Shown piece after piece: positions 1 to 64,000 of a DNA stretch of 64,000 nt. Where the stretch lies: assembly GCA_035623075.1 (NCBI GenBank), contig DASPUC010000022.1:1-64000 (forward strand), read 5' to 3'. The position numbers and the translations under genes are program-made. This DNA comes from Nitrospiraceae bacterium (lineage in GTDB: Bacteria > Nitrospirota > Nitrospiria > Nitrospirales > Nitrospiraceae). The stretch's first letter is position 1. Each line of letters starts with the position of its first letter. Below the pieces are notes generated by a model that saw only the letters and a program-made list of their open reading frames with translations, ran no database searches and was not told where the DNA came from.

Positions 1-189
1 AAGGTTCTGGCAGGATGCCCACCGAGACGGGATTTTTTAGAAATCCCTGCCATAGATGGTTGAGTACCTACCAAGCCCGTAATCTTCTAGATCGTAATAC
101 AACCATTTCCCCCACCCCATCCTTGACACCTCCCCACGGACGGCCTAGATTTTAACTGAACTTGGAATACGGGCAGAAGGAGAAAAGGT

Positions 190-516
190 ATGCCTTTTGG
201 CAAGATGTTCTTCGAAAGTCTATCTGAGAGAATTAACAAATACTTCAAGATATTCCGATGTGGTACGGTGACAGTGACTCTGAAGGCATATGGGAAAGAA
301 TACAACCTCTATCGAACGCTTTCAGTCGATCAAGACACAATCACCTTTATCTATTACGATAAGAACAAATCTGAGAAGATACTTGGAGAGAAACCTCCAT
401 TTGACACAGCATTTCCTGCTCTCACGCTGCCCTATGAAGTAATCGAGTCTGTCGAGTTCAATCCAAAGCAACCTCGTGCTAGAGCAACCGCAATGGGCTT
501 CAAGCCAAGCGATTAG
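190..516 (+). CDS. hypothetical protein, 108 aa
   Basis: I do not recognise this family. The ATG at 190 follows a good ribosome site (AGAAGGAG, 174-181), which supports translation. The product is soluble, without a signal peptide or membrane segment, and mixes basic and aromatic residues. A proline-rich stretch in the last third may form a small domain. The gene stands alone between the window edge and a convergent membrane-protein gene. It lies left of the tRNA-Ser remnant, so it may belong to a mobile segment that starts outside the window. Confidence 0.55.
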   Translation: MPFGKMFFESLSERINKYFKIFRCGTVTVTLKAYGKEYNLYRTLSVDQDTITFIYYDKNKSEKILGEKPPFDTAFPALTLPYEVIESVEFNPKQPRARATAMGFKPSD

Positions 517-619
517 ACAACCTACGACAACATCAAGGATCAGATTGTGATGAAGCAGAAGTGATGTGCGCTCGCCAGGCGCATCGGAAGGAACCGATGG
601 AAAGGAGTCTCAGCCTAGT

Positions 620-964
620 CTAGGGGTTCCGTGTAAGGGCCACGAACCCCCAAAGGATAGCCAACGGAATCAGTACGGGTAGCAAGAACGGAAAGGCCAG
701 CCCCGCCAGAATCAGGCCCAGGACGACAAGGCACCCCAACACAAGCAGCCCGATTCCGGCAAAGACAAACACCAAAAGGGTTGCGGCACAAAACAGAGCA
801 ATCAACGCCACGACCAGGCCCCCCGCCCCGATGGAATCCTTGAGCGGTCCGGTCACTTGCTGCCCATTGATGACGATAGTTACGGCATTGCGTTCTAGAA
901 ACAGCCCCCATGCAACGATTGCGAGCATAAGTACCGCAAGAGCAACTGCCAATTTCTTTGACAT
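620..964 (-). CDS. small integral membrane protein, 114 aa
   Basis: Unrecognised inner-membrane protein. Seen: an N-terminal hydrophobic helix (about residues 5-22), a short polar loop containing NGQQVTGPLKD, then a long hydrophobic stretch (about 45-110) able to form two or three helices rich in Gly, Leu and Val. The ATG at 964 is preferred over the one at 970 because AGAGGAA sits about seven bases before it. No catalytic motif is visible. Confidence 0.55.
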   Translation of the reverse strand: MSKKLAVALAVLMLAIVAWGLFLERNAVTIVINGQQVTGPLKDSIGAGGLVVALIALFCAATLLVFVFAGIGLLVLGCLVVLGLILAGLAFPFLLPVLIPLAILWGFVALTRNP

Positions 965-1043
965 CAGCATTTCCTCTGGATACCGTCTAACCTAAAGTAG
1001 ACATCGGAAATAGGGTAGTTTCTTCCGCCGGTCGCAAGAGACT

Positions 1044-1205
1044 CTAGCGACTGACTTGCACCACGTCAATCAGTGTATCCCGTGCCGCGGTGGGAGTGGC
1101 GATAACAAACCGATTCGCGGCGCGTGGCTGTTCCGCCTCGTTGCTCACTTCCCGCCGTCTCACTGTTCTGATCTGTCCCACGTATGTGCTTGTGAGATGA
1201 GACAT
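1044..1205 (-). CDS. possible small or remnant coding region, 53 aa
   Basis: A reading frame starts at ATG 1205 and ends at TAG 1044-1046. It also stays open upstream, without another ATG, to about 1290. The composition (ESHESLHSRL upstream, then VRRREVSNEAEQPRAANRF) looks protein-like rather than random. No ribosome site is clear and no family is recognised. It could be the C-terminal remnant of a larger gene next to the tRNA-Ser scar. Confidence 0.2.
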   Translation of the reverse strand: MSHLTSTYVGQIRTVRRREVSNEAEQPRAANRFVIATPTAARDTLIDVVQVSR

Positions 1206-1538
1206 GAGACGACTGTGCAATGACTCGTGCGATTCGAGTATATCCTGATCGCTTTCGCTGAAATCGCTGACTCGTGCAACATGACTACCGACCTTTGCCC
1301 TCCCTCTACAAACTTGCCGGAAGGCTTGTAGGAGTGGTATCAGATGCGTGTATCACCCCACACCCCCTCCCCTGCTGTGCGTGCCCAGCAACCGCAACTC
1401 TGGCCGCAACTGTCTGGCCCGTTCAAGGCGCAATCTACCGCCCTCTGATGCAACTATCACCCATCCATCCAATTCCTATCGTTGCGCTAAATTGGCCTCT
1501 TTCAAGAAGGTGTAACGGTTCATTGGTATTTCTCCGTA
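1206..1538. other. no convincing gene; sequence left of the tRNA-Ser remnant
   Basis: Apart from the frame noted at 1044-1290, I see no coding signal. Bases 1350-1450 are C-rich. No tRNA 5' half that could pair with the tail at 1539-1599 is present. Confidence 0.5.
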
Positions 1539-1599
1539 GGTCTTGAAAACCGGAGATGGGGTAACCCATCCGCGAGTTCAAATCTCGCCCCCTCCGCCA
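1539..1599 (+). repeat. tRNA-Ser(UGA) 3'-half fragment, attachment-site-like
   Basis: The sequence runs from the anticodon stem-loop (GGTCTTGAAAACCGG, anticodon TGA) through a long serine-type variable arm (GATGGG-GTAA-CCCATC), the T arm (GAG TTCAAAT CTC) and the acceptor strand, and ends in CCA. The D arm and the 5' acceptor strand are absent upstream, so this is not a functional tRNA. A start at the anticodon stem-loop and an end at the 3' terminus is the usual extent of tRNA identity kept at a tyrosine-recombinase att site. Its last 23 bases recur at 14951-14973. Confidence 0.85.
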
Positions 1600-1991
1600 T
1601 ATTCGAGTCAATGTCCAACTTTTAAAACCGTTACAAATTGGTACGCCAACCGAGTCGCTTCCCTCGCGAGGTTGGAATTGGATTTTTTATGGAATTCGGA
1701 AGCGGTCGGATGGTGGGTGCGCAAGGGTTGCGGGGTTGCAAGCTAGATGACCTTTCCTGACCTCTTTCCGTCCCTCAAAACTGGCCGGCTTTGACATTAT
1801 CCCTGAGTGTCCTCTTCCTCAGATACAACAACGGATCGGGAGGTTTCAGGTTCAAGTCCCATCGGGAGCGCCACACGATGCGCTTGGCTTAGCGTGGACT
1901 CCGGGACTTTACTCGACTTTTCCAATAGAACAAACGACTGTAGATAAAAACGCGGGTTGAACAGAAGCTTATAGTGGTGCAGCTGTTATCT
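1600..1991. other. non-coding stretch beside the tRNA-Ser remnant
   Basis: No gene is supported here. The stretch contains a second tRNA-like tail at 1849-1873 (separate entry). The end is A/T-rich and runs up to the stop codon of the pump gene at 1992. Confidence 0.5.
1849..1873 (+). repeat. degenerate tRNA 3'-tail-like sequence
   Basis: A T-loop-like GGTTCAAGTCCC is followed by CGGGAGC, a G discriminator and CCA, which is the layout of a tRNA acceptor end. The T stem does not pair well and no upstream arms are seen. I could not assign an isoacceptor. It may be another worn att site. Confidence 0.45.
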
Positions 1992-4900
1992 CTATTTCGG
2001 TTCCTCTCCTTGAAAAGCTCCTACGTTCCGCCAGCCTTTATGGACGAGATGGTAAAAGACCGGGAGCACCAGCAAGATGAGCAGCGCAGAGGTCAGCATC
2101 CCGCCAACTACCACGCGCGCGAGTGGTTGCTGGGATTGGGCCCCGATGCCCGTGGCGACTGCGGCGGGTAAGAGGCCGATGGCAGCGGCCAGGGTAGTCA
2201 TTAACACCGGCCTCATTCGAACCTCGGCGCTCCTTAAAATCGCGGTCTCCAGATCGTGGCCTTCGTCTAGAAACTGACGGATTCTCACGACGAGAATCAG
2301 CGCTCCCTGGATCGCCACTCCAAAGAGCGAGATGAATCCCACTGCCGCAGAAATGCTGAAGTTCGTCCCTGTCAGCAGAAGGGAGAGCACCCCTCCAATC
2401 AAAGCGAAGGGGACTGCAAACAGAACCAGGATGGCCTCTCTGAAAGACTGTACAGCCAGATACACAAGGAATAAGATGACCAAAAGACTCAAAGGGACAA
2501 TTCGTGCCAGGCGTTGTTTCTCATCCTGCAACTGGTCGTATTCTCCATGCCACTCAGTCCGGTACCGCTCTGGCAGAGTGATCTTCTCATGGAGCCTGGC
2601 ATCCGCCTCTCGGACCGTATTCTCCAAGTCCCGACCCCGAACGCTGAATTTGATCGGGATATAGCGCTGGTTGTTTTCTCGATAGATGATGAAGGCACCG
2701 GTTTGTTCCGTGATTGAGGCTAATTGCTTGAGCGGGATACGCGCCCCGTCTGGCGTGCTGACCTGGATCTCGCCGATCGCATCGGGATCTCCACGAAACT
2801 CAGCTTGGAACCGTACCACCAAATCGAACCAGCGTTCGCCCTCATACACCTGAGTGACCGCCTGCCCGCCGATCGCCGCCTGGATGACCGCCTCTACATC
2901 AGCCACCGCGAGACCATAGCGCGCGCACGCTTGACGATCTACCGCAATCGACAGATTGGGTTGCCCTAGGAGATGGAAAATGCCTAGATCCTTGACTCCT
3001 GAGACCTGATTCATTACCTGTTTGATCTCCTCTGCCTTGGCTTCCATTACTTTCAGGTCAGTCCCAAACAGCTTGATCGCGTTTTCAGCCTTGACGCCGG
3101 CCATCGCTTCTTGGACATTATCCTGAATTGCTTGAGAAAAGTTAAAGGTCACGCCGGGGATCTCCTCCAACACAGTCTCAATTTCTCTGACCAAATCCTT
3201 CTTTGTGCGTAATACGGGACGCCACTCCTTTCTTGGCCTGAGGTTTACCAAAAACTCGGCATTGAAGAAGCTGGTAGGATCGGTGCCATCGTCCGGTCGG
3301 CCGAGTTGGGAGACGATCGTGGTCACCTCGGGGAAGCGGCGGAAGATCGCCCTGATCTCGGACGCTAGTTGGGCAGCCTGCTCGAACGCAATGTCGACCG
3401 GCATCGTGGCACGTACCCACAAGTTGCCCTCCTCCAGCGCCGGCATGAACTCTCCGCCCAGGAAAGGCACGACTGCCAAGGCCAGGACCATGAGGCCCAA
3501 CGAAACGGCGATGACGATGATCTGATGGGCAAGTGCCCACTTCAAGGCAGTCAGGTACCCCTGCCGAATCCATCGAACGACGGTCGTGTCTTCCTCACGG
3601 ATCGGCCCGCGGAGTAGCCAGCTGCAGAGGGTCGGGGCAAGTGTAAACGCCATGAGCAAGGCCCCGGTTAGGGCAAACCCATACGTCAGCGACATGGGAG
3701 CAAAAATCTTACCTGGCACCCCTGTCATTGTGAATAATGGAATGAACGCAACGACGATAATCGTGGTTGCGAAGAAGATCGGCCTCCCGACTTCCTTCGC
3801 CGCCCGCACGATGTGCATGGGCACCGTCAGCCTCGATCCTGTGCCGTTAGCTAAATGATAGAAGATGCTCTCTACCATGATAAGCGTCGAGTCCACGATA
3901 ATGCCGAAATCAATAGCACCCAACGAGATGAGGTTCGCCGATTCCCCAGTCAGCACCATCAGACAAAATGTGAACAAGAGTGCCGTGGGGACAGTAAGCG
4001 CCACAATCAACGCCGCCCGGAAATGACCGAGAAACACATACAGGATGACGAAAACTAAGACGATACCAGTTATCACAATATCGAGGACCGTTTCGATCGT
4101 CGTGTGAATGAGGACGCTCCGATCATAGAAAGTCTTGATTTTCACGCCTTGAGGGAGTTTCCAGGTGTTCAGCTCGTCTACCTTCTGTTGGACACGCTCA
4201 AGGACGGGGGAGGCCTTGGCCCCACGGTGAAGTAGCACCACGCCTTCGACCACATCATCCCGGTCATCGATCCCGACTTTACCGAGTCTCACGCGATAGC
4301 CGACGTTCACGTTTCCCAGATTCTTCACGAACACGGGCGTCCCATTTTTTTCACCTACGACCGCATTCCCGATATCCTCCAGGCTCGAAATCAGCCCTAA
4401 GCCGCGGACGTTAAAGTTCTGGGAGCCGACCGACAAATAGTTACCTCCGACGTCAATATTGCTGTTGGTGAGGGCCGTCATCAATTTTGGCAGCTCGAGA
4501 CCGTAGTTGAGCAGCGCCCCCGGATCGACATTGACATGAAACTCCTTGGTGGTCCCTCCATACGTTGTGACGTCGATCACCCCCTGCACCTGCTTGAACT
4601 CACGACGGATCTGCCAATCCTGAATGGTCTTGAGATCGGTGAGGTTCGTCCCTTCTCCGACGACTTCATATCGGTAAATCTCTGCGATTGCCGACCACGG
4701 AGAGATAGTTGGTTGCACATTTTGGGGAAGGGTGGTCAGCTGCAGCCGATTAAGTACCTCTTGCCGATCCCGAAAGTAATCCGTACCGAAGTCAAAGTAG
4801 ACCTTGATATCGCTCAAACCAAAGATGGACAAGCTTCGAATGTCGGTCAACCCGGGCATCCCTTGCAGAGTGATTTCTATTGGGATTGTCATGGCGCGTT

Positions 4901-5084
4901 CCATCTGCTCAGCCGACCAGCCGGGATATTGCGTAATCACCTCGATCATCGGCGGAGAGGGATCGGGGTACGCAATGATGTCGAGGCTGTGGAAAGCCAA
5001 GAGGCCACCGAAGAGTAACGCCAGACCTACGGCGCCCACCAATACCCGCTGAGCGAGTGCGATTTCTACAATTCGACTAATCAT
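1992..5084 (-). CDS. CzcA-family heavy-metal efflux RND transporter, 1030 aa
   Basis: Inner-membrane proton/cation antiporter subunit of a tripartite heavy-metal exporter. Seen: first membrane helix at about residues 12-34, then the porter loop with the family's AYPDPSPP and GWSAEQME segments. Helix 4 carries IDFGIIVD then E (about residue 390), which matches the acidic CzcA-type signature rather than the monovalent CusA type. A second helix block fills the C-terminus. Length is normal for the family. GAGGAA precedes ATG 5084. No periplasmic adaptor or TolC-type gene adjoins; the only upstream neighbour on this strand is the small secreted protein at 5234. The ions exported cannot be fixed from sequence. 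A paralogue lies at 32021. Confidence 0.93.
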   Translation of the reverse strand: MISRIVEIALAQRVLVGAVGLALLFGGLLAFHSLDIIAYPDPSPPMIEVITQYPGWSAEQMERAMTIPIEITLQGMPGLTDIRSLSIFGLSDIKVYFDFGTDYFRDRQEVLNRLQLTTLPQNVQPTISPWSAIAEIYRYEVVGEGTNLTDLKTIQDWQIRREFKQVQGVIDVTTYGGTTKEFHVNVDPGALLNYGLELPKLMTALTNSNIDVGGNYLSVGSQNFNVRGLGLISSLEDIGNAVVGEKNGTPVFVKNLGNVNVGYRVRLGKVGIDDRDDVVEGVVLLHRGAKASPVLERVQQKVDELNTWKLPQGVKIKTFYDRSVLIHTTIETVLDIVITGIVLVFVILYVFLGHFRAALIVALTVPTALLFTFCLMVLTGESANLISLGAIDFGIIVDSTLIMVESIFYHLANGTGSRLTVPMHIVRAAKEVGRPIFFATTIIVVAFIPLFTMTGVPGKIFAPMSLTYGFALTGALLMAFTLAPTLCSWLLRGPIREEDTTVVRWIRQGYLTALKWALAHQIIVIAVSLGLMVLALAVVPFLGGEFMPALEEGNLWVRATMPVDIAFEQAAQLASEIRAIFRRFPEVTTIVSQLGRPDDGTDPTSFFNAEFLVNLRPRKEWRPVLRTKKDLVREIETVLEEIPGVTFNFSQAIQDNVQEAMAGVKAENAIKLFGTDLKVMEAKAEEIKQVMNQVSGVKDLGIFHLLGQPNLSIAVDRQACARYGLAVADVEAVIQAAIGGQAVTQVYEGERWFDLVVRFQAEFRGDPDAIGEIQVSTPDGARIPLKQLASITEQTGAFIIYRENNQRYIPIKFSVRGRDLENTVREADARLHEKITLPERYRTEWHGEYDQLQDEKQRLARIVPLSLLVILFLVYLAVQSFREAILVLFAVPFALIGGVLSLLLTGTNFSISAAVGFISLFGVAIQGALILVVRIRQFLDEGHDLETAILRSAEVRMRPVLMTTLAAAIGLLPAAVATGIGAQSQQPLARVVVGGMLTSALLILLVLPVFYHLVHKGWRNVGAFQGEEPK

Positions 5085-5233
5085 AGTTCCTCATGGAGAG
5101 CAGATCTCAATGAACTCGCTAATAAGTTTGTCCTCCGCATTGGAGAAAACGAAGAACCCGTACGAAGCCCAACGCGTATCCGCAAGAAGGTCGAGAAACA
5201 TTCAGGTAATGAGACCAAGCAGAATCAGAGAGA

Positions 5234-5545
5234 CTAGAGGATCGGAGGAGGTCGTGAAATCAGCGAGGCGATGACTAGGTAATGACCGGGAAGCGATACG
5301 CTGGTTTGACAAGCAGGCCGCAGCAGACCTGTTCCCCAGACAGCACAGCCAGAACCGATGTGTTCGGATTGGTCATCAGGGACAAGGAGGCAATCTTTGA
5401 GGTCAGAAGGATCAACGTCCTTTCCCTCTCCACTCACAGCTTGAGCAAAATGAGACGGGGTCAAGTCTTCACAGTAGACAACGTCGAAGGAATAGGGAAG
5501 CGCCAGGAGAACGATGAAGAGAAATCTGAGGCGTGTGCGATTCAT
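5234..5545 (-). CDS. small secreted protein upstream of the pump (CzcI-like?), 103 aa
   Basis: From Met 5545 the product begins MNRTRLRF followed by a hydrophobic segment, a typical Sec signal peptide. The mature part has about four cysteines and acidic residues (GKDVDPSDLKDC). The gene sits 150 bp upstream of, and on the same strand as, the CzcA-type pump. Small signal-peptide proteins named CzcI occupy this place in metal-resistance loci, so a regulatory or metal-buffering role is a guess from position and N-terminal style. The histidine-rich centre usual for CzcI is weak here. The ribosome site is poor, so it may be degenerate. Confidence 0.4.
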   Translation of the reverse strand: MNRTRLRFLFIVLLALPYSFDVVYCEDLTPSHFAQAVSGEGKDVDPSDLKDCLLVPDDQSEHIGSGCAVWGTGLLRPACQTSVSLPGHYLVIASLISRPPPIL

Positions 5546-5810
5546 CTCGGCGAAGAGCTGCGAGATTCTATGGTCCAATACTGAATGATACTTGAATCAG
5601 GGTAAGTTTCAAAAGAAATTGATACCTTATATTTATGGTTAGCACGCCAAAATTTCCTTGTCAAACGACCAAGTTTGAAATGTCTCCTCTCGGGCGTACG
5701 CTTATTCTGTAATCCGACGCCTCATTCTCGACCTACCTCCGTAGTCGTTCTGGTATCAATGCGCAATACGAGCTGTGTGCTCCAGGACCTATCGCTTTCC
5801 GGAGCAGGGC

Positions 5811-6587
5811 ATGGGTCTTGGTGATCAGAACCAGCAGAAGAGCAGTGTGACTCGCTCATGTTTTTCTTTGTCACTTAGGTACACTCTGCTAAAGTCCTGG
5901 AGTGTGAGTTCCTGGACCATCAGATTCGCCGCCGTCCTTCGCCGTACACTGGCGCTTCTCAGTGGGATCTTCCCGCTTATCGTGCTCGCCAGTGGAGGCA
6001 TGATCTTTCTCACGTGGATTCGCGTTCACGCGGGCAACGATTACTACGTCGAGCACGCGTATCTCGGTGAAGCGATGTTATGGCTCCTGCTTGGATTGCT
6101 CGGTGCACTCCCCGCTGGCTGGGTCTTGTTCCGGCCTCATGCGAGGCTGTGGTGGCTAGTGCTCCCGGCACTCATCTCCGGGTTCGTGATTGGGTACCCG
6201 CACTTTGCCTCACCACTCCCGTATCATCGCGCGGTCCGCGAGGTCTACCAGCAACTCGTTCATGTGCGTGACGAGTTTGAACAGATCGCCAAACCGGGAA
6301 CGCCCTGGCCCTGCCGTTCAGGCCCACTGCCCACGCTCAGTCCCTATAGCCGGAATGGAGAACGCCTCTTCTATGACCAGGTCTGTGTGACCGGGAAGCA
6401 GCCGATGGACTCCCTGCTCTCCTCCAGTGCACCCGGCACGATATACGTGGGCATCAGTCCAGGAGAACAAACGATTTGGCTGTTTGCGACCGTCTTGCCT
6501 CAGAACATAAGTGCCACCGTGACTTGGCTCCAGGACCCCACCGGACAGCCGGTGATGTTTGTCCTCTCGTCGCCCGATGTTCCATAG
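5811..6587 (+). CDS. hypothetical membrane-anchored protein, 258 aa
   Basis: Family not recognised. ATG 5811 is chosen because GGAG ends about six bases upstream; a longer frame opens at 5775 without support. Seen: three hydrophobic helices in the N-terminal half (a long one including LALLSGIFPLIVLASGG, then AMLWLLLGLLGALPAG and LWWLVLPALISGFVIG). A soluble C-terminal domain of about 130 residues follows, containing two cysteines. The likely topology is an inner-membrane anchor with an exported domain. Neighbouring genes are also envelope proteins of unknown role. Confidence 0.6.
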   Translation: MGLGDQNQQKSSVTRSCFSLSLRYTLLKSWSVSSWTIRFAAVLRRTLALLSGIFPLIVLASGGMIFLTWIRVHAGNDYYVEHAYLGEAMLWLLLGLLGALPAGWVLFRPHARLWWLVLPALISGFVIGYPHFASPLPYHRAVREVYQQLVHVRDEFEQIAKPGTPWPCRSGPLPTLSPYSRNGERLFYDQVCVTGKQPMDSLLSSSAPGTIYVGISPGEQTIWLFATVLPQNISATVTWLQDPTGQPVMFVLSSPDVP

Positions 6588-6813
6588 CGAAACGGTCGCG
6601 CACCGAATTTCCCTACCACTCATCCCCCAGGTCCAGCGCTGCAGGTCTTGTAATCCTTCTCATGTCAAGACTCTTCAGTTCGACGAGCCTGTAACTTTTT
6701 CGTACCTTAGTTCGACTAGATAAACGGAGGGCCGAGGGTAGCGCGTGGAATTCCAATGGCAGCTGTCAATGACCAAGGGTGAGGGCAGTTAAGTCTCGCA
6801 TGTTCAGTAAACT

Positions 6814-7065
6814 ATGAAGCTTGGAAGCAAGCACACGCTTATCGTCCGCCTCATTGCCAGGCCTAGCGCGCTCTGTGGGATACTCGGATTCACGTCGTTT
6901 CCATGGTCCAGTTCCGCTGAGCTTGCTGGGGTCCAATGGTTTGCGAGTGGAACCCTCCTGCTCGTATTGGCACTCTACATGCTGGCGGATGCGGCAGCGG
7001 CAACCCGGAAAGCCACGAAGAAAGAGAATCATAAGAAATCAGCAAGTGCTGCTGCAATGCTGTGA
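6814..7065 (+). CDS. small membrane protein, 83 aa
   Basis: Unrecognised. Hydrophobic segments lie near residues 10-28 and 42-62, followed by a lysine-rich tail (KATKKENHKKS). This fits a small inner-membrane protein with a cytoplasmic basic end. The stop at 7063-7065 falls 17 bp before the next ATG, so the two genes may be cotranscribed. The ribosome site is weak and an overlapping frame exists, so the assignment is tentative. Confidence 0.4.
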   Translation: MKLGSKHTLIVRLIARPSALCGILGFTSFPWSSSAELAGVQWFASGTLLLVLALYMLADAAAATRKATKKENHKKSASAAAML

Positions 7066-7082
7066 ATGATAGGAGGACTGAC

Positions 7083-7829
7083 ATGACGAACGTGGCAAGA
7101 TCTACTTACCGCATACTGTGCATCGTCTTCCTCATGATACCCTTCGTGACCAGTCCGGCCCTAGCCGAGCGGGGCCACGGATTTGATCGGGATCGATACT
7201 ATTCCCCACATTGGGAATTGGATGTCCGACACAGCCATGATCACTTCTACCCTGCAAGGGGTTATGTGGTACCAGCGTTACCCCCTGGATATGTCGATCT
7301 TATCTATTCGAAACAACATTACTTCTTCAGATCGGGGGTCTGGTTCCGTGCGCAGGGATCAGGATTCATCGTTGTCCAACCTCCCCTTGGCATCCGTCTC
7401 CGGATCTTGCCTCCCTCATACAGCACAATTTGGATTGGCGGTGTCCCATATTACTATGCGAACGGCATTTACTACGCAGCTGTCCCCAACACACCAGAGT
7501 ATGTTGTCGTCGCACCTCCTCCTGGGTATGAAACCGCAGCGCCACAACCTGCTCCAGCTCCGCCTCTGGCCTTACCGCCACCGGCAGTTCCGTCTCCACA
7601 AGCCCAGACATTGCCAGCACCATCTACCCCTCAAGCCATGTTCGTCTATCCACGCCAAGGGCAAAGCCAAAGCCAGATCACGTCAGATCGAAGCGAATGT
7701 AATAACTGGGCAATCGGGCAAACCGGTTATGATCCTGCGCAGGCTGGGACGGAAGGTGCTCAGCGAGCCGGGGATTTTCAACGAGCTGTTCGAACCTGTC
7801 TTGAGGGCAAAGGCTACACAGTCAACTGA
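7083..7829 (+). CDS. secreted DUF6515-like protein, 248 aa
   Basis: Signal peptide (residues 1-28, ending SPALAE) and a mature region rich in Tyr, Pro, His and Gly. Motifs such as YVVPALPPGY, FFRSGVWF and PYYYANGIYY are typical of the DUF6515 group of exported proteins, whose role is unknown. A proline/alanine linker (about residues 150-195) is followed by a C-terminal part (DRSECNNWA, then QTGYDPAQAG) seen in exported proteins of this kind. AGGAGG at 7071-7076 selects ATG 7083 over the GTG at 7062. Likely periplasmic or cell-surface. Confidence 0.75.
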   Translation: MTNVARSTYRILCIVFLMIPFVTSPALAERGHGFDRDRYYSPHWELDVRHSHDHFYPARGYVVPALPPGYVDLIYSKQHYFFRSGVWFRAQGSGFIVVQPPLGIRLRILPPSYSTIWIGGVPYYYANGIYYAAVPNTPEYVVVAPPPGYETAAPQPAPAPPLALPPPAVPSPQAQTLPAPSTPQAMFVYPRQGQSQSQITSDRSECNNWAIGQTGYDPAQAGTEGAQRAGDFQRAVRTCLEGKGYTVN

Positions 7830-7914
7830 TCGAGGGCTATGACTTCGGCCTTCCTCAGTATAGGCGTTTGATGTGGAAGAATAACCTGTCAGTCAAGTAT
7901 TAAAATGATCATTT

Positions 7915-8631
7915 TCATTTCCTTCCGAAAAGGCGTCCCACAAAAAACCCTGACGCAAACGGCAATCCCCATAATACAACTACGAGAAGAACGACGAGCC
8001 AGAGCGAATCTTGCACCAGACGCGTTGCCTGTGAGAATACTTCGTCGATAGCGCTTTTGGTCAGGGCATCGAAGTCCTTCATGGCGTTCGCCCGTTCCTG
8101 GCGGATCGCTTCGGTAATCGCCTCGCGCTCTTTTTTGATGCCATCAAACAGCGCGGCACGTTGCTGGGTCACAAAACCATCCTCCTTCTTGAACTCAGCT
8201 TGCAACTCCTCAATCTTGGTCTTTAGGAGATCAGGGCCTTTTTCGACCGCCGAAGCAAGGTGCTCCGGAGACTGAGCCAGCACCGAAAACCCGCGAAGAG
8301 CATTTTGAAAGGACCGTTCTTTTACCAGCCGATCTGTCACAGCTTCACCAAATGCCGTTGGCATAGTCCGAGCTGCCTCTATAAGCTCCTTTGCTGTAGC
8401 TGTTAGATCGCTGACTCGAGCTAGCAACTCCTCTTCATATGGCTTGCTCGCATGCGCCAGTTCGGCACCGAACGTCTTTGCCGCCCCTTCCATGCCCGTC
8501 CCGAGTTCCGACGCAGCTGATTTGGCTACTCCTTCGGACACGTTCACCTTTGGCGAGAGTGTGCAGCCAAAGCCACTCCACGACAGAAAACCGATAAGGC
8601 AGATGATGGAGAATGGATAACACCAAGACAT
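7915..8631 (-). CDS. probable lipoprotein with coiled coil and C-terminal membrane anchor, 238 aa
   Basis: From ATG 8631 (AAGGTG eight bases upstream) the product has a hydrophobic leader ending in a lipobox-like SGFGC. An alanine/glutamate-rich helical region follows, predicted to form coiled coils (about residues 35-195; KKEREAITEAIRQERANAMKD). One transmembrane helix (about 205-230) and a basic end (GRLFGRK) close the protein. The frame runs open further upstream, but that would overlap the divergent gene at 8851 and lacks support. Function unknown; a helical envelope spacer is conceivable. Confidence 0.6.
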   Translation of the reverse strand: MSWCYPFSIICLIGFLSWSGFGCTLSPKVNVSEGVAKSAASELGTGMEGAAKTFGAELAHASKPYEEELLARVSDLTATAKELIEAARTMPTAFGEAVTDRLVKERSFQNALRGFSVLAQSPEHLASAVEKGPDLLKTKIEELQAEFKKEDGFVTQQRAALFDGIKKEREAITEAIRQERANAMKDFDALTKSAIDEVFSQATRLVQDSLWLVVLLVVVLWGLPFASGFFVGRLFGRK

Positions 8632-8850
8632 CTGAAGGACACCTTGCATTATGGTTGGTGTGATTGTGGGGTAATGAAGTCTCAGATACAAGTTGTTACT
8701 AAGTATGCTCCATCCTAGTGAACCGTTGGTGAATACCGTATTGAGCACCAGTGCAGTCAATCCGACCGGCAGCCATTCATCCCATTGCCTGTTCAAGCCT
8801 CTCTTTGTTATCGTGGGTTCGTCTTGAAATTCGCTCCACAGCCAGGCTAA

Positions 8851-10299
8851 ATGGACGCAAGTACACCTTGCCTGGGTAGCTATCGAATAATGACTGCAAA
8901 GGCAAGAACTCTTCCTAAACAAACACTCGTCTATCGTGCTATCAGATTTCTGGATAGAGCTAATCGGATGGTCCATCGTCATCCGATCTTCCATGCTCTT
9001 ATGCCAAGTAATAAGTCGCTCGTTTTGATTTTTCTCATTCTCATTCCCCTACTTGGTTTTAGCATCTACCTGGTTGAACAGACACATACCAAGTACTATC
9101 TCCTCACGGGTCCTCATGCCAGCACAGCTTCACTCATTGGTCCCCAATTCGAAGCGGTACTGGATAAAACAACCGGGCTTGAGCGATGGTCGCCCCTCAA
9201 ACTGATCCGAGATTTTGCCGCCGTCGAATCTTGCGGCTCCTTAGATAATGTTGCGAATCTGAATCAAGGCAGAGCCCAGCTTGCTTTTGTCGAGGATGGG
9301 CTCCCTTTGCATATGGATACACCACCCACCTGCTTGCTACCCATCAATCAACAACAGGATCGCAGTGCGGCGAAGCGTCAAGAGGTTCGTCTTCGCGCTG
9401 TGATGCCACTGTACCTGTCGCTGTTACATGTTGTCTCAAATCGGCGGCTCAACTATACGGATGTCCGTGACATTAAGCCTCACAGCAAGGTGTATATTGG
9501 CCCAGACGGGAGCGGCACTTCATTTATCGCCAGTCTTGTGCTCAAACATGAAGGCATTCCTATCGATCGAAAAGGTGCAGCCTGGGACTTTCAAAAGGCA
9601 ATGCAAGAGGTGCTCAAAGGAAATCTTGATGTAGCGTTTTTTCTAATGGCTCTCAACAGTCAGGAGATTAAACAACTCTTCGACACTCCAACCTTGCATC
9701 TGCTCAGCGTAGATTCTGCAGAGGCGCTCACACTCCTGGCGCCGTACCTTGAAATTATCAAGATCCCCCCGTCCACCTATAAGGTTTCGCCCAAGGAGAT
9801 CACGACTGTCGGGGCCAAGACTATTTTGGCAGCATCAACGGACCTCAGCGATTCTGAGGTCTTCGAAATCGCCACCAAACTATCGCATCACATTCATGAC
9901 CTCCTGAAGGATATCCCGTTGAACGTGAGCAAGACCGTCAATGGCTCTGTAGATCTTTACTACCCTCTCCATCACGGGGCGATTCGATTTTATAACCATG
10001 ATCCTCCGTTTTTTCTGGACCCGCATTTTTTGGCAGGCCTGGGGAGCTATCTATCCATTGTCTTTGCGTTCTACAAACTCAGTGGGCAAAGCTTGAGGCA
10101 CTATCGTCTTCATCGTCTCCTTCAGTTAATTGATCGAATCAGGAGAACTGCGAAAAGAGCGGGAGACACACTGGAAGCGAGCCATACGGAGCGGTATCTT
10201 CATGCCTTCCGTGTCCTGATGGCCAGATTATTGCGCGAGGGACGAATTAAGATGGATGATATTGGCCTCATAAATGAGTACATCAAGAGCGACTCATAG
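8851..10299 (+). CDS. TAXI-family solute-binding protein with two membrane anchors, 482 aa
   Basis: The central region (about residues 78-385) resembles TAXI-type binding proteins of TRAP transporters: YYLLTGPHASTAS near the start, then VYIGPDGSGTS and a GNLDVAFF segment. Unusually it has an N-terminal membrane helix (about 52-72), a second hydrophobic segment (about 392-410) and a basic helical tail of about 70 residues. It may therefore be tethered rather than freely periplasmic. No TRAP permease gene is in the window. The start is uncertain: ATG 8890 and ATG 8968 are alternatives. The ligand cannot be inferred. Confidence 0.75.
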   Translation: MDASTPCLGSYRIMTAKARTLPKQTLVYRAIRFLDRANRMVHRHPIFHALMPSNKSLVLIFLILIPLLGFSIYLVEQTHTKYYLLTGPHASTASLIGPQFEAVLDKTTGLERWSPLKLIRDFAAVESCGSLDNVANLNQGRAQLAFVEDGLPLHMDTPPTCLLPINQQQDRSAAKRQEVRLRAVMPLYLSLLHVVSNRRLNYTDVRDIKPHSKVYIGPDGSGTSFIASLVLKHEGIPIDRKGAAWDFQKAMQEVLKGNLDVAFFLMALNSQEIKQLFDTPTLHLLSVDSAEALTLLAPYLEIIKIPPSTYKVSPKEITTVGAKTILAASTDLSDSEVFEIATKLSHHIHDLLKDIPLNVSKTVNGSVDLYYPLHHGAIRFYNHDPPFFLDPHFLAGLGSYLSIVFAFYKLSGQSLRHYRLHRLLQLIDRIRRTAKRAGDTLEASHTERYLHAFRVLMARLLREGRIKMDDIGLINEYIKSDS

Positions 10300-10557
10300 G
10301 GATTTTCCCGCTTCACATTGACCCGAACAGGCTGCTGTTACTTGCTGCTGTCAGCCAACCGCCGTGTAATCGAATCAACGAGTGTCCGCTCTTGAAGCTC
10401 CGCTACAACACCGCATTGCTAGAGTGGATCTGCCCGAACAATCCAAGCAACCGACATGCTTCTGCAAAAAGTCAGGACTGTTGGGTATACGCCTCCTCTT
10501 GACGCTTGACACCACTTCGCCGACAGCCTAGCCTTGACACCACTAACAACAAGACCA

Positions 10558-11271
10558 ATGAAGAGATTCCCCAAGCACGTAAACTCCTTCCCACCCTACG
10601 TTCTTCTCGCTTCCCTTCCGATCGTTCTCCTGCTCTCACTTGTCTTGGCAGGGTGTGAGAACGTCAGACCGTGGGGCTACAGTCAAGGCAGGCACGGCGT
10701 CGCAGGCCTTGGTGTCCGAGTCCCCCTCGATCCCCCACATTCTGCTCGTGACCTCGCCAAAGACGATTCAGTGCCCGGCAAAGTCTTCGTCGGACAGGTC
10801 ATCTCTGTACACGATGGGGATACTTTGACCATCTCACTTAATGGGCAGAACACTCAGGCCCGCCTGATCGGTATTATTGCGCCTAGCTTGGATCAAGCCT
10901 CGTGGGGAGAGCTGGCCCGTGAAGCACTCGAAACGCTCGTTGTCGGGAAGATCGTGCAGCTTGAAACGGATATTACGGACCGGGATCAGGCTGGGCAACT
11001 GCTCTCATATATCTTTGTCGGGGAGACCTTCGTCAATCTGGAGCTGATCAGGAAAGGCATGGCAGTTGTCGAGACAGTCCCGCCCAATGTCGCACATGTG
11101 AAGGAGTATCAACAGGCACAAGAGGAGGCACGACGAGCAGGGCGAGGAGTCTGGGATCCCAGCAACCCCTTGACGGTCAGTCTCAATTGCGATCGCGGAC
11201 AACAGAAGGGGCAGGCCTGCATCATCAAGTCCGGCAATGTGGAGTCAAGTCGACCCGACTTCCTGCCTTAG
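10558..11271 (+). CDS. SNase-fold lipoprotein with degraded active site, 237 aa
   Basis: A lipoprotein signal (LVLAGC) precedes a staphylococcal-nuclease (thermonuclease) domain at about residues 75-205. GQVISVHDGDTLTI keeps the metal-binding Asp of the DGDT motif, and ARLIGI keeps the first catalytic Arg. The usual GIDxPE segment reads GIIAPSL, so the Asp and catalytic Glu are lost. The second Arg (usually YGR) is replaced in DQAGQLL. Known family members hydrolyse DNA and RNA with Ca2+; I infer this one is inactive or altered. ATG 10558 is chosen because the signal sequence follows it. Likely lipid-anchored in the envelope. Confidence 0.8.
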   Translation: MKRFPKHVNSFPPYVLLASLPIVLLLSLVLAGCENVRPWGYSQGRHGVAGLGVRVPLDPPHSARDLAKDDSVPGKVFVGQVISVHDGDTLTISLNGQNTQARLIGIIAPSLDQASWGELAREALETLVVGKIVQLETDITDRDQAGQLLSYIFVGETFVNLELIRKGMAVVETVPPNVAHVKEYQQAQEEARRAGRGVWDPSNPLTVSLNCDRGQQKGQACIIKSGNVESSRPDFLP

Positions 11272-11287
11272 TTTCCCAGGAACTCCC

Positions 11288-12135
11288 CTAGTCTTGGAGA
11301 ACCTGTCCGATGTCGTCCGCCAATTGTGGAGAAAGTTCTCGTGCCCGCTTCAAGTCTCTGCGACCCTCTTCCGCCATATTGATCGCCAGGTAGGCGAGGC
11401 CGCGATAGTAATAGCCGACGCCCATCTGCGGCTGAAGCGACAGCGCAAGAGTTGAATCGTGAATGGCTCCCATGAAGTCGCCGGTCTGATATTTCGCCAC
11501 GGCCCTGTTCGCATAGGCTTCTGCAAGGTTCGGATTCAGCTGGATCGCCCGTGTGTTATCCTCGATCTCTCCCTCGTAGTCACCCATCACGCCTCTCACC
11601 ACCCTCGACTTATGAAGGCCATTGAATCACGTGGGTTAATCTGGATCGCACGCGTTAAATCCTTGAGTCCGTCGGCGCATGCGCCGGTTTCACATTTGGC
11701 CACACCTCGACTAAGGTACGCCTCCTGGAACTGCGGATCCAACCGGATGGCTCGACTCAAATCCAAGATGCCATCCTCGCGATGCCCTCGTCGAATGTTG
11801 ATGACCCCACGCTGCTAGAGAGGTTCGGGATTCAGGGGGTTCAGCATGATTGCCAGCGTGTGATCCTCCACTGCGCCCTGTAGATCGCCCAATTCTCCTT
11901 TCGCATACCCACGCAGTACATACGCGCGCTCGTTGACCGGATTCTTCGCGATCGTGCGTGAGGTTTCCTTAATCGTCCGATTCAGCGATGCAGTCCTTTC
12001 TTCCGGTGACGGCACCGAGGCACAACTGCCCTGCACGCCCGGCACGATAGAAAGCGCAAGGAGCGCTCGCACCAGCAGTGCATGATGCCGGTGAAATTTC
12101 TGTCGCCATCGGACATCACGATCTTGTCCCGCCAT
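11288..12135 (-). pseudogene. TPR-repeat exported protein, broken by a stop and a frameshift
   Basis: Reading from ATG 12135: an N-terminal hydrophobic segment with SIVPGVQGSC, then tetratricopeptide repeats (RAYVLRGYAKGELGDLQGAVEDH). An in-frame TAG at 11815-11817 interrupts the repeat where a Tyr codon is expected. The same frame then continues as TPR sequence (QRGVINIRRG, then AYLSRGVAKCETG) to about 11605. The reading frame changes there and TPR sequence resumes (GDYEGEIEDNTRAIQLNP) to 11288. Two independent lesions make a non-functional gene or sequence error likely. TPR proteins mediate protein contacts; no partner is evident. Confidence 0.85.
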
Positions 12136-12442
12136 CTGCCCCCGTATGACGTTGATCAAGTCCGTAATATACCGGCTCGCTCGGAGACGCATCCCTCCCA
12201 CCTTTCATTCGTCCAGATCGACGTCTCCAACTTGGTCGACAGGTGACGCTCATCAGCCAACATTCAACCGCGGCAATTTGTCGGATGGACGCCTGGCGTT
12301 CCATAGTTCAACGAACGGATAAGCCTATGGCAAGTGGCGAATGAAGGTGCCTCAGTGTTCATGACTGGTAGACATGATTGCCAACCTTACGCATCAAGTT
12401 CATAGTTGAAGTCCTCGTCATGTGTGATAATCTTTTCAATTG

Positions 12443-12940
12443 ATGACAACGAATGCACGCCATGCCGGCCTGGCTGCGATTGCTGTGTTCAAAATCGTGA
12501 AAGGTGTGCTGTTGCTCTTTGTCGGCTTAGGGCTAATCGAGTTGATGCATGCCGATATTGCCACATTGTTTTCGATCCTGATCGAAACCCTCCATCTGAC
12601 AGCCGATTCACGCCTCATGCACACATTGGTTTTAAAGGTGGATGCGCTTCAACCTCATAGTGTGCTGGTGGGGGGTCTCGTGAGCCTCGTTTATGCGGGT
12701 CTGTTGTTGATGGAAGGCATTGGGCTGTGGATGGAGTTCTCCTGGGCCGCATACTTGACCGTAGTCTCGACAAGCCTGCTGGTTCCGTTTGAATTTCGTG
12801 AAGTGATAGAAGAGGTGACGATCCTTCGGGTCAGTGTGTTGCTTCTGAATCTTGTGATAGTAGTGTATCTTGTCAACCAGTTGAAGCGACATACGTTACG
12901 TTCAGGAGCACATCTCCGAAGACCCGACACGGTCGTATGA
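12443..12940 (+). CDS. DUF2127 membrane protein, 165 aa
   Basis: Four hydrophobic helices (about residues 10-33, 70-92, 95-118 and 130-150). The early GLAAIAVFKIVKG segment and the GIGLWMEFSWAAYL segment are characteristic of DUF2127 inner-membrane proteins. Function of the family is unknown. ATG 12443 follows a weak site; TTG 12440 is the alternative. The gene is isolated. Confidence 0.75.
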   Translation: MTTNARHAGLAAIAVFKIVKGVLLLFVGLGLIELMHADIATLFSILIETLHLTADSRLMHTLVLKVDALQPHSVLVGGLVSLVYAGLLLMEGIGLWMEFSWAAYLTVVSTSLLVPFEFREVIEEVTILRVSVLLLNLVIVVYLVNQLKRHTLRSGAHLRRPDTVV

Positions 12941-13125
12941 TGGAAATGAGCCGCCAACTTGTACTTGAACGCTCGTTCTTGTCTAGTCTCTGGCACTTCA
13001 GGCTTTCTTTAAAATCGGTGCGTTGGTGAGAAGGTGTCGGGGCTGCTCCTAGTAGGTCAACTTCGAGAGTACGGGAGTCATTGGAGAAGAAGTACCTGTT
13101 GCCGAAGGGGAAAGGATGACTGAAG

Positions 13126-13374
13126 ATGTCTAAAAATTCCTGCCTTGTACTCATCTTCACAATCGGTTCTGTACTGATCGGGCTCGCCGGGTGTCAGTAC
13201 TATGAAGAGTTTCGCGTGAAGAAGGCAACGGCCGATCTCAATGAAGAAAAGGCAGACTTGCTCCACGACTACCGACTCTGCCTAGAGAAATATCAGGATG
13301 ATCCACCCAAGTCCAAGGAACTGTGTGCGCCGTATACCCAACGACTTCGAGAAATCGAGGTAACGCATCACTAG
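13126..13374 (+). CDS. small lipoprotein, 82 aa
   Basis: Signal peptide with lipobox LAGC (Cys about residue 23), then a charged helical mature part (KKATADLNEEKADLLHDYRLC) with two further cysteines. It resembles the many short outer-membrane lipoproteins without known function. The next gene starts 25 bp after its stop on the same strand, suggesting cotranscription. Confidence 0.65.
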   Translation: MSKNSCLVLIFTIGSVLIGLAGCQYYEEFRVKKATADLNEEKADLLHDYRLCLEKYQDDPPKSKELCAPYTQRLREIEVTHH

Positions 13375-13398
13375 AGCATCTCGATGAAGGAGGCCCTT

Positions 13399-13683
13399 AT
13401 GATATGCAAATTACTGCCTACGCTGTTAGGCGTGAGCTTTGCCAGCGTCATTTTTTCCGTGCAAGCACTTTCCCAAGAAACAATGGGCAGTGAAAAGGCA
13501 CACCACCCACGCCTTGCCCATGCAATTCATGCCCTCGAAGGCGCGATTCAATACATGGAAGCGGCTCCGCACGATTTTGGCGGGCACAAGGCTCAAGCGA
13601 TTCAAGAATCTCGGCAAGCGTTGGAACAGCTAAAGTTGGCGCTGCAATATCGTGAGCAGGCCGACAACCAAAGACGGAAATGA
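13399..13683 (+). CDS. small exported helical protein, 94 aa
   Basis: AAGGAGG at 13387-13393 selects ATG 13399 over ATG 13384. Signal peptide (residues 1-26, ending VQALSQ). The mature part is helical and His/Gln/Ala-rich, with HHPRLAHAIHALEGAIQYME and a second helix (QAIQESRQALEQLKLALQY). Pairs of helices like these occur in small periplasmic metal- or stress-related proteins, but I cannot assign one. Probably in an operon with 13126. Confidence 0.65.
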   Translation: MICKLLPTLLGVSFASVIFSVQALSQETMGSEKAHHPRLAHAIHALEGAIQYMEAAPHDFGGHKAQAIQESRQALEQLKLALQYREQADNQRRK

Positions 13684-13846
13684 GCAGGCCTAAGGCCAAC
13701 CTCCTCATCGCCTACCATCAGTCGTGGCCACTCTCAAGGACGGCTCTCTCAATGCAGAACAACACATGAGAGGCCGCTTCCTGCGAAGGCATGTACGTGA
13801 CATTCGATGGGGAGGGATGAGCAAGACGTTAGGAAGAGAAGTATCC

Positions 13847-14578
13847 ATGAAATTCATCGATAGGGACCATGAACAGAGTCTCAGAAAAGCACCGTTCTGC
13901 CTGGCTCTGATTCTCTTGGTGGCATGGCTTGCCACAGGCTGTTCCTCCCAGCGGGGGTGGGCTTATAGTCCGACACAGCCAACGAAGCAAGCTGCCGGCT
14001 TGGCGAAGACTCTTGCGGTGGTGCCGTTCATCGACCAGCGTCCTCCCCACAACAGCAACAATATCGGTCTCTGGATGATACCCCTCATGCCATTTGGATG
14101 GCAGGAATTGAACGCGCCCGAGACGATTCAAAGTCACATTGCCTCCGGGCTCTGGCAGTTCAGGCCGACTGAAGATATGGCGAAGGCGCTCGCCCTGGAG
14201 GTGCAGAATCGGCATGTGTTTAAGGAAGCCTTTTTCACCTTTCGGGAAAGTGACGGTGAACTCATCTTGCGAGGCACCCTCCTCTCAACGGGGTATCAAG
14301 GGACCCTGTATTCCTATGGGCTTTCAATCTACGGGCAACTTCTGTGGGTACTTGGATTGCCTGCCGGAAAGATCAAGAATGATTTGTCCATCGAGTTACG
14401 TCTCGAAAATCAGATGTCTGGCCAGGTGATGTGGAGCAAACAGTATAAGGCAGATCATGACGAAGGCGTCTATTGGGCCTACGCCATTCCTTCCGACTTC
14501 TGGTACGACACCATGCTCAAGGAGTTGATGCCCGCTATCCTCTTGGACCTGGAGGGCGCGATCAACAATCCGCACTGA
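13847..14578 (+). CDS. lipoprotein of unknown function, 243 aa
   Basis: Signal with lipobox WLATGC (about residues 23-28), then an exported domain with LAKTLAVVPFIDQRPP. That segment is typical of lipoproteins that resemble peptidoglycan- or pump-associated LpoB/GNA1162-like folds. The middle is rich in Trp and Tyr. ATG 13847 is used; ATG 13817 has a purine-rich tract directly abutting it, too close to work well. No enzymatic motif is seen. Confidence 0.6.
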   Translation: MKFIDRDHEQSLRKAPFCLALILLVAWLATGCSSQRGWAYSPTQPTKQAAGLAKTLAVVPFIDQRPPHNSNNIGLWMIPLMPFGWQELNAPETIQSHIASGLWQFRPTEDMAKALALEVQNRHVFKEAFFTFRESDGELILRGTLLSTGYQGTLYSYGLSIYGQLLWVLGLPAGKIKNDLSIELRLENQMSGQVMWSKQYKADHDEGVYWAYAIPSDFWYDTMLKELMPAILLDLEGAINNPH

Positions 14579-14950
14579 CTCTCATCCTAAATCCAAGATC
14601 AGATTTTGTCTTTGGCTAACACCGTCTCTCCCATCGGGATGATTATCAAGAAACATGGTGCACCCCTTATGGGAACTGGTCAAAAGTTGTACCTGTCTAA
14701 GCAATTCGTGGGATTTGGCTATTGCAAGAACACGAGATAGGCCAAGAGATCAGGTTTGGCTCGGACCAGTCCCCATGTGAGATTCAAAGCAACCAGTTCC
14801 TTTCTCGCAGGCAAACTGTGGATGAACTATCGTATCCGACGTGCCCGATCGGCTGCATCGGTCCTTCGTCTGCTAGCTGCTCGCCTATACATGATCGAGA
14901 TGGAACCGATGATGCGGATCGCGCCCTATACTCTCTTGGGCTACCGGGTT
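14579..14950. other. non-coding stretch before the tRNA-Ser tail copy
   Basis: Only short overlapping frames without ribosome sites or recognisable protein sequence. It forms the right end of the segment bounded by the two tRNA-Ser tails. Confidence 0.5.
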
Positions 14951-14973
14951 TTCAAATCTCGCCCCCTCCGCCA
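14951..14973 (+). repeat. 23-bp tRNA-Ser 3'-tail copy, attachment-site-like
   Basis: Identical over 23 bases to the T-loop, acceptor strand and CCA of the fragment at 1577-1599, and in the same orientation. Upstream bases diverge, so only the terminal part remains. With the left copy it bounds a segment of about 13.4 kb. Confidence 0.7.
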
Positions 14974-15511
14974 CACTGAAATCTGCCCTACTCTGATACC
15001 CAGATAAGTTAAGTGGGTGTCACCTACCGGCTTCTGCCTTCCCTTCCCTCAAGCCCCATCGATCTTCACTTAGGGTAGCTACGGAGTTGCATACCCAGTA
15101 ACGGTATGGTTAAGTAATCGCGGGTGGGGGTGTCTGCTTTGGCTGTGCCCACGTCAAAGCAGCAAGAGGTCTCTGCTCCCTCCTGGGGAGATCTGCCTCC
15201 ACCCTTTGTCTCATTCCACCGCTTCCTAGATTCCGCGGATTCTTTGGTCTGTCTTCCTTTTATCGCTTCAATTTTTGAGTGCCAGCCCAAATTATTACTG
15301 CATCTTTTAGATGAAGTGTATAATGATAAGATGCTGTTATATTTGTGTTGCTATGACTATTCACGATTCATAAGGCGATCGCGTTTCTCCCTCCTTTGGG
15401 CAGGGCTTACCTACCTCTACGGTATTTTCAGATTTTTCACTCTGCTCCAGTATGACCCTCAGCACTGCGCTGCACCATCAGCATGCGGATTCACGTGGAG
15501 GAGGGTCCCCG
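14974..15511. other. no recognisable gene; A/T-rich stretch
   Basis: Bases 15270-15345 are clearly A/T-richer than the surroundings. A long + frame crosses it, but its protein reads as random sequence and it merges into the frame of the zinc-ribbon gene only by chance. Confidence 0.45.
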
Positions 15512-15712
15512 ATGCAAAAGCAGATCGGCAAGATCGGAGCAATTCGGCGGGAATTACGCGGGAAGGCCTGCCCAATCTGCGGAGGCCACAAGTATCAACT
15601 GGTCCTTCGAGGCAATGTGGAGCCTCAATCCGGTACTTTGTTCGCTCGTTGTATACAATGCCAGCGCCCTCGTGGACTGGATAAAGATCTGGGACAAATT
15701 CTTTGGATGTGA
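15512..15712 (+). CDS. small zinc-ribbon protein, 66 aa
   Basis: ATG 15512 follows GGAGGAGGG. Two knuckles, CPICGG (about residue 20) and CIQC (about residue 48), can bind one zinc ion, and the intervening HKYQLVLRGNV strand fits a zinc-ribbon hairpin. Such small ribbons act in nucleic-acid or protein contacts, but no partner is visible. It stands alone in an otherwise gene-poor stretch, so expression is supported mainly by the strong ribosome site. Confidence 0.65.
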   Translation: MQKQIGKIGAIRRELRGKACPICGGHKYQLVLRGNVEPQSGTLFARCIQCQRPRGLDKDLGQILWM

Positions 15713-16249
15713 GGAAACCCACGCGCAACACTCACGAGGCCAATCCCTAAGCATGCCGAACTCTCTACTCCGCACCATCTCGACCAGCCGAGCCCGCGCT
15801 AAACAGAAACGCACCGCCCTTCGTATGATGGCACTCAGCGGCGTGATACGACCTAGCCACGTTGAACTTCGATACGGAACGCCGCGGGCAATCTCTTCCG
15901 CATCATACCGACAAGCCATGATACCTGAGGCTCCACTCTTCACAGAACCCTCCCCTGCACCTTCATGGCAGCTTGCGATATTGGCCAGCGTAAAGCAGCT
16001 GTACCCATGGGCGCAGACCAGCCTGAAAATCATGACACAGTTGGCTCGAAAACCTGTCGGTCCGCAATGGACGATCGACTAGGCCGGGTGAAGTCGATTC
16101 TCCCTGGACAAAATCATCCTCCGCGACTTCGAATCTCTTGTACCGCTTGTATACCCTGATGTAAGATCAGCCCTCATTCGCAGGCAATTCGGTGGCCATC
16201 GTTTTTTCCTCGCAGATGGCCGGGAACCCCGCGCACAGAGTGATCGTGT
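15713..16249. other. no recognisable gene upstream of tRNA-Ser
   Basis: Overlapping frames exist on both strands (15753-16082 + and 15554-16033 -), but neither has a ribosome site or a protein I recognise. The promoter of tRNA-Ser(GCU) should lie near the right end; I cannot pick out convincing -35/-10 boxes. Confidence 0.45.
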
Positions 16250-16343
<94 letters not shown>

Positions 16344-16364
16344 CAAAAAGTGCGCATCAAAAAT

Positions 16365-16499
16365 GAGGGAGGGATTTGAACGAGGGAGCATCGTGGGGGA
16401 AGAGTTCCCCCACGTGGGGAGCATACGAGGGGGTTGACCCCCTCTGTAGGAGCGCGAACAGCCTGTGAGCGCGACTTCAAATTCCCTCCCTCTCCGCCA
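16365..16499. repeat. palindromic element flanked by inverted tRNA-Ser tail copies
   Basis: Starts with GAGGGAGGGATTTGAA (16365-16380), the exact reverse complement of part of the tRNA-Ser(GCU) T-arm/acceptor end. It finishes with a direct, slightly altered tail copy (TTCAAATTCCCTCCCTCTCC then GCCA, 16476-16499). Between them are two perfect hairpins: GTGGGGGAA/TTCCCCCAC (16393-16413) and GAGGGGG/CCCCCTC (16427-16444). The whole can fold into a branched structure. It could be a tRNA-derived repetitive element, a terminator, or an att scar. Confidence 0.7.
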
Positions 16500-16580
16500 A
16501 ACCAAGCTCGCTCGACCCGGAGCCTTTCGATGGCTTTTGGCGACGGGATAAACACCTTCAGTGTTTTTCATAACTTCTGT

Positions 16581-16610
16581 GCTGAGCGATGAGTGCTGAG
16601 GACTGAGCAG
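16581..16610. repeat. GCTGAG-type intergenic repeat
   Basis: Short units of the type GCTGAGCGATGAGTGCTGAG. The style resembles the repeat at 38721-38773, so both may belong to one dispersed intergenic family. Confidence 0.35.
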
Positions 16611-16722
16611 AGTTCCTTGTAAGCTGCTACGATGCCAGGAGTCCTCGGTCGCCTGACAGAGCTTGATTTTTGCTGGTTGATCCGGTAGACAAGACCGCCT
16701 CACGTAACGAACTCCCGCCGGT

Positions 16723-16798
16723 GCCGAGGTAGCTCAGTTGGCAGAGCACAGCCCTGAAAAGGCTGGTGTCGACAGTTCGATTCTGTCCCTCGGCACCA
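16723..16798 (+). tRNA. tRNA-Phe(GAA)
   Basis: Complete 76-nt tRNA. Acceptor GCCGAGG pairs with CCTCGGC, discriminator A and encoded CCA. D arm TAGCTCAGTTGGCAGAGCA, anticodon stem CAGCC/GGCTG around loop CTGAAAA (anticodon GAA), and T arm with ACAGTTCGATTCTGT. Its last 48 bases recur at 35753-35800 with three changes in the variable loop, making it the likely insertion target of the island downstream. Confidence 0.97.
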
Positions 16799-17025
16799 TT
16801 TTAATCGCTCACGCGATCCAAAACAGTTCTCGTTGGGAAAGTGGCAGCGTTATGAAATTTTTAGCTTCTATCGTTGGCTCCCCTACCTTCGTTCTCTCGC
16901 GCATCCAGGAATCGGTCGGGGAAACTGGCCGAAGGCGACATCGGTCATACGATTGCAGACTCCAGCCCAGGAATTACAGTCAAGCCGGACGAGGGAACCG
17001 GGCGACGAGACATTGCCTGCGTCGG

Positions 17026-17573
17026 TCAGAATAATGGATGCGGGGCATGGCCGAAGCGGGGCATCTCAGGCGCTCCTCCCGCATTGCCGATGATGCGCCA
17101 GGCTCCGTCTTCCTTGACGAGGTAGTGCACTTCCTCAAACCAACTATCCACCGTGACCTTCTCCCCGGTCTCGCTGGCCACCCCCCACAGAGCCCCTGTG
17201 CACTTCACCTCCGCCCTTGTCTCTCCGTCCACCTGGGTCGTCTTGATATCCGTGAACAGATGCGTCGAATGTAACTTGTGGTGGTACTCGAGGATCTCCT
17301 CCCACAGACGACGGGCAACGGATTTCCTGAGCTTGTGGTAGTTGTACCGCTTCGAGTAGAGGGTCATGAGGCCATCCAGGTCTCGCGCCTGGATGGCCTG
17401 CTCCGCTCGATCAAAGGCGCGATGATCTCCTTCACGGTGGTCTCATCGGCCGTCACGGTTGCGTACGGAGGGACTTCGACCTTGGCCACGGTGGGCGTCG
17501 GGGGACGACAGAGCGTCACGCCGGACATGACTAAAACCACAAGTCCTAGTCCTCTCCAAAAGCGCTTCCTCAT
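17026..17573 (-). pseudogene. exported NTF2/SnoaL-like protein, frameshifted
   Basis: The first frame, from ATG 17573, encodes a signal sequence (MRKRFWRGLGLVVLVMSG) and VKEIIAP. Near 17410-17425 the protein-like frame changes to FDRAEQAIQARDLDGLMTLY, a classic NTF2-like start helix. It continues to 17026 with WFEEVHYLVKEDGAWRIIG, the conserved final strands. Joining the frames gives a normal single-domain exported protein of about 180 residues. As written, neither frame encodes it whole. NTF2-like domains bind small ligands or form enzymes; no role is assigned. The lesion is near a short T run, so a sequencing indel is possible. Confidence 0.75.
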
Positions 17574-17599
17574 GGACCCCCCGCCCTCCTGCTGACAGA

Positions 17600-18110
17600 T
17601 TAGTCGATCTTGATCGAGACACATTTCTTCTTGGCTTCTTCGGTCTTCGGCATTCGGACTTCCAGCACACCATCCTTAAAATTCGCTTTGATCTGGTCGC
17701 TCTTGACCTCGCACGGAAGCTCCACGCTCCGCACAAACGATCCGTCCGACCGTTCACGCCGGTAGTAGTCCTTCTCCTTGACCTCCTCTTCTTTCTTCTT
17801 CTCTCCCTTGATCGTCACCACGTCCCCCGTCACCGTCACCTCGATCTCTTCTTTGTTCATACCCGGCAGATCGGCCTTGACCACGATGTCATCCTTTTCC
17901 TCGAAGACATCCAATGAAGGGGCTCTCAGCGAAATCATCGGCATCGGCCATCGCTCGCCGAAGAGGCTCGGAAACGGACGGCGCCAGAAATCTTCTGTCA
18001 GTCGATCGAACCAGCGATCAATCTCGCTCGCCCCAACGCGGCATCACGTCGGCAGGTTTCTTGACCGCGATTTCCTTGGATTCTTTGCCCTTCTCCTTCT
18101 CTTTCGCCAT
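17600..18110 (-). pseudogene. Hsp20 small heat-shock protein with N-terminal frameshift
   Basis: The intact part (17600-17944) is an alpha-crystallin domain: PSLDVFEEKDDIVVKADLPGM, then VTIKGEKKKEE and FKDGVLEVRMPK. ATG 18110, after AGGAGGAG, starts a basic lead (MAKEKEKGKESKEIAVKK) that runs into TGA. In the other frame EIDRWFDRLTEDFWRR continues smoothly into the crystallin domain. The shift falls at a GGGG run (18031-18034). Corrected, the protein would be about 170 residues, normal for Hsp20 holdases that bind unfolding proteins. A shorter 114-aa product from an internal Met is the alternative. Confidence 0.8.
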
Positions 18111-18196
18111 GACTCCTCCTCCTTCGTTCATCGCAACGGTCGTTGCGATGAGTTGTTCATCTGTCACCGATGCAGGATCTTACTGTTTCCGTTTCG

Positions 18197-18934
18197 TTAT
18201 GGCCGAACCTCCAACCGATTGACCACTTTGTCCACGCCGAAGACATACCAGGCATCGAACTCAGCCATTTCCTTCTGCGGTGCAGAAGGGACGTCGCCAT
18301 CGAGCGTCACCACCGATTGCCTCGCACTCACACGGACTCGATCCTCGTGAACCAAAGGATCCTTCTTTAAGACGATGCGGATCGCTTTGGCAAGTTCCTC
18401 GTCTGAATCCGGTTGATCGGGAACAACCTCCATCCCGTTAATCACGTCCCTGCTTCCCGGCACCCACCAGGCGAGCACTCCCGCCATCCGTTTCTGTGTG
18501 AGCCCGGTCACATGGTCGTCGAGTAAAACCACTCCGTCGGTCACGGAGACCTGGATCACCCCGTGGGGATTTTCTGTGATGTCTCGAACCGTTTCGAGCT
18601 CCCCCTTCCGGATCAATTGAATCGTGCAATGCTGGAGGGTGGGCTCTTGGAGTAGTGCATCGCGCACGGCGTCCAAGATGGCTCCGTCACCCATGTGGGT
18701 CGCCGGCGCCACATGTAACCGGTCCACAATCCCACTCACGCCGCGCACTGCCGCCGCGAGCTCCATGCTCAGCTTCTTCGCTGCGATGTGCTCGACCTCC
18801 CCTTCAAGTGTCAGGACGCCGTCCTGGTATTCCATCTGAATGGGATGCTTATGAAGATTGATACGCGCCCGCTCGAGCGACGCATGAACTTCTTTGAGGA
18901 TTCGATTTCGATCCGACATGACCGTTGCCGCCAT
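18197..18934 (-). CDS. BON-domain protein, three domains, 245 aa
   Basis: Three BON-like modules at about residues 8-75, 85-160 and 165-240. Each has a helix followed by a beta strand pair (DGVLTLEGEV, DGVVLLDDHV, SVVTLDGDV) and a GV/DV...VVN(R/G)LEV ending. BON domains are thought to bind membranes or polysaccharides in stress-related envelope proteins. No signal peptide is seen from ATG 18934 (or ATG 18919), so it may be cytoplasmic. It follows a divergent intergenic region shared with smsC and lies upstream of the Hsp20 gene on the same strand, suggesting a stress unit. Confidence 0.8.
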   Translation of the reverse strand: MAATVMSDRNRILKEVHASLERARINLHKHPIQMEYQDGVLTLEGEVEHIAAKKLSMELAAAVRGVSGIVDRLHVAPATHMGDGAILDAVRDALLQEPTLQHCTIQLIRKGELETVRDITENPHGVIQVSVTDGVVLLDDHVTGLTQKRMAGVLAWWVPGSRDVINGMEVVPDQPDSDEELAKAIRIVLKKDPLVHEDRVRVSARQSVVTLDGDVPSAPQKEMAEFDAWYVFGVDKVVNRLEVRP

Positions 18935-19220
18935 AGCGATCGCCCCCACCGGATTGTCGTACTGGTGATTACATAGGCAACGGCAATGCCATGTCGCCCC
19001 ATATCGCGAAGTCCCTGATGATTCAAGTCGATCAGTACTCGAAGGCCCTGCACTCCCACCCATGGATGAGGAGAGATGAGGACAAACTCCACAAATATCA
19101 ATCTCTGTGTGCAGCAAAACGCTACGGTCCCGGGAACTCAAAGAAGAAATGACAAGGTGAAATCTGCGTCGCCTCACGGCACACATGATGCACCAGCTTC
19201 CAAACAGTGCGGTGGGCACA

Positions 19221-19949
19221 ATGACCTTTCCTCTCGTAGACATTCGCAATCTCACCTTCCAGGTTGGCCGTCAGACGATTCTCGACCGACTCGATCTCAC
19301 GATCCAAGCGCAAGAGATCCACGCCCTCCTCGGGGCGAATGGCTCCGGCAAGACGACGCTCGCCTACCTCCTCATGGGTTGCGAGGGCTATGTACCGACA
19401 GCCGGAACCCTTCTATTTGAAGGCGCTGACCTGCTTCCGCTCAAAATGCACGAACGGGCGAGGCTGGGCCTGACCCTCGCCTGGCAAGAACCGGCTCGGT
19501 TTGAAGGCGTCACGGTTCGCGAGTTCCTGACGCTTGGCCATTCGGAACGCGATCCGGAACCAGTGCTGATGCAAGTCGGGCTCGACCCCGACCGCTACCT
19601 GAACCGGCGAGTCGATAAAGCCCTCAGCGGAGGCGAACGCCACCGCATCGAGCTGGCTTCCGTGCTAACCATGAAGCCGAAGCTGGCCATCCTCGATGAG
19701 CCTGCCGCCGGTATCGACATGCTCTCGGTCAACCACATTATCAAGGTCATCCGCACGCTCAAGGACAACGGCGGGGCCGTCTTGCTCATCACCCATCAGG
19801 AAGAAGTCGCGGCGATTGCGGACTCGGCATCCCAATTATGTAACGGCCAGATCATCTTCTCCGGCGATCCGGCCCATGTCATCGAACACTTTCGCGGGCG
19901 GACCTGCGTCCGGTGCGATGGAGAGGTTTGCGGATATGTCCGACCTTGA
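19221..19949 (+). CDS. smsC: SufC/SmsC-like Fe-S assembly ATPase, 242 aa
   Basis: ABC ATPase of the SufC type. Walker A GANGSGKTT (about residue 37), Q-loop WQEP, signature LSGGERHRIEL, Walker B LAILDEPAAGID and switch THQEE. The LSGGERHRIE form and the absence of a membrane partner mark the SufC branch rather than a transporter. It overlaps the SufB/D-like gene by 14 bp. No SufS, SufU, second SufB/D or IscU is adjacent. A lone SufC+SufB pair matches the minimal SMS system known from archaea and some deep bacterial lineages. The C-terminal tail has three Cys (CVRCDGEVC), which is unusual. ATG 19221 is selected by homology of MTFPLVDIRNL. Confidence 0.88.
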   Translation: MTFPLVDIRNLTFQVGRQTILDRLDLTIQAQEIHALLGANGSGKTTLAYLLMGCEGYVPTAGTLLFEGADLLPLKMHERARLGLTLAWQEPARFEGVTVREFLTLGHSERDPEPVLMQVGLDPDRYLNRRVDKALSGGERHRIELASVLTMKPKLAILDEPAAGIDMLSVNHIIKVIRTLKDNGGAVLLITHQEEVAAIADSASQLCNGQIIFSGDPAHVIEHFRGRTCVRCDGEVCGYVRP

Positions 19950-20871
19950 GGAGCTCATTCGCGCCCTGCCGATGGTCGGAGCGGAGCCGACGATCCTTGA
20001 CGACGAGCGGATCGCGCACGTCGTCGGACACGGCCATCGCATCCTCAGCCGCCGGTCTGTTCCAGGGTTACACCTGGACGTGGAGGAAACGCCTGATGCA
20101 ATCGTTGGAAAGATGACGATTCAAGCGGGCGCAAGCATCGCTCAACCCATCCACATGTGTTTTGGCCTGGCTCATCGGACCGGTAGACAACGAATTAAAA
20201 TCGACGTCATGGTGGAAGAGGGGGCGACAGCGCACGTGCTTGCCCATTGCCTCTTTCCTGTCGCCCAAGCCGCAGAGCATCGCATGCAGGCCAGGATCGA
20301 CATCGGACCAGGCGCGTCGCTGACGTACACCGAAGGCCACTACCACGGCCCGCATGGCGGCATGCAGGTTCTTCCCCACGCCACGATCAGAATCGGAAAA
20401 GGCGCGCGCTACTTTTCCGATTTCTCATTACTATCCGGCTCGGTGGGTAGTCTCGATATCGACTATCTCGTCGACGTGGAGGAGGAGGGCATCGCCGAAC
20501 TTACTGCGAAGATCTTCGCACACAGGACCGATCACATCACGCTCAAGGAAGCCGTCATGCTCCGAGGGGAGCGGTCGCGGGGTCTCATCAAGACGCGAGT
20601 GGTGCTGGAGAACGAGGCTCGCGCGGAGATCACGGGGATCACGGAGGCCCATGCAAAAGGAGCCCGTGGCCACGTGGATTGCATGGAAATCGTGCAGGGT
20701 CAGGCCCATGCCAGCGCGATTCCCATCGTCAGGGTGTTTCATCCGGAAGCAAAAGTCACCCACGAAGCCGCCATCGGCAGTGTCGATAAGAAAGAATTGG
20801 AAACATTAATGGCGCGGGGACTCTCGCCGGAACAAGCCGTGGAGATAATCGTGAGCGGAATTTTGCGATGA
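19936..20871 (+). CDS. smsB: SufB/SufD-like Fe-S scaffold (SmsB type), 311 aa
   Basis: Partner of the ATPase it overlaps. ATG 19936 follows GAGAGG by nine bases; the frame is open further upstream only as a shadow of smsC. The middle shows the SufBD right-handed beta-helix pattern (VEEGATAHVLAHCLFP, then SLDIDYLVDVEEEG). The C-terminus has the conserved HEAAIGSVDKKELETLMARGLSPEQA. About 310 residues is much shorter than SufB (about 470) and matches the compact archaeal-type protein. A Cys in GHVDCMEIVQG and a His in THEAAIG are candidates for cluster ligands. Predicted role: cytoplasmic scaffold assembling Fe-S clusters. Confidence 0.88.
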   Translation: MSDLEELIRALPMVGAEPTILDDERIAHVVGHGHRILSRRSVPGLHLDVEETPDAIVGKMTIQAGASIAQPIHMCFGLAHRTGRQRIKIDVMVEEGATAHVLAHCLFPVAQAAEHRMQARIDIGPGASLTYTEGHYHGPHGGMQVLPHATIRIGKGARYFSDFSLLSGSVGSLDIDYLVDVEEEGIAELTAKIFAHRTDHITLKEAVMLRGERSRGLIKTRVVLENEARAEITGITEAHAKGARGHVDCMEIVQGQAHASAIPIVRVFHPEAKVTHEAAIGSVDKKELETLMARGLSPEQAVEIIVSGILR

Positions 20872-20883
20872 CCGATCGCTCAG

Positions 20884-21987
20884 CTATCGGTCCGGGCGGG
20901 CCTGCTTGAGCAACAGCGGCGCTCGGCGCGCACCCCACTGCCCCGGCTGTGCTTCGAAGATTCCGGCACAGGGAGCACTGCAAAACCGACAAATCCCACC
21001 GAGGGACAGATTCCAATCGGACAATTCATACCCTATTCGGCCGACGAGCAGCTGGCCGCAAGCATGACAGTAGGTGCTACCACCCTCGACATCTCGCACG
21101 TTGCCGGTGTAGGCGTAACGGATGCCGTTCTTCATGGCGATCCTCCGAGCCATGGTCAATGTGGATGGTGGCGTGGGCGGGATGTCGAGCATTTTATAGT
21201 CTGGATGAAAGGCGCTAAAGTGGATCGGCACGTCAGGGCCAAGATGCTCGACTACCCACTGCGTCAACCGCTCGAGTTCAGCCTCCGAATCGTTCTCTCC
21301 AGGGATCACGAGGGTGGTGAGCTCCAGCCACACGTTCGTGTGATGCTTGATGTAGACCAGTGTGCCGAGAACCGGCTGAAGGCTTCCGCCGCAGATCTGC
21401 CTATAGAATCGCTCCGTGAATCCCTTAAGATCGACATTCGCTGCGTCCATGTACCGGTAGAATTCTTCTCGCGGCTCATCACAGACATATCCCGTCGTGA
21501 CGGCAACCGATCTGATTCCTCGCTCGCGACAGGCCTGCGCGACATCGATCGCGTACTCGTGGAAGATGACCGGATCATTGTAGGTGTAGGCAACAGACCG
21601 GCAATCGAGTTCCGTCGCTGCACGCGCGATCGTTTCCGGAGAGGCTTCGTCCGCCAACGTGTCCATCTCGCGTGACTTGCTCATGTCCCAGTTCTGGCAG
21701 AACTTGCACGAGAGGTTGCAGCCAGCGGTTCCAAACGATAGGACCGAGGTACCGGGAAGAAAATGATTCAGCGGCTTTTTCTCGATTGGATCGACGCAAA
21801 ATCCGCTCGACCGTCCATATGTCGTCAGGACGATCTGATCCTCCTCCCGCGCCCGGACGAAGCACAACCCTTGTTGTCCGTCGAGAAGTTTACAGTAGCG
21901 CGGACAGAGATCGCATTGGATGCGTCCATCGTTCAATTGATGCCAATATTTCGTCGGCGCGTTCATTGTGACTTGTGAATTCGTCAT
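20884..21987 (-). CDS. amrS: AmmeMemoRadiSam-type radical SAM protein (AmrS), 367 aa
   Basis: Radical SAM enzyme. The cluster motif CNLSCKFCQNW lies near residue 94, preceded by the family's CDLCPRYCKL (about 25) and GLCFVR. The SAM-binding region includes VAYTYNDPVIFHEYA. ANVDLKGFTERFY and HFSAFHPDYKM are typical of AmrS. A C-terminal zinc-like part (CHACG, then CRFCSAPC) follows. Family members sit with AMMECR1 and Memo genes; neither is nearby, and the substrate is unknown. It is convergent with smsB, 12 bp apart, so a new Fe-S user ends right beside an Fe-S assembly pair. Met at 21966 is an alternative start. Confidence 0.9.
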   Translation of the reverse strand: MTNSQVTMNAPTKYWHQLNDGRIQCDLCPRYCKLLDGQQGLCFVRAREEDQIVLTTYGRSSGFCVDPIEKKPLNHFLPGTSVLSFGTAGCNLSCKFCQNWDMSKSREMDTLADEASPETIARAATELDCRSVAYTYNDPVIFHEYAIDVAQACRERGIRSVAVTTGYVCDEPREEFYRYMDAANVDLKGFTERFYRQICGGSLQPVLGTLVYIKHHTNVWLELTTLVIPGENDSEAELERLTQWVVEHLGPDVPIHFSAFHPDYKMLDIPPTPPSTLTMARRIAMKNGIRYAYTGNVRDVEGGSTYCHACGQLLVGRIGYELSDWNLSLGGICRFCSAPCAGIFEAQPGQWGARRAPLLLKQARPDR

Positions 21988-22076
21988 GCGATCATCCCTT
22001 GAGATGAAGACTGCCCGTGCATTATACCAATCAAATCCTTCGTGTGTGAGTCAGCTCCCACAGGACATTTCCTTTT

Positions 22077-23138
22077 ATGCTGACGATTGACGGCTCGCGC
22101 TATTCAGGAAGCGGAACGATCGTAAGACAGGCGGTCGCCTTTTCCGCCCTGACGGGCCAGTCCATCCGCGTAATCAATGCCCGAGCCAAGCGGGACAAGC
22201 CCGGCTTGCGTCCGCAGCACATTCGCGTCATTGAAGCGATAGCCGAGCTCGTCACGGGACGCGCCGAGGGACTGGCGCAAGGCTCGCAGGAATTCACGTT
22301 TCGTCCCGGCCTCCTCAAGGCGGGGCGACATTATAACTGGGACATCGGCTCCGCCGGTTCGACCACCATGTTGGGCCTCGGGATCATGCCGGTCCTCGCC
22401 TTCGCAGGGTCAGATGTCACAGTCGAATTGCGGGGCGGTCTCTTCCAGGACTTTGCCCCGTCTGCCTTTCATCTCCAGCATATCCTCCTTCCAATCCTGC
22501 ACGCGATGGATCTCCGGGTAGAGATCGAGATCGCACGTCCCGGCTACGTGCCCCGCGGCGACGGCATCCTCCGACTCGCGGTGAACCCACTCACGGAACC
22601 TTTTCGAGCGATCGTGAAGGAACAGGCGGGACCAGTGACACGAATATGGGGGATCGCTCTCTCCTCTCATCTTGAGGAACGGCAAGTGAGCCGGCGTATG
22701 GCAGACGCGGCGCGAGACGTGCTCGTCAAGGCCGGTTATCGGGCTGAAATCGAAGTCCGCAACGATACCGAGTCGCTGCAGCCCGGCGCGGCGCTCGCGC
22801 TGTTCGCCAATCAAGGGGAAGCAGTGCGACTTGGCGCGGACCAGGCTGGCGCTTTACGAAGAAGGGCGGAGTCGATCGGCAAGCACGTCGCCCGCCAACT
22901 CCTCCAGGATCTCGAGTCCGGTGCGACACTGGACCGGTTCGCCGCGGATCAGATCATTCCCTTTGCCGCGCTGGCGGGAGGCGAGAGTCGGTTTATCATC
23001 CCAGCCGTGACGGATCATGTATTGACGGGCGCCTGGCTGGCTGATTTATTTCTTGGCGCGCGCGTGAGGATCGACGGTCGACGAATGACCATCGACGGAG
23101 TTGAATTCTGGCCGAATCGTGATCGCAAAACCAGTTAA
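22077..23138 (+). CDS. rtcA: RNA 3'-terminal phosphate cyclase, 353 aa
   Basis: ATP-dependent enzyme that turns RNA 3'-phosphate into a 2',3'-cyclic phosphate. Seen: N-terminal DGSRYSGSGTIVRQA, RDKPGLRPQH, and the GSAGSTTML segment of the family. Near the C-terminus come ADQIIPFAALAGG and TDHVLTG, where the His matches the adenylated catalytic His of E. coli RtcA. Length is normal. It leads a tight same-strand set with a Mut7-C nuclease (16 bp gap), endonuclease V and DUF1614. No rtcB or rtcR is in the window. The form resembles archaeal-type sequences, suggesting transfer. Confidence 0.93.
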   Translation: MLTIDGSRYSGSGTIVRQAVAFSALTGQSIRVINARAKRDKPGLRPQHIRVIEAIAELVTGRAEGLAQGSQEFTFRPGLLKAGRHYNWDIGSAGSTTMLGLGIMPVLAFAGSDVTVELRGGLFQDFAPSAFHLQHILLPILHAMDLRVEIEIARPGYVPRGDGILRLAVNPLTEPFRAIVKEQAGPVTRIWGIALSSHLEERQVSRRMADAARDVLVKAGYRAEIEVRNDTESLQPGAALALFANQGEAVRLGADQAGALRRRAESIGKHVARQLLQDLESGATLDRFAADQIIPFAALAGGESRFIIPAVTDHVLTGAWLADLFLGARVRIDGRRMTIDGVEFWPNRDRKTS

Positions 23139-23154
23139 CAAGACTCCTCTCCAT

Positions 23155-23670
23155 ATGGATTCTCTTCACCCATCCAGTCAGCCGCCGACGCGGTTCATGG
23201 CCGATGCGATGCTCGGTCGCCTCGCGCGGTGGCTCCGCATCCTCGGTTATGACACGGCATATGAAAAGATCATCCCGGACGAGGTGTTGATCGAGCGTGT
23301 GCTCGGGGAGAATCGGTGGCTCCTCACCCGCGACGGATACCTGGCACAACGCAAAGTGCTCCGTGGTCGTCATACCTTGATCGCGAGCGGCCACATCGAC
23401 GACCAACTCCGTCAGCTCCATGATCAACTGTCCCTTCACCTTGATCTTGCCGAACACGGACAGTTCCGCTGCGCCGACTGTAACGCCGCGCTCCATCCCA
23501 TTTCCGCTGAAGAGGCGTCGGCTCTGGTTCCACCCTTCGTCGCACGGCATTACCACGAGTTCCTGCAATGCGACTCCTGCGGCCGCGTCTACTGGCCGGG
23601 GACTCACTGGGAAGCGTTGACCGGCCGGCTCGCTCTCATCAAGAAAGGAGAGAGGGGCACCGATCGATGA
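23155..23670 (+). CDS. Mut7-C RNase-domain protein with zinc ribbon, 171 aa
   Basis: Mut7-C (PIN-related) domain at about residues 14-95: FMADAMLGRLARWLRILGYD, then acidic IPDEVLIERV and LLTRDGYLAQRK. These supply the conserved Asp residues expected to bind Mg2+. A zinc ribbon follows (CADCNA about residue 105, then CDSCGRVYWPGTHW about 140). Proteins of this fold are predicted RNases and are common in archaea and deep-branching bacteria. ATG 23155 is used; ATG 23197 is possible. Its stop overlaps the endonuclease V start (ATGA), so the two are translationally coupled. Confidence 0.88.
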   Translation: MDSLHPSSQPPTRFMADAMLGRLARWLRILGYDTAYEKIIPDEVLIERVLGENRWLLTRDGYLAQRKVLRGRHTLIASGHIDDQLRQLHDQLSLHLDLAEHGQFRCADCNAALHPISAEEASALVPPFVARHYHEFLQCDSCGRVYWPGTHWEALTGRLALIKKGERGTDR

Positions 23671-24350
23671 ACGTCTCTCTGTTCCACCCATGGAACGTGA
23701 CGCCGCAGGAGGCTGTGCAGATTCAAGAACAGCTTCGACGAAAGGTCTTGTCGCGCGGGCGAGTGCCTCGTCCGGCGCTGGTCGCCGGAGCCGACGCGGC
23801 GTTCGATCTTGAAAGCCGGCTGGTGTTCGCCGCGGTGGTTGTGCTGTCGTTTCCCGATTTGGAACGGGTCGAGACGGTGATCCACCGCGACCGCTGCACG
23901 TTTCCCTACATCCCCGGCCTGCTATCGTTTCGTGAATCTCCCGCCCTGCTCCACGCATTCGCCCGACTCCGGCACGATCCCGACGTCATCTTTATCGATG
24001 GGCACGGCCTCTCACATCCTCGATCAGCAGGGATCGCCTGCCATATCGGCATCTCTGTGGACCGACCGGTCATCGGATGTGCCAAATCCAAACTCACCGG
24101 CGAGTTTCGCGAGCCAGGCCTAGCCCGCGGAGCCACCTCCATGCTGTATGATCCCCAGGGCAAAGTAATGGGCGCAGTCGTTCGGACGCGCGATCGAGTC
24201 AAGCCGGTCTTTGTGTCGGTCGGCCATAAAATCAGTCTCGCTGAAGCCGTTCGCCTCACCCTGGCCTGCGGGAGAGGCTACCGAATTCCTGAACCGACGC
24301 GACAGGCAGACCTGCTGGCGGAGCGGGCCAAGAAGGAAAACCGCCCATGA
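23667..24350 (+). CDS. nfi: endonuclease V, 227 aa
   Basis: Cuts the second phosphodiester 3' of inosine in DNA, and in many species RNA. Metal ligands and wedge are visible: VAGADAAFD (first Asp), PYIPGLLSFRE (Tyr wedge and Glu), IDGHGLSHPR (Asp and His) with GIACHIG, then the Lys of CAKSKLTG. All key residues look intact. ATG 23667 overlaps the upstream stop, and its own stop overlaps the DUF1614 ATG at 24347, so four genes form one operon from rtcA. Confidence 0.93.
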   Translation: MNVSLFHPWNVTPQEAVQIQEQLRRKVLSRGRVPRPALVAGADAAFDLESRLVFAAVVVLSFPDLERVETVIHRDRCTFPYIPGLLSFRESPALLHAFARLRHDPDVIFIDGHGLSHPRSAGIACHIGISVDRPVIGCAKSKLTGEFREPGLARGATSMLYDPQGKVMGAVVRTRDRVKPVFVSVGHKISLAEAVRLTLACGRGYRIPEPTRQADLLAERAKKENRP

Positions 24351-25025
24351 GAACTCTCGGTTGTCTCCCGCTCCTATTGTTCCTGCTGTTGCTTGCACTC
24401 CTGCCCTTCGTGTTCGGAGAGCTCTTCTCCACCGCCCTCATGAAACTGCGCCTGACCCCCCCGCGCAGCCCTGTGGGTGATTCTGGGTATCCTGGTTGGA
24501 AGCAGTATCAACATTCCCGTCAGACGCATCGCACGGAACGAGGACGTCGTGGAGGACCCGCTCGCCCTCTTCGGCATCTCTGGATGGTGGCCACAGTTCC
24601 GACGTGTTCGACGGGAAACGATCATTGCCGTCAACGTCGGCGGCTGCCTTATCCCGGTCGGCTTGGCCTTTTACGAGACAGCCCACCTCATGATCGAAAA
24701 CTGGCATAGCCTCGTCGGATTGGTTCTTGCCATTCTCGTGAACACACTGGTCTGTTACCGGTTGGCCCAGCCCATAGAGGGCATTGGTATCGCGATGCCT
24801 GGTCTCTTTCCTCCGCTCGTTGCCGTGATGAGCGCCCTGCTGTTGGCTCCCGATCAAGCCCCTCCCGTGGCCTTCGTGGCCGGCGTGCTGGGGCCGCTGA
24901 TCGGAGCCGATCTTCTGCACCTCCGCGACGTCTCCAAGATCGCCACTGGCATCGCGAGCATCGGCGGCGCCGGTACCTTCGACGGCATCGTGCTCTCGGG
25001 AATTGTCGCGGCGTACCTGGCGTGA
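24347..25025 (+). pseudogene. DUF1614 membrane protein, frameshifted at a C7 run
   Basis: Multi-pass inner-membrane protein family of unknown role. The first frame from ATG 24347 gives MRTLGCLPLLLFLLLLALLP and TALMKLRLTPP. After seven C residues (24456-24462) the family sequence continues only in the next frame (AALWVILGILVGSSINIPVRR), through GGCLIPVGLAFY and DVSKIATGIASIGGAGTFDG to 25025. Six C would restore one 225-residue protein. This could be a sequencing error, a decayed gene, or a phase-variable tract. It closes the rtcA-nfi operon. Confidence 0.82.
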
Positions 25026-25039
25026 AAGGACGACGGAGG

Positions 25040-26029
25040 TTACTGCACGTTGATCGTGCCTATTTGTTCAGCGGTCTCGATCATCGTTCCAAAAGCCCTG
25101 CACTTGGCCTGCATGGTTCGCTTAAGGAACTGCCACTCCTGCTCATTAGCCAGACGAACTCCGAAATCCTCGATGCGGGTGGGGTAGAGTCTGATCCGCG
25201 TCATTCCGTTCATCTCCCGTTCCAGCACAAACAAGAACGACAGATCGTTACGCTCATCCCTGTCAACCATATAGTCGTCGATAAAATCGCCCGTCGCGTA
25301 GAGGATGGTTTTCCCCTTGTAGAGTTCAATCCCCTGAGGGGTATGGTTGGAATGCCCCCAGTAGAGGTCCGCTCCCATTTCGATAAGATCATGAGCCAAA
25401 GCTTGCATCGCTCGTGAGGGCGCTCCCCAATTGGGACCCACATGGGCACTGACGATCACCAGATCGGACTGCCGCCGCGTTGAGGAAATGATCTGCGCCA
25501 GTCGCGACCGGTGCGGTTCCGCCAGCCCGCGCTCGCTGTAGGTGACATAGTTGATACCAGGCTTCGTCATGGTCGCTTCCCACTCCGGCTCATTGTCCGT
25601 CAAGGCGACGACGGCCACACGCGCATCCGGCAACCTGAACGAGGCGGGAACGCACGCTTCCTCCAATGTCGCACCGGCGCCTGTTCGCTTAATGCCTGTC
25701 CGGTCCAGCAACTTGAGGCAATCCACGAGTGCGTCAGTACCAAAATCCAACACGTGATTATTTGCCAGCGTGACGCCATCGATCTTGGCTGCTTGAAGAA
25801 AATCCACGGCACGGGAGCCGGCGCGAAAGTGAAATTCTTTCGTGGTTGGATGCCACTCCACTCCCTGATCGCTGATGACGCATTCCAGATTGATCAGTCG
25901 ACAGTCGGCCGCGAGCATGACCGGCAGAACATCGCCCCACAGGGCCTGGGGACGCACGGACCGGTTCTGGATCACATATTGATTCACCAGCCGCCCGAGC
26001 ATGACATCTCCTGTCAATGCAATGCGCAT
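25040..26029 (-). CDS. CapA-family metallophosphatase-like protein, 329 aa
   Basis: PGA_cap/CapA family, calcineurin-like fold. Visible: MRIALTGDVMLGR (metal Asp), INLECVISD, VTLANNHVLDFG, VVSAHVGPNWG and WGHSNHTPQG (metal His), then ILYATGDFIDD. Members are linked to poly-gamma-glutamate synthesis or act as uncharacterised phosphoesterases. No PgsB/C partners are present and no signal peptide is seen, so a capsule role is not supported. The stop faces the DUF1614 end 15 bp away (convergent). Confidence 0.85.
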   Translation of the reverse strand: MRIALTGDVMLGRLVNQYVIQNRSVRPQALWGDVLPVMLAADCRLINLECVISDQGVEWHPTTKEFHFRAGSRAVDFLQAAKIDGVTLANNHVLDFGTDALVDCLKLLDRTGIKRTGAGATLEEACVPASFRLPDARVAVVALTDNEPEWEATMTKPGINYVTYSERGLAEPHRSRLAQIISSTRRQSDLVIVSAHVGPNWGAPSRAMQALAHDLIEMGADLYWGHSNHTPQGIELYKGKTILYATGDFIDDYMVDRDERNDLSFLFVLEREMNGMTRIRLYPTRIEDFGVRLANEQEWQFLKRTMQAKCRAFGTMIETAEQIGTINVQ

Positions 26030-26064
26030 CTTAGTTCACAATTTGACCAAACGAATGGAAGTCA

Positions 26065-26538
26065 TTATCCCGCCTGCTCGGGTCGCAAAAGACGCTCCCC
26101 GAGTCTGACGGCCTGGAGCTGACTCTGAGCCGTCTCCGGTTCCTGGATACCACGGAGCAGCATGACCTGGCCTCCTCTAACGGAACGAAGCACGAGCGTC
26201 CCGATGCCCAAGAACCGTGCGATCAATCTCTGCTGAACGGAGATGTCACCAATGTCTTCAAGAGCGATCGCCTGAATCTCCTGGCCTGTGAACACGTTGG
26301 TGATCACGACGCGGCGTGAAGTAATGGCATATCGTACCCAGTACCGCAGAACAATCGAACAGACAACCAATGCGACCGCTCCGATGAACCACGCCTCCCA
26401 GCCGGGAACGCCGAACATTTTAAGGATCGCTCCACGCAGAGCCGTGATCAAGCTGATCAGATAGAGCCAGGCAAACTGGTTCCAGGAGGCATAGGCCTGC
26501 CAGAGTATTTTCTCATTCCCCTGCAACGTCGTGGTCAT
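26065..26538 (-). CDS. bacterial PH-domain membrane protein, 157 aa
   Basis: Two hydrophobic helices (about residues 18-42 and 48-66) precede a bacterial PH (DUF304-like) domain: YAITSRRVVITNVF, then ALEDIGDISVQQRLIARFLGIGTLVLRS. Such proteins sit in the inner membrane with the PH fold in the cytoplasm; their ligand is unknown. CapA lies 35 bp downstream on the same strand, so cotranscription is likely. Confidence 0.82.
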   Translation of the reverse strand: MTTTLQGNEKILWQAYASWNQFAWLYLISLITALRGAILKMFGVPGWEAWFIGAVALVVCSIVLRYWVRYAITSRRVVITNVFTGQEIQAIALEDIGDISVQQRLIARFLGIGTLVLRSVRGGQVMLLRGIQEPETAQSQLQAVRLGERLLRPEQAG

Positions 26539-26641
26539 TCCAAATTACCGAGCACGCAGCGACGATCGAGACCCACATCCATCAGCTGACTCTGCCATGG
26601 GTCGGACGGAACAAGACGTGTGATTCAGCGGGTGCTGAGCG

Positions 26642-26863
26642 CTACCAGAGCCCAAAGCACACATCTCTGAACGGGATCGTTTCCCACTGCTCTTTTTCCA
26701 TATCCAAAATGGCAAGTTCGAGATTCGAGGGGAGGACTCTCACCCCCTTTGGCCTGACCCAACTATCCGACTTCAAGGACTTGAAATACAGATGTGGCCT
26801 GGCTTGAGCATAATCCCGTTGATGAAACAGCTCGAGTAATCGCAAGGCGTCTGGAAAAGTCAC
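26642..26863 (-). CDS. hypothetical protein, 73 aa
   Basis: Unrecognised small soluble protein. AGGAGG lies just upstream of ATG 26863 (+ strand 26869-26874), and the sequence is well formed (ALRLLELFHQRDYAQARPHL; DMEKEQWETIPFRDVCF). No signal peptide. It shares the strand with the neighbouring 26977 and THUMP genes. Confidence 0.6.
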   Translation of the reverse strand: MTFPDALRLLELFHQRDYAQARPHLYFKSLKSDSWVRPKGVRVLPSNLELAILDMEKEQWETIPFRDVCFGLW

Positions 26864-26976
26864 GACATCCTCCTTTTGTCAGTCCCTCGATCCCATTCCA
26901 ACGGGAGCCTGACCGTCAACCGGATCGAAACGTTTTTTCGCAGCCACTCATATGAGATTGGCCCTGTCTTTGAAAT

Positions 26977-27216
26977 CTAGGTCGAGGCCGGAAACTTCCT
27001 CAACCCCATTTTCGCCGCCAACTCATGCAGCTTCTCGTGAATCGACTCATTATTGTAGGTTTGAATATCGCCGAGGGCCTGACAGTAGCCCGTGAGGGCT
27101 TCCAGCCACACCTTCTGGTTCTCACACGTGGCCGGCTTTTCGCGAACCTGATCGATCCGCAACCTGGCCTCCTTCAGCCGTTGCGCAGCCTCTTCTAAAT
27201 GACGAGACACTGTCAT
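26977..27216 (-). CDS. hypothetical helical protein, 79 aa
   Basis: Unrecognised. It follows a strong AAGGAGGAGG site. Helical throughout (RHLEEAAQRLKEARLRIDQV, then ESIHEKLHELAAKMGL), with a single Cys. Such short helical proteins often associate with larger partners. Downstream of the THUMP gene by 32 bp on the same strand. Confidence 0.6.
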   Translation of the reverse strand: MTVSRHLEEAAQRLKEARLRIDQVREKPATCENQKVWLEALTGYCQALGDIQTYNNESIHEKLHELAAKMGLRKFPAST

Positions 27217-27248
27217 TCCTCCTCCTTTCTTCCCGACCTTACGCCGAC

Positions 27249-27836
27249 TTACGGGACCTTGACGAATGGATATTGTTCACGCAGTGACTTGGTGATGATA
27301 CCGATTCCACACTCGTCGCCGACGGTCTCGATCGCAATAATCACGTCGGGGTTCTTGAAGTCGACACGAGGCCTGAATCCTCTTTGTGTCAACGACTCTA
27401 TGAGTGCATGGTCGAGTTCTTGCTCGAGTTGCTGGCCATGGATCTCGCCCTTGTGGCCCCTCCGTTCGACTCGCACATAAAAAGACCCGCTGCCGATCTG
27501 GTCGGCATAGTTCAGCACCTCCGCCCTGAGTGTGGGAACGAATGAGGCCGCATCGATCGTGACGGTCTTATCGAGCGGAACAACTCTGGCCAGCGGTAGG
27601 AGAAATCCCGGTTCAGTTTCCTCGCTGCGGCGCAGCTGATCAAAGAATGCCTGATGGTCCTCGACCCGTCCCATCAATACCCCGAGATAAGGAGACCACC
27701 GGAAGTCACCCAACCGCTTGAGCCTCCTGGCCAGACGCCCCTGCTCGTGATCCTTTGCCGCGGCCAGTACATTCCAACTCATCATCGCTCTTCGGCCTAC
27801 TGGAGCTTCGCGAACCGTCTCATCTTGCGACATCAT
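27249..27836 (-). CDS. stand-alone THUMP-domain protein, 195 aa
   Basis: The C-terminal 120 residues look like a THUMP domain: [41 protein letters not shown], and a final [25 protein letters not shown] binds the tRNA acceptor end and is normally fused to a tRNA-modifying enzyme. None is fused here, as in Tan1-like archaeal/eukaryal adaptors. ATG 27836 overlaps the stop of the LigD-PE gene, so the two are translationally coupled. An adaptor role in tRNA processing is inferred. Confidence 0.78.
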
Positions 27837-28369
27837 GTTCCACAGCGATATGCCTTGAGCTGCCCGGCCTGAGCTGCACGTTGGAGATCGTCGATCGTGC
27901 GGCCGGTCAAGACCGACGTATCCCACTCTTCCTTCATCTCGCGATCAGGGCGAGCCTCTTCATCCTGCTGTTTGATCAAAAGCCATTGCCGCGAGCGCCC
28001 TTTCATCTTGACGAGAGCAAAACGCCCGCGTAGTCGACGGCCATGCAGGATAAGATCTAACGCGCCCACTTCCCACATCTTTGCAACCGACCCTTGCCCT
28101 CGTGTTGGTTCATACCAACCTGTGTCCCATACAAGAACCGGCCCCGCCCCATACTGGCCTTCCTCAATCACCCCTTCGAAATCGGCGTATGTCAGGTCGT
28201 GATCTTCAACTTCGACCGCCAACCGCTTCACGCGCGGATCAAGCGTCGGCCCTTTGGGGATCGCCCAGGATTTTAGGACTCCGCCGATTTCTAATCGGAA
28301 ATCATAATGGAGATGGGACGCCTGATGTTTTTGCACGGTAAAGATCGGTCGGTGAATCTGTTTCGCCAT
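27833..28369 (-). CDS. LigD-type 3'-phosphoesterase domain protein, 178 aa
   Basis: Stand-alone DNA polymerase ligase N-terminal (PE) domain. Active-site His and Asp are visible in [14 protein letters not shown] (about residues 13-26), with AIPKGP, the second His in [15 protein letters not shown] and the EGQYGAGPV loop. Known PE domains remove 3'-phosphates and 3'-ribonucleotides before end joining. There is no ligase or polymerase domain and no Ku nearby. ATG 28369 is used because upstream residues are not family-like. Coupled to the THUMP gene downstream. Confidence 0.9.
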
Positions 28370-28938
28370 AGCAGTTCTGACAACGTTGGTCACGTAGCCC
28401 ACGGTACCATGTGAAGGTTAAACCGTCGCTTTGGAGTTCACTGAGCAAGTGGGATGCCGACTGAGGCCCGGCCGTTCCTCAAAGTCGACCGAAAACGCTT
28501 TTCCAGAAAGAACTCGATGAGATCGGATTTCCGGAGAGCATAGAACCATATGGGAGGGGTATCGGATCGACTCCATGATCCGGGAACCACCGCGACCTTT
28601 TGCCACATCGGCGGGGCACCTCTTGTAGCGGATTTCCTCAAAAGCATTCGATCCTGGACCCACCTTGGCAGTCCAATGGTTGAAGTTTTCAACGAGTTGT
28701 GGTGTTCCCCGTCTTGACGTCGCGTGGCCTCCTTCTTGCCCGTGTACTTATCTGAGTTTCTTCCGTGAACCGTAGAAGGATGAGCGCACGCAGCACAAGG
28801 AGAGGATGCCTCGATGAAAGCGCGGCGCGTCACGTAGAAGCGGTTCTCGCCGCCGGGGTCGCCGTAAGGTCGACCCCAAATCGTTCAGCGTGACCGGGCC
28901 GTAACAAGACCGAACCGATCAAACCAGGGAGGGGTACC
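28370..28938. other. no recognisable gene
   Basis: Long overlapping minus-strand frames are present, but none has a ribosome site or a sequence I recognise. It should hold divergent promoters for the LigD-PE gene and the CBS gene; no clear boxes are seen. Confidence 0.45.
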
Positions 28939-29406
28939 ATGAAAGTCCAGGAGATCATGACCAGCGATGTGCAAGGGTGCAGCCCCGATACCAATCTTGC
29001 GGCCGCTGCCAAAATGATGTGGGACAGTGACTGCGGTGCTCTGCCCGTCCTCAACATCCACGGCCAGGCAGTGGGTATGATCACCGATCGCGATATCTGC
29101 ATGGCTGCTGCGACGAAGAATAAAGCACCATCGGACATCACCGTCTGGGAAACCGTGTCCGGCAAAGCCTTCACCTGCCGGATGGAGGATGACGTCCACA
29201 TGGCCATGGACATAATGAAACGGGAACGAGTGCGACGACTGCCTGTCGTTGATGAAGACGGAGTGCTTCAGGGCATGGTCGCCATGAACGATTTCGTCCT
29301 CCTGGCTGGGGAGGCGAAAGGGGGAAAGATCCCGGGTATTTCGTTCGAGGATGTTGTGCGAACGATGAAAGCCATCAGTGCCCATCGGATCCTCGTCGGC
29401 ATCTGA
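28939..29406 (+). CDS. CBS-domain pair protein, 155 aa
   Basis: Two CBS motifs form a Bateman module. The first is KVQEIMTSDVQGCSP with GALPVLNIHGQAVGMITDRDI, and the second is RRLPVVDEDGVLQGMVAMNDFV. Such pairs sense adenine nucleotides or SAM. AGGGAGGGG before ATG 28939 supports the start. No catalytic partner is fused. Stand-alone CBS proteins are common in this kind of stress-gene neighbourhood. Confidence 0.9.
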   Translation: MKVQEIMTSDVQGCSPDTNLAAAAKMMWDSDCGALPVLNIHGQAVGMITDRDICMAAATKNKAPSDITVWETVSGKAFTCRMEDDVHMAMDIMKRERVRRLPVVDEDGVLQGMVAMNDFVLLAGEAKGGKIPGISFEDVVRTMKAISAHRILVGI

Positions 29407-29572
29407 GGATGGGTTCGGGTAGGCATCCGAGACGGTTCTACTCGCTTCGGACTCAACCAAGCATGAAATCCGCGCCCACTGCATTCATTCAAGGACAGCA
29501 CAACTGGTTTCAGAATCATTCTCGTCTCCCGGCGAGAGTCTTGCGGAGAATACGCGTTGAAGGGAGGGGCTC

Positions 29573-29938
29573 ATGGCGATGAAAATGTTCGGTGGCGTCA
29601 TGTTGGCGTTCGTGCTCATGAGCTCTCTGGTATTAGCCCAGACGCAGCTGAGCCCTATAGATAAAGGGGAGCGACTTTACCAACGGAACTGTCTCCGCTG
29701 CCACGGACCGGCTCTGGATGGAAAAGGACCAGATGCGGTCACCCTCCGCGTTCCCCCTACCAACTTCCACACGTACCTCTCCCGCCTGAAAGACAATGGC
29801 GAATTGGAGAAAACCATCAAGGAAGGCAAGAAGTTCCTCGGGATGCACAACTGGGAGGATACCCTGAGTGACGAGCAGGTACGAGATCTGATCGCCTACA
29901 TCCGCAGTGCAGCTCCTCCTGTGAAGGCGAAACCCTAG
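29573..29938 (+). CDS. class I c-type cytochrome, 121 aa
   Basis: Exported monohaem cytochrome c. Signal peptide to about residue 22 (LVLAQ), haem site CLRCH (about residue 41) and a distal Met likely in LGMHNW. The C-terminal DEQVRDLIAYIRS helix is typical. ATG 29573 follows AGGGAGGGG. A paralogue with the same layout lies at 51925. A periplasmic electron-carrier role is inferred; no redox partner adjoins except the cytochrome 80 bp downstream. Confidence 0.92.
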   Translation: MAMKMFGGVMLAFVLMSSLVLAQTQLSPIDKGERLYQRNCLRCHGPALDGKGPDAVTLRVPPTNFHTYLSRLKDNGELEKTIKEGKKFLGMHNWEDTLSDEQVRDLIAYIRSAAPPVKAKP

Positions 29939-30019
29939 GTCTTCTCAGAGGGTCGATGGCCTGCCGGGTGTGAGTCCTATTAGAATGGAGTTGTACGACG
30001 AGTTAGGAATAGACGGGGG

Positions 30020-30505
30020 GTGAAAATCGCGATGACTGCCTTGCTAAGTTACATGCTGGATATGCTCCTAGCGGGAACGTTCCTGATCGGCAGTCCATTC
30101 GTCGGGCTTTCATTCGTCGACTCTGCGCATGCGGGGCCAGCATCTTCTCCCTCTCTCTCGACGGACAAGAACACAGGAAATATCGAGGAAGGGCGCAAGA
30201 TCTATAACGGAAAAGGATTCTGCTACCAATGCCATGGATCTGATGGGTACATCGACCGGCGGCCAAATATGAACGAAGAGATGCGCCGGGTGATCGATCA
30301 CCTCGATCCGCCTCCGGCAGACCTTCGAAATCCTGCCGCATTGAAGTCGAAAAACGATCAGGAGCGCTTTGACACCATCCAGAACGGGCATCGCGGTACT
30401 GCTATGTTTCCCCATCAATTTCTTAAGGACGCAGAAATTTACGATGTCCTTGCCTACCTTTCCGTTCTTCGAACGGAAGGGAAATCGCAGCCAAGGAGGA
30501 AGTAA
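30020..30505 (+). CDS. c-type cytochrome, 161 aa
   Basis: Signal-like N-terminus (hydrophobic to about residue 30, HAGPAS), then GRKIYNGKGFCYQCHGSDG with haem site CYQCH (about residue 71). A proline-rich PPPADLRNP insert and MFPHQFLKDAEIYDVLAYLS, with a likely Met ligand, complete a class I fold. The start may be GTG 30020 or ATG 30032; a G-rich tract precedes both. It lies directly after the other cytochrome, so the pair may transfer electrons together. Confidence 0.88.
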   Translation: MKIAMTALLSYMLDMLLAGTFLIGSPFVGLSFVDSAHAGPASSPSLSTDKNTGNIEEGRKIYNGKGFCYQCHGSDGYIDRRPNMNEEMRRVIDHLDPPPADLRNPAALKSKNDQERFDTIQNGHRGTAMFPHQFLKDAEIYDVLAYLSVLRTEGKSQPRRK

Positions 30506-30726
30506 GAATCCCGACTAGGTCCACCAACGAGGATATAACGTCCGTTTGGCACTATATGTTTAGGCTAAGGCATTGAGTCCGCGTTCGCATGTGCAAGTTC
30601 TAGCCTTCAGCGCCGTGAGCCCCCTAGAGGTAAGCGGTATAAGGTGCAGTATCTCTCTGCCACCCACGGCGAGCGGAATTCTCTTTACAAGGTGTCTCGG
30701 AAGAGGACCGACGTTGAGGGCAAGGG

Positions 30727-31974
30727 ATGGGTTTTAACAAGAAAAGTGTGGTCGTTGGCGCCGGAATTATAGCAGTGGGACTTATCATTGCTGTGTGGTG
30801 GTTTTTCATTGAGCCATCTGGCGAACCGGTCAAACAAGGCCAGGCTCCTTCCTCTGACAAAGCGGCGGGCACTGCGCAATCCGCCTACGAGGTCCCGCGA
30901 CGCCCTTCGGCCGATGTCTTGAGTGCCCAAACCGTGGAGTTATCCGCTTCGGAATTCGAGCAGTTCAAGATCATGCCTGTCGAAGAGCATGACTTCACGA
31001 TCCAACGCGAGGCGGTTGGCAATATCGATTTCAACCAAGAGATGTTGGTGCAGGTCTTTCCCCCTGTTTCGGGAAAGACTATCGCTCTTTTTGCCACAGT
31101 CGGCGACGAAGTAAAGAAAGGAGAGCCACTCTACACGATTGAGAGCCCTGATCTCGTCCAAGCAGAATCAGCACTCATTTCTGCTGCCGGTACCCTTTTT
31201 CTGACGACGCGCGTTCTCAAGCGTAACAAGGAACTTAGACAGTTGAAGGCGCTTTCGCAGAAAGAGCTTGAGCAGGCTATCTCTGATCAGGAGGCTGCGG
31301 AAGGAGCCTACAAAGCAGCGCGCAATGCCGTCCGCATCTTTGGCAAGACGGAGAAGGATATGGATCGCATGGTCGCCCAACGCAAGGTCGATCCGGTCCT
31401 CGTCGTGCGCAATCCCATCACAGGACGCGTGACTGCGCGAAATGCCGCCCCTGGTCTATTGGTTCAGCCAGGCAGTTCGGTAGCGCCCTACACGCTGGCC
31501 GATGTCTCGACCATGTGGATGATGGCAAAAGTTGCCGAGACTGACTTTCCAACTCTCCGGTTGGGTGAAGAAGTTGATGTATCGGTGAAGGCGTATCCGG
31601 GACGGGTGTTTCGGGGGAAAGTCGTCAGAATTGGAGAATCCGTTGATCCGGTCACGCACCGGCTGTTGGTGCGCTCGGAAGTCCAAGATCCTAAGCATGA
31701 ATTACGTCCGGGAATGTTCGCGACCTTTGCGATCCGAATAGGCTCGATAGTCCGGTCTCCGGCGGTACCGATCAACGGCGTCGTCCGTGAAGGCGATGGG
31801 TCCATGACGGTATGGGTCACCACCGACCGAAAGCACTTGGTCAAACGGACGGTCAAGATAGGGCTTCAGCAGGACGAGTACGACCAGATTGTTGAGGGGT
31901 TGCAACCGGGAGAACTGGTGGCCACCGAGAGGGCACTCTTCCTAAGCAATGCACTGACGGAGATGTCCCGATAG
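30727..31974 (+). CDS. RND efflux periplasmic adaptor (CusB/CzcB type), 415 aa
   Basis: One N-terminal membrane helix (about residues 7-27), then barrel-sandwich hybrid halves around VFPPVSGKTIALFATVGDEV and VVRNPITGRVTARNA. A helical hairpin (ALSQKELEQAISDQEAAEG) lies between them, followed by beta-barrel and membrane-proximal domains (VDVSVKAYPGRVFRGKVVRI; VVREGDGSMTVWV). It bridges the inner-membrane pump and an outer-membrane channel. The pump gene follows 46 bp downstream; no channel gene is present. Confidence 0.93.
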   Translation: MGFNKKSVVVGAGIIAVGLIIAVWWFFIEPSGEPVKQGQAPSSDKAAGTAQSAYEVPRRPSADVLSAQTVELSASEFEQFKIMPVEEHDFTIQREAVGNIDFNQEMLVQVFPPVSGKTIALFATVGDEVKKGEPLYTIESPDLVQAESALISAAGTLFLTTRVLKRNKELRQLKALSQKELEQAISDQEAAEGAYKAARNAVRIFGKTEKDMDRMVAQRKVDPVLVVRNPITGRVTARNAAPGLLVQPGSSVAPYTLADVSTMWMMAKVAETDFPTLRLGEEVDVSVKAYPGRVFRGKVVRIGESVDPVTHRLLVRSEVQDPKHELRPGMFATFAIRIGSIVRSPAVPINGVVREGDGSMTVWVTTDRKHLVKRTVKIGLQQDEYDQIVEGLQPGELVATERALFLSNALTEMSR

Positions 31975-32020
31975 ATCCTTTTCTGCAGACGAAGGGGATG
32001 AATATCCCAAGAGGTATTCC

Positions 32021-35000
32021 GTGCTAAGGGTCATCCTTACGTTCTGTCTGTCCCGCCGCCCGATTGTTCTAATCGGCCTAGGCCTGCTCCTTTGCAGCGG
32101 TCTTGTCGCATTCTACAAGATCAATGTCGAGGCCTATCCAAACCCGGCTCCTGTCATCCTCGAAATAACGGCCCAGGCTCCAGGTCTGTCTGCGGAGGAG
32201 ATGGAGCGGTATTACACGATTCCTATGGAGGTGGGCCTCGCTGTTGTCCCGGGGGTTGAGGTCATTCGCTCGACCTCGTTCTACGGGCTGTCGTTCGTCC
32301 GCGTCACATTTCGATACGGTATCGAATATTACTGGGCCAAAACACAGACCGCCATTGCCCTGCAACAGTATGTCAATTTGCCGAACGGGGTATCCCCACT
32401 CATCCAAGGTTCCAGCTTGGTGGGTGAAATCGTTCGCTACCAACTAGTGGGCCCCCCACGCTTCGGATTGACCAACTTGCGCACACTACAGGACTGGGTT
32501 CTCCAGCGTCGACTGCTGACAGTTCCTGGCGTGGTCCAGGTGGTGACATGGGGTGGGACGACAAAGACCTACGATGTCGAGGTCGATCTCCACAAGCTTG
32601 ACGAATTCAACATTACCCTCCCGCAAATTCTGACCACTGTCGGCAACGCTAATATTAATGTCGGTGGCCGAACCCTTAACGTTGGCCAGCAGGCAGTCAA
32701 TGTCCGGGGCGTCGGCCTGATTAACAAGGTGGAGGATATCGAGAACATCGCTCTCAGCGCCAAAGAGGGCGGCATCCCGATTCTGGTAAAGGATGTGGCG
32801 AAGGTTTCAGTGGGCAATCTGCCCAGGTTGGGGAAGGCAGGTCGCGACGATGAGGACGACGTGGTCACTGCGATTGTGATCATGGATCGGACGCAGCATA
32901 CCAATGACGTTGTTGCCAGGGTTGCGGCCGAAATCCAGAAGATCAATAGCGACGGCACGCTGCCCCCGGAAGTCCATGTAGTCCCGTTTTATGATCGTGC
33001 TACGCTTGTTTCGGTCACCACACACACTGTCTTGCACAATCTCATTTTCGGCTGCCTACTGGTTTTCTTGATCCAGTGGCTTTTTCTGGGCGATCTACGC
33101 AGTGCGATCATTGTCGGTGCCAATATCCCCTTCGACTTGCTCTTTGCCATCATCGCTTTGTATTTGACGGGAGAGTCGGCCAACCTTCTGTCAATTGGGG
33201 CCATCGACTTCGGCATCGTCGTCGACTCATCCGTTATTTTTGTCGAGAACCTCGTACGTAATCTCCAGATGAATGAGGAGGACCAAAACAGTCTCCTGAA
33301 GACGTACCCTCCCCCTCCGGAAGCCTCAGGCTGGACGAGCCGGCTTCGGATGGTCTATAGCAGCGCCTTGCAGATCGACAAGGCGATCTTGTATTCGACA
33401 TTGGTTACATTGGTGGCCTTCCTGCCGCTGTTCACAATGCAGGGCGTCGAAGGGCAGATCTTCGGTCCGATGGCAAGGACATATGGTTACGCCCTGGTGG
33501 GCGCCCTGATCGGTCGATTCACGATCACTCCGGTCCTGTCCACATTCCTGCTTCCGGAGCACGTTCGGCGTACCGAAACGATTCTCGTGCGAGGCTTACG
33601 TGCCATCTACCTTCCGACCCTCCGTTGGGTGTTGACCCACCGGGCCATCATGGTGGCGATCGGCGTCGCTGTCTTGGCTTCGAGGATTCTGATGCCGCCT
33701 CTGGGCGGCGAGTTCCTGCCCGCTCTCGAAGAGGGAAACCTCTGGATTCGTGCCACAATGCCCCCAACGATCTCGTTGGAATCCGGAATGCCAGTGGTCG
33801 ACCGCATTCGTCGGATAATCCTCAGCCACCCAGAAGTCATTACAGTCGTCTCGCAGCATGGCCGGCCTGACGACGGGAGCGATGCTGCGGGATTTTACAA
33901 CGCCGAATTCTTTGCAGCGTTGAAGGCAAGGGATCAGTGGCCCTCTGGGATGACGAAAGAGAAGCTGATTCAGCAAATTCAGGAAGAGTTTAAAAACGAG
34001 TTCACGGGCATTATGTTCAACTTTTCGCAAGCCATTCAGGACAACATTGAAGAGGGGCTGTCGGGGGTCAAGGGCGCCAACTCCGTCAAAATCATTGGGC
34101 CGGATTTAGCCGCTCTGGAGAAGATTGCGACACAAGTCCTGCATGAAATGGATCAAGTCCGTGGGGTCACCGATCTCGGCATCTACCGGGTACGAGGTCA
34201 GCCGAACCTGAATATCGTCATAGACCGAGAGGCCGCGGACCGCTACGGTCTCAATTCAGGGGATGTGAACAGCGTCGTCCAAGCAGCCCTCGGGGGCGCG
34301 CAGGCAACAACGGTCCTGGAGAACGAGCGCCGATTCGCCCTGATCGTCCGCCTCGCTCCCGAATACCGTAACAGTCTGGATAAGGTACGTGCCATCAAGG
34401 TCGGGTTTCAGACGAGCAGGGGCGACAATGCCTACATTCCTTTGCGCGACGTTGCCACGATATCCTTGGATACGGGCGCGTCTTATATCTTTCACGAAAA
34501 AAATCAGCGATTCATTCCCATCAAGTTTAGCGTGCGCGGCCGTGACCTCGAGAGCACGGTAGCCGATGCACAAGATCGGATTGCGCAGACGATAACGCTC
34601 CCACAAAATTATCGGCTCGAGTGGGCAGGGGAGTTCCACGAACTGCAGCAGGCCAAGAAACGGCTCGAGGTGATCGTTCCGGTGAGCATCGCCCTGGTCA
34701 TGATCATTTTGTATGCCCTATTCGGGTCGGTTCGAGACAGCCTGATTGCACTAGTGGGCATTCCCTTTGCCGGTTTTGGCGGAACATTAGCTTTGCTGGC
34801 CAGAGGGTTTCCTTTCAGTGTTTCCGCTGCCGTTGGGTTCATTTCGGTGTTCGGAATTTCGGTAATGGATGGCATCTTGATGCTCACCTACTACAACGAG
34901 GTCATGCAGCGGGGCGGCCTGTCGAGTATCGACGGCATGTTCCATGCTGCCTCCCAACGAATGCGGCCTATGCTGATGACGGCGCTGTCGGCTTGCCTGG

Positions 35001-35185
35001 GGCTTCTCCCCGCCGCCATGTCAACCAGCATCGGTGCCCAAGTGCAACGACCCTTGGCAACGGTGGTTGTTGGTGGCTTGTTGTTCGATTCGATTATGTT
35101 ACTGGTGGTCGTGCCTCCTCTGCGCGTCGTGTTCCTCGGACATTCCGAGAGCGGCGGCGCGACTAAAACCGAAGTGGAGCAATAA
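32021..35185 (+). CDS. CzcA-family heavy-metal efflux RND transporter, 1054 aa
   Basis: Partner of the adaptor just upstream. Helix 1 at about residues 12-32, VEAYPNPAPV and GLSAEEME in the first porter loop, and IDFGIVVD with a following Glu in helix 4 (about residue 395). SVSAAVGFISVFGISVMDG lies in the second helix block. The acidic helix-4 set matches CzcA-type divalent-cation pumps. It is clearly related to the pump at 1992 but on the opposite strand. The start is a GTG at 32021 after AAGAGG. The metal is not predictable from sequence. Confidence 0.93.
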   Translation: MLRVILTFCLSRRPIVLIGLGLLLCSGLVAFYKINVEAYPNPAPVILEITAQAPGLSAEEMERYYTIPMEVGLAVVPGVEVIRSTSFYGLSFVRVTFRYGIEYYWAKTQTAIALQQYVNLPNGVSPLIQGSSLVGEIVRYQLVGPPRFGLTNLRTLQDWVLQRRLLTVPGVVQVVTWGGTTKTYDVEVDLHKLDEFNITLPQILTTVGNANINVGGRTLNVGQQAVNVRGVGLINKVEDIENIALSAKEGGIPILVKDVAKVSVGNLPRLGKAGRDDEDDVVTAIVIMDRTQHTNDVVARVAAEIQKINSDGTLPPEVHVVPFYDRATLVSVTTHTVLHNLIFGCLLVFLIQWLFLGDLRSAIIVGANIPFDLLFAIIALYLTGESANLLSIGAIDFGIVVDSSVIFVENLVRNLQMNEEDQNSLLKTYPPPPEASGWTSRLRMVYSSALQIDKAILYSTLVTLVAFLPLFTMQGVEGQIFGPMARTYGYALVGALIGRFTITPVLSTFLLPEHVRRTETILVRGLRAIYLPTLRWVLTHRAIMVAIGVAVLASRILMPPLGGEFLPALEEGNLWIRATMPPTISLESGMPVVDRIRRIILSHPEVITVVSQHGRPDDGSDAAGFYNAEFFAALKARDQWPSGMTKEKLIQQIQEEFKNEFTGIMFNFSQAIQDNIEEGLSGVKGANSVKIIGPDLAALEKIATQVLHEMDQVRGVTDLGIYRVRGQPNLNIVIDREAADRYGLNSGDVNSVVQAALGGAQATTVLENERRFALIVRLAPEYRNSLDKVRAIKVGFQTSRGDNAYIPLRDVATISLDTGASYIFHEKNQRFIPIKFSVRGRDLESTVADAQDRIAQTITLPQNYRLEWAGEFHELQQAKKRLEVIVPVSIALVMIILYALFGSVRDSLIALVGIPFAGFGGTLALLARGFPFSVSAAVGFISVFGISVMDGILMLTYYNEVMQRGGLSSIDGMFHAASQRMRPMLMTALSACLGLLPAAMSTSIGAQVQRPLATVVVGGLLFDSIMLLVVVPPLRVVFLGHSESGGATKTEVEQ

Positions 35186-35510
35186 AAAACACAGGGCCAT
35201 CTGCTGGACAAGTGTAAGTCATGAATGTGCCCAGGTGACGGACCTCCACCAGGACTTCCGTTCTGGGATGATGCCTGAGTTTTCCTGCAACTCTACTGGC
35301 TAGACCGAGTCTGGCCCCCTGCTAGCGTGCAACCATCTGTGCCGACGGCCGAAAGCCTTCGTGTGTCGATCAGATCGTGACCCGAAGTTAGCAAATCGCC
35401 CTTTTGAGCGAATGGCGCTGCTCCTTTCATCCGAGCGCTGAAAGAATGAACCTTGTACGGTAATAAAAGCGTTGAGGATAAGAAAACAAATACATGAAGG
35501 GTCGAGACAG
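35186..35510. other. non-coding end of the island
   Basis: No gene recognised between the pump stop and the tRNA-Thr fragment. Confidence 0.5.
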
Positions 35511-35555
35511 TTCGTAAACCCCAGGTCGCTGGTTCGATCCCAGTTCCCGGATCGA
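35511..35555 (+). repeat. tRNA-Thr(CGU) 3'-half fragment, attachment-site-like
   Basis: Begins in the anticodon loop (TTCGTAA, anticodon CGT) followed by the 3' anticodon strand ACCCC. It continues through AGGTC and the T arm (GCTGG TTCGATC CCAGT), then acceptor strand TCCCGGA, discriminator T and a mutated CGA for CCA. No 5' half is upstream. Same extent as the Ser and Phe remnants. Confidence 0.75.
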
Positions 35556-35752
35556 CATTATTCCACTTAGCTTTCGAAGTCGGTAGAAATATTAGAAAGG
35601 GCTAGAAGGCTGAGGCATACCCCTGGTAACCCCTGGTCGAGGTGCCACTCGTGGCACTTGGATCTGTAACCACTTGTAACTAGTAGACACGAAATGTCAC
35701 TTTTTGCATTGTCTTTTTCTTTTAACTTGTTGTTTATGCTCATTTTCATGAC

Positions 35753-35800
35753 GCCCTGAAAAGGCTGGCAGCGACAGTTCGATTCTGTCCCTCGGCACCA
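35753..35800 (+). repeat. tRNA-Phe 3'-half duplicate, putative attR
   Basis: 48 bases from the anticodon stem to CCA, identical to 16751-16798 except three bases in the variable loop (TGT versus CAG), and in the same orientation. Upstream bases do not continue the tRNA. This is the layout left when an element integrates into the 3' half of a tRNA gene, restores that tRNA at one end, and leaves a partial copy at the far end. Between here and the tRNA-Thr remnant, 35590-35690 holds short repeats (CCCCTGGT twice) and a small GTGCCAC/GTGGCAC hairpin. Confidence 0.85.
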
Positions 35801-35964
35801 CCATTCGCGCGCTTGGAGCTTGTTCAAGATAGGAAGGTGGCACTAGAGAAGCGGGATCCTGGCGGCTGGCATCGATTTCCCTCACTAAGAAGCAGCAGTC
35901 TATGTCTTCAGTTCCGGTTCTGTCCTTTTGATTGACGCTGAAGAATGACGACCAATCGCCTTTT

Positions 35965-38706
35965 TCACAGGATCAGTTGGCGGCGCAAGCGCCGTAGTTC
36001 CGCTTCATCCTCCGCGTCGAGCTCTTCTTGTTCAATCGGTTCCACGCGAACAGCGGATACTTTGTACTCGGGGCACTTGGAGCTTTCGTCCGCGCTCGAT
36101 GAGAGCAGCTCGTTGACCGTCGAGGCCGGGAAGTGAAAGCTGGTGAAGACATGCCCGGGCAGCACGCGCTCGCTCTTCGCGACAGGAAGTATCGCCTCCC
36201 CGCGGGCGCTCACCAATCGAACGATCGCACCATCATCTAGATGCAACCGCTCCATATCGGCTGGGTGCATTTCCAACACGTCAGTATCGACGACTTTCAA
36301 GATTTCCGTCCGGCGCGTCTGGGCTCCGCAATTGTAATGTTGGAGAATCCGTCCCGTGGTCAAGACGAACGGATAGTCCTTGGTCGCTTGCTCACCAGGC
36401 GGCAAATAATCGACAGGCACGAAGCGGGCTTTCCCCTTTGGGAAGGTTTCTCCATGCATGAGCGCTGTCCCTGCGTGTACCGTGGTCGGCACCGGCCACT
36501 GCAAACCGGCATGCGACTCCAATCGATCATACGACACGCCCGCAAATACGGGGGTCAGCTTCGCGATCTCGTCCATGATCTCGGAGGGATGGGTATACGT
36601 CATCGGGTACCCCATGCGTGTCGCCACTTCACAGACGACCTGCCAATCCGGGAGAATTCCGTTCGGAGGATCGACGGCTTTTCTGATCCGCTGGATGCGA
36701 CGTTCGAGATTCGTGAACGTGCCGTCTTTTTCCAAGAACGAGGCGCCGGGAAGGATAAGGGTCGCAAACTTGGTGGTCTCGCTCATGAATAAATCCTGAA
36801 CGACGAGAAACTCCAGGTTTCGCAAAGCTTGCTGGACCTTCTTCGAGTTAGGATCGGTTTGCGCGACATCGTAGCCGATGATCCAGAGCCCCTTGAGCCG
36901 TCCAGCGATCGCAGCATCCCACATATCCGGCGTCTTCATCCCCCGCTTCGTCGGCAACGGACGTCCCGTGACAGTTTGATGAAGCGACGCAAGAGCGGGA
37001 TCGTCCAAACTCTGATAGCCCGCGAAGTAGGTCGGCAAGCATCCGACATCGGAGGCACCCTGCACATTGTTTTGACCACGCAACGGATTAATGCCGCTGC
37101 CGGGCTTCCCAACATTACCGGTAGCCAGAGCCACGTTGCAGAGCGCGATCACCCCGTGGCTTCCCCACCGATGTTCGGTCACGCCCAAGCCATGGACGCA
37201 GAGCGATGCTCCACTCTTGGCATAGTGCCGCGCAACCTGGTAGACGAGGTGAGCCGGAACGCCGGTGACGGGTTCCAGCTGTTCCGGTGAACAATCCGAG
37301 ACGGTTTTGAGCCACTCTTCGAATCCCTCAGTCCTCGCCGCAACGAAGGCGTGGTCAAAGAGCTTCTCTTTGGCGATCACATAGCCGATCGCGTTGAGCA
37401 ACGCGACGTTGGTGCCGGGCCGTAACTGCAGATGAAGGTCGGCGAGCCGGGCGAGTTCCGTCCGTCGCGGATCGATGACGATCAGCGGCACCCCACGACG
37501 ATGGGCCTGCTTGATCTTGGCTCCGACCACGGGATGGGATTCAGTGGGATTGGCCCCGACCACCAGGATGAGTTTGGCCTGATCGAGATCTTCGATGGAA
37601 TTGGTCGCGGCCGAGGCGCCCAAGGTCTCCATCATCCCGGTGACGGTGGCGCTATGGCAGACCCGTGCGCAGTTGTCGATGTGGTTGGTCCCCATGACGC
37701 AACGGATGAACTTACCGAAGAGGTAATTTTCTTCATTCGTTCCGCGGCTGGATGAGATCGCGGCGACGGCATCGGCTCCGTGCGATTCCTTCAGACGCGT
37801 AAATTCCCGTACGACGCGATCGAGCGCTGCGTCCCAGGAGATTTCTTCCCAACCGTCTGCCCTACGTAAGAGCGGCACCTTCAGCCGGTCGTGCGCGTCA
37901 TTGTAGGTCCAGCCGAATCGACCCTTCATGCAGGCATGGCCGTGATTGGAAGGCCCGTCGTCGGCTGGCATCATCCTGACCACGCGACCGTCCCGGACTC
38001 CTGCGTCGAACGCACAACCGACCCCGCAATACGCGCAGGTCGTGCGCACCGTCGCCGTCGGGTAGCCAAGATCGAGAATCGTTTTCTCCGTGAGGGCGCC
38101 CGTGGGACATTCCTTCACGCAGGCGCCGCAGGAGACGCAATTCGAATCGGCAAACCCTCCGGCAGTCCCATTACGGGGACCGGCCCCGGCGATCGGTCTC
38201 GTCGCAAATCCTCGGGCGAACATCGTCAAGGCATGGGTCCCCTGGATTTCGTCACAGGCCCGGACACAGCGGGCGCAGGAAACACAGAGGGCATTGTCGA
38301 AAACAAAAAATGGATTGGACTCATCCCGGGACGTCACCCGGCTGGATGGCCGCCGGTACCGAACTCGCTTCGCGCCCAAGCCGAGCGCGAGTCGCTGCAA
38401 CTCCTCCGGCCATTCTGTCCCGGAGGGTTGCTCGGACAAATACAGTTCCAGCACGTTACGTCGCAGGTGATTCACCCGGTCCGTGTCAGTGCGGACGACC
38501 ATGCCGTCGCGGACCGGCGTCGTACAGGAAGCTGGTGTCCCGGATTGCCCTTGAATTTCACAGAGGCAGAGACGGCAGGACCCGAACGGGGCCAGATGAT
38601 CGGATGCGCAGAGGCTGGGAATCTTGATCCCGGCCTTCTTCGCCGCTTGGTACACGGTGTCACCCGGTTCCGCGATTACCGTTCTGCCATTGATGGTAAT
38701 CTTCAT
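35965..38706 (-). CDS. fdsA: NAD-dependent formate dehydrogenase, catalytic alpha subunit, 913 aa
   Basis: Mo/W-bisMGD enzyme oxidising formate to CO2. From ATG 38706: [2Fe-2S] domain (Cys about 33, 44, 47 in SLCASDH and GSCRLCLC) and a His/Cys linker. Two 4Fe-4S motifs follow (CVSCARCVRAC; CVSCGACVKECP), then CAYCGVGC before the catalytic domain. NCARVCHS (about residue 350) places Cys, not selenocysteine, as the metal ligand. The C-terminal MGD-binding domain ends with FHFPASTVNELL. The G-B-A gene order and domain set match the cytoplasmic FDS type, which passes electrons to NAD+. No fdhD-type sulfurtransferase is adjacent. Confidence 0.95.
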   Translation of the reverse strand: MKITINGRTVIAEPGDTVYQAAKKAGIKIPSLCASDHLAPFGSCRLCLCEIQGQSGTPASCTTPVRDGMVVRTDTDRVNHLRRNVLELYLSEQPSGTEWPEELQRLALGLGAKRVRYRRPSSRVTSRDESNPFFVFDNALCVSCARCVRACDEIQGTHALTMFARGFATRPIAGAGPRNGTAGGFADSNCVSCGACVKECPTGALTEKTILDLGYPTATVRTTCAYCGVGCAFDAGVRDGRVVRMMPADDGPSNHGHACMKGRFGWTYNDAHDRLKVPLLRRADGWEEISWDAALDRVVREFTRLKESHGADAVAAISSSRGTNEENYLFGKFIRCVMGTNHIDNCARVCHSATVTGMMETLGASAATNSIEDLDQAKLILVVGANPTESHPVVGAKIKQAHRRGVPLIVIDPRRTELARLADLHLQLRPGTNVALLNAIGYVIAKEKLFDHAFVAARTEGFEEWLKTVSDCSPEQLEPVTGVPAHLVYQVARHYAKSGASLCVHGLGVTEHRWGSHGVIALCNVALATGNVGKPGSGINPLRGQNNVQGASDVGCLPTYFAGYQSLDDPALASLHQTVTGRPLPTKRGMKTPDMWDAAIAGRLKGLWIIGYDVAQTDPNSKKVQQALRNLEFLVVQDLFMSETTKFATLILPGASFLEKDGTFTNLERRIQRIRKAVDPPNGILPDWQVVCEVATRMGYPMTYTHPSEIMDEIAKLTPVFAGVSYDRLESHAGLQWPVPTTVHAGTALMHGETFPKGKARFVPVDYLPPGEQATKDYPFVLTTGRILQHYNCGAQTRRTEILKVVDTDVLEMHPADMERLHLDDGAIVRLVSARGEAILPVAKSERVLPGHVFTSFHFPASTVNELLSSSADESSKCPEYKVSAVRVEPIEQEELDAEDEAELRRLRRQLIL

Positions 38707-38720
38707 AGCTACCAACCCTC

Positions 38721-38773
38721 AGCGATCAGCTATCAGCAATCAGCTCACTGCTGACGGCTGAAGGCTGATAGCT
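38721..38773. repeat. intergenic repeat encoding the end of fdsB
   Basis: Tandem ATCAGC-like units with a perfect 10-bp inverted repeat (AGCTATCAGC 38728-38737, GCTGATAGCT 38764-38773). It overlaps the fdsB stop and supplies its last codons (LSAFSRQQ). A hairpin here could modulate fdsB/fdsA expression. Confidence 0.65.
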
Positions 38774-40253
38774 TCTTCCTAAACTCATCTCCAAAATGTT
38801 CGATCGCTGTTAACACCGGGTACGGCGCGCGACCACCGAGCGCACAGAGGCTCGCGGCCTTCATCGTGTCCCCCAGGTCATGGAGCACCGCAAGATCGTC
38901 CGTACTCCCTTCACCGGCTTGGATCCGTTCCAGAATTTCGCGTCCCCGCACAGAACCGACCCGGCAGGGCGTGCATTTGCCACAGGATTCATCCGCGGTA
39001 AAGGCCATGAAATGCCGCGCCAACTCCACCATGTCTGTATCCTGATCGTAGACCACGATGCCGCCGTGGCCGAGAATGGCACCGGCCTCTGCGAAGGCGT
39101 CGTAACAAATCGGGATGTCGAGTTTTGACTCAGGAAACAGACTCCCGAGCGGCCCGCCGACTTGGACCGCCTTGAATCGGGAACCGGCGGCCATGCCGCC
39201 GCTAAATTGTTCCAGCACCTGGCGCAACGTCTGTCCGAATGGAATTTCAACGAGCCCCGGCTGCTTCACACGCCCACCGATCTGCAACGCGATCGTGCCC
39301 CGCGACCGCTCGGTTCCCATCGACGCATGCCAGGCTCCCCCGCGAGCGAGAATGTTCGGAATCGTCGCGAAGGTGAGCACATTGCTGACGATCGTCGGAC
39401 GTCCATACAGGCCTGCCACGGCGGGATAAGGCGGCTTGGCCCGCACGACGCCGCGTCGCCCTTCCAGCGATTCCAAGAGCGCTGTCTCTTCTCCGCACAC
39501 GTACGAGCCGGCACCAACTATTACCTCGATCTCGAAGGAAGCTCCGTTGAATTCCAGGAGTCCTTCTTCCATCGCTTTGCGAATCGCCGTTCGCAACGTG
39601 GCGGCCGCTGCGGGATATTCATGACGACAGTAGACATACCCCTTTGTGGCTCCGATCGCGCGCGCGCAGATCAACATGCCTTCGATCAGCCTGAAGGGAT
39701 CCCCTTCCATGATCATACGATCACAGTAGGTGCCGGCATCCCCTTCATCCGCGTTGGCCACCACGTACTTCTCATCGGCTTCCGTCTGCCGGGCAATCTG
39801 CCATTTGTTCCACACGGGAAACGCCGCACCGCCACGCCCGCGGAGCCGGGAAATTTTGATCTCCTCGATCACGGCTGCCTCAGACATGTTCATCGCAGCA
39901 GCAAGTCCCTTGAATCCCCCCTGCGACTGGTATTCATCGATCGCCAGCGGTTCGGTCACGCCGAAGTTTGCAAACGTGTGTCGGGTTTGTTGCCGCAAGA
40001 ACGGAATCGAGTCGACCAGCGTGCCTTCGAGACCGAATTCAATTCGGGGAAGATCGTTCGGCAAGACGTTAAACCAGGCCAGCCGTCCGCGTGGAGAATC
40101 CTGTTCTACTATTGGCTCGAGATAGAAAGCCCCGCGGGCAGAGGTGCGGACCAGCTGTACCTCCGGACGTTCCTTCCAGGCATCGGCAAGACGACCGGCC
40201 CCTGCCGCACGAGCCGATGTGTCGTTGGCAAGATAAAGGCGCGTCGTTTTCAT
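38745..40253 (-). CDS. fdsB: formate dehydrogenase beta subunit (NuoF-like diaphorase), 502 aa
   Basis: NAD+- and FMN-binding subunit. The N-terminal thioredoxin-like part lacks a full cluster motif. The NuoF core has RGRGGAAFPVWNKW (NAD), ANADEGDAGTYCDR (FMN) and GAGSYVCGEETAL. The 4Fe-4S motif ESCGKCTPCRVGS has its last Cys in SLCALGG. ATG 40253 overlaps the fdsG stop (ATGA). The last residues derive from an intergenic repeat. Together with fdsG it transfers electrons from FdsA to NAD+. Confidence 0.94.
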   Translation of the reverse strand: MKTTRLYLANDTSARAAGAGRLADAWKERPEVQLVRTSARGAFYLEPIVEQDSPRGRLAWFNVLPNDLPRIEFGLEGTLVDSIPFLRQQTRHTFANFGVTEPLAIDEYQSQGGFKGLAAAMNMSEAAVIEEIKISRLRGRGGAAFPVWNKWQIARQTEADEKYVVANADEGDAGTYCDRMIMEGDPFRLIEGMLICARAIGATKGYVYCRHEYPAAAATLRTAIRKAMEEGLLEFNGASFEIEVIVGAGSYVCGEETALLESLEGRRGVVRAKPPYPAVAGLYGRPTIVSNVLTFATIPNILARGGAWHASMGTERSRGTIALQIGGRVKQPGLVEIPFGQTLRQVLEQFSGGMAAGSRFKAVQVGGPLGSLFPESKLDIPICYDAFAEAGAILGHGGIVVYDQDTDMVELARHFMAFTADESCGKCTPCRVGSVRGREILERIQAGEGSTDDLAVLHDLGDTMKAASLCALGGRAPYPVLTAIEHFGDEFRKKLSAFSRQQ

Positions 40254-40723
40254 TTTTTCGCCGGTTCCAGAATCGAAGGAATCTGCGAAGGCGTCACTCG
40301 TCCATAGAGGTCCTCGCCGACGATCACGGTCGGAGAGACGGCACAATTCCCGACACAGTATATTTTCTCGAGCGTAAACCGCCCTCCGGGCGTGGTCTCT
40401 CCGACGTCGACCAGCAGCTGATCCTGGATGGTACGAAGCACCCGCTCTCCGTGGTTCGCCGTGCAAGACTCACCCATGCAGATCTGAACCACACACCGCC
40501 CCGGTGATGCGGTGCGAAGATCGGGGTAGTAGGACAGCACTCCTGCGACCTGTGCGTCCGTCACTCCCAGCGCACGCGCAATCCGAGGCACCACCTTCTC
40601 CGGGACACAGCCGAACACCTCCTGAACCGCAAGGAGGACCTGAAGGATGTTGGGTCTGGCCGGCGGGACCGGCCGGCAGGACTCCAGCACCTCTTCCAGA
40701 GTCTGGTGGTGTCGTGTCGTCAT
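40250..40723 (-). CDS. fdsG: formate dehydrogenase gamma subunit (NuoE-like), 157 aa
   Basis: Thioredoxin-like [2Fe-2S] subunit. Cluster Cys lie in CMGESC (about residues 82-87) and CVGNCAVSPTV (about 123). The helical N-terminus (LLAVQEVFGCVPEKVVPRIA) is typical of NuoE. It overlaps both fdsB and the upstream unknown gene by four bases, so all are translated as one coupled unit. Confidence 0.94.
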   Translation of the reverse strand: MTTRHHQTLEEVLESCRPVPPARPNILQVLLAVQEVFGCVPEKVVPRIARALGVTDAQVAGVLSYYPDLRTASPGRCVVQICMGESCTANHGERVLRTIQDQLLVDVGETTPGGRFTLEKIYCVGNCAVSPTVIVGEDLYGRVTPSQIPSILEPAKK

Positions 40724-42104
40724 CGAACAACCTCGTCGAGCCCTACGTGCGCTCTCAATTTGTTGTAGTCGAAGGCCGCACGCCCGACGCGCCGGACACC
40801 AAGATCATGCCTCTCCATCTCGGCGATGAGATTCCCAACTTTGTCTCGGCCGACTGCTGATCCCATGACATGCCTCGGCGTCTGGTTCTCCAACGCGGGG
40901 CACGCCCGCTCAGCCCACTCCAGATAGACGGTTTCCAAGAAGCTGTTCAACAGGGCTCGATCCTCTTCCGGCGTCACGACCACTGTGAGCGGCTCGTCCG
41001 TGGCCAACTGCGACTCCGTCACCCGGCGTGGCGGCGGAGTCGCGGATTCTCCCCGAAAATGGAGAGAGAACCCGAACGCCGCCGCAAGCTGGTGCTTGAT
41101 CGTATCCAGTCGCTCTCGCGAGTCGCATTCCACCAACAACTGTGTCGCCGTCAGGGTCAGCCTCGCCACAACCGCGGATTTGACCGTTCCGAATGGTTCC
41201 CGCCGTACATAGAACTGGTCGCGTTTCGGGCCGACTTCCGTGCCGTCGGGGGAAGCCGCCGAGTCCGGCTCAAATCCCTCCAAGTCTCCGAGGGTGTTCG
41301 CGAGATGTCGATACTCGCTGTGATCGTACAGTACCAGGGCATACAGATAAGGTTGGCCGTTTCCCGTCACGTAGCGGATGCTGACGACGGCGTCGAGAAG
41401 CGCGGAAAACCGCATACGGGCGAAGGTCCACAACAAGACGTGTCCGTAGCGCTTGGCAAACTCCGCCCAGTCTCCGAGCTCAAACGAGCCGGCCGTCATT
41501 TCGACCTGACGCCGGTAGTCGGCAGTCGAACTCAAGAGTGCCTGACTGTCTTCCTTCGACAGCACGATCGCCGGACCTGCGATCACCGCCCGTTCCCACT
41601 CCTCATTGCCTGGCTCTCGAATCATCCTGGTCAGCAGAACCTGTCCTGTTTTGATCGCGTGGCGGAATTCACCGTCTGGCACGCGATAGGTCCGGCTGTC
41701 GCCAAGAGACCGGAGGAGGATCCGCTTCTCCGAGTCCTCGAGCGTGATGAATTCGACCAGATCCAGGTATGAATGTTTGAGCGGATCGAGCCACGCCCGT
41801 TCTTCCTGTGGAATGTGTTCCGTGATGACGTCGCGGAGTTGTTCGATCAGCGTGAGCTGCCCGTCCTGAGGATAGAAGTCGGCGTAGAGGGAGAGCTCGG
41901 CCAGTTCCGTTTCTTGCGACAACGGAAGCAAGAGTCCTCGTGCCGCCCCCTCAAGATAGGGCTCAAAAGCAAAACCGAGTGCAATCTGCCGCTGAGTTGC
42001 AAAACCAGGTTCCAGAGAGAGCTCTTCGAGCCGAACCAGCAGCGCTTCAAGAGCAGGGGGGAGCGGAACGTCCAAGCCAGCGGTCGTTTCACTCGCGAGC
42101 TTCA
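40720..42104 (-). CDS. unknown protein coupled to formate dehydrogenase, 461 aa
   Basis: Soluble, mixed alpha/beta, no signal peptide. From Met 42104 the start is KLASETTAGLDVPLPP. The C-terminal 70 residues (ETVYLEWAERACPALENQTP, then HVMGSAVGRDKVGNLIAEME) resemble the P-aL-TPR-v-GR-v-LL-E segment seen at the end of some SEC-C/plasmid-ORF-3-like and MbcA-type antitoxin proteins. The rest is not recognised. ATGA overlap with fdsG and a 16-bp overlap with the DUF2934 gene place it in the fds operon. A maturation, stability or regulatory role for the enzyme is an inference from position alone. Confidence 0.72.
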
Positions 42105-42313
42105 TGAATCTCTTCCATGACGATCGTTTCTGCGTCGAGCCAGTCTTCGAGTTCCCTCCCCTCCCGACGCCCTCTCGATTCCCACAATTCATAGGCCTTC
42201 TTCGAAATCCGCTCCCACATGCCGTCCGGCAGTTCAATCGGCTTCTGAGAGCCGACGGACCTCGTTCCTTGTACGGACCTGAAGGCCACCCGCTTTTTGG
42301 TGGTTGTTCGCAT
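42089..42313 (-). CDS. DUF2934 protein, 74 aa
   Basis: The C-terminal half (RISKKAYELWESRGRREGRE, then DWLDAETIVMEE) matches the DUF2934 signature of an amphipathic helix plus a WLxAE motif. The N-terminus is basic. It overlaps the unknown 461-aa gene and heads the apparent fds operon. Role unknown. Confidence 0.82.
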   Translation of the reverse strand: MRTTTKKRVAFRSVQGTRSVGSQKPIELPDGMWERISKKAYELWESRGRREGRELEDWLDAETIVMEEIHEARE

Positions 42314-42335
42314 GTCAGACCCCCTTGGTTACGCG

Positions 42336-43304
42336 TTATGAAATGCTCGTTTCCGGCAATTCAATCGGTGGCACCACGCGACGATGGCCGGCCGAGAACT
42401 TCGGGCTGCGCACCGTCAGCACAGGGCACGATGATTTCCGGACCACGGTCTCCGCGACACTACCGCTGATCGTATGAGACAGACCGCGTCGACCATGTGT
42501 GCCCATCACGATGAGGTCCGCCGGCATCGTCTTGGCCCGATCGAGAATTGAATCGGGCGGGAGACCACCATAAAGTTCGACGTCGGTCTTCACCCGCGCC
42601 TTACTGAGTGCCTTGGCCAGATCCGACAGCCGTCCACGGATCACCTCTCGCATCTTTTCCTGCTTCGCCACATGGAGAAGCGAGAAATCCAATCCGTATG
42701 AGACTGGTTCCAGAACATGGAGCAACCTGATCGATGCCCCGGAGCGTTGTGCCACCTGAACCGCATACTCCAGCGCATCGAGCGAACAATCCGAAAAATC
42801 GATCGGCACAAGGATCCGCTCCAGGCTCACACCTCTGCAGGGATCCGTCCCGCCCCCTTCGCCGTTACGCCGCTCCGTCCGGACCGCGAGGACCGGGCAG
42901 GGAGCCGTGCGGATCACCCGTTCTGCAGTGCTTCCCACGAGCACATGCTCAAGGCCGGTTTTCCCCTTGGTACCGACAACAACCAGGTCCGAGTCTTCGG
43001 CTTTGGCTGCAGCGATCAATTCCTCGCTCGGAATCCCCGTCGCAATACGCGTGTGGATTGAGATTCCCCGAGCGGAGACCCGCGCTTTCAGGTCCGCCAT
43101 TTGCGACGTCGCTGTCTTCATCAGTTCGGACAAGTACATGTGATTGACGGGGTAGTCCGGATTGAGCCCAGGCGGAAACTCTAAGACGGTCATGACCGTG
43201 AGGTCCGCTCTCCAGACAGACGCCAGGCAACAGGCGTAGGCTTCCGCTCCTGTAGCCCAACGGGAAAAGTCAGTGGCGAAGAGAATGTGCAATCGATTTA
43301 TCAT
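42336..43304 (-). CDS. tandem universal stress protein, 322 aa
   Basis: Two UspA domains (about residues 1-150 and 165-310). The first has HILFATDFSRW and VVGTKGKTGLEHVLVGSTAE; the second has RILVPIDFSDCS and VMGTHGRRGLSHTISGSVAE. The G-2x-G-9x-G(S) ATP-binding motif is present in both. ATG 43304 overlaps or abuts the cupredoxin stop. It is cytoplasmic and probably coexpressed with the cupredoxin and the single-domain Usp upstream. Confidence 0.92.
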   Translation of the reverse strand: MINRLHILFATDFSRWATGAEAYACCLASVWRADLTVMTVLEFPPGLNPDYPVNHMYLSELMKTATSQMADLKARVSARGISIHTRIATGIPSEELIAAAKAEDSDLVVVGTKGKTGLEHVLVGSTAERVIRTAPCPVLAVRTERRNGEGGGTDPCRGVSLERILVPIDFSDCSLDALEYAVQVAQRSGASIRLLHVLEPVSYGLDFSLLHVAKQEKMREVIRGRLSDLAKALSKARVKTDVELYGGLPPDSILDRAKTMPADLIVMGTHGRRGLSHTISGSVAETVVRKSSCPVLTVRSPKFSAGHRRVVPPIELPETSIS

Positions 43305-43308
43305 GCGC

Positions 43309-43737
43309 TCACACAGCCTCCACACTCAGCAACAACAACTCTCCCTTCATGTTGGGATGAATCGAGCACCGGAACTCGTGCCGCCCCGGACGACTCATGT
43401 TAAAACGAATGGTCGCATCGCGCTTCGGGTCAAGGTACACACCTCCGATCCCTCTTCCATAGATGATCGTGCCGTCCTTTTCAACGGCGGTGGGGATCCC
43501 TTCAAACATGGTCGACCCGAAATCATGCCGTTCGGCGTCCTCGTTCTTCACCTTGATCACGGTCGGCAGCCCCAAATGGAGGATGCCCTGCTTGGTCGAG
43601 AAGGTGAAATTTTTGATCGTGACCTCCACCACTTGTTCCGTCTGCGACAACAGCGGCTCAGCCGATCCCCACCCTAATACGCACGTCATGCTGAGAACGA
43701 GCGCCAATCTGCTCCGTTGTACCATCTGACCAATCAT
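43309..43737 (-). CDS. exported cupredoxin-like protein, 142 aa
   Basis: Signal peptide to about residue 27 (ending LLSQTE). A single cupredoxin domain follows, with copper ligands His in ERHDFGS, then Cys, His and Met in CSIHPNMKG, a type 1 site. Periplasmic electron transfer or copper handling is likely. It sits between two Usp genes. ATG 43737 follows GGAGGGAGG. Confidence 0.88.
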   Translation of the reverse strand: MIGQMVQRSRLALVLSMTCVLGWGSAEPLLSQTEQVVEVTIKNFTFSTKQGILHLGLPTVIKVKNEDAERHDFGSTMFEGIPTAVEKDGTIIYGRGIGGVYLDPKRDATIRFNMSRPGRHEFRCSIHPNMKGELLLLSVEAV

Positions 43738-43762
43738 CAGGACCTCCCTCCTTCTTAGCTAT

Positions 43763-44245
43763 TCATCGACTAGCTTTGCCTGGTAGGGGCACCGTCAAGA
43801 CCGGACACCCTGCCGTTCGGACAACCTTCTCCGCCGTGCTGCCGAAGAAAATCTTCTCCATGCTTCCTGCTCGCCCACCATAGCTGCCCATCACGACGAG
43901 ATCAACCTTCTCGGCTCGCGTCGTTTTGGCGATCTCCACGAACGGCGCACCTTCCAGAATCATCCGGCGCACTGTGACAACGGATGCCTCGACAGTTTCC
44001 AACAATCGACGCACGTTCAGCCTGGCATGGTGTCGAAGCCGCCTCTTCTGTGCCGCCGTATCGGAGGGAACAGCCAAGAGACCAAGCCGATTGAACGCGT
44101 CGAGCGCACTGGTGTCGATGACGTGAAGAAGGAGGAGATCGGCCTGCGTGACCTCCGCCAGTGACACAGCCATGCGGAAGGCTTCGACTGAACAGGGAGA
44201 AAAATCGACGGGAACAAGGATTCTTGAGAACAAGCCTTCTGCCAT
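43763..44245 (-). CDS. universal stress protein, single domain, 160 aa
   Basis: UspA fold: RILVPVDFSPCSVEAFRMAV at the start, VDLVVMGSYGGRAGSMEKIF with the nucleotide-binding Gly motif, and TAEKVVRTAGCPVLTV at the end. Length is normal. Upstream of the cupredoxin and tandem Usp genes on the same strand. Confidence 0.92.
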   Translation of the reverse strand: MAEGLFSRILVPVDFSPCSVEAFRMAVSLAEVTQADLLLLHVIDTSALDAFNRLGLLAVPSDTAAQKRRLRHHARLNVRRLLETVEASVVTVRRMILEGAPFVEIAKTTRAEKVDLVVMGSYGGRAGSMEKIFFGSTAEKVVRTAGCPVLTVPLPGKASR

Positions 44246-44612
44246 GAAAGCTCCGATGGATCAGGAGAGTCCACACGTTTCTTCAGCAAAGCCGGTGCCA
44301 CTAGGTCGAGGTTCCCGACCTTCGCCGAATGATGTATGGAAACAAGGGCTTCGTCCTCGAGGCCGAGCAGTCAATTTTCAGATGGCAGATTAGTGAATTC
44401 CAGATGGGGGAGTCTTGCTACAGCAGTTGTTTCGAGGTTGTAGCGGAAGGGGACAGACCGCTTGAGCGATGGGGGGTCAAACGTGGGCCGAAAGAGGGCG
44501 CGAGACGTGACGGATCTGGTTTCTCGTTGCATTCCCAAAATTCCATGGTTGATGTCCGGTATGGCATTGCTCTTGCTCGAACAAGTGCCTGAACGGCAAC
44601 GAGGGAGGTGGC
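44246..44612. other. divergent intergenic region, no clear gene
   Basis: Frames here read as shadows. It separates the leftward stress genes from a rightward group beginning at 44613, so promoters for both should lie inside; I cannot name the boxes with confidence. Confidence 0.45.
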
Positions 44613-44705
44613 ATGACGCGCACACATTGGTTGCTCCTAGGAGCGGTTCTGCTCGGTCTCGCGATCGCATTGTATATCGTTTTTTGCCCGACGGAATGTC
44701 ATTGA
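44613..44705 (+). CDS. single-helix microprotein, 30 aa
   Basis: ATG 44613 follows GGGAGGTGG with normal spacing. The frame is MTRTHW, a hydrophobic helix (LLLGAVLLGLAIALYIVF), then CPTECH and stop. It is a plausible tail-type inner-membrane microprotein with a Cys/His end that could bind a metal. It is followed 48 bp later by a zinc-ribbon gene on the same strand. Not recognised. Confidence 0.5.
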   Translation: MTRTHWLLLGAVLLGLAIALYIVFCPTECH

Positions 44706-44753
44706 GAGCACGTCATCGATCACGGCCCTGGTAAAGGAGGAGAAAGGTAGGAC

Positions 44754-44984
44754 ATGCGATGCCAGCGATGTCATCGATTCATGACGGTCGATGCGTACGT
44801 TGATATGGGACATCCGGAGAGTTCCCTCTGGCTCCGTACGTGGCGTTGTGGCAACTGCGGCAAAACCGATGGGCCTCACATCTTTCTGAACCGATCGGCA
44901 TATCGCAATTGGGTCTACCGGGTGCTGAAACGATGGCGAGGCACCAGACCTCGACCTGATGAACTGACGGCGCTCACTGCCTAG
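44754..44984 (+). CDS. small zinc-ribbon protein, 76 aa
   Basis: Strong ribosome site (AAAGGAGGAG) before ATG 44754. Knuckles MRCQRCHRFM and WRCGNCGKTD form a zinc ribbon over the first 40 residues. A basic helix follows (YRNWVYRVLKRWRGTRPRP), suggesting nucleic-acid contact. Family unknown. Confidence 0.75.
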   Translation: MRCQRCHRFMTVDAYVDMGHPESSLWLRTWRCGNCGKTDGPHIFLNRSAYRNWVYRVLKRWRGTRPRPDELTALTA

Positions 44985-45117
44985 CACGGATGTCTCACAC
45001 CGGTGCGTCAGGTCTGCGGTGAAGATCCTGCAAGATGTTCGAGCGGACCGTCTACCCGAGCCTTGAAACGGCAATGAGGCTGTCAGGCAAGAACCGGGAT
45101 TCACAAAAAGGTTAGCG

Positions 45118-45819
45118 ATGTCGGCATCCATACGAGCACATCCCTCAGAAAACGTCACGATCCGCTCCGGTCGCGTTCGGCTGGACGGTATCTTGGGAAT
45201 GCCCGAGGCGCCACTCGGTGTTGTCTTGTTCGCCCATGGGAGCGGCAGCGGACGCTTCAGTCCACGGAACAACTTTGTGGCCCGGCAGCTGCAAGATGGC
45301 TCTCTCGCGACCCTTCTCATCGATTTGCTCGATCCCATGGAATCAGAGGATCGCCACAAGGTTTTCGACATCGGTCTGCTCGCAGACCGTCTCCTGCTGG
45401 CCAAAGCGTGGCTCGCTCACGATCCCCGCACCGCACATCTTCGGATCGGCTACTTCGGCGCCAGCACAGGAGCGGGTGCAGCCTTGCAAGCAGCCGCTTG
45501 CGATCCCGCCATGATCGCGGCTGTCGTTTCCCGAGGAGGGCGACCTGACTTGGCTGAGCCTTACCTCTCCAAGGTCACCGCCCCTACGCTTCTGATCGTC
45601 GGTGGCGACGACGAGCCGGTGATCGACATGAATCGAGAAGCTTACGCGTTGCTTCGATGCGAGAAGGAATTCGTCATCGTGCCAGGCGCGACGCACTTGT
45701 TCGAAGAACCTGGAACGCTCGAACAGGTCGCCGACCAGGCGCGCCAGTGGTTCCAGCGCCATCTTGCGCAGCCTTCTCCACGATCTCCCCGGACAGCAGG
45801 AAAGGAGTCCTCCCGATGA
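45118..45819 (+). CDS. dienelactone-hydrolase-like alpha/beta hydrolase, 233 aa
   Basis: Alpha/beta hydrolase fold: oxyanion FAHGSGSG, nucleophile Ser in GASTGAG (about residue 118), acid in VGGDDEPV and His in GATHLF. All three catalytic residues are visible. Substrate unknown. Its stop overlaps the next ATG (ATGA), coupling it to a tandem Usp. Confidence 0.88.
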   Translation: MSASIRAHPSENVTIRSGRVRLDGILGMPEAPLGVVLFAHGSGSGRFSPRNNFVARQLQDGSLATLLIDLLDPMESEDRHKVFDIGLLADRLLLAKAWLAHDPRTAHLRIGYFGASTGAGAALQAAACDPAMIAAVVSRGGRPDLAEPYLSKVTAPTLLIVGGDDEPVIDMNREAYALLRCEKEFVIVPGATHLFEEPGTLEQVADQARQWFQRHLAQPSPRSPRTAGKESSR

Positions 45820-46679
45820 ATACCCTCTTGGCAGTCGACGGATCAGACTATTCGTATGAGGCCGTCAGGGCTCTAAAATACTTCCGTCGGGCTGACATGC
45901 TCACGGTTCTCCATGTGCTGAATGTCCCGAGGCCGGCTTACCCGATGATGGTCCCGGAAGTCGCCGACGAACTGTATCGCACGGTTGAGAACGGCATGAA
46001 GGAAGACGGTCAGCGGCTCCTGGATCGTATTGAGTCGTTGTTACCTGCCAGCGCCGGCCCTGTTACCAAACGTCTGGAAGTTGGTTCGCCGGCCGAGGTG
46101 ATTGTGAGAGAAGCTGAACAACGGAAGGTGGATTTAATTCTCATGGGAGCTCGCGGCGTGGGCCCCATCAAGGAACAGCTGTTCGGGAGCGTTTCCCATC
46201 GCGTCTTGACCCTGGCCTCGGCCACCACGTGCATCCTGAACGGGCCGCTCAAGGCCCTGCACCACGTGTTGGTTCCGCTCCAAGGTCCATACGACGCAGA
46301 AGCGGCGGTGCGATTCTTTGGCACGAAGCCATTTCGCGACCTCGTGGAGCTCACACTTTTGACCGTGTTTCCGTCGACGACACCGCCGTGGCCGGTCGAC
46401 GCAGTGACGGCGGCATCCATGGAGAAGCAGGGGCTGGAGAGCGCTAAGAACTTCCTCGACGCCATCGCCCCGAAGCTCACCGCACTCGGGTACAAGACAC
46501 GAACACTCGCCGTGTTGGGGGCTCCGGCGACGATGATCCTACGCGAAGCGTCGAAACTGAAGCCCGATCTGATCGTCACGGGCACGCATGGACACAAGGG
46601 GCTCTCGCGGTTCGTGTTTGGCAGCGTCGCCCATGCCTTGCTCCACTCAGCCAGCTACCCAGTGCTCGTGTACCGTTAG
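45816..46679 (+). CDS. tandem universal stress protein, 287 aa
   Basis: AAAGGAG before ATG 45816. The first Usp domain starts NTLLAVDGSDYSYEAVRAL; the second ends DLIVTGTHGHKGLSRFVFGS with an intact nucleotide motif. The first domain has GARGVGPIKEQLFGS. Translationally coupled to the hydrolase; convergent with cysC, whose stop it overlaps by four bases. Confidence 0.92.
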   Translation: MNTLLAVDGSDYSYEAVRALKYFRRADMLTVLHVLNVPRPAYPMMVPEVADELYRTVENGMKEDGQRLLDRIESLLPASAGPVTKRLEVGSPAEVIVREAEQRKVDLILMGARGVGPIKEQLFGSVSHRVLTLASATTCILNGPLKALHHVLVPLQGPYDAEAAVRFFGTKPFRDLVELTLLTVFPSTTPPWPVDAVTAASMEKQGLESAKNFLDAIAPKLTALGYKTRTLAVLGAPATMILREASKLKPDLIVTGTHGHKGLSRFVFGSVAHALLHSASYPVLVYR

Positions 46680-47215
46680 CAGGGAGGGGTGACCATCCGT
46701 TGCAGCACGACCTCAAGAATGAGGTCGGCGGCTCTCTCAGGAGTGGTCTTCGTGCTGTCCACGAGCAAGTCGGGGCTGGCAGGCGCTTCATAGGGCTCTT
46801 GCAGGCCGGGAACCGTCGAGGACTCGCCACGCGCTCCCTTGCGATAGGTCCCCTTTTTATCGCGCTCCATACACACATTGAGCGGGCAGTTGACCGCGAT
46901 CTCGAGGAAGCGAGGAATCAAGCGGCGCGCAAACTCGCGATAGGCGCGACGGTTGGCCGTGGCGTCGAAGACGACCGTGACCCCATGAGCCACCAACCGG
47001 GCCCCGAGGAACGCCAGCGTACGATAGAATTGGTCCCGCTCGGCCTGGGAATACGTGGGGACCGGCGTGACGACTCGGCGGACAACATCCGACTCTAAGA
47101 CCTCGACAGTGAGACCGAGTTCTTGGAGCTTTGGTTTCAAGGCCTCGACGATCGAGCTTTTCCCCGAAGCCGGCAATCCGGTGACCCAGACGGCGAAAGC
47201 TTGATGTTGTGTCAT
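46676..47215 (-). CDS. cysC: adenylylsulfate (APS) kinase, 179 aa
   Basis: Makes PAPS from APS and ATP. Walker A GLPASGKSS (about residue 13), LESDVVRRVVTP as the APS-site DGD-like segment, FDATANRRAYREFAR and CPLNVCMERD. The usual LDGD is LESD, a mild change. No ATP sulfurylase or PAPS reductase is adjacent, so its use in sulfation or assimilation is not fixed by context. Confidence 0.88.
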   Translation of the reverse strand: MTQHQAFAVWVTGLPASGKSSIVEALKPKLQELGLTVEVLESDVVRRVVTPVPTYSQAERDQFYRTLAFLGARLVAHGVTVVFDATANRRAYREFARRLIPRFLEIAVNCPLNVCMERDKKGTYRKGARGESSTVPGLQEPYEAPASPDLLVDSTKTTPERAADLILEVVLQRMVTPPC

Positions 47216-47224
47216 TTCATGACC

Positions 47225-47300
47225 CGCCTGGCGAGAGGCACGAGGCGAGAGGCCAGGGTAAGATAATTCTTCCTTTCACCTCTCGCTTCTACCCCCCCGC
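47225..47300. repeat. GGCGAGAGG-type intergenic repeat
   Basis: Units GGCGAGAGGC and GGCGAGAGGCC, with an opposing CACCTCTCGC, form a possible hairpin. The same units occur around 48490-48675. Confidence 0.5.
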
Positions 47301-47313
47301 TTTTAGCCCACCG

Positions 47314-48435
47314 TTATGCGGAACAATACTCATTAACACGAGAAGGGTCGAACCGCGGCTCGTCCAGCACATTCTGGATGAAGCGGAAAATGGATCGACG
47401 CACGTCGACAGACAACTTGGGATACCAGACCGGGCTTGCTAGGACCAACCCGCGAAACGCGAAAAAGGGTGCCGCAGTTTCCGTCACAGCCTGATCGCCG
47501 CTGGCCTCGCAATAGATATCCCAGAACGACCTGAAAACACGTTCCAATGCTCCCTCAAGTTTTCCTGACCGACAGAGCGAGAAGAACAGGTAATTGATGC
47601 TCATCGACGTGACATCATCGGCCGGCTCCCCCCACTCTCCTCGTGACCGATCCAACACCGAGAAGGCGGCGCCTCGCCGAAACAACACATTCCACGGGTG
47701 GAAATCCCCATGGACTTGCGACAATCTGTCGGTCCGCTTGCGCAAACGCCACCGCCAGCGGTTGCATGCCTCCTCGATCGTGCGCAACAGCTCCTCCGTG
47801 ATGAATTCGAAGCGCGCCGGATAACTGTCGGTCAGGCCCATGATGCATTCACCGTGACCGATCAGCTCCCGCAGGCGCCGCCTGTAGAGATCAGGATCCC
47901 GCCGTTTCTTGCGATGGATCATCGCCAAATACCGCGCTAAGGTTTCCGTTCTCCGACGATCGAGTGTCGGGACCGATGCCTCCTGCGCCAGTCGTTCAAG
48001 GTCCACGTGATAGCTCGTGCCCTCTTCCCACTGGGTGAGCACGAACAACTCCTCCGCCTTGGCGATGGAGAAGAGTGTTCCTTTCACCGCAAAGGCGCCA
48101 ACATCCAAGGCCTTCACGTGATGAGGAAGCCGTCCATACGAATGAAAATCCCATAATATCGCCTGCGCTCGATCAGCCATGTGCTCATGACCAAACGGGC
48201 CGGGACTCATTGTTTCAAGCACGGCAGACCTGAGGGTACGGCCCACTCGAAACGTGACTTTGATCGGCGCCCCATAACCGTATTGCTTGTACAACCCTTT
48301 CGAGCTTTCTTTGCCGATCAGACCGTACGACACGACGGTGGCACGCCGGCCAAACCGGTCTCGGAGGTACCGTTCAAGCGACTGTTTCGTCAAAGTAGGC
48401 ATCACGGGTGGTGCACGCAAGTCATGTTCCAACAT
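47314..48435 (-). CDS. APH-family phosphotransferase/kinase, 373 aa
   Basis: Protein-kinase-like fold of the aminoglycoside phosphotransferase family. The catalytic loop QVHGDFHPWNVLF (about residue 245) and metal loop VLDRSRGEWGEPADDV are clear. The N-lobe has a glycine-containing SYGLIGKESSKG. Members phosphorylate small molecules or sugars; the target is unknown and antibiotic resistance should not be assumed. The start is uncertain (ATG 48435 or 48402). Confidence 0.82.
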   Translation of the reverse strand: MLEHDLRAPPVMPTLTKQSLERYLRDRFGRRATVVSYGLIGKESSKGLYKQYGYGAPIKVTFRVGRTLRSAVLETMSPGPFGHEHMADRAQAILWDFHSYGRLPHHVKALDVGAFAVKGTLFSIAKAEELFVLTQWEEGTSYHVDLERLAQEASVPTLDRRRTETLARYLAMIHRKKRRDPDLYRRRLRELIGHGECIMGLTDSYPARFEFITEELLRTIEEACNRWRWRLRKRTDRLSQVHGDFHPWNVLFRRGAAFSVLDRSRGEWGEPADDVTSMSINYLFFSLCRSGKLEGALERVFRSFWDIYCEASGDQAVTETAAPFFAFRGLVLASPVWYPKLSVDVRRSIFRFIQNVLDEPRFDPSRVNEYCSA

Positions 48436-48489
48436 CGGCAAGGCACGTGGTCTGAAGCAAGGGGTAAGGACCAAGAGAGCAACCATTCG

Positions 48490-48675
48490 ATTCCGAGCCC
48501 TTAGCCCCTCGCGTCTCGCCTCTTGCCCGTTCTTCAACTGGTGCATTGGGCTTCACCCGGCAATCACCCATTGAGGCAAAATGCGACACACACGTGAGGC
48601 GAGAGGTGCGAGGCCAGAGGCTAGAGGCTCAATTTTCTTGCCCCTTGCCTTTCGCCTCTTGCCTCGCTCCCCGTT
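48490..48675. repeat. intergenic GAGGCGAGAG / CCTCTTGCCTC repeats
   Basis: Inverted and tandem units (CTCGCGTCTCGCCTCTTGCC; GAGGCGAGAGGTGCGAGG; CTTTCGCCTCTTGCCTCG) lie between two divergent genes. Similar to 47225-47300, so a local repeat family. Confidence 0.55.
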
Positions 48676-48740
48676 TCGAAGTCGGCACATCGTTTGCTGA
48701 TCTCCCTTGTCGGAATGTCGTGTCCTCGAAAGGAGGCGAG

Positions 48741-49292
48741 ATGCAACTGCAGATCGAAAGCCGTAATGTCGGCATGACCCCGCGATGGAAAAAGGAAATT
48801 GAATCCCGTATGGAGGCACTCGCACGAGGATATGAGGATATCCTTCATGGACGAGTCACCTTGACCAAGAATTCCCACCATAAGAAACAGGCGCATGTGG
48901 CCGAGGCTCTCGTCGTCGTGTCACTTCCACGACGCCGGACCTTGACGGCACGCAAAGAGGACAAGACGTTTGAAGAGGCGATTCGAGCAGCGTTCGATGC
49001 CGTTTCGATCGAACTGCGTAAGTTTCGAGAGAAACGAAAAAGCAAAGAGGTGCGAACCTCCCCCGTTCCCCCATTTCGCGGTGTGGTGTGTAAGCTGTTC
49101 CCGAAGGAACGTTATGGGTTCATCCTGAAGGAAGGAGGCGGAGAGGTCTATTTTCACCAGAATGCCCTGCAGGGGTTGGCGTTCGATCAGTTAGAAGATG
49201 GCATGGAAGTCGTCCTCAACATCGAAGAGGGAAAAGAAGGACTTCAAGCCACCGCCGTTCATCCTCTCCCCGTTATTCGGATGCAAGACTGA
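48741..49292 (+). CDS. hpf: ribosome hibernation factor fused to cold-shock domain, 183 aa
   Basis: AAGGAGG precedes ATG 48741. Residues 1-105 match HPF/sigma-54 modulation proteins (MQLQIESRNVGMTPRWKKEI, then DKTFEEAIRAAFDAV), which bind the 30S A/P site. Residues about 115-175 form a cold-shock-like RNA-binding domain: GVVCKLFPKERYGFI then VYFHQNAL. Fusion of these two is known in some bacteria. It lies two bases upstream of the LonB-like gene, so a stress operon is likely. Confidence 0.9.
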   Translation: MQLQIESRNVGMTPRWKKEIESRMEALARGYEDILHGRVTLTKNSHHKKQAHVAEALVVVSLPRRRTLTARKEDKTFEEAIRAAFDAVSIELRKFREKRKSKEVRTSPVPPFRGVVCKLFPKERYGFILKEGGGEVYFHQNALQGLAFDQLEDGMEVVLNIEEGKEGLQATAVHPLPVIRMQD

Positions 49293-49294
49293 TC

Positions 49295-51721
49295 ATGACT
49301 GTCGACAAGTTCAAGCTCCCCGTATCGATGCTCTCGCCCGCCGTCGACCCAGGACGGCTGGGGTTCGAAGACACTAGTGAGTTGGAGCCGCTGAGCGAGA
49401 CCATCGGACAAGCGCGAGCCGTCGAGGCCCTGGAGTTCGGGCTGCAGATGAAAAGCGCAGGATTCAATATCTACGTGTCCGGTCCGCTCGGCACCGGCAA
49501 GGGCACCTTGGTCCGACAGATGGTCAAACGAATGGCGGAAATCGGCACAGCACCCCCCGACTGGTGTTACGTCAACAATTTCCAGGACCCCTCCCGCCCC
49601 CAGTGCCTCTCATTTCCAGCCGGACAGGGCTGTGCATTCAAGCGGGAAATGGCCGCTTTCGTTGAGGGTCTACGGAACGACATCCCCGCTGCATTCGAGA
49701 GCAAACCGTATCTCGACGAGAAAGCCAAGATCACGGAGGAGACCGAGTCGAAGAAGAAATCGCTTTTCCACGATCTGACGAAGTTGAGCCTCGCCCGAGG
49801 ATTCGGGTTCGAGGAAACTCCGATGGGATTTGGACTCGCCCCCCTCAAAGACGGACATCCAATGACAGAGGAGGAGATGGAGGCCTTGACTGAGCAACAA
49901 CAGAAGGAGCTCTCCGAACAACGCAAATCCCTGGAAAGCGAGATCCGCGAATTCCATGTCCGCATCCATGCCGTAGAGAAAGACGCCGATCAACGTAAGC
50001 GCCAGCTCGATCGCCAACTCGTCGCCAAGGTGATGCAGGGCCGTTATGAAACGCTCCGCCGTTCCTATCCGGATCACACGGAGGCGCTCTCGTACCTTGA
50101 GCGAGTTCAGCAGGATGTCGTCCATCACTACAAAGATTTTCTTCCGCGCGAAGGGCCGGCGCTGACCATTCCAGGATTTGAGCCGTTCCGTCGCGCGGAC
50201 ATGACACGGTATGAGGTGAATGTGATCGTCGACCACGACCCAAAGCACGGAGCCCCGGTGATCGACGAATCGCACCCGACCTATACGAATCTGATCGGAA
50301 AGATCGAACGCCGGGCTCACATGGGCGTGATGTATACGGACTTTACCGAGATCCGGGCCGGAGCCCTGCTCCACGCCAACGGCGGCTATCTAATCCTGAA
50401 CGCCATGGACCTGCTCCGTCAGCCCTTCTCCTGGGATGCGTTGAAGCGAGCGATCAAGACCGGCGAGGCGAAAATCGAAGATCCTGGTGAGTTCTACGGT
50501 TTCTCCACCGCAGGACTGAGGCCTGAGCCGATTCCCGTTCAAGTCAAAGTCATTCTCGTCGGACATCCTCTGCTGTTTCACCTCTTACAGGCATATGAAG
50601 AAGACTTTCCCAAGATTTTCAAGGTCAAGGCGGACTTTGACGTCGAAGTCGACCGGAACGATCGCCTCGACCGCCAGTATGCCAACTTCATCGCGAAACT
50701 TTGCCGTGAAGAAGGTCTGCCTCACTTCGGCGCGGATGCCGTCGCGGAAGTGATTCGTCAGGGTGTTCGGTTCGCCGATCGTCATGATCGCCTGTCACTC
50801 CGCTTCAGCCTCGTGAGCGATTTAATCCGAGAAGCGGGCTACTGGGCCAAGAAAAGCGGGCATTCGTTCGCCACGCGCGGCGATGTCGAGACCGCGGCTG
50901 CACATAAACGTCATCGGTCGAACTTGGTGGAACACTGGGTTCAGGACGAGATCCGCGAGGGCACCGTGATGGTGGATCTGGACGGAGAGGTCGTAGGCCA
51001 AGTGAACGGGCTCTCAGTGCATCAACTCGGCGACTACGCCTTCGGCCGGCCGACCAGGATTACCGCCCGCACCTATGTCGGAACGAAGGGCGTCATCGAT
51101 ATCCAACGCGAAGCCGAGCTCGCCGGTCACGTTCACAGCAAGGGTGTGATGACCTTAGCCGGCTACCTCGCCGGAAAGTTCGCCGGGACTCATCCCTTTG
51201 CCTTATCGGCGACGCTCACGTTCGAGCAAACCTATTCGGAAGTGGAAGGAGACAGTGCGGCCGTCGCAGAACTGGCCGCCATTCTTTCCAGTCTCGCCGA
51301 TCTTCCCATTCGACAATGGTTGGCGGTCACGGGTTCCGTCAACCAATTGGGCGAGGTCCAGCCGATCGGCGGAGTGAACGAGAAAATCGAAGGGTTCTTC
51401 GAGTCTTGTGCGGGACGAGGGCTTACGGGAAAACAAGGCGTTATTATTCCCGCCCGCAACACCAAGCACCTTGCACTGCGACGTGATGTCGTGGAAGCGG
51501 TGGAATCCGGACGATTCACGGTCTATGGGGTGAATACGATTGAGGAGGCCATCGAACTGCTGACTGGCCTTCCCGCCGGCCAGCGAGGTCTCGAAGGAGA
51601 ATATCCGTCCGACACAGTCTACGGGCGGGCGGCACAGCGGCTCGTGGAACTCGCGCAGGCCGTCGCCGAGTGGAGCGACAGCGAATCGAAATCGGAAGGA
51701 CACATCATCCGCGAGCCCTAG
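49295..51721 (+). CDS. LonB-like ATP-dependent protease, 808 aa
   Basis: AAA+ protease of the YcbZ/LonB-like group. N-terminal Walker A GPLGTGKGT (about residue 70). A long helical insert (about 130-260, EEEMEALTEQQQKELSEQRK) is typical of this branch. Sensor region LPHFGADAVAEVIR. C-terminal Lon protease domain with Ser in EGDSAAVAEL and Lys in GVNEKIEGF, an intact Ser-Lys dyad. Cytosolic degradation of selected proteins is expected. ATG 49295 follows the HPF gene directly. Confidence 0.92.
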   Translation: MTVDKFKLPVSMLSPAVDPGRLGFEDTSELEPLSETIGQARAVEALEFGLQMKSAGFNIYVSGPLGTGKGTLVRQMVKRMAEIGTAPPDWCYVNNFQDPSRPQCLSFPAGQGCAFKREMAAFVEGLRNDIPAAFESKPYLDEKAKITEETESKKKSLFHDLTKLSLARGFGFEETPMGFGLAPLKDGHPMTEEEMEALTEQQQKELSEQRKSLESEIREFHVRIHAVEKDADQRKRQLDRQLVAKVMQGRYETLRRSYPDHTEALSYLERVQQDVVHHYKDFLPREGPALTIPGFEPFRRADMTRYEVNVIVDHDPKHGAPVIDESHPTYTNLIGKIERRAHMGVMYTDFTEIRAGALLHANGGYLILNAMDLLRQPFSWDALKRAIKTGEAKIEDPGEFYGFSTAGLRPEPIPVQVKVILVGHPLLFHLLQAYEEDFPKIFKVKADFDVEVDRNDRLDRQYANFIAKLCREEGLPHFGADAVAEVIRQGVRFADRHDRLSLRFSLVSDLIREAGYWAKKSGHSFATRGDVETAAAHKRHRSNLVEHWVQDEIREGTVMVDLDGEVVGQVNGLSVHQLGDYAFGRPTRITARTYVGTKGVIDIQREAELAGHVHSKGVMTLAGYLAGKFAGTHPFALSATLTFEQTYSEVEGDSAAVAELAAILSSLADLPIRQWLAVTGSVNQLGEVQPIGGVNEKIEGFFESCAGRGLTGKQGVIIPARNTKHLALRRDVVEAVESGRFTVYGVNTIEEAIELLTGLPAGQRGLEGEYPSDTVYGRAAQRLVELAQAVAEWSDSESKSEGHIIREP

Positions 51722-51750
51722 ACATTATTGATCCACGATTGAGGCACCAC

Positions 51751-51915
51751 ATGCCCATGTACGACTACAAATGCTTGGACTGCGGGAAAGAATCCTTGGT
51801 TGTGCTGACGCTGAAAGAACACGAACGGGGTGAGGTAACCTGCCCGGCCTGCGGCAGTAAAAAGATGAAACAACTCTATACTCCGTTCATCGCCCATACG
51901 ACGAAGAAAAGCTAG
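51751..51915 (+). CDS. FmdB-type zinc-ribbon protein, 54 aa
   Basis: ATG 51751 begins MPMYDYKCLDCGKE, the FmdB/CxxC_CxxC start, with the second knuckle CPACGSKK. Zinc-binding regulatory-type protein of unknown role. It ends with THTKKS-like basic residues. Nine bp before the cytochrome gene. Confidence 0.85.
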   Translation: MPMYDYKCLDCGKESLVVLTLKEHERGEVTCPACGSKKMKQLYTPFIAHTTKKS

Positions 51916-51924
51916 GAGTCGCTC

Positions 51925-52302
51925 ATGCGCGTTTTTTATTCCGCCATACCGGCCGTCATCGTCTTCATGATAGGTCTGACCGCTGCGCTACGGCCTTCGC
52001 TCCTCCACGGTCAAGACTTTCCTTCCGACATGGCTCGCGGCAAAGCCGTCTATGAACGACATTGTCAGCGCTGTCATGGCGCAGGTGGATGGGGCGACGG
52101 ACCGGAGGCGGCGGAGCTTAAAGTCCGGCCGGCGAACTTTCATGCGTTTCGGTCGTTCCTCAAATCAGACGAGGAGTTGCTCCGGACCATCGAGCACGGC
52201 GTCGTGTTCAGTCCCATGCATGCGTGGCGAGGCCAGTTGAGCGACGGAGAAATGCAGGACGTGGTGGCCTACATCAGGTTGCTTTCGCAGCAAGGGCGGT
52301 GA
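51925..52302 (+). CDS. class I c-type cytochrome, 125 aa
   Basis: Signal peptide to about residue 29 (LLHGQD), haem site CQRCH (about residue 49), distal Met likely in SPMHAW, and final MQDVVAYIRLL helix. Same layout as the cytochrome at 29573, which lies in the putative island. AGGAG precedes ATG 51925. A periplasmic electron carrier is inferred. Confidence 0.92.
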   Translation: MRVFYSAIPAVIVFMIGLTAALRPSLLHGQDFPSDMARGKAVYERHCQRCHGAGGWGDGPEAAELKVRPANFHAFRSFLKSDEELLRTIEHGVVFSPMHAWRGQLSDGEMQDVVAYIRLLSQQGR

Positions 52303-52342
52303 CAGTATTGAATGACGGGATGGACCGGAGCACGCCTATCGT

Positions 52343-52924
52343 ATGGAGCCCCTCACTGCCGGCGATGCGTTGCTGATTGCCGATATCCAGAACGACTTTC
52401 TCCCTGGTGGAGCGTTGGGCATCAGCGGCGGGGACGAGATCATTCCCGCATTATTGACCTATATTCATCGATTCCATTCGAGAGCGCTCCCGATTTTTCT
52501 GTCGCGCGATTGGCACCCGCCCAACCACTGCTCGTTTCGGAATCGCGGAGGACCATGGCCGATCCATTGCGTGGCCGGATCGCCCGGATCACTCCCCCCA
52601 CAGACGTTTGAAGCACCGTGCTCAGCTGTCATCATCTACAAGGCGATCGATGCGGACCAGGAGGCCTATTCGGCCTTTCACAACACCCCATTACAACGCC
52701 ACTTGCGCGCGATCGGTGTGCACCGCCTGTTCATCGGAGGACTGGCCACCGACTATTGTGTGCTGAACACGGTCAAAGACGCTCGCGCCTTGGGCTACGA
52801 CGTCGGCCTGCTGATGGACGGTGTCAAAGCGGTCAACCTCCGGACGGACGACGGCCAAAAGGCCGAGCAGGAAATGATCCGCCTCGGTGCAGTACCGATC
52901 CGGCTGGAGAACCTTCCGGCATGA
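52343..52924 (+). CDS. pncA: nicotinamidase, 193 aa
   Basis: Deamidates nicotinamide to nicotinate. Catalytic triad: Asp in ADIQNDF (about residue 14), Lys in IIYKAID and Cys in ATDYCVLNT (about residue 137). Metal ligands include DWHPPNH. Four-base overlap with pncB gives a compact NAD-salvage operon. Confidence 0.92.
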   Translation: MEPLTAGDALLIADIQNDFLPGGALGISGGDEIIPALLTYIHRFHSRALPIFLSRDWHPPNHCSFRNRGGPWPIHCVAGSPGSLPPQTFEAPCSAVIIYKAIDADQEAYSAFHNTPLQRHLRAIGVHRLFIGGLATDYCVLNTVKDARALGYDVGLLMDGVKAVNLRTDDGQKAEQEMIRLGAVPIRLENLPA

Positions 52925-54255
52925 ATCCCTCCACGAGCGCGCTCCTGACCGATCTCTATCAACTCACGATGGTTCAAGCCTATCTCGACCGCGAGATGGA
53001 GGAAGAAGCCGTCTTCGAGTTTTTCGTGCGACGACTCCCGCCCAATCGGCAGTTTCTCATCGCCGCCGGCCTGGAGCAGGTGCTGGCATTCCTGTCCGAC
53101 CTGCACGTCACCTCGGAGGAATTGTCCTGGCTCGAGCAGACGGGTCGCTTCTCACCGAAACTCCTCCGCTATCTCGAAACGCTACGATTCACCGGCGGCG
53201 TAGATGCCATGCCGGAGGGCACGCTCTTCTTCCCGAACGAGCCGATTCTCCGAGTCGTCGCACCGATCCCTCTGGCCCAGCTGGTCGAAACTCGCATCAT
53301 GAATCTGCTTAACTTTCAGACGTTGATCGCCTCGAAGGCCGTACGATCCGTGCTGGTTGCAGGGGGGAAGCCGATCATCGATTTTGGACTGAGACGAGCC
53401 CACGGCGCCGAAGCAGGACTCCTCGCCGCCCGCGCGAGCTACCTCGCTGGTTTCGCCGGAACCGCCACAGTGCTCGCCGGAATGGAGTACGGGATTCCGA
53501 TCTACGGCACCATGGCCCATTCGTTTGTCCAGGCGCACAAGGATGAGACGACTGCATTCGAGCATTTTGCCCACGCGCAGCCGGACAACGTGGTGCTTCT
53601 CATCGACACCTATGACACGGAAGCTGCCGCGCACCGAGTGGTGGCACTCGCGCCGGAATTGAAGAAAAAGGGCATCCCTGTCAAAGGTGTGCGATTGGAC
53701 AGTGGCGATCTGGCCGACCATGCGAGAAAAGTTCGACGTATCCTGGACGAGGGCGGACTTCGTGAGGCTCAGATTCTTGCGAGTGGCAATCTCGACGAGT
53801 ACCGACTGCAGGCACTCGTGGGAACTGGAGCACCGATCGACAGCTTTGCCGTCGGCACGGCCATGACCACCTCATCGGACGCGCCGTCATTGGACTGTGC
53901 CTATAAACTTCAGGAATATGCCGGCAGGCCCTGCCGAAAACGTTCGGAAGGCAAAGCCACCTGGCCTGGCCGCAAACAGGTCTATCGACAGTACAGCGAT
54001 AACCGGCATCTCGGTCATGATGTGGTCACTACTCTGAACGATCCGCAAACAGGCGAGCCGCTCTTGCAGCCGGTGATGAAGGCTGGCCATTGCATCTCGC
54101 CGTCTCCTGCCCTGCCGGAAATCAGGCATCAGGTTCAGGTTCAACTCACACAATTGCCCGATCAACTGAGACGGCTGGAAGCGGGAGCGCCCTATGAGGT
54201 CCAAATTTCGCAGGCGCTTCAGTCACTCGCCGAACGAGTGGATCAATGTGTCTAG
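52921..54255 (+). CDS. pncB: nicotinate phosphoribosyltransferase, 444 aa
   Basis: Converts nicotinate and PRPP to nicotinate mononucleotide. Start LLTDLYQLTMVQAYLDR, DFGLRRAHGAEAGL, the active-site-region AHSFVQAH and the PRPP-side VRLDSGDLADHARKVR are all typical. ATG 52921 overlaps pncA. Full length. Feeds the NAD pool used by the formate dehydrogenase nearby, among others. Confidence 0.93.
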   Translation: MNPSTSALLTDLYQLTMVQAYLDREMEEEAVFEFFVRRLPPNRQFLIAAGLEQVLAFLSDLHVTSEELSWLEQTGRFSPKLLRYLETLRFTGGVDAMPEGTLFFPNEPILRVVAPIPLAQLVETRIMNLLNFQTLIASKAVRSVLVAGGKPIIDFGLRRAHGAEAGLLAARASYLAGFAGTATVLAGMEYGIPIYGTMAHSFVQAHKDETTAFEHFAHAQPDNVVLLIDTYDTEAAAHRVVALAPELKKKGIPVKGVRLDSGDLADHARKVRRILDEGGLREAQILASGNLDEYRLQALVGTGAPIDSFAVGTAMTTSSDAPSLDCAYKLQEYAGRPCRKRSEGKATWPGRKQVYRQYSDNRHLGHDVVTTLNDPQTGEPLLQPVMKAGHCISPSPALPEIRHQVQVQLTQLPDQLRRLEAGAPYEVQISQALQSLAERVDQCV

Positions 54256-54305
54256 GTCGTTTCGCCTCGCACGGTTCTTCAACCGGAGAAAGAAGGAGTC
54301 GATAC

Positions 54306-55730
54306 ATGAAGAGGTCCATGACGCGAATTCTGGTGGGAGTGGGTGGGATGCTGGTTATACTTCTTGCGACTCTGCCACCTTCCTCAGCGGGCCAACAGGG
54401 GTCTTCTCTCAAAACAAGGACTCCCACCTGTGACAGCAAGTACAAGAAGAAGACCATCCCGTCCAACGTGCTGAAGGACATTCTTCGTTCACACGAACAA
54501 TGGCTCGAGGACCGCGAGGCCCCAGGCGGCAGCCGAGGCAACCTCTGCCAAGCAGATCTCCATGGCGCCAAGCTCGTGGGGGCCAACTTGGAACGGATTC
54601 GCTTGGAAGGGGCAGTCCTTCGAGGCGCGACCCTTCGTCACAGCAGTTTCCTGCAGGCGAGTTTGGCCGGAGCTGATCTGACCAATGCGAACCTGGAAGA
54701 TGCCAGTCTTGGTGGAGCTGATCTTCGACACGCGACGTTGACCCATGCCAACCTGGCGAAAGCGGAAGGGGAGGAAGCCGCGCTGTACTCTGCGACCCTC
54801 ATCGGAGCACAGCTCCGTGAATCGACCTTCGAGCGGGCCCATTTCGAGGAGGCCGATCTCCAATCGGCCGATCTGAGGAGCGCTAATCTCACAGACACAT
54901 ACTTTTATGGCGCTAGCCTCTATCGGGCCATCTTGTCGGGAGCCGATCTCCTGGGCGCCGACCTGCGCCGAACTAACCTGACGAACGCGACCCTGCACCA
55001 GGCGAGTCTCCAGGGCGTGCTCCTCGACCGAGCACAGTTGGCCGGGGCGCGGATGACCGGGGCAGACCTGGAAGGAGCTTATCTCGACGAGGCAAACCTC
55101 ACCAACGGGAACCTGCAAGAAGCGTTGCTCAGAGGAGCCGACCTGCGATTCACGAATTTGGAATCAGCGAGCTTCCAACAGGCCGACCTGGAGGGAGTCA
55201 ACTTTGAAGGGGCACGTCTCATCAAGACAAACCTACGTACCGCGAATTTGAGGAAGGCGATCTTGTATCACACCATCCTTGACGGAGCCGATTTTCGGGA
55301 AGCGCGGCTCCACAATGCCATTTTGATCGGCGCACGCGGAACGGGCACCATTTTTACCAAGGCAAACATGAGCGACATCTATGCACCGAGGGTCGCGCTC
55401 CATAAGGCCCAACTTAACGACGCGACTCTCGAATCGGCCAATCTCGTCGGCGCGGACCTGAGCGGTTCGAATCTCAGCTACGCCAACCTCACTGACACAA
55501 ACCTGCAAGAAGCCAACTTGCGCGGTGCAACCTTGTCCGGCGCGAATCTCAGCGGCGCCCAATTCCATGACGCTGATCTCCACCAAACAAAGCTCTATGG
55601 AGCCAATCTTTCTTCGGTCTCAGGCCTTACACAAGCTCAGCTGAACACCGCGTGCCTCGACGAGCAGACGAAATTACCAGCAGAACTCAGTCGTCCCGCT
55701 GCCTGCCCGGCGGCCAAGAGCAAGCACTAG
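54306..55730 (+). CDS. exported pentapeptide-repeat protein, 474 aa
   Basis: AGAAGGAG before ATG 54306. Signal peptide to about residue 28 (SSAGQQ), then about 60 A(D/N)Lxx units from residue 75 to the end (ADLHGAKLVGANLER, and so on), forming a right-handed quadrilateral beta-helix. A Cys-containing N-terminal piece (TPTCDSKYKKKTIPSNVLKD) and a C-terminal LNTACLDEQTKLP cap flank the repeats. Function unknown; most likely periplasmic. DNA-mimic roles of Qnr types would need a cytoplasmic protein. Confidence 0.88.
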   Translation: MKRSMTRILVGVGGMLVILLATLPPSSAGQQGSSLKTRTPTCDSKYKKKTIPSNVLKDILRSHEQWLEDREAPGGSRGNLCQADLHGAKLVGANLERIRLEGAVLRGATLRHSSFLQASLAGADLTNANLEDASLGGADLRHATLTHANLAKAEGEEAALYSATLIGAQLRESTFERAHFEEADLQSADLRSANLTDTYFYGASLYRAILSGADLLGADLRRTNLTNATLHQASLQGVLLDRAQLAGARMTGADLEGAYLDEANLTNGNLQEALLRGADLRFTNLESASFQQADLEGVNFEGARLIKTNLRTANLRKAILYHTILDGADFREARLHNAILIGARGTGTIFTKANMSDIYAPRVALHKAQLNDATLESANLVGADLSGSNLSYANLTDTNLQEANLRGATLSGANLSGAQFHDADLHQTKLYGANLSSVSGLTQAQLNTACLDEQTKLPAELSRPAACPAAKSKH

Positions 55731-55780
55731 CTCCTGCTAATCACATAGCTTACGATCACCAGCCTCGAGACGCACAGCCT

Positions 55781-56695
55781 TCAGTATAAGAGGTCGAGTA
55801 GCGACCATAGACTGAAGGTGCTTATCTTGGCTGGGGTCCCATCATCCTGGCAAGGCTGTACCGCGAGCTTTGGCCCGATAGTCTCCCCAATATCTGCCAT
55901 GACGCGCCGGAGATTCGCCTCCAGCTGAATTTCTTTCTTTGATTGTTGCTCGGGCGGATACTCGGCCAACGTTTTCCCCGGGACCTTGACGGCCAGCTCG
56001 TCTTCGCTCCACACCACACCTCGACAGTGCTTCATCTGCACCGCCTCCGCGTGCACCCGCACCGGTCGAAAAGCCCATCCGAATACTTCCGCACCGCCAT
56101 ACCACAGAGGAAAATCCGTCGTCGCGTCCAAGGCCAGATAGGCCCCGATCGCGGCCGGATTCCACGCGGTGGCCAGGCCAATCACGGTGGTGAAGACGGT
56201 GACGTGCGCGCCCCAGCCGGTGACCCAATATTGCCAGCGCACTCGACCGTAGTCATGAATAAGCCCTGTGACGACGACATCCGCACCGCTCTGAGCTGCG
56301 AGGGCATCGACCTGTTCGGCGGTCAGCGGCGTGCCGGCGGGAGCGATGTCCGCCATCATTCGGCGAGTCTCATCGAAGGGAATGACGACCAATCTATTCT
56401 GACGAGTCAATTGTTCCGTCAGAAACATCTGGGCTTTTGTTTGGATTTCATCGACTAACTGAGCCATAATTGTCCGTTCCACTTCCGGCGGTGGATTGTC
56501 CTCGAAGGAATGGATCTGTGTACTCACTGGAAGAGGCCTCTCCAGAATCACAGGTCCGACCACAACCTTGAGGGGATGATCGAGTGGGGCTAATGACGGT
56601 CCGCCCAAGCTGCTGCAACCCACGAGAAGAAGGTACAGACCTATTCCGATGGTAATCAGTATGACCACCGGTTTTTCTGTGTTACCGAATTTCAT
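55781..56695 (-). CDS. lipoprotein of unknown function, 304 aa
   Basis: From ATG 56695: hydrophobic leader and lipobox LLLVGC (Cys about residue 25). The middle (LVDEIQTKAQMFLTEQLTRQ; ADVVVTGLIHDYGRVRWQYW) resembles CsgG/LpoB-like lipoproteins that sum small alpha/beta units. The later part includes FPLWYGGAEVFGWAF. Likely outer-membrane-anchored. The domain assignment is tentative. Confidence 0.65.
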   Translation of the reverse strand: MKFGNTEKPVVILITIGIGLYLLLVGCSSLGGPSLAPLDHPLKVVVGPVILERPLPVSTQIHSFEDNPPPEVERTIMAQLVDEIQTKAQMFLTEQLTRQNRLVVIPFDETRRMMADIAPAGTPLTAEQVDALAAQSGADVVVTGLIHDYGRVRWQYWVTGWGAHVTVFTTVIGLATAWNPAAIGAYLALDATTDFPLWYGGAEVFGWAFRPVRVHAEAVQMKHCRGVVWSEDELAVKVPGKTLAEYPPEQQSKKEIQLEANLRRVMADIGETIGPKLAVQPCQDDGTPAKISTFSLWSLLDLLY

Positions 56696-56847
56696 GCGCA
56701 CGTCGGGCACCCTTTCATCACCATGGCTCAATCAGAGCCAATGGCCACACACGGCACGGGCATGGTCGCCAGGCAGCTGCCTCGATCAGACAGGGCCATA
56801 CCCCACACCCATTACATGGGACGAGGAGAATGCTGTGTCAGGACCTG

Positions 56848-57174
56848 TTACCGGTTGAGCGGAGGATGAAAGAGCGAGAAGGGTGGGACGAGTGGAGTGG
56901 TTATAGGAACGGCGGGGTCAATCAAGGAAACGGGATGTGAAACTTGATGCGCACCGGAAGGAATAGAAACAAACGCCAAGTGGCAAGGGCACCCGTCATC
57001 AGTCAGCCCTCCTGAGCTTGGGACGACGCCAGTGATCTGAACAGTGTCAAACACGCTGCCAGCTGATGCTGCAAGTCGCCACTCGTCCAGACAACTGAGT
57101 CCTGTGAGCTGCGCGCTCAGCAGTACGATCAACCCGACGACAAGCAGTTGGGTGAGCTGTCTATGGACCATCAA
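56848..57174 (-). CDS. small secreted Cys-containing protein, 108 aa
   Basis: Signal-like N-terminus (QLLVVGLIVLLSAQLTGLS) then DDGCPCHLAFVSIPSG, a CxCH-type metal-binding possibility. It resembles short secreted proteins found beside metal-efflux operons, but none adjoins here. No further motif. Confidence 0.5.
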   Translation of the reverse strand: MMVHRQLTQLLVVGLIVLLSAQLTGLSCLDEWRLAASAGSVFDTVQITGVVPSSGGLTDDGCPCHLAFVSIPSGAHQVSHPVSLIDPAVPITTPLVPPFSLFHPPLNR

Positions 57175-57325
57175 GAAGAGCTCTGAGTGCGGTGCGCCTC
57201 AAGCATTGTTCCAGAAACTAATTGTATTCTAGCACGGCTCGGACGGTGGAACATCAAGCAAGGGTGTTCAGAAACTGGAGCCACAGAAGCAACTGACCTT
57301 AAACGGTTCAGTTCATCTGCCACTC

Positions 57326-57880
57326 CTACTTCTTCGTACAGCGCAGGTCTGCATGCTGGAGCTCCGCGATTTTTTGATCATCGAACGGAATGGGAGCACA
57401 GCCGTGTCCCTTTTCACAGACAAAGTCAAACCTCTTCGCCGGCTGATGACAACTTAAGCATGGGGCTCCGAGCGACAGATTGACGACGTTGTCTCCACGA
57501 TCTCTGATCTTGGTCCCTTCCTTGGAGACGTTCAAGGCGAAAAATTCCCAGCCATTCGTGTTGGGAAACTTCTCATGCGAGTGCTTCACCATGGCTTCAA
57601 ACGGAACCAGCTGGAGGATGGTGCCGACGGGATACTCCGTGTCCGGCACGCTGTCCCGGAAGATCCGCATCGCCTCTTTCAATTTCTCCGGATCAGCATG
57701 CTTGAAGCGCGTATTCCTGACCTTCGGCCAGTCGAGGATACACCCAAAGGTCTGTTCTGTGACCCTGAGATTTTGAGCCAATGCACTGGGCAACATAGAA
57801 AAGCCAAACCCGACGGCAAGTAGGATCCCTGTACACACCCAAACCGAAATTTGACGCCCGACCTTAATGAACTTACGCAT
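57326..57880 (-). CDS. monohaem c-type cytochrome, unclassified, 184 aa
   Basis: From Met 57880: signal peptide to about residue 35 (SALAQN). The mature part ends with CLSCHQPAKRFDFVCEKGHGC; the haem site CLSCH lies near residue 143. GWEFFALNVSKEGTKIRDRG upstream recalls cytochrome-P460-like folds. Extra Cys pair near the end. Periplasmic redox role likely; substrate unknown. Just downstream of the broken epoxide hydrolase. Confidence 0.8.
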   Translation of the reverse strand: MRKFIKVGRQISVWVCTGILLAVGFGFSMLPSALAQNLRVTEQTFGCILDWPKVRNTRFKHADPEKLKEAMRIFRDSVPDTEYPVGTILQLVPFEAMVKHSHEKFPNTNGWEFFALNVSKEGTKIRDRGDNVVNLSLGAPCLSCHQPAKRFDFVCEKGHGCAPIPFDDQKIAELQHADLRCTKK

Positions 57881-57903
57881 TTGCGTACTCCTCTCTTCTT
57901 TTG

Positions 57904-59351
57904 TCACCCGCACTCTATGCGTCGGTTCAAAATCCACCATTTTTGAAGGGCAACCCGGCTTGCCTTGTTGGCCCACCAAGCTGGAGAATTCACTTCGGAT
58001 AGGTCAATGTCTTCCAGCATCTGTCGTCGCAAACTGGGATTTGGCCTGTCCGTCTTTATGGGACAGGCCAAATCCTTGACAGCTAACGCAACGGACTTGA
58101 AGCCGGCACGAAGTTCTTCCGTGAAGGCCTTCGGCTGCTCCCAGGCCGCAAAGTGACCGCCTTTGTCGAGTTTGTTGTAATGGATCAGTTTGGGATATGC
58201 CCGCTCCGTCCAGCTCCGCGGGGCTGGATAGAGTTCGTCAGGGAAGACGCTCACGGCAACCGGGATGGAGACGCCTTTGGCATTGAAGTACCCTTTGCCC
58301 CAATATTCCCAATAGAGACGGGCGCCAGAAAGCGCCTTGTTTGTCAACCAAGTGATCGTGATGTTGTCGAGAACGTCGTCTGGCGTCAGGCCTTCAGGGT
58401 GCCCATCAACGGCACGTGCGATGAGCTCCAAGCTACGCGCGTCGTGATCAAGGAAATAAGCCGCCAGACCGACGGGTGAATCCACGATTCCGTATAATGT
58501 CTGCGGTCGCAGCCCCATCTGGTACCCGTAGCCGATTCCCTTTTGATATACAAATTGTAAGCGCTCGTAAGCGACTTTCTCTTCGGCTGAGAGCCCCGAT
58601 GGCGCCGGTGCCCCGGAAAAAGCCGCTCCGTCAATGTCGGCCGGAAAGATGCCGGGCATGTTGGTGTGAATGCCGAGCAGTCCGGACGGCGCCTGCAGAC
58701 CCATCATATCGACGACGACCGCGCCCCAATCGCCGCCCTGTGTTACGTATTGCGTGTAGCCGTCTTCATCAGCACGTCCCAGGCGCGTGCCATGTGCACA
58801 GGATCCCAGCCTCTCGTGGTGGGCATTCCGGAGAAGCCGTAGCCCGGCATCGATGGAATCACGACATGGAAAGCATCCGACAGCTTGCCGCCATGTGCCG
58901 TGGGATCGGTCAGGGGATCGATGATCTTCAGCTGTTCGATGATCGATCCCGGCCATCCGTGCGTGACAATGAGCGGCAACGCATTTTCGTGTTTTGAACG
59001 GGCGTGAATGAAATGAATATCCAGCCCATCGATCTCAGTGATGAACTGCGGGTAGCCGTTCAGCCTCGCCTCGACCTTGCGCCAATCGTAGAGTGTCGCC
59101 CAATAGCGCGCGAGTCTTTGCATCGTTGCGAGCGGCACACCTTGTGCGAACTCCGTGACCGTGTTCCTCCCAGGCCACCGGTCGTCGCGTTGCGAGGATT
59201 CCGGGACCGTTTCCGCCTCAGGCCACCTTGTCGCGCTGATGCGCCTGCGCAATTCCGTAAGTTCCGCTTCCGGAAAATTCACACGAAACGGTCGAATCGC
59301 ATTCTTGTCAGCTGTCTGGTCGCTGCGCTCTTTGGTTGGACTGGTGGTCAT
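57904..59351 (-). pseudogene. epoxide hydrolase (EHN type), frameshifted
   Basis: From ATG 59351 (AAGGAGG upstream): the EHN domain with FRVNFPEAELTELRRRI and WPGSIIEQLKIIDPL, up to AWDVLMK near 58750. There the frame changes. The continuation, in the next frame, has nucleophile region VTQGGDWGAVV (Asp), cap segments, and GGHFAAWEQPKAF with the catalytic His. The C-terminus runs about 60 residues past the usual end, so a second lesion is possible. Corrected, it would hydrolyse an epoxide via a covalent ester. As written it is split. Confidence 0.85.
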
Positions 59352-59630
59352 GGCGGCCTCCTTGTGAGTGATTGTGGATTGCGAAACTGCGGTTGATTAG
59401 TATGCCGTCTCATTCCTTTCTCCTGTATCGACAGCGCTCGTCGCTGCCGGGCAGATCGCACAGTCTATCCTGGGCGAGCGGTCGATCCCGGGCAGCGATA
59501 TACTGAGCTGATAGCAAAGGTATTATCAGTTAGAACCGCCAGCCTCTCTTCGATTGGATAGAACTGCCCGGGGCGATGAGCTCACGCATATTGTGTCCTC
59601 CTCTCCTTCTTTTCACAGACGCAACTCGGT

Positions 59631-60647
59631 TTAGTTCATGGTGAGCACCACGCGGAACCGCGCCTTGCCGCTCATCATGCGTTCGTAGCCCGTAGCCGCT
59701 TGTTCGAGCGGCAGCGTCTCCACCATGGCGCGAATCCCCGTGAGGGCGCAAAAGTTGAGCGTGTCTTCCGAATCTCTGGCGGTCCCTGACGGCCAACCGA
59801 GTATGGACCGGCGCTGGAGGAGGAGTTGCAGGGGTGTCGTGCTGATGGGATCGGCCGAGGCCCCGACCACCAGCAGTTGCCCCCCAACCCCCAGTCCGTC
59901 AATGAGGGGCGACATGGCCTTCCCGTCCGGCACGGTCGCAAGAATGACGGAAGCGCTACCCAGACTCGTGAGTTCTTTCGCGACATCGTCGGCATTGGTG
60001 TCGAGGTATCGGACGGCACCGAGCTTCAACGCCAGGGATTTTTTGTCCTGACCTCGACCGATCGCCACGGTGTGAAATCCCATCTTGCTCGCGAACTGGA
60101 TGCCCAGGTGGCCGAGTCCGCCAATGCCGTGCACGGCTACGACATCTCCCGCGACCGCACGGCTATGCCGCAGACTGTTGAACGTCGTGACCCCCGCGCA
60201 CAGGATAGGGGCCGCTTCCACCGGCGAAAGACCGTCTGGAATTGCCGCCACGGTTTCCTGCCCGGCGATCATGTACTGGGCGTATCCGCCATCGGCGTTG
60301 ATTCCGGTCACGCGGAAGTGCCGACACCCCATGAAATCGCCTCGCCGGCAAGGGTCGCATTGAAAACAGTGCCCGCCGTGCCAGCCCACGCCGACCCGCT
60401 GGCCTTTCTTCCAGGCTGTCACGCCCGCGCCGACCTCGTCGATGACTCCGGCTATCTCGTGGCCGGTCACACGCGGGAATTGCACGCCCGGCCAAATGCC
60501 CTCCTTTACGACGACGTCGCTATGGCAGATCCCGCAGGCCTGCACTTTAATGCGGACCTGGTTGGCCCCCGGTGTCGGGATCTCTCGCTTGACCACTTCG
60601 AATGGCTTGCCTGGCGAGGGAATTTGAACAGCGATCATCTGTGGCAT
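59631..60647 (-). CDS. zinc-dependent alcohol dehydrogenase, 338 aa
   Basis: MDR family. Catalytic zinc: Cys in GICHSDVV (about residue 39) and GHEIAGVIDE (His). Structural zinc CFQCDPCRRGDFMGC. NAD(P) fold GIGGLGHLGIQ. Complete. RBS AAGGAGG before ATG 60647. Similar to AdhA-type enzymes that use primary alcohols; substrate not fixed. Same strand as the epoxide hydrolase but with a 279-bp gap. Confidence 0.92.
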   Translation of the reverse strand: MPQMIAVQIPSPGKPFEVVKREIPTPGANQVRIKVQACGICHSDVVVKEGIWPGVQFPRVTGHEIAGVIDEVGAGVTAWKKGQRVGVGWHGGHCFQCDPCRRGDFMGCRHFRVTGINADGGYAQYMIAGQETVAAIPDGLSPVEAAPILCAGVTTFNSLRHSRAVAGDVVAVHGIGGLGHLGIQFASKMGFHTVAIGRGQDKKSLALKLGAVRYLDTNADDVAKELTSLGSASVILATVPDGKAMSPLIDGLGVGGQLLVVGASADPISTTPLQLLLQRRSILGWPSGTARDSEDTLNFCALTGIRAMVETLPLEQAATGYERMMSGKARFRVVLTMN

Positions 60648-60808
60648 GTCGGCCTCCTTGGGGTTCTGTGGTCATGGTGTCATCAGATCGAGAGTCATGA
60701 GTAAAGACACAACGATTGGTGTATGAATCGTCACGATCCAAGCTGGACCCGCATGAAGCTTGGAGATCAGTCGACGCAATGTATGCACGGGCCCGCCTTA
60801 CGACACAG

Positions 60809-61351
60809 TTACTTTTCACACGTGGGTGTCGTGGGCTGGGGCGACTCCTCTACCTCACCTGGTTGGTAGTGCGTCTTGCCTCCATGTGCCGCGTGTTCGC
60901 CGTGGGGCACCACGTCGAATTCCGCGACGGCCACGTGCTTCAGCCAATAGCCCTCCTCGCCTTTCGCGCCGTGCATCGACGTATCTCCGGTAGCCGGAGT
61001 ATTGGTCCGATGAAAATGGGTAAAGCCGGTCTTCCCATGATCCGGCTGCGATTCGGCACAAAACCGGCCTTTGATGCCTTGGCCGACCCACTGTAAGACT
61101 GCGGTGGGATCGCTAACCGGCTTATCGAACATCAGGAACTGGACCCGGCCATGGCCTTCGTCCAGCCACAGATGGTTGGGCGGATTCGGGTGGACCGGCT
61201 CAAACGTGTAGGCCTTGATGAGGACCGGCCCGATATTGTTGGCGGCTTCTGGCGCGGCCGCCGTTCCCGCTCCCGCGCGGTTGCTGCTGAACCAGACGCT
61301 ACCGAGCAACCCCACCACCATGACACTCAGGACACAGACCTTGGTCGCCAT
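60809..61351 (-). CDS. exported His-rich protein of unknown function, 180 aa
   Basis: Signal peptide to about residue 27 (RAGAGTAAA). A single domain with HLWLDEGHGRVQFLMF and TGFTHFHRTNT, and a C-terminal His cluster (PHGEHAAHGGKTHYQ). GGAGGTG precedes ATG 61351. The histidines may bind metal. Family not recognised. Confidence 0.6.
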   Translation of the reverse strand: MATKVCVLSVMVVGLLGSVWFSSNRAGAGTAAAPEAANNIGPVLIKAYTFEPVHPNPPNHLWLDEGHGRVQFLMFDKPVSDPTAVLQWVGQGIKGRFCAESQPDHGKTGFTHFHRTNTPATGDTSMHGAKGEEGYWLKHVAVAEFDVVPHGEHAAHGGKTHYQPGEVEESPQPTTPTCEK

Positions 61352-61936
61352 CGCACACCTCCAATAATGTTAGTTTTGCAGGTATCTGAAATGATCAGAC
61401 CAATCCCGATCGGCCCTATCACATTGCTGTAAGCGATACGCATGTTACGGTTCAGAGGGTTTGTCGCAGCGGAAAGATCACTGCTGACCTAGGGCTCGAA
61501 TCTGCCCACCTTTCAAGATTTGTCCCTGTTGCTGAACTACTGTGTAAGACTGGCGCGGCTTCCGACACGTCGATAGACTTCAGGGCACCACTGCTCGCTC
61601 ACTTGAGCCTTCGCGTCCGCGATAGAATCTCTTTGGATCGATTCTCTGCTCAGAGCATGACCGAGTCAAATAAGGAATTCATAAAGATTCATCAGTCGTG
61701 AGTAATTGAGGTAATGGATCCGAAGACATTGATTGTTCAACCAACGAGGAGGACGAGTATAGAGCGATGATGTGTTACGGAATCGTTAGGCGGAGCTTAG
61801 CGAGTGGAAAACATTTGGTTTTGGACCATCGCTAGGAGCGATGTGAAATTGCCTGAGGACTCGACTTTCTTTCCTTGCATTTCAAATAGAGATTTAGACA
61901 CTGGGAAGCTGAGAGCTTTCAGAGAGACAATTGCCA
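61352..61936. other. no recognisable gene
   Basis: A/T-rich in places (61660-61760). A short minus frame at 61797-62036 overlaps the transpeptidase and reads as a shadow. The upstream region of the 60809 gene must lie at the left end. Confidence 0.45.
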
Positions 61937-62763
61937 CTAGCGCTCGCTTTTCGGGGCCTGGCCAATGATTCGCACCCGCGGACCATGCTCGAGCAAGACC
62001 ACGTGATCGTCCTCCGGCTCTCTGCCTAATACCCACACGAAGAGTCGTTTCGCATCGCTCAGCTCAGGATCCTTCGGCATCCCATACTGCTCCGCCTGCA
62101 TCGGTTCATCGTAGAGGCCGATGCAGCCGTGGGATGCGGGATACCCAGGCATATCGCGTCCATGAATCCAATAGGACACGCCCTCCCGATTCACGTGGAA
62201 TCGCAACGCATAGTTCATGGGATAAGGACGATCCGTTCCCTCAACCGTGTAGAGGCAGGATTGATGGCTGCGATGCGCTGCCGCGATGCGAAACTCGCCG
62301 GTTGGCGTTTCATTGTTCCCGTTCCCAGACGCGATCGGCAGGGCAAATCGAAGCGCGCCGTATTCGTAGGCGCCCAAAAACTGTTCCGCCAAGTCGATCA
62401 GAACAAATTGTTCATCCTGTTCGGCGGCGGGGTAGACGAGCGGAGCGGATTGAATGAGGCGAGATCATCGAGCCTTTTCGGGACTTTGATTGAAGCACCG
62501 GGGCGCGCATGTCGCCGGTCGATCCGATTGAACCGCGCGACATCGATCCAGCGATCACCGAATAATGTGTCCAGGAATTCACCGGGGCGAAGAGTCTGAC
62601 AGCGCCAGTCGACCGTCGCATCACTCGGGTACTGAATCTCGCACGGACTCGGGTGTTTCGTGGGGGGTTCCGCAAATGCAGACGGTATGAACACCGTCGA
62701 GACCAGAAAGACCAAGCCGCTGAATAGACTGCGACATGGTGCCAGCCGGAAACGTAGGCGCAA
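61937..62763 (-). pseudogene. L,D-transpeptidase (YkuD), frameshifted
   Basis: A TTG at 62763 is one possible start, followed by a signal-like LRFRLAPC...STVFIPSAFA and a LysM-like part (GEFLDTLFGDRWIDVARFNR, IKVPKRL). Near 62400-62460 the frame changes: YPAAEQDEQFVLIDLAEQFL then LPIASGNG, and the YkuD active site HGRDMPGYPASHGCIGLYD with catalytic Cys. Corrected, it would cross-link peptidoglycan or attach lipoprotein outside the cell. As written the catalytic domain has no good start. Confidence 0.82.
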
Positions 62764-62975
62764 GTCGAGACCAAGGCTGAGCGAACGTTGAATTGGCTTC
62801 GTCTCAGCCTTAGGAACTAGACACGCTATGAGGAACCATTTCCCATCGCACCCGGCAACGAGCTTCGGCAGAACGCCACTCCCGCACCGAGACTCGCCAT
62901 CGTGCGCACACGCAGTGGTTGCTCGTCTTGTTTCCCGAACAACTGATTGTAGATTTGCTTGTGATCCACCACCTG

Positions 62976-64000
62976 TCACGTAAGGTCTCGTACAACAGCA
63001 ACGTAGCGACTGTTGGACATCCTCGTGGCAGTGATTTCGACCGGGATGACCGTTCCGTCTTTGCGCTGTACCAATCGCGTAAAACGCAAGGGCTTGCCGA
63101 AACGGAGTCGATTGAGGCGTTGTTGGGCTAGATCTCTTTCTGCGAGAAGGTAGGTGTCCTTTACATGCAGGCGGAGCAATTCCTCCCTCGAGTACCCAAA
63201 GATGTCACAGACCTTCGAATTGGCCATCTTAAAATATCCGTCCATATCCACCACCGCCATGCCATCCGAGGCCTCCTCCATCAAGAGCCGATACTGACGC
63301 TCGCTCTCCTGTAACGCTGCTTCTGCTTCCTTGCGTTCCGTAATATCTTGAGCAAAGACGAGAACTCCGATCACGTTCCCCTCGGCATCACGGTAAGGCA
63401 TCTTGTCTGTCTGCACCCAGCGCTTGTGCCCCGGCGATGTTTCATAGAGTTCGACAATCCCGAGTTTCGGCTGACCGGAGGCGATGACTGCCAGATCGTC
63501 CTGATGATACTGCTCCGCTTCCTCGGGATAGAGATCGTAGGTAGATTGGCCTTCGACCTCCGCCACGGATTTGTCGATTGATTCCGCTGCTCGCCGATTG
63601 GCCCGCAAAATCCGATTCTGCGAATCCTTATACCAGACCATGGCGGGAATGAGATCCAGCAGAGCCTGTTGTTCGATCTGCTGTCGCAGAAGGTTCGCTT
63701 CAGCCTCTTTCCGCTGGGTAATATCACGAATGATGCCGCAACTAAACGTCTGATCGTCGGATTTCCACGTGCTGAGCGACAGCTCGATGGGAAATTCGCA
63801 CCCGTCACTTCTTAAGCCGTATACCTCGATCGTTCTCCCCGTCAGAGCTGAGACGCCGGTGGCCTTGACCCGTTCAAGTCCTCGCTGATGATCCTCTCGG
63901 TACCGAATCGGCATGATCATGGTCAGCGGCTGTCCCAGCATCTCTCCCTCCGTATAGCCAAAAAGGCATTCCGCAGCGGCATTCCATGAGACAATCCTGC
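62976..64000 (-). CDS. multi-PAS sensory protein, partial (runs off right edge)
   Basis: The frame is open to base 64000 and starts outside. At least three PAS domains: ECLFGYTEGEMLGQPLTMI (first), AMVWYKDSQNRILRANRRA, and GMAVVDMDGYFKMANSKVCD. Linkers ITQRKEAEANLL and DITERKEAEAALQ are PAC ends. It stops at VVRDLT without kinase, GGDEF or other output domain on this side, which is unusual. Upstream parts beyond the window may hold more. Confidence 0.85.
   Translation of the reverse strand, partial: RIVSWNAAAECLFGYTEGEMLGQPLTMIMPIRYREDHQRGLERVKATGVSALTGRTIEVYGLRSDGCEFPIELSLSTWKSDDQTFSCGIIRDITQRKEAEANLLRQQIEQQALLDLIPAMVWYKDSQNRILRANRRAAESIDKSVAEVEGQSTYDLYPEEAEQYHQDDLAVIASGQPKLGIVELYETSPGHKRWVQTDKMPYRDAEGNVIGVLVFAQDITERKEAEAALQESERQYRLLMEEASDGMAVVDMDGYFKMANSKVCDIFGYSREELLRLHVKDTYLLAERDLAQQRLNRLRFGKPLRFTRLVQRKDGTVIPVEITATRMSNSRYVAVVRDLT

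Follow-up and report, generated by a model that had tools for sequence, protein, structure and literature searches.

A patchily distributed Nitrospiraceae gene set joins a divergent RtcA-like cyclase to Mut7-C, endonuclease V and DUF1614 genes

What brings an RNA 3'-terminal phosphate cyclase, a Mut7-C protein, an endonuclease V and a membrane protein into one run of genes is the question raised by positions 22077–25025 of the window, that is, the whole 64,000-nucleotide stretch of Nitrospiraceae DNA analysed here. The four genes (rtcA, Mut7-C, EndoV and DUF1614) are consecutive on the plus strand, and their profile scores are far above the curated cut-offs. The region contains the following features:

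19185–20871, plus strand: SufC-like ATPase and SufBD-core genes, upstream of rtcA; neighbours in many relatives
20884–21987, minus strand: radical SAM gene of the AmmeMemoRadiSam system, transcribed divergently from rtcA (TIGR04337, 640.8 bits)
22077–23138, plus strand: RtcA-like RNA 3'-terminal phosphate cyclase of a divergent subfamily, with an SGSGT motif and residue 314 as the catalytic His (PF01137, PF05189, TIGR03399; alignment to solved RtcA structures)
23155–23670, plus strand: Mut7-C domain protein with a carboxy-terminal four-cysteine zinc ribbon, C106, C109, C139 and C142 (PF01927; alignment)
23667–23670, plus strand: ATGA overlap of the Mut7-C stop and the EndoV start
23667–24350, plus strand: endonuclease V, active-site motifs D43, PYIP, FRE and D111 (PF04493, NF008629; solved EndoV homologues; alignment)
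24347–24350, plus strand: ATGA overlap of the EndoV stop and the DUF1614 start
24347–25025, plus strand: DUF1614 membrane protein whose reading frame breaks at the C7 run 24456–24462, with the carboxy-terminal frame 24477–25025 intact (PF07758; full-length homologues)

An earlier note on this DNA had described a unit of these four genes with two ATGA overlaps, and all of these are present. Its broader statement, that overlapping stops and starts tie the genes together, holds for the Mut7-C/EndoV and EndoV/DUF1614 junctions and fails for the first one: the Mut7-C ATG at 23155 lies 16 bp beyond rtcA, and only an alternative start at an upstream TTG (23101) would make these two genes overlap. The radical SAM gene is a conserved neighbour outside the unit, and stands beside rtcA, divergently transcribed, in other Nitrospirota also (L215, L218, L219). 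Elsewhere in the window, at 27249–28402, a LigD 3'-phosphoesterase-domain gene is located beside a THUMP-domain gene, preceded by an open reading frame that by eye was judged adenosine-specific kinase-like. The LigD 3'-phosphoesterase-domain gene is found within about 5 kb of rtcA in G127, G139, G209, G258 and G128.

The DUF1614 gene is interrupted. The ATG frame from 24347 encodes the expected amino-terminus (MRTLGCLPLLLFLLLLALLPFVFGELFSTALMKLRLTP) and fits the homologues up to the C7 run, past which the homologous protein resumes in a different frame (24477–25025, PF07758 187.4 bits). In intact relatives DUF1614 occupies one continuous frame, so the window copy is a putative frameshifted gene or contains a sequence error at the C7 run; a programmed frameshift is unlikely, as the intact homologues stay in frame without one. 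The assignment as a membrane protein agrees with the PF07758 score and with the helical model of a homologue (L194, pLDDT 75). This model has no Foldseek match with E below 0.001, and no paper on DUF1614 was found in the literature searched. Partial second copies of the DUF1614 carboxy-terminus lie near a full gene in three relatives (G229:C153:8203-8364, G175:C32:24589-24753 and G222:C136:22902-23207), and in G255 and G247 Mut7-C is adjoined by a carboxy-terminal DUF1614 fragment alone.

The RTC fold and its insert domain are both recognised in the window cyclase over curated cut-offs (PF01137, 203.5 bits; RTC_insert PF05189, 68.8 bits; TIGR03399, 286 against a cut-off of 250.05). Solved RtcA structures align with it over the full length, and the catalytic histidine, His309 in E. 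coli RtcA (PMC6277466), is retained as H314. Arg and Gln positions near this histidine are conserved in the alignment. The GEGGGQ motif is replaced by SGSGT, which places Ser10 at the position of E. coli Glu14, a residue of the motif that we take to be a metal ligand. Serine replaces the glutamate in every Nitrospiraceae row of the cyclase alignment, and SGSG[TA] is present in 56 of 56 further cyclase loci from Chloroflexota, Bipolaricaulota, Acidobacteriota, Desulfobacterota-type lineages and others, a count that is no census since the scan pattern favours the SGSGT subfamily. In the tree, a long branch with full support divides the SGSGT from the GEGGGQ cyclases, although long branches converge at that point. 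The RtcA-type window protein belongs to this divergent subfamily, which is spread over several phyla and is not described in any of the open-access literature searched. The missing glutamate suggests that the activity of the cyclase may have changed.

In other phyla, the SGSGT cyclase is adjoined in 13 loci (L223, L224, L227, L230, L231, L232, L239, L242, L243, L244, L262, L265 and L267) by an RNase W/FAU-1-like DUF402 gene, directly downstream on the same strand in 12 of them; DUF402 was confirmed on three examples. These neighbours point to RNA; in archaea, the maturation of rRNA involves RNase W (PMC11602121). In Dehalococcoidia, an NfeD-like gene lies upstream of the SGSGT cyclase and overlaps or touches it, or a Sir2 gene comes after the cyclase (L240, L247, L249, L250, L253, L255, L260; L246, L248, L252, L257).

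The Mut7-C protein scores 141.3 bits against PF01927, and the zinc ribbon ascribed to it earlier is borne out by four cysteines that are invariant in the alignment. Its structure model (pLDDT 72) gives only weak Rossmann-like and PIN matches, with Z of 2.7–3.5, and no Foldseek match with E below 0.001; for this model, as for that of the DUF1614 homologue, no function is therefore drawn from the fold. The MUT7-C domain contributes to RNA binding, is not known to have nuclease activity and resembles PIN domains only distantly (PMC11347159). EndoV reaches 234.8 bits for Endonuclease_5 (PF04493) and 250.8 for NF008629, both over the cut-off, and together with the acidic active-site motifs these scores support its assignment to endonuclease V. 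The enzyme cleaves the second phosphodiester bond 3' of inosine, leaving a 3'-OH and a 5'-phosphate; its substrate is DNA and, for the E. coli and Pyrococcus enzymes, also RNA, the E. coli enzyme being a DNA repair enzyme (PMC4693234). In other Nitrospirota (L002–L005, L007, L029), EndoV is found inside open frames of 470–661 codons, possibly fusions.

Within Nitrospiraceae, the genes are patchily distributed: among 175 genomes rtcA occurs in 37, Mut7-C in 23, EndoV in 14 and DUF1614, fragments counted, in 40. When pairs are compared by Fisher tests over these genomes, which ignore relatedness, all 14 EndoV genomes also have rtcA (p=3.6e-11), as do 20 of the 23 with Mut7-C (p=2.1e-13), and the remaining associations follow (DUF1614/Mut7-C 1.2e-9, EndoV/Mut7-C 1.5e-7, EndoV/DUF1614 7e-5). 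Checked by genus, the rtcA/EndoV association persists between genera (p=0.004) and within genus g3 (p=0.003). The full order is present in the window genome and in G229, G156, G163, G123 and G225. In G123 both EndoV and DUF1614 are broken, while in G225 rtcA is broken and about 5 kb from the other genes and EndoV is mostly deleted. Shorter arrangements are rtcA-Mut7-C-DUF1614 (G230, G184, G179, G178), rtcA-DUF1614 (G191, G221, G213, G202), rtcA-Mut7-C (G142, G269, G271), Mut7-C-EndoV apart from rtcA (G268, G139, G237) and a Mut7-C-DUF1614 pair without rtcA (G214, G255, G263). The tightest pair is Mut7-C and DUF1614, adjacent in 17 of the 18 genomes holding both; rtcA often accompanies them, and EndoV is the member most readily dispensed with.

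The overlaps recur along with the order. The Mut7-C/EndoV ATGA is also found in G123, G156, G163, G237 and G268, and that of EndoV/DUF1614 in G123, G156, G163, G211 and G222. Where EndoV is absent, Mut7-C and DUF1614 overlap directly by ATGA or GTGA (G230, G178, G184, G179); in G269 and G271 there is a GTGA overlap between rtcA and Mut7-C. That an overlap is retained even when the gene in between has gone suggests that coupled translation is under selection. Most coupled arrangements group, in the rtcA tree, within a single supported clade of 19 sequences; G269 and G271 belong to another. The order is not unique to the window genome; such uniqueness was one of two findings that the earlier note would have taken as refuting its proposal. 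The other, dispersal of the genes in relatives, is not borne out within Nitrospiraceae either, where relatives keep the order or coupled parts of it. The arrangement is not fixed, however: deeper-branching members (G127, G139, G237, G132, G135) have some of the genes apart. The frameshift in the window DUF1614 and the broken EndoV and DUF1614 of G123 indicate that the gene set is dispensable.

When the Nitrospiraceae cyclase was used as query over 84,980 species genomes, 195 relatives were obtained. At 54 non-Nitrospiraceae loci examined, Mut7-C, EndoV and DUF1614 were never found within 7 kb of this cyclase type (0/54), so the four-gene order is a feature of the family and a wide spread of it is rejected. 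The link between rtcA and EndoV reaches further. In a sample of 296 Nitrospirota genomes, 44 outside Nitrospiraceae have both genes, and in six of these they are neighbours, against about 0.035 expected under random placement (G006, G016, G116, G291 and G373, and divergently in G015). The layouts include RTC-EndoV, EndoV-RTC and divergent ones, and the three cyclases that were aligned are of the GEGGGQ form and about 30% identical to the window protein. These outside pairs appear independent of the operon in Nitrospiraceae.

Gene content, order, conserved overlaps and co-occurrence are thus established for a patchy minority of Nitrospiraceae. We tentatively favour the reading that these genes form a translationally coupled nucleic-acid damage operon, whose enzymes could share substrates without acting in series. 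This reading is supported by the co-occurrence and the conserved overlaps, and independently by the rtcA-EndoV pairs outside the family. The substrates of all four products would belong to a single pool of RNA, or DNA, that is damaged or modified. EndoV would nick inosine-bearing strands, and Mut7-C would bind and might trim RNA. The RtcA-type enzyme would spend ATP on activating nucleic-acid ends, most likely 3'- or 2'-phosphates produced by other nucleases, and these ends would pass to an unlinked RtcB, which is nearly universal (160 of 175 Nitrospiraceae genomes). The 5'-phosphate left by EndoV would be an alternative target of the cyclase, and DUF1614 may serve the set as a membrane anchor. 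RtcA makes cyclic phosphates from 3'- or 2'-phosphate ends and is also able to adenylylate 5'-phosphates (PMC8131947); the mismatch between its main substrate and the 3'-OH/5'-phosphate ends of EndoV counts against the proposed damage operon, as do the partial dispersal of the genes in deeper Nitrospiraceae, the lack of the partners near this cyclase outside the family, the dispensability of the set and the altered cyclase motif. RtcB itself, being ubiquitous and unlinked, is ruled out as an operon partner. A role in phage defence was also considered and set aside, the four proteins being without any PADLOC match.

The genes may instead share no more than a promoter and stress control, with their products in separate pathways, EndoV in repair of DNA deamination and RtcA with RtcB in RNA repair. 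The role of the E. coli EndoV in DNA repair (PMC4693234), the presence of RtcB in trans and the modular, partly lost gene sets are all consistent with such co-regulation. The conserved translational coupling and the repeated, independent linkage of rtcA to EndoV suggest a closer relation, and we consider co-regulation alone somewhat unlikely.

A more direct connection would exist if the cyclase adenylylated the 5'-phosphate that EndoV leaves on DNA or RNA, the resulting App ends serving for protection or for priming ligation. E. coli RtcA adenylylates 5'-phosphate ends of both DNA and RNA (PMC8131947), EndoV yields such ends, rtcA-EndoV pairs recur, and conservation covers the catalytic His as well as Arg and Gln positions close to it. 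The unit is without a dedicated ligase, however, and the scheme is more complex than simple co-regulation; it is accordingly an unlikely account. It is quite doubtful that the SGSGT cyclases represent a separate kind of end-activating enzyme, such as an adenylyltransferase of 5' or 3' ends with changed metal use, whose nuclease partner would differ from phylum to phylum: EndoV and Mut7-C in Nitrospiraceae, an RNase W-like protein in Bipolaricaulota, Chloroflexota and others.

The earlier note had envisaged serial chemistry, in which EndoV cuts at inosine, Mut7-C trims and RtcA closes the end into a cyclic phosphate. The genes are coupled and the rtcA-EndoV adjacency is repeated, as such a pathway would have it, but the chemistry does not join up. 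RtcA requires a 3'- or 2'-phosphate, and the 3'-OH and 5'-phosphate ends of EndoV are not cyclisable by it without a further enzyme; Mut7-C is not known to be a nuclease; and relatives whose operon has lost EndoV still have the cyclase, Mut7-C and DUF1614 in coupled form. Needing an extra step that makes 3'-phosphates, the pathway is very improbable as stated. Chance, or plain inheritance among close relatives, would suit a four-gene order limited to one family and the decaying copies in G123, G018 and G060, but is rejected by the survey: the co-occurrence, the conserved overlaps, an adjacency far above expectation and the independent rtcA-EndoV pairs in different orientation in other families leave it scarcely credible.

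Four known systems come closest to the unit. The RtcR-regulated rtcBA RNA-repair operon of E. coli and Salmonella likewise contains an RtcA-family cyclase, with RtcB in the same genome. There, rtcB is next to rtcA, whereas the RtcB gene of the window genome is unlinked (G000:C22:238820-240121, on the contig of rtcA but about 215 kb from it), the partners of the cyclase are Mut7-C, EndoV and DUF1614, and its motif is SGSGT, not GEGGGQ. With the alternative excision repair of endonuclease V (nfi), the window shares an EndoV that has the active-site motifs and exceeds the PF04493 and NF008629 cut-offs; in the window, however, this gene is translationally coupled to RNA-related genes, and no operon or other link of EndoV with RtcA was found in the literature searched. 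The window Mut7-C has the same domain, in minimal form with a four-Cys zinc ribbon, as prokaryotic stand-alone MUT7-C proteins (the RNA-binding domain of MUT-7/EXD3), but its gene shares an operon with those of EndoV and a cyclase. RNase W/FAU-1, an RNase E/G-like domain fused to DUF402, is resembled by DUF402 genes beside the same cyclase subfamily in other phyla, but by none in the window unit.

All the protein families are known. The literature searched yielded nothing on their combination, on its conserved coupling, on the recurrent link between rtcA and EndoV or on the SGSGT subfamily, whose members are widespread and related to RtcA. The repeated link of rtcA to EndoV, seen with two different cyclase subfamilies, offers a testable partner for two questions, that of the cellular substrate of RtcA and that of an RNA role of bacterial EndoV. 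Should the SGSGT cyclase prove to be a distinct end-activating enzyme, the Nitrospiraceae operon would be a new inosine-triggered RNA or DNA repair pathway.
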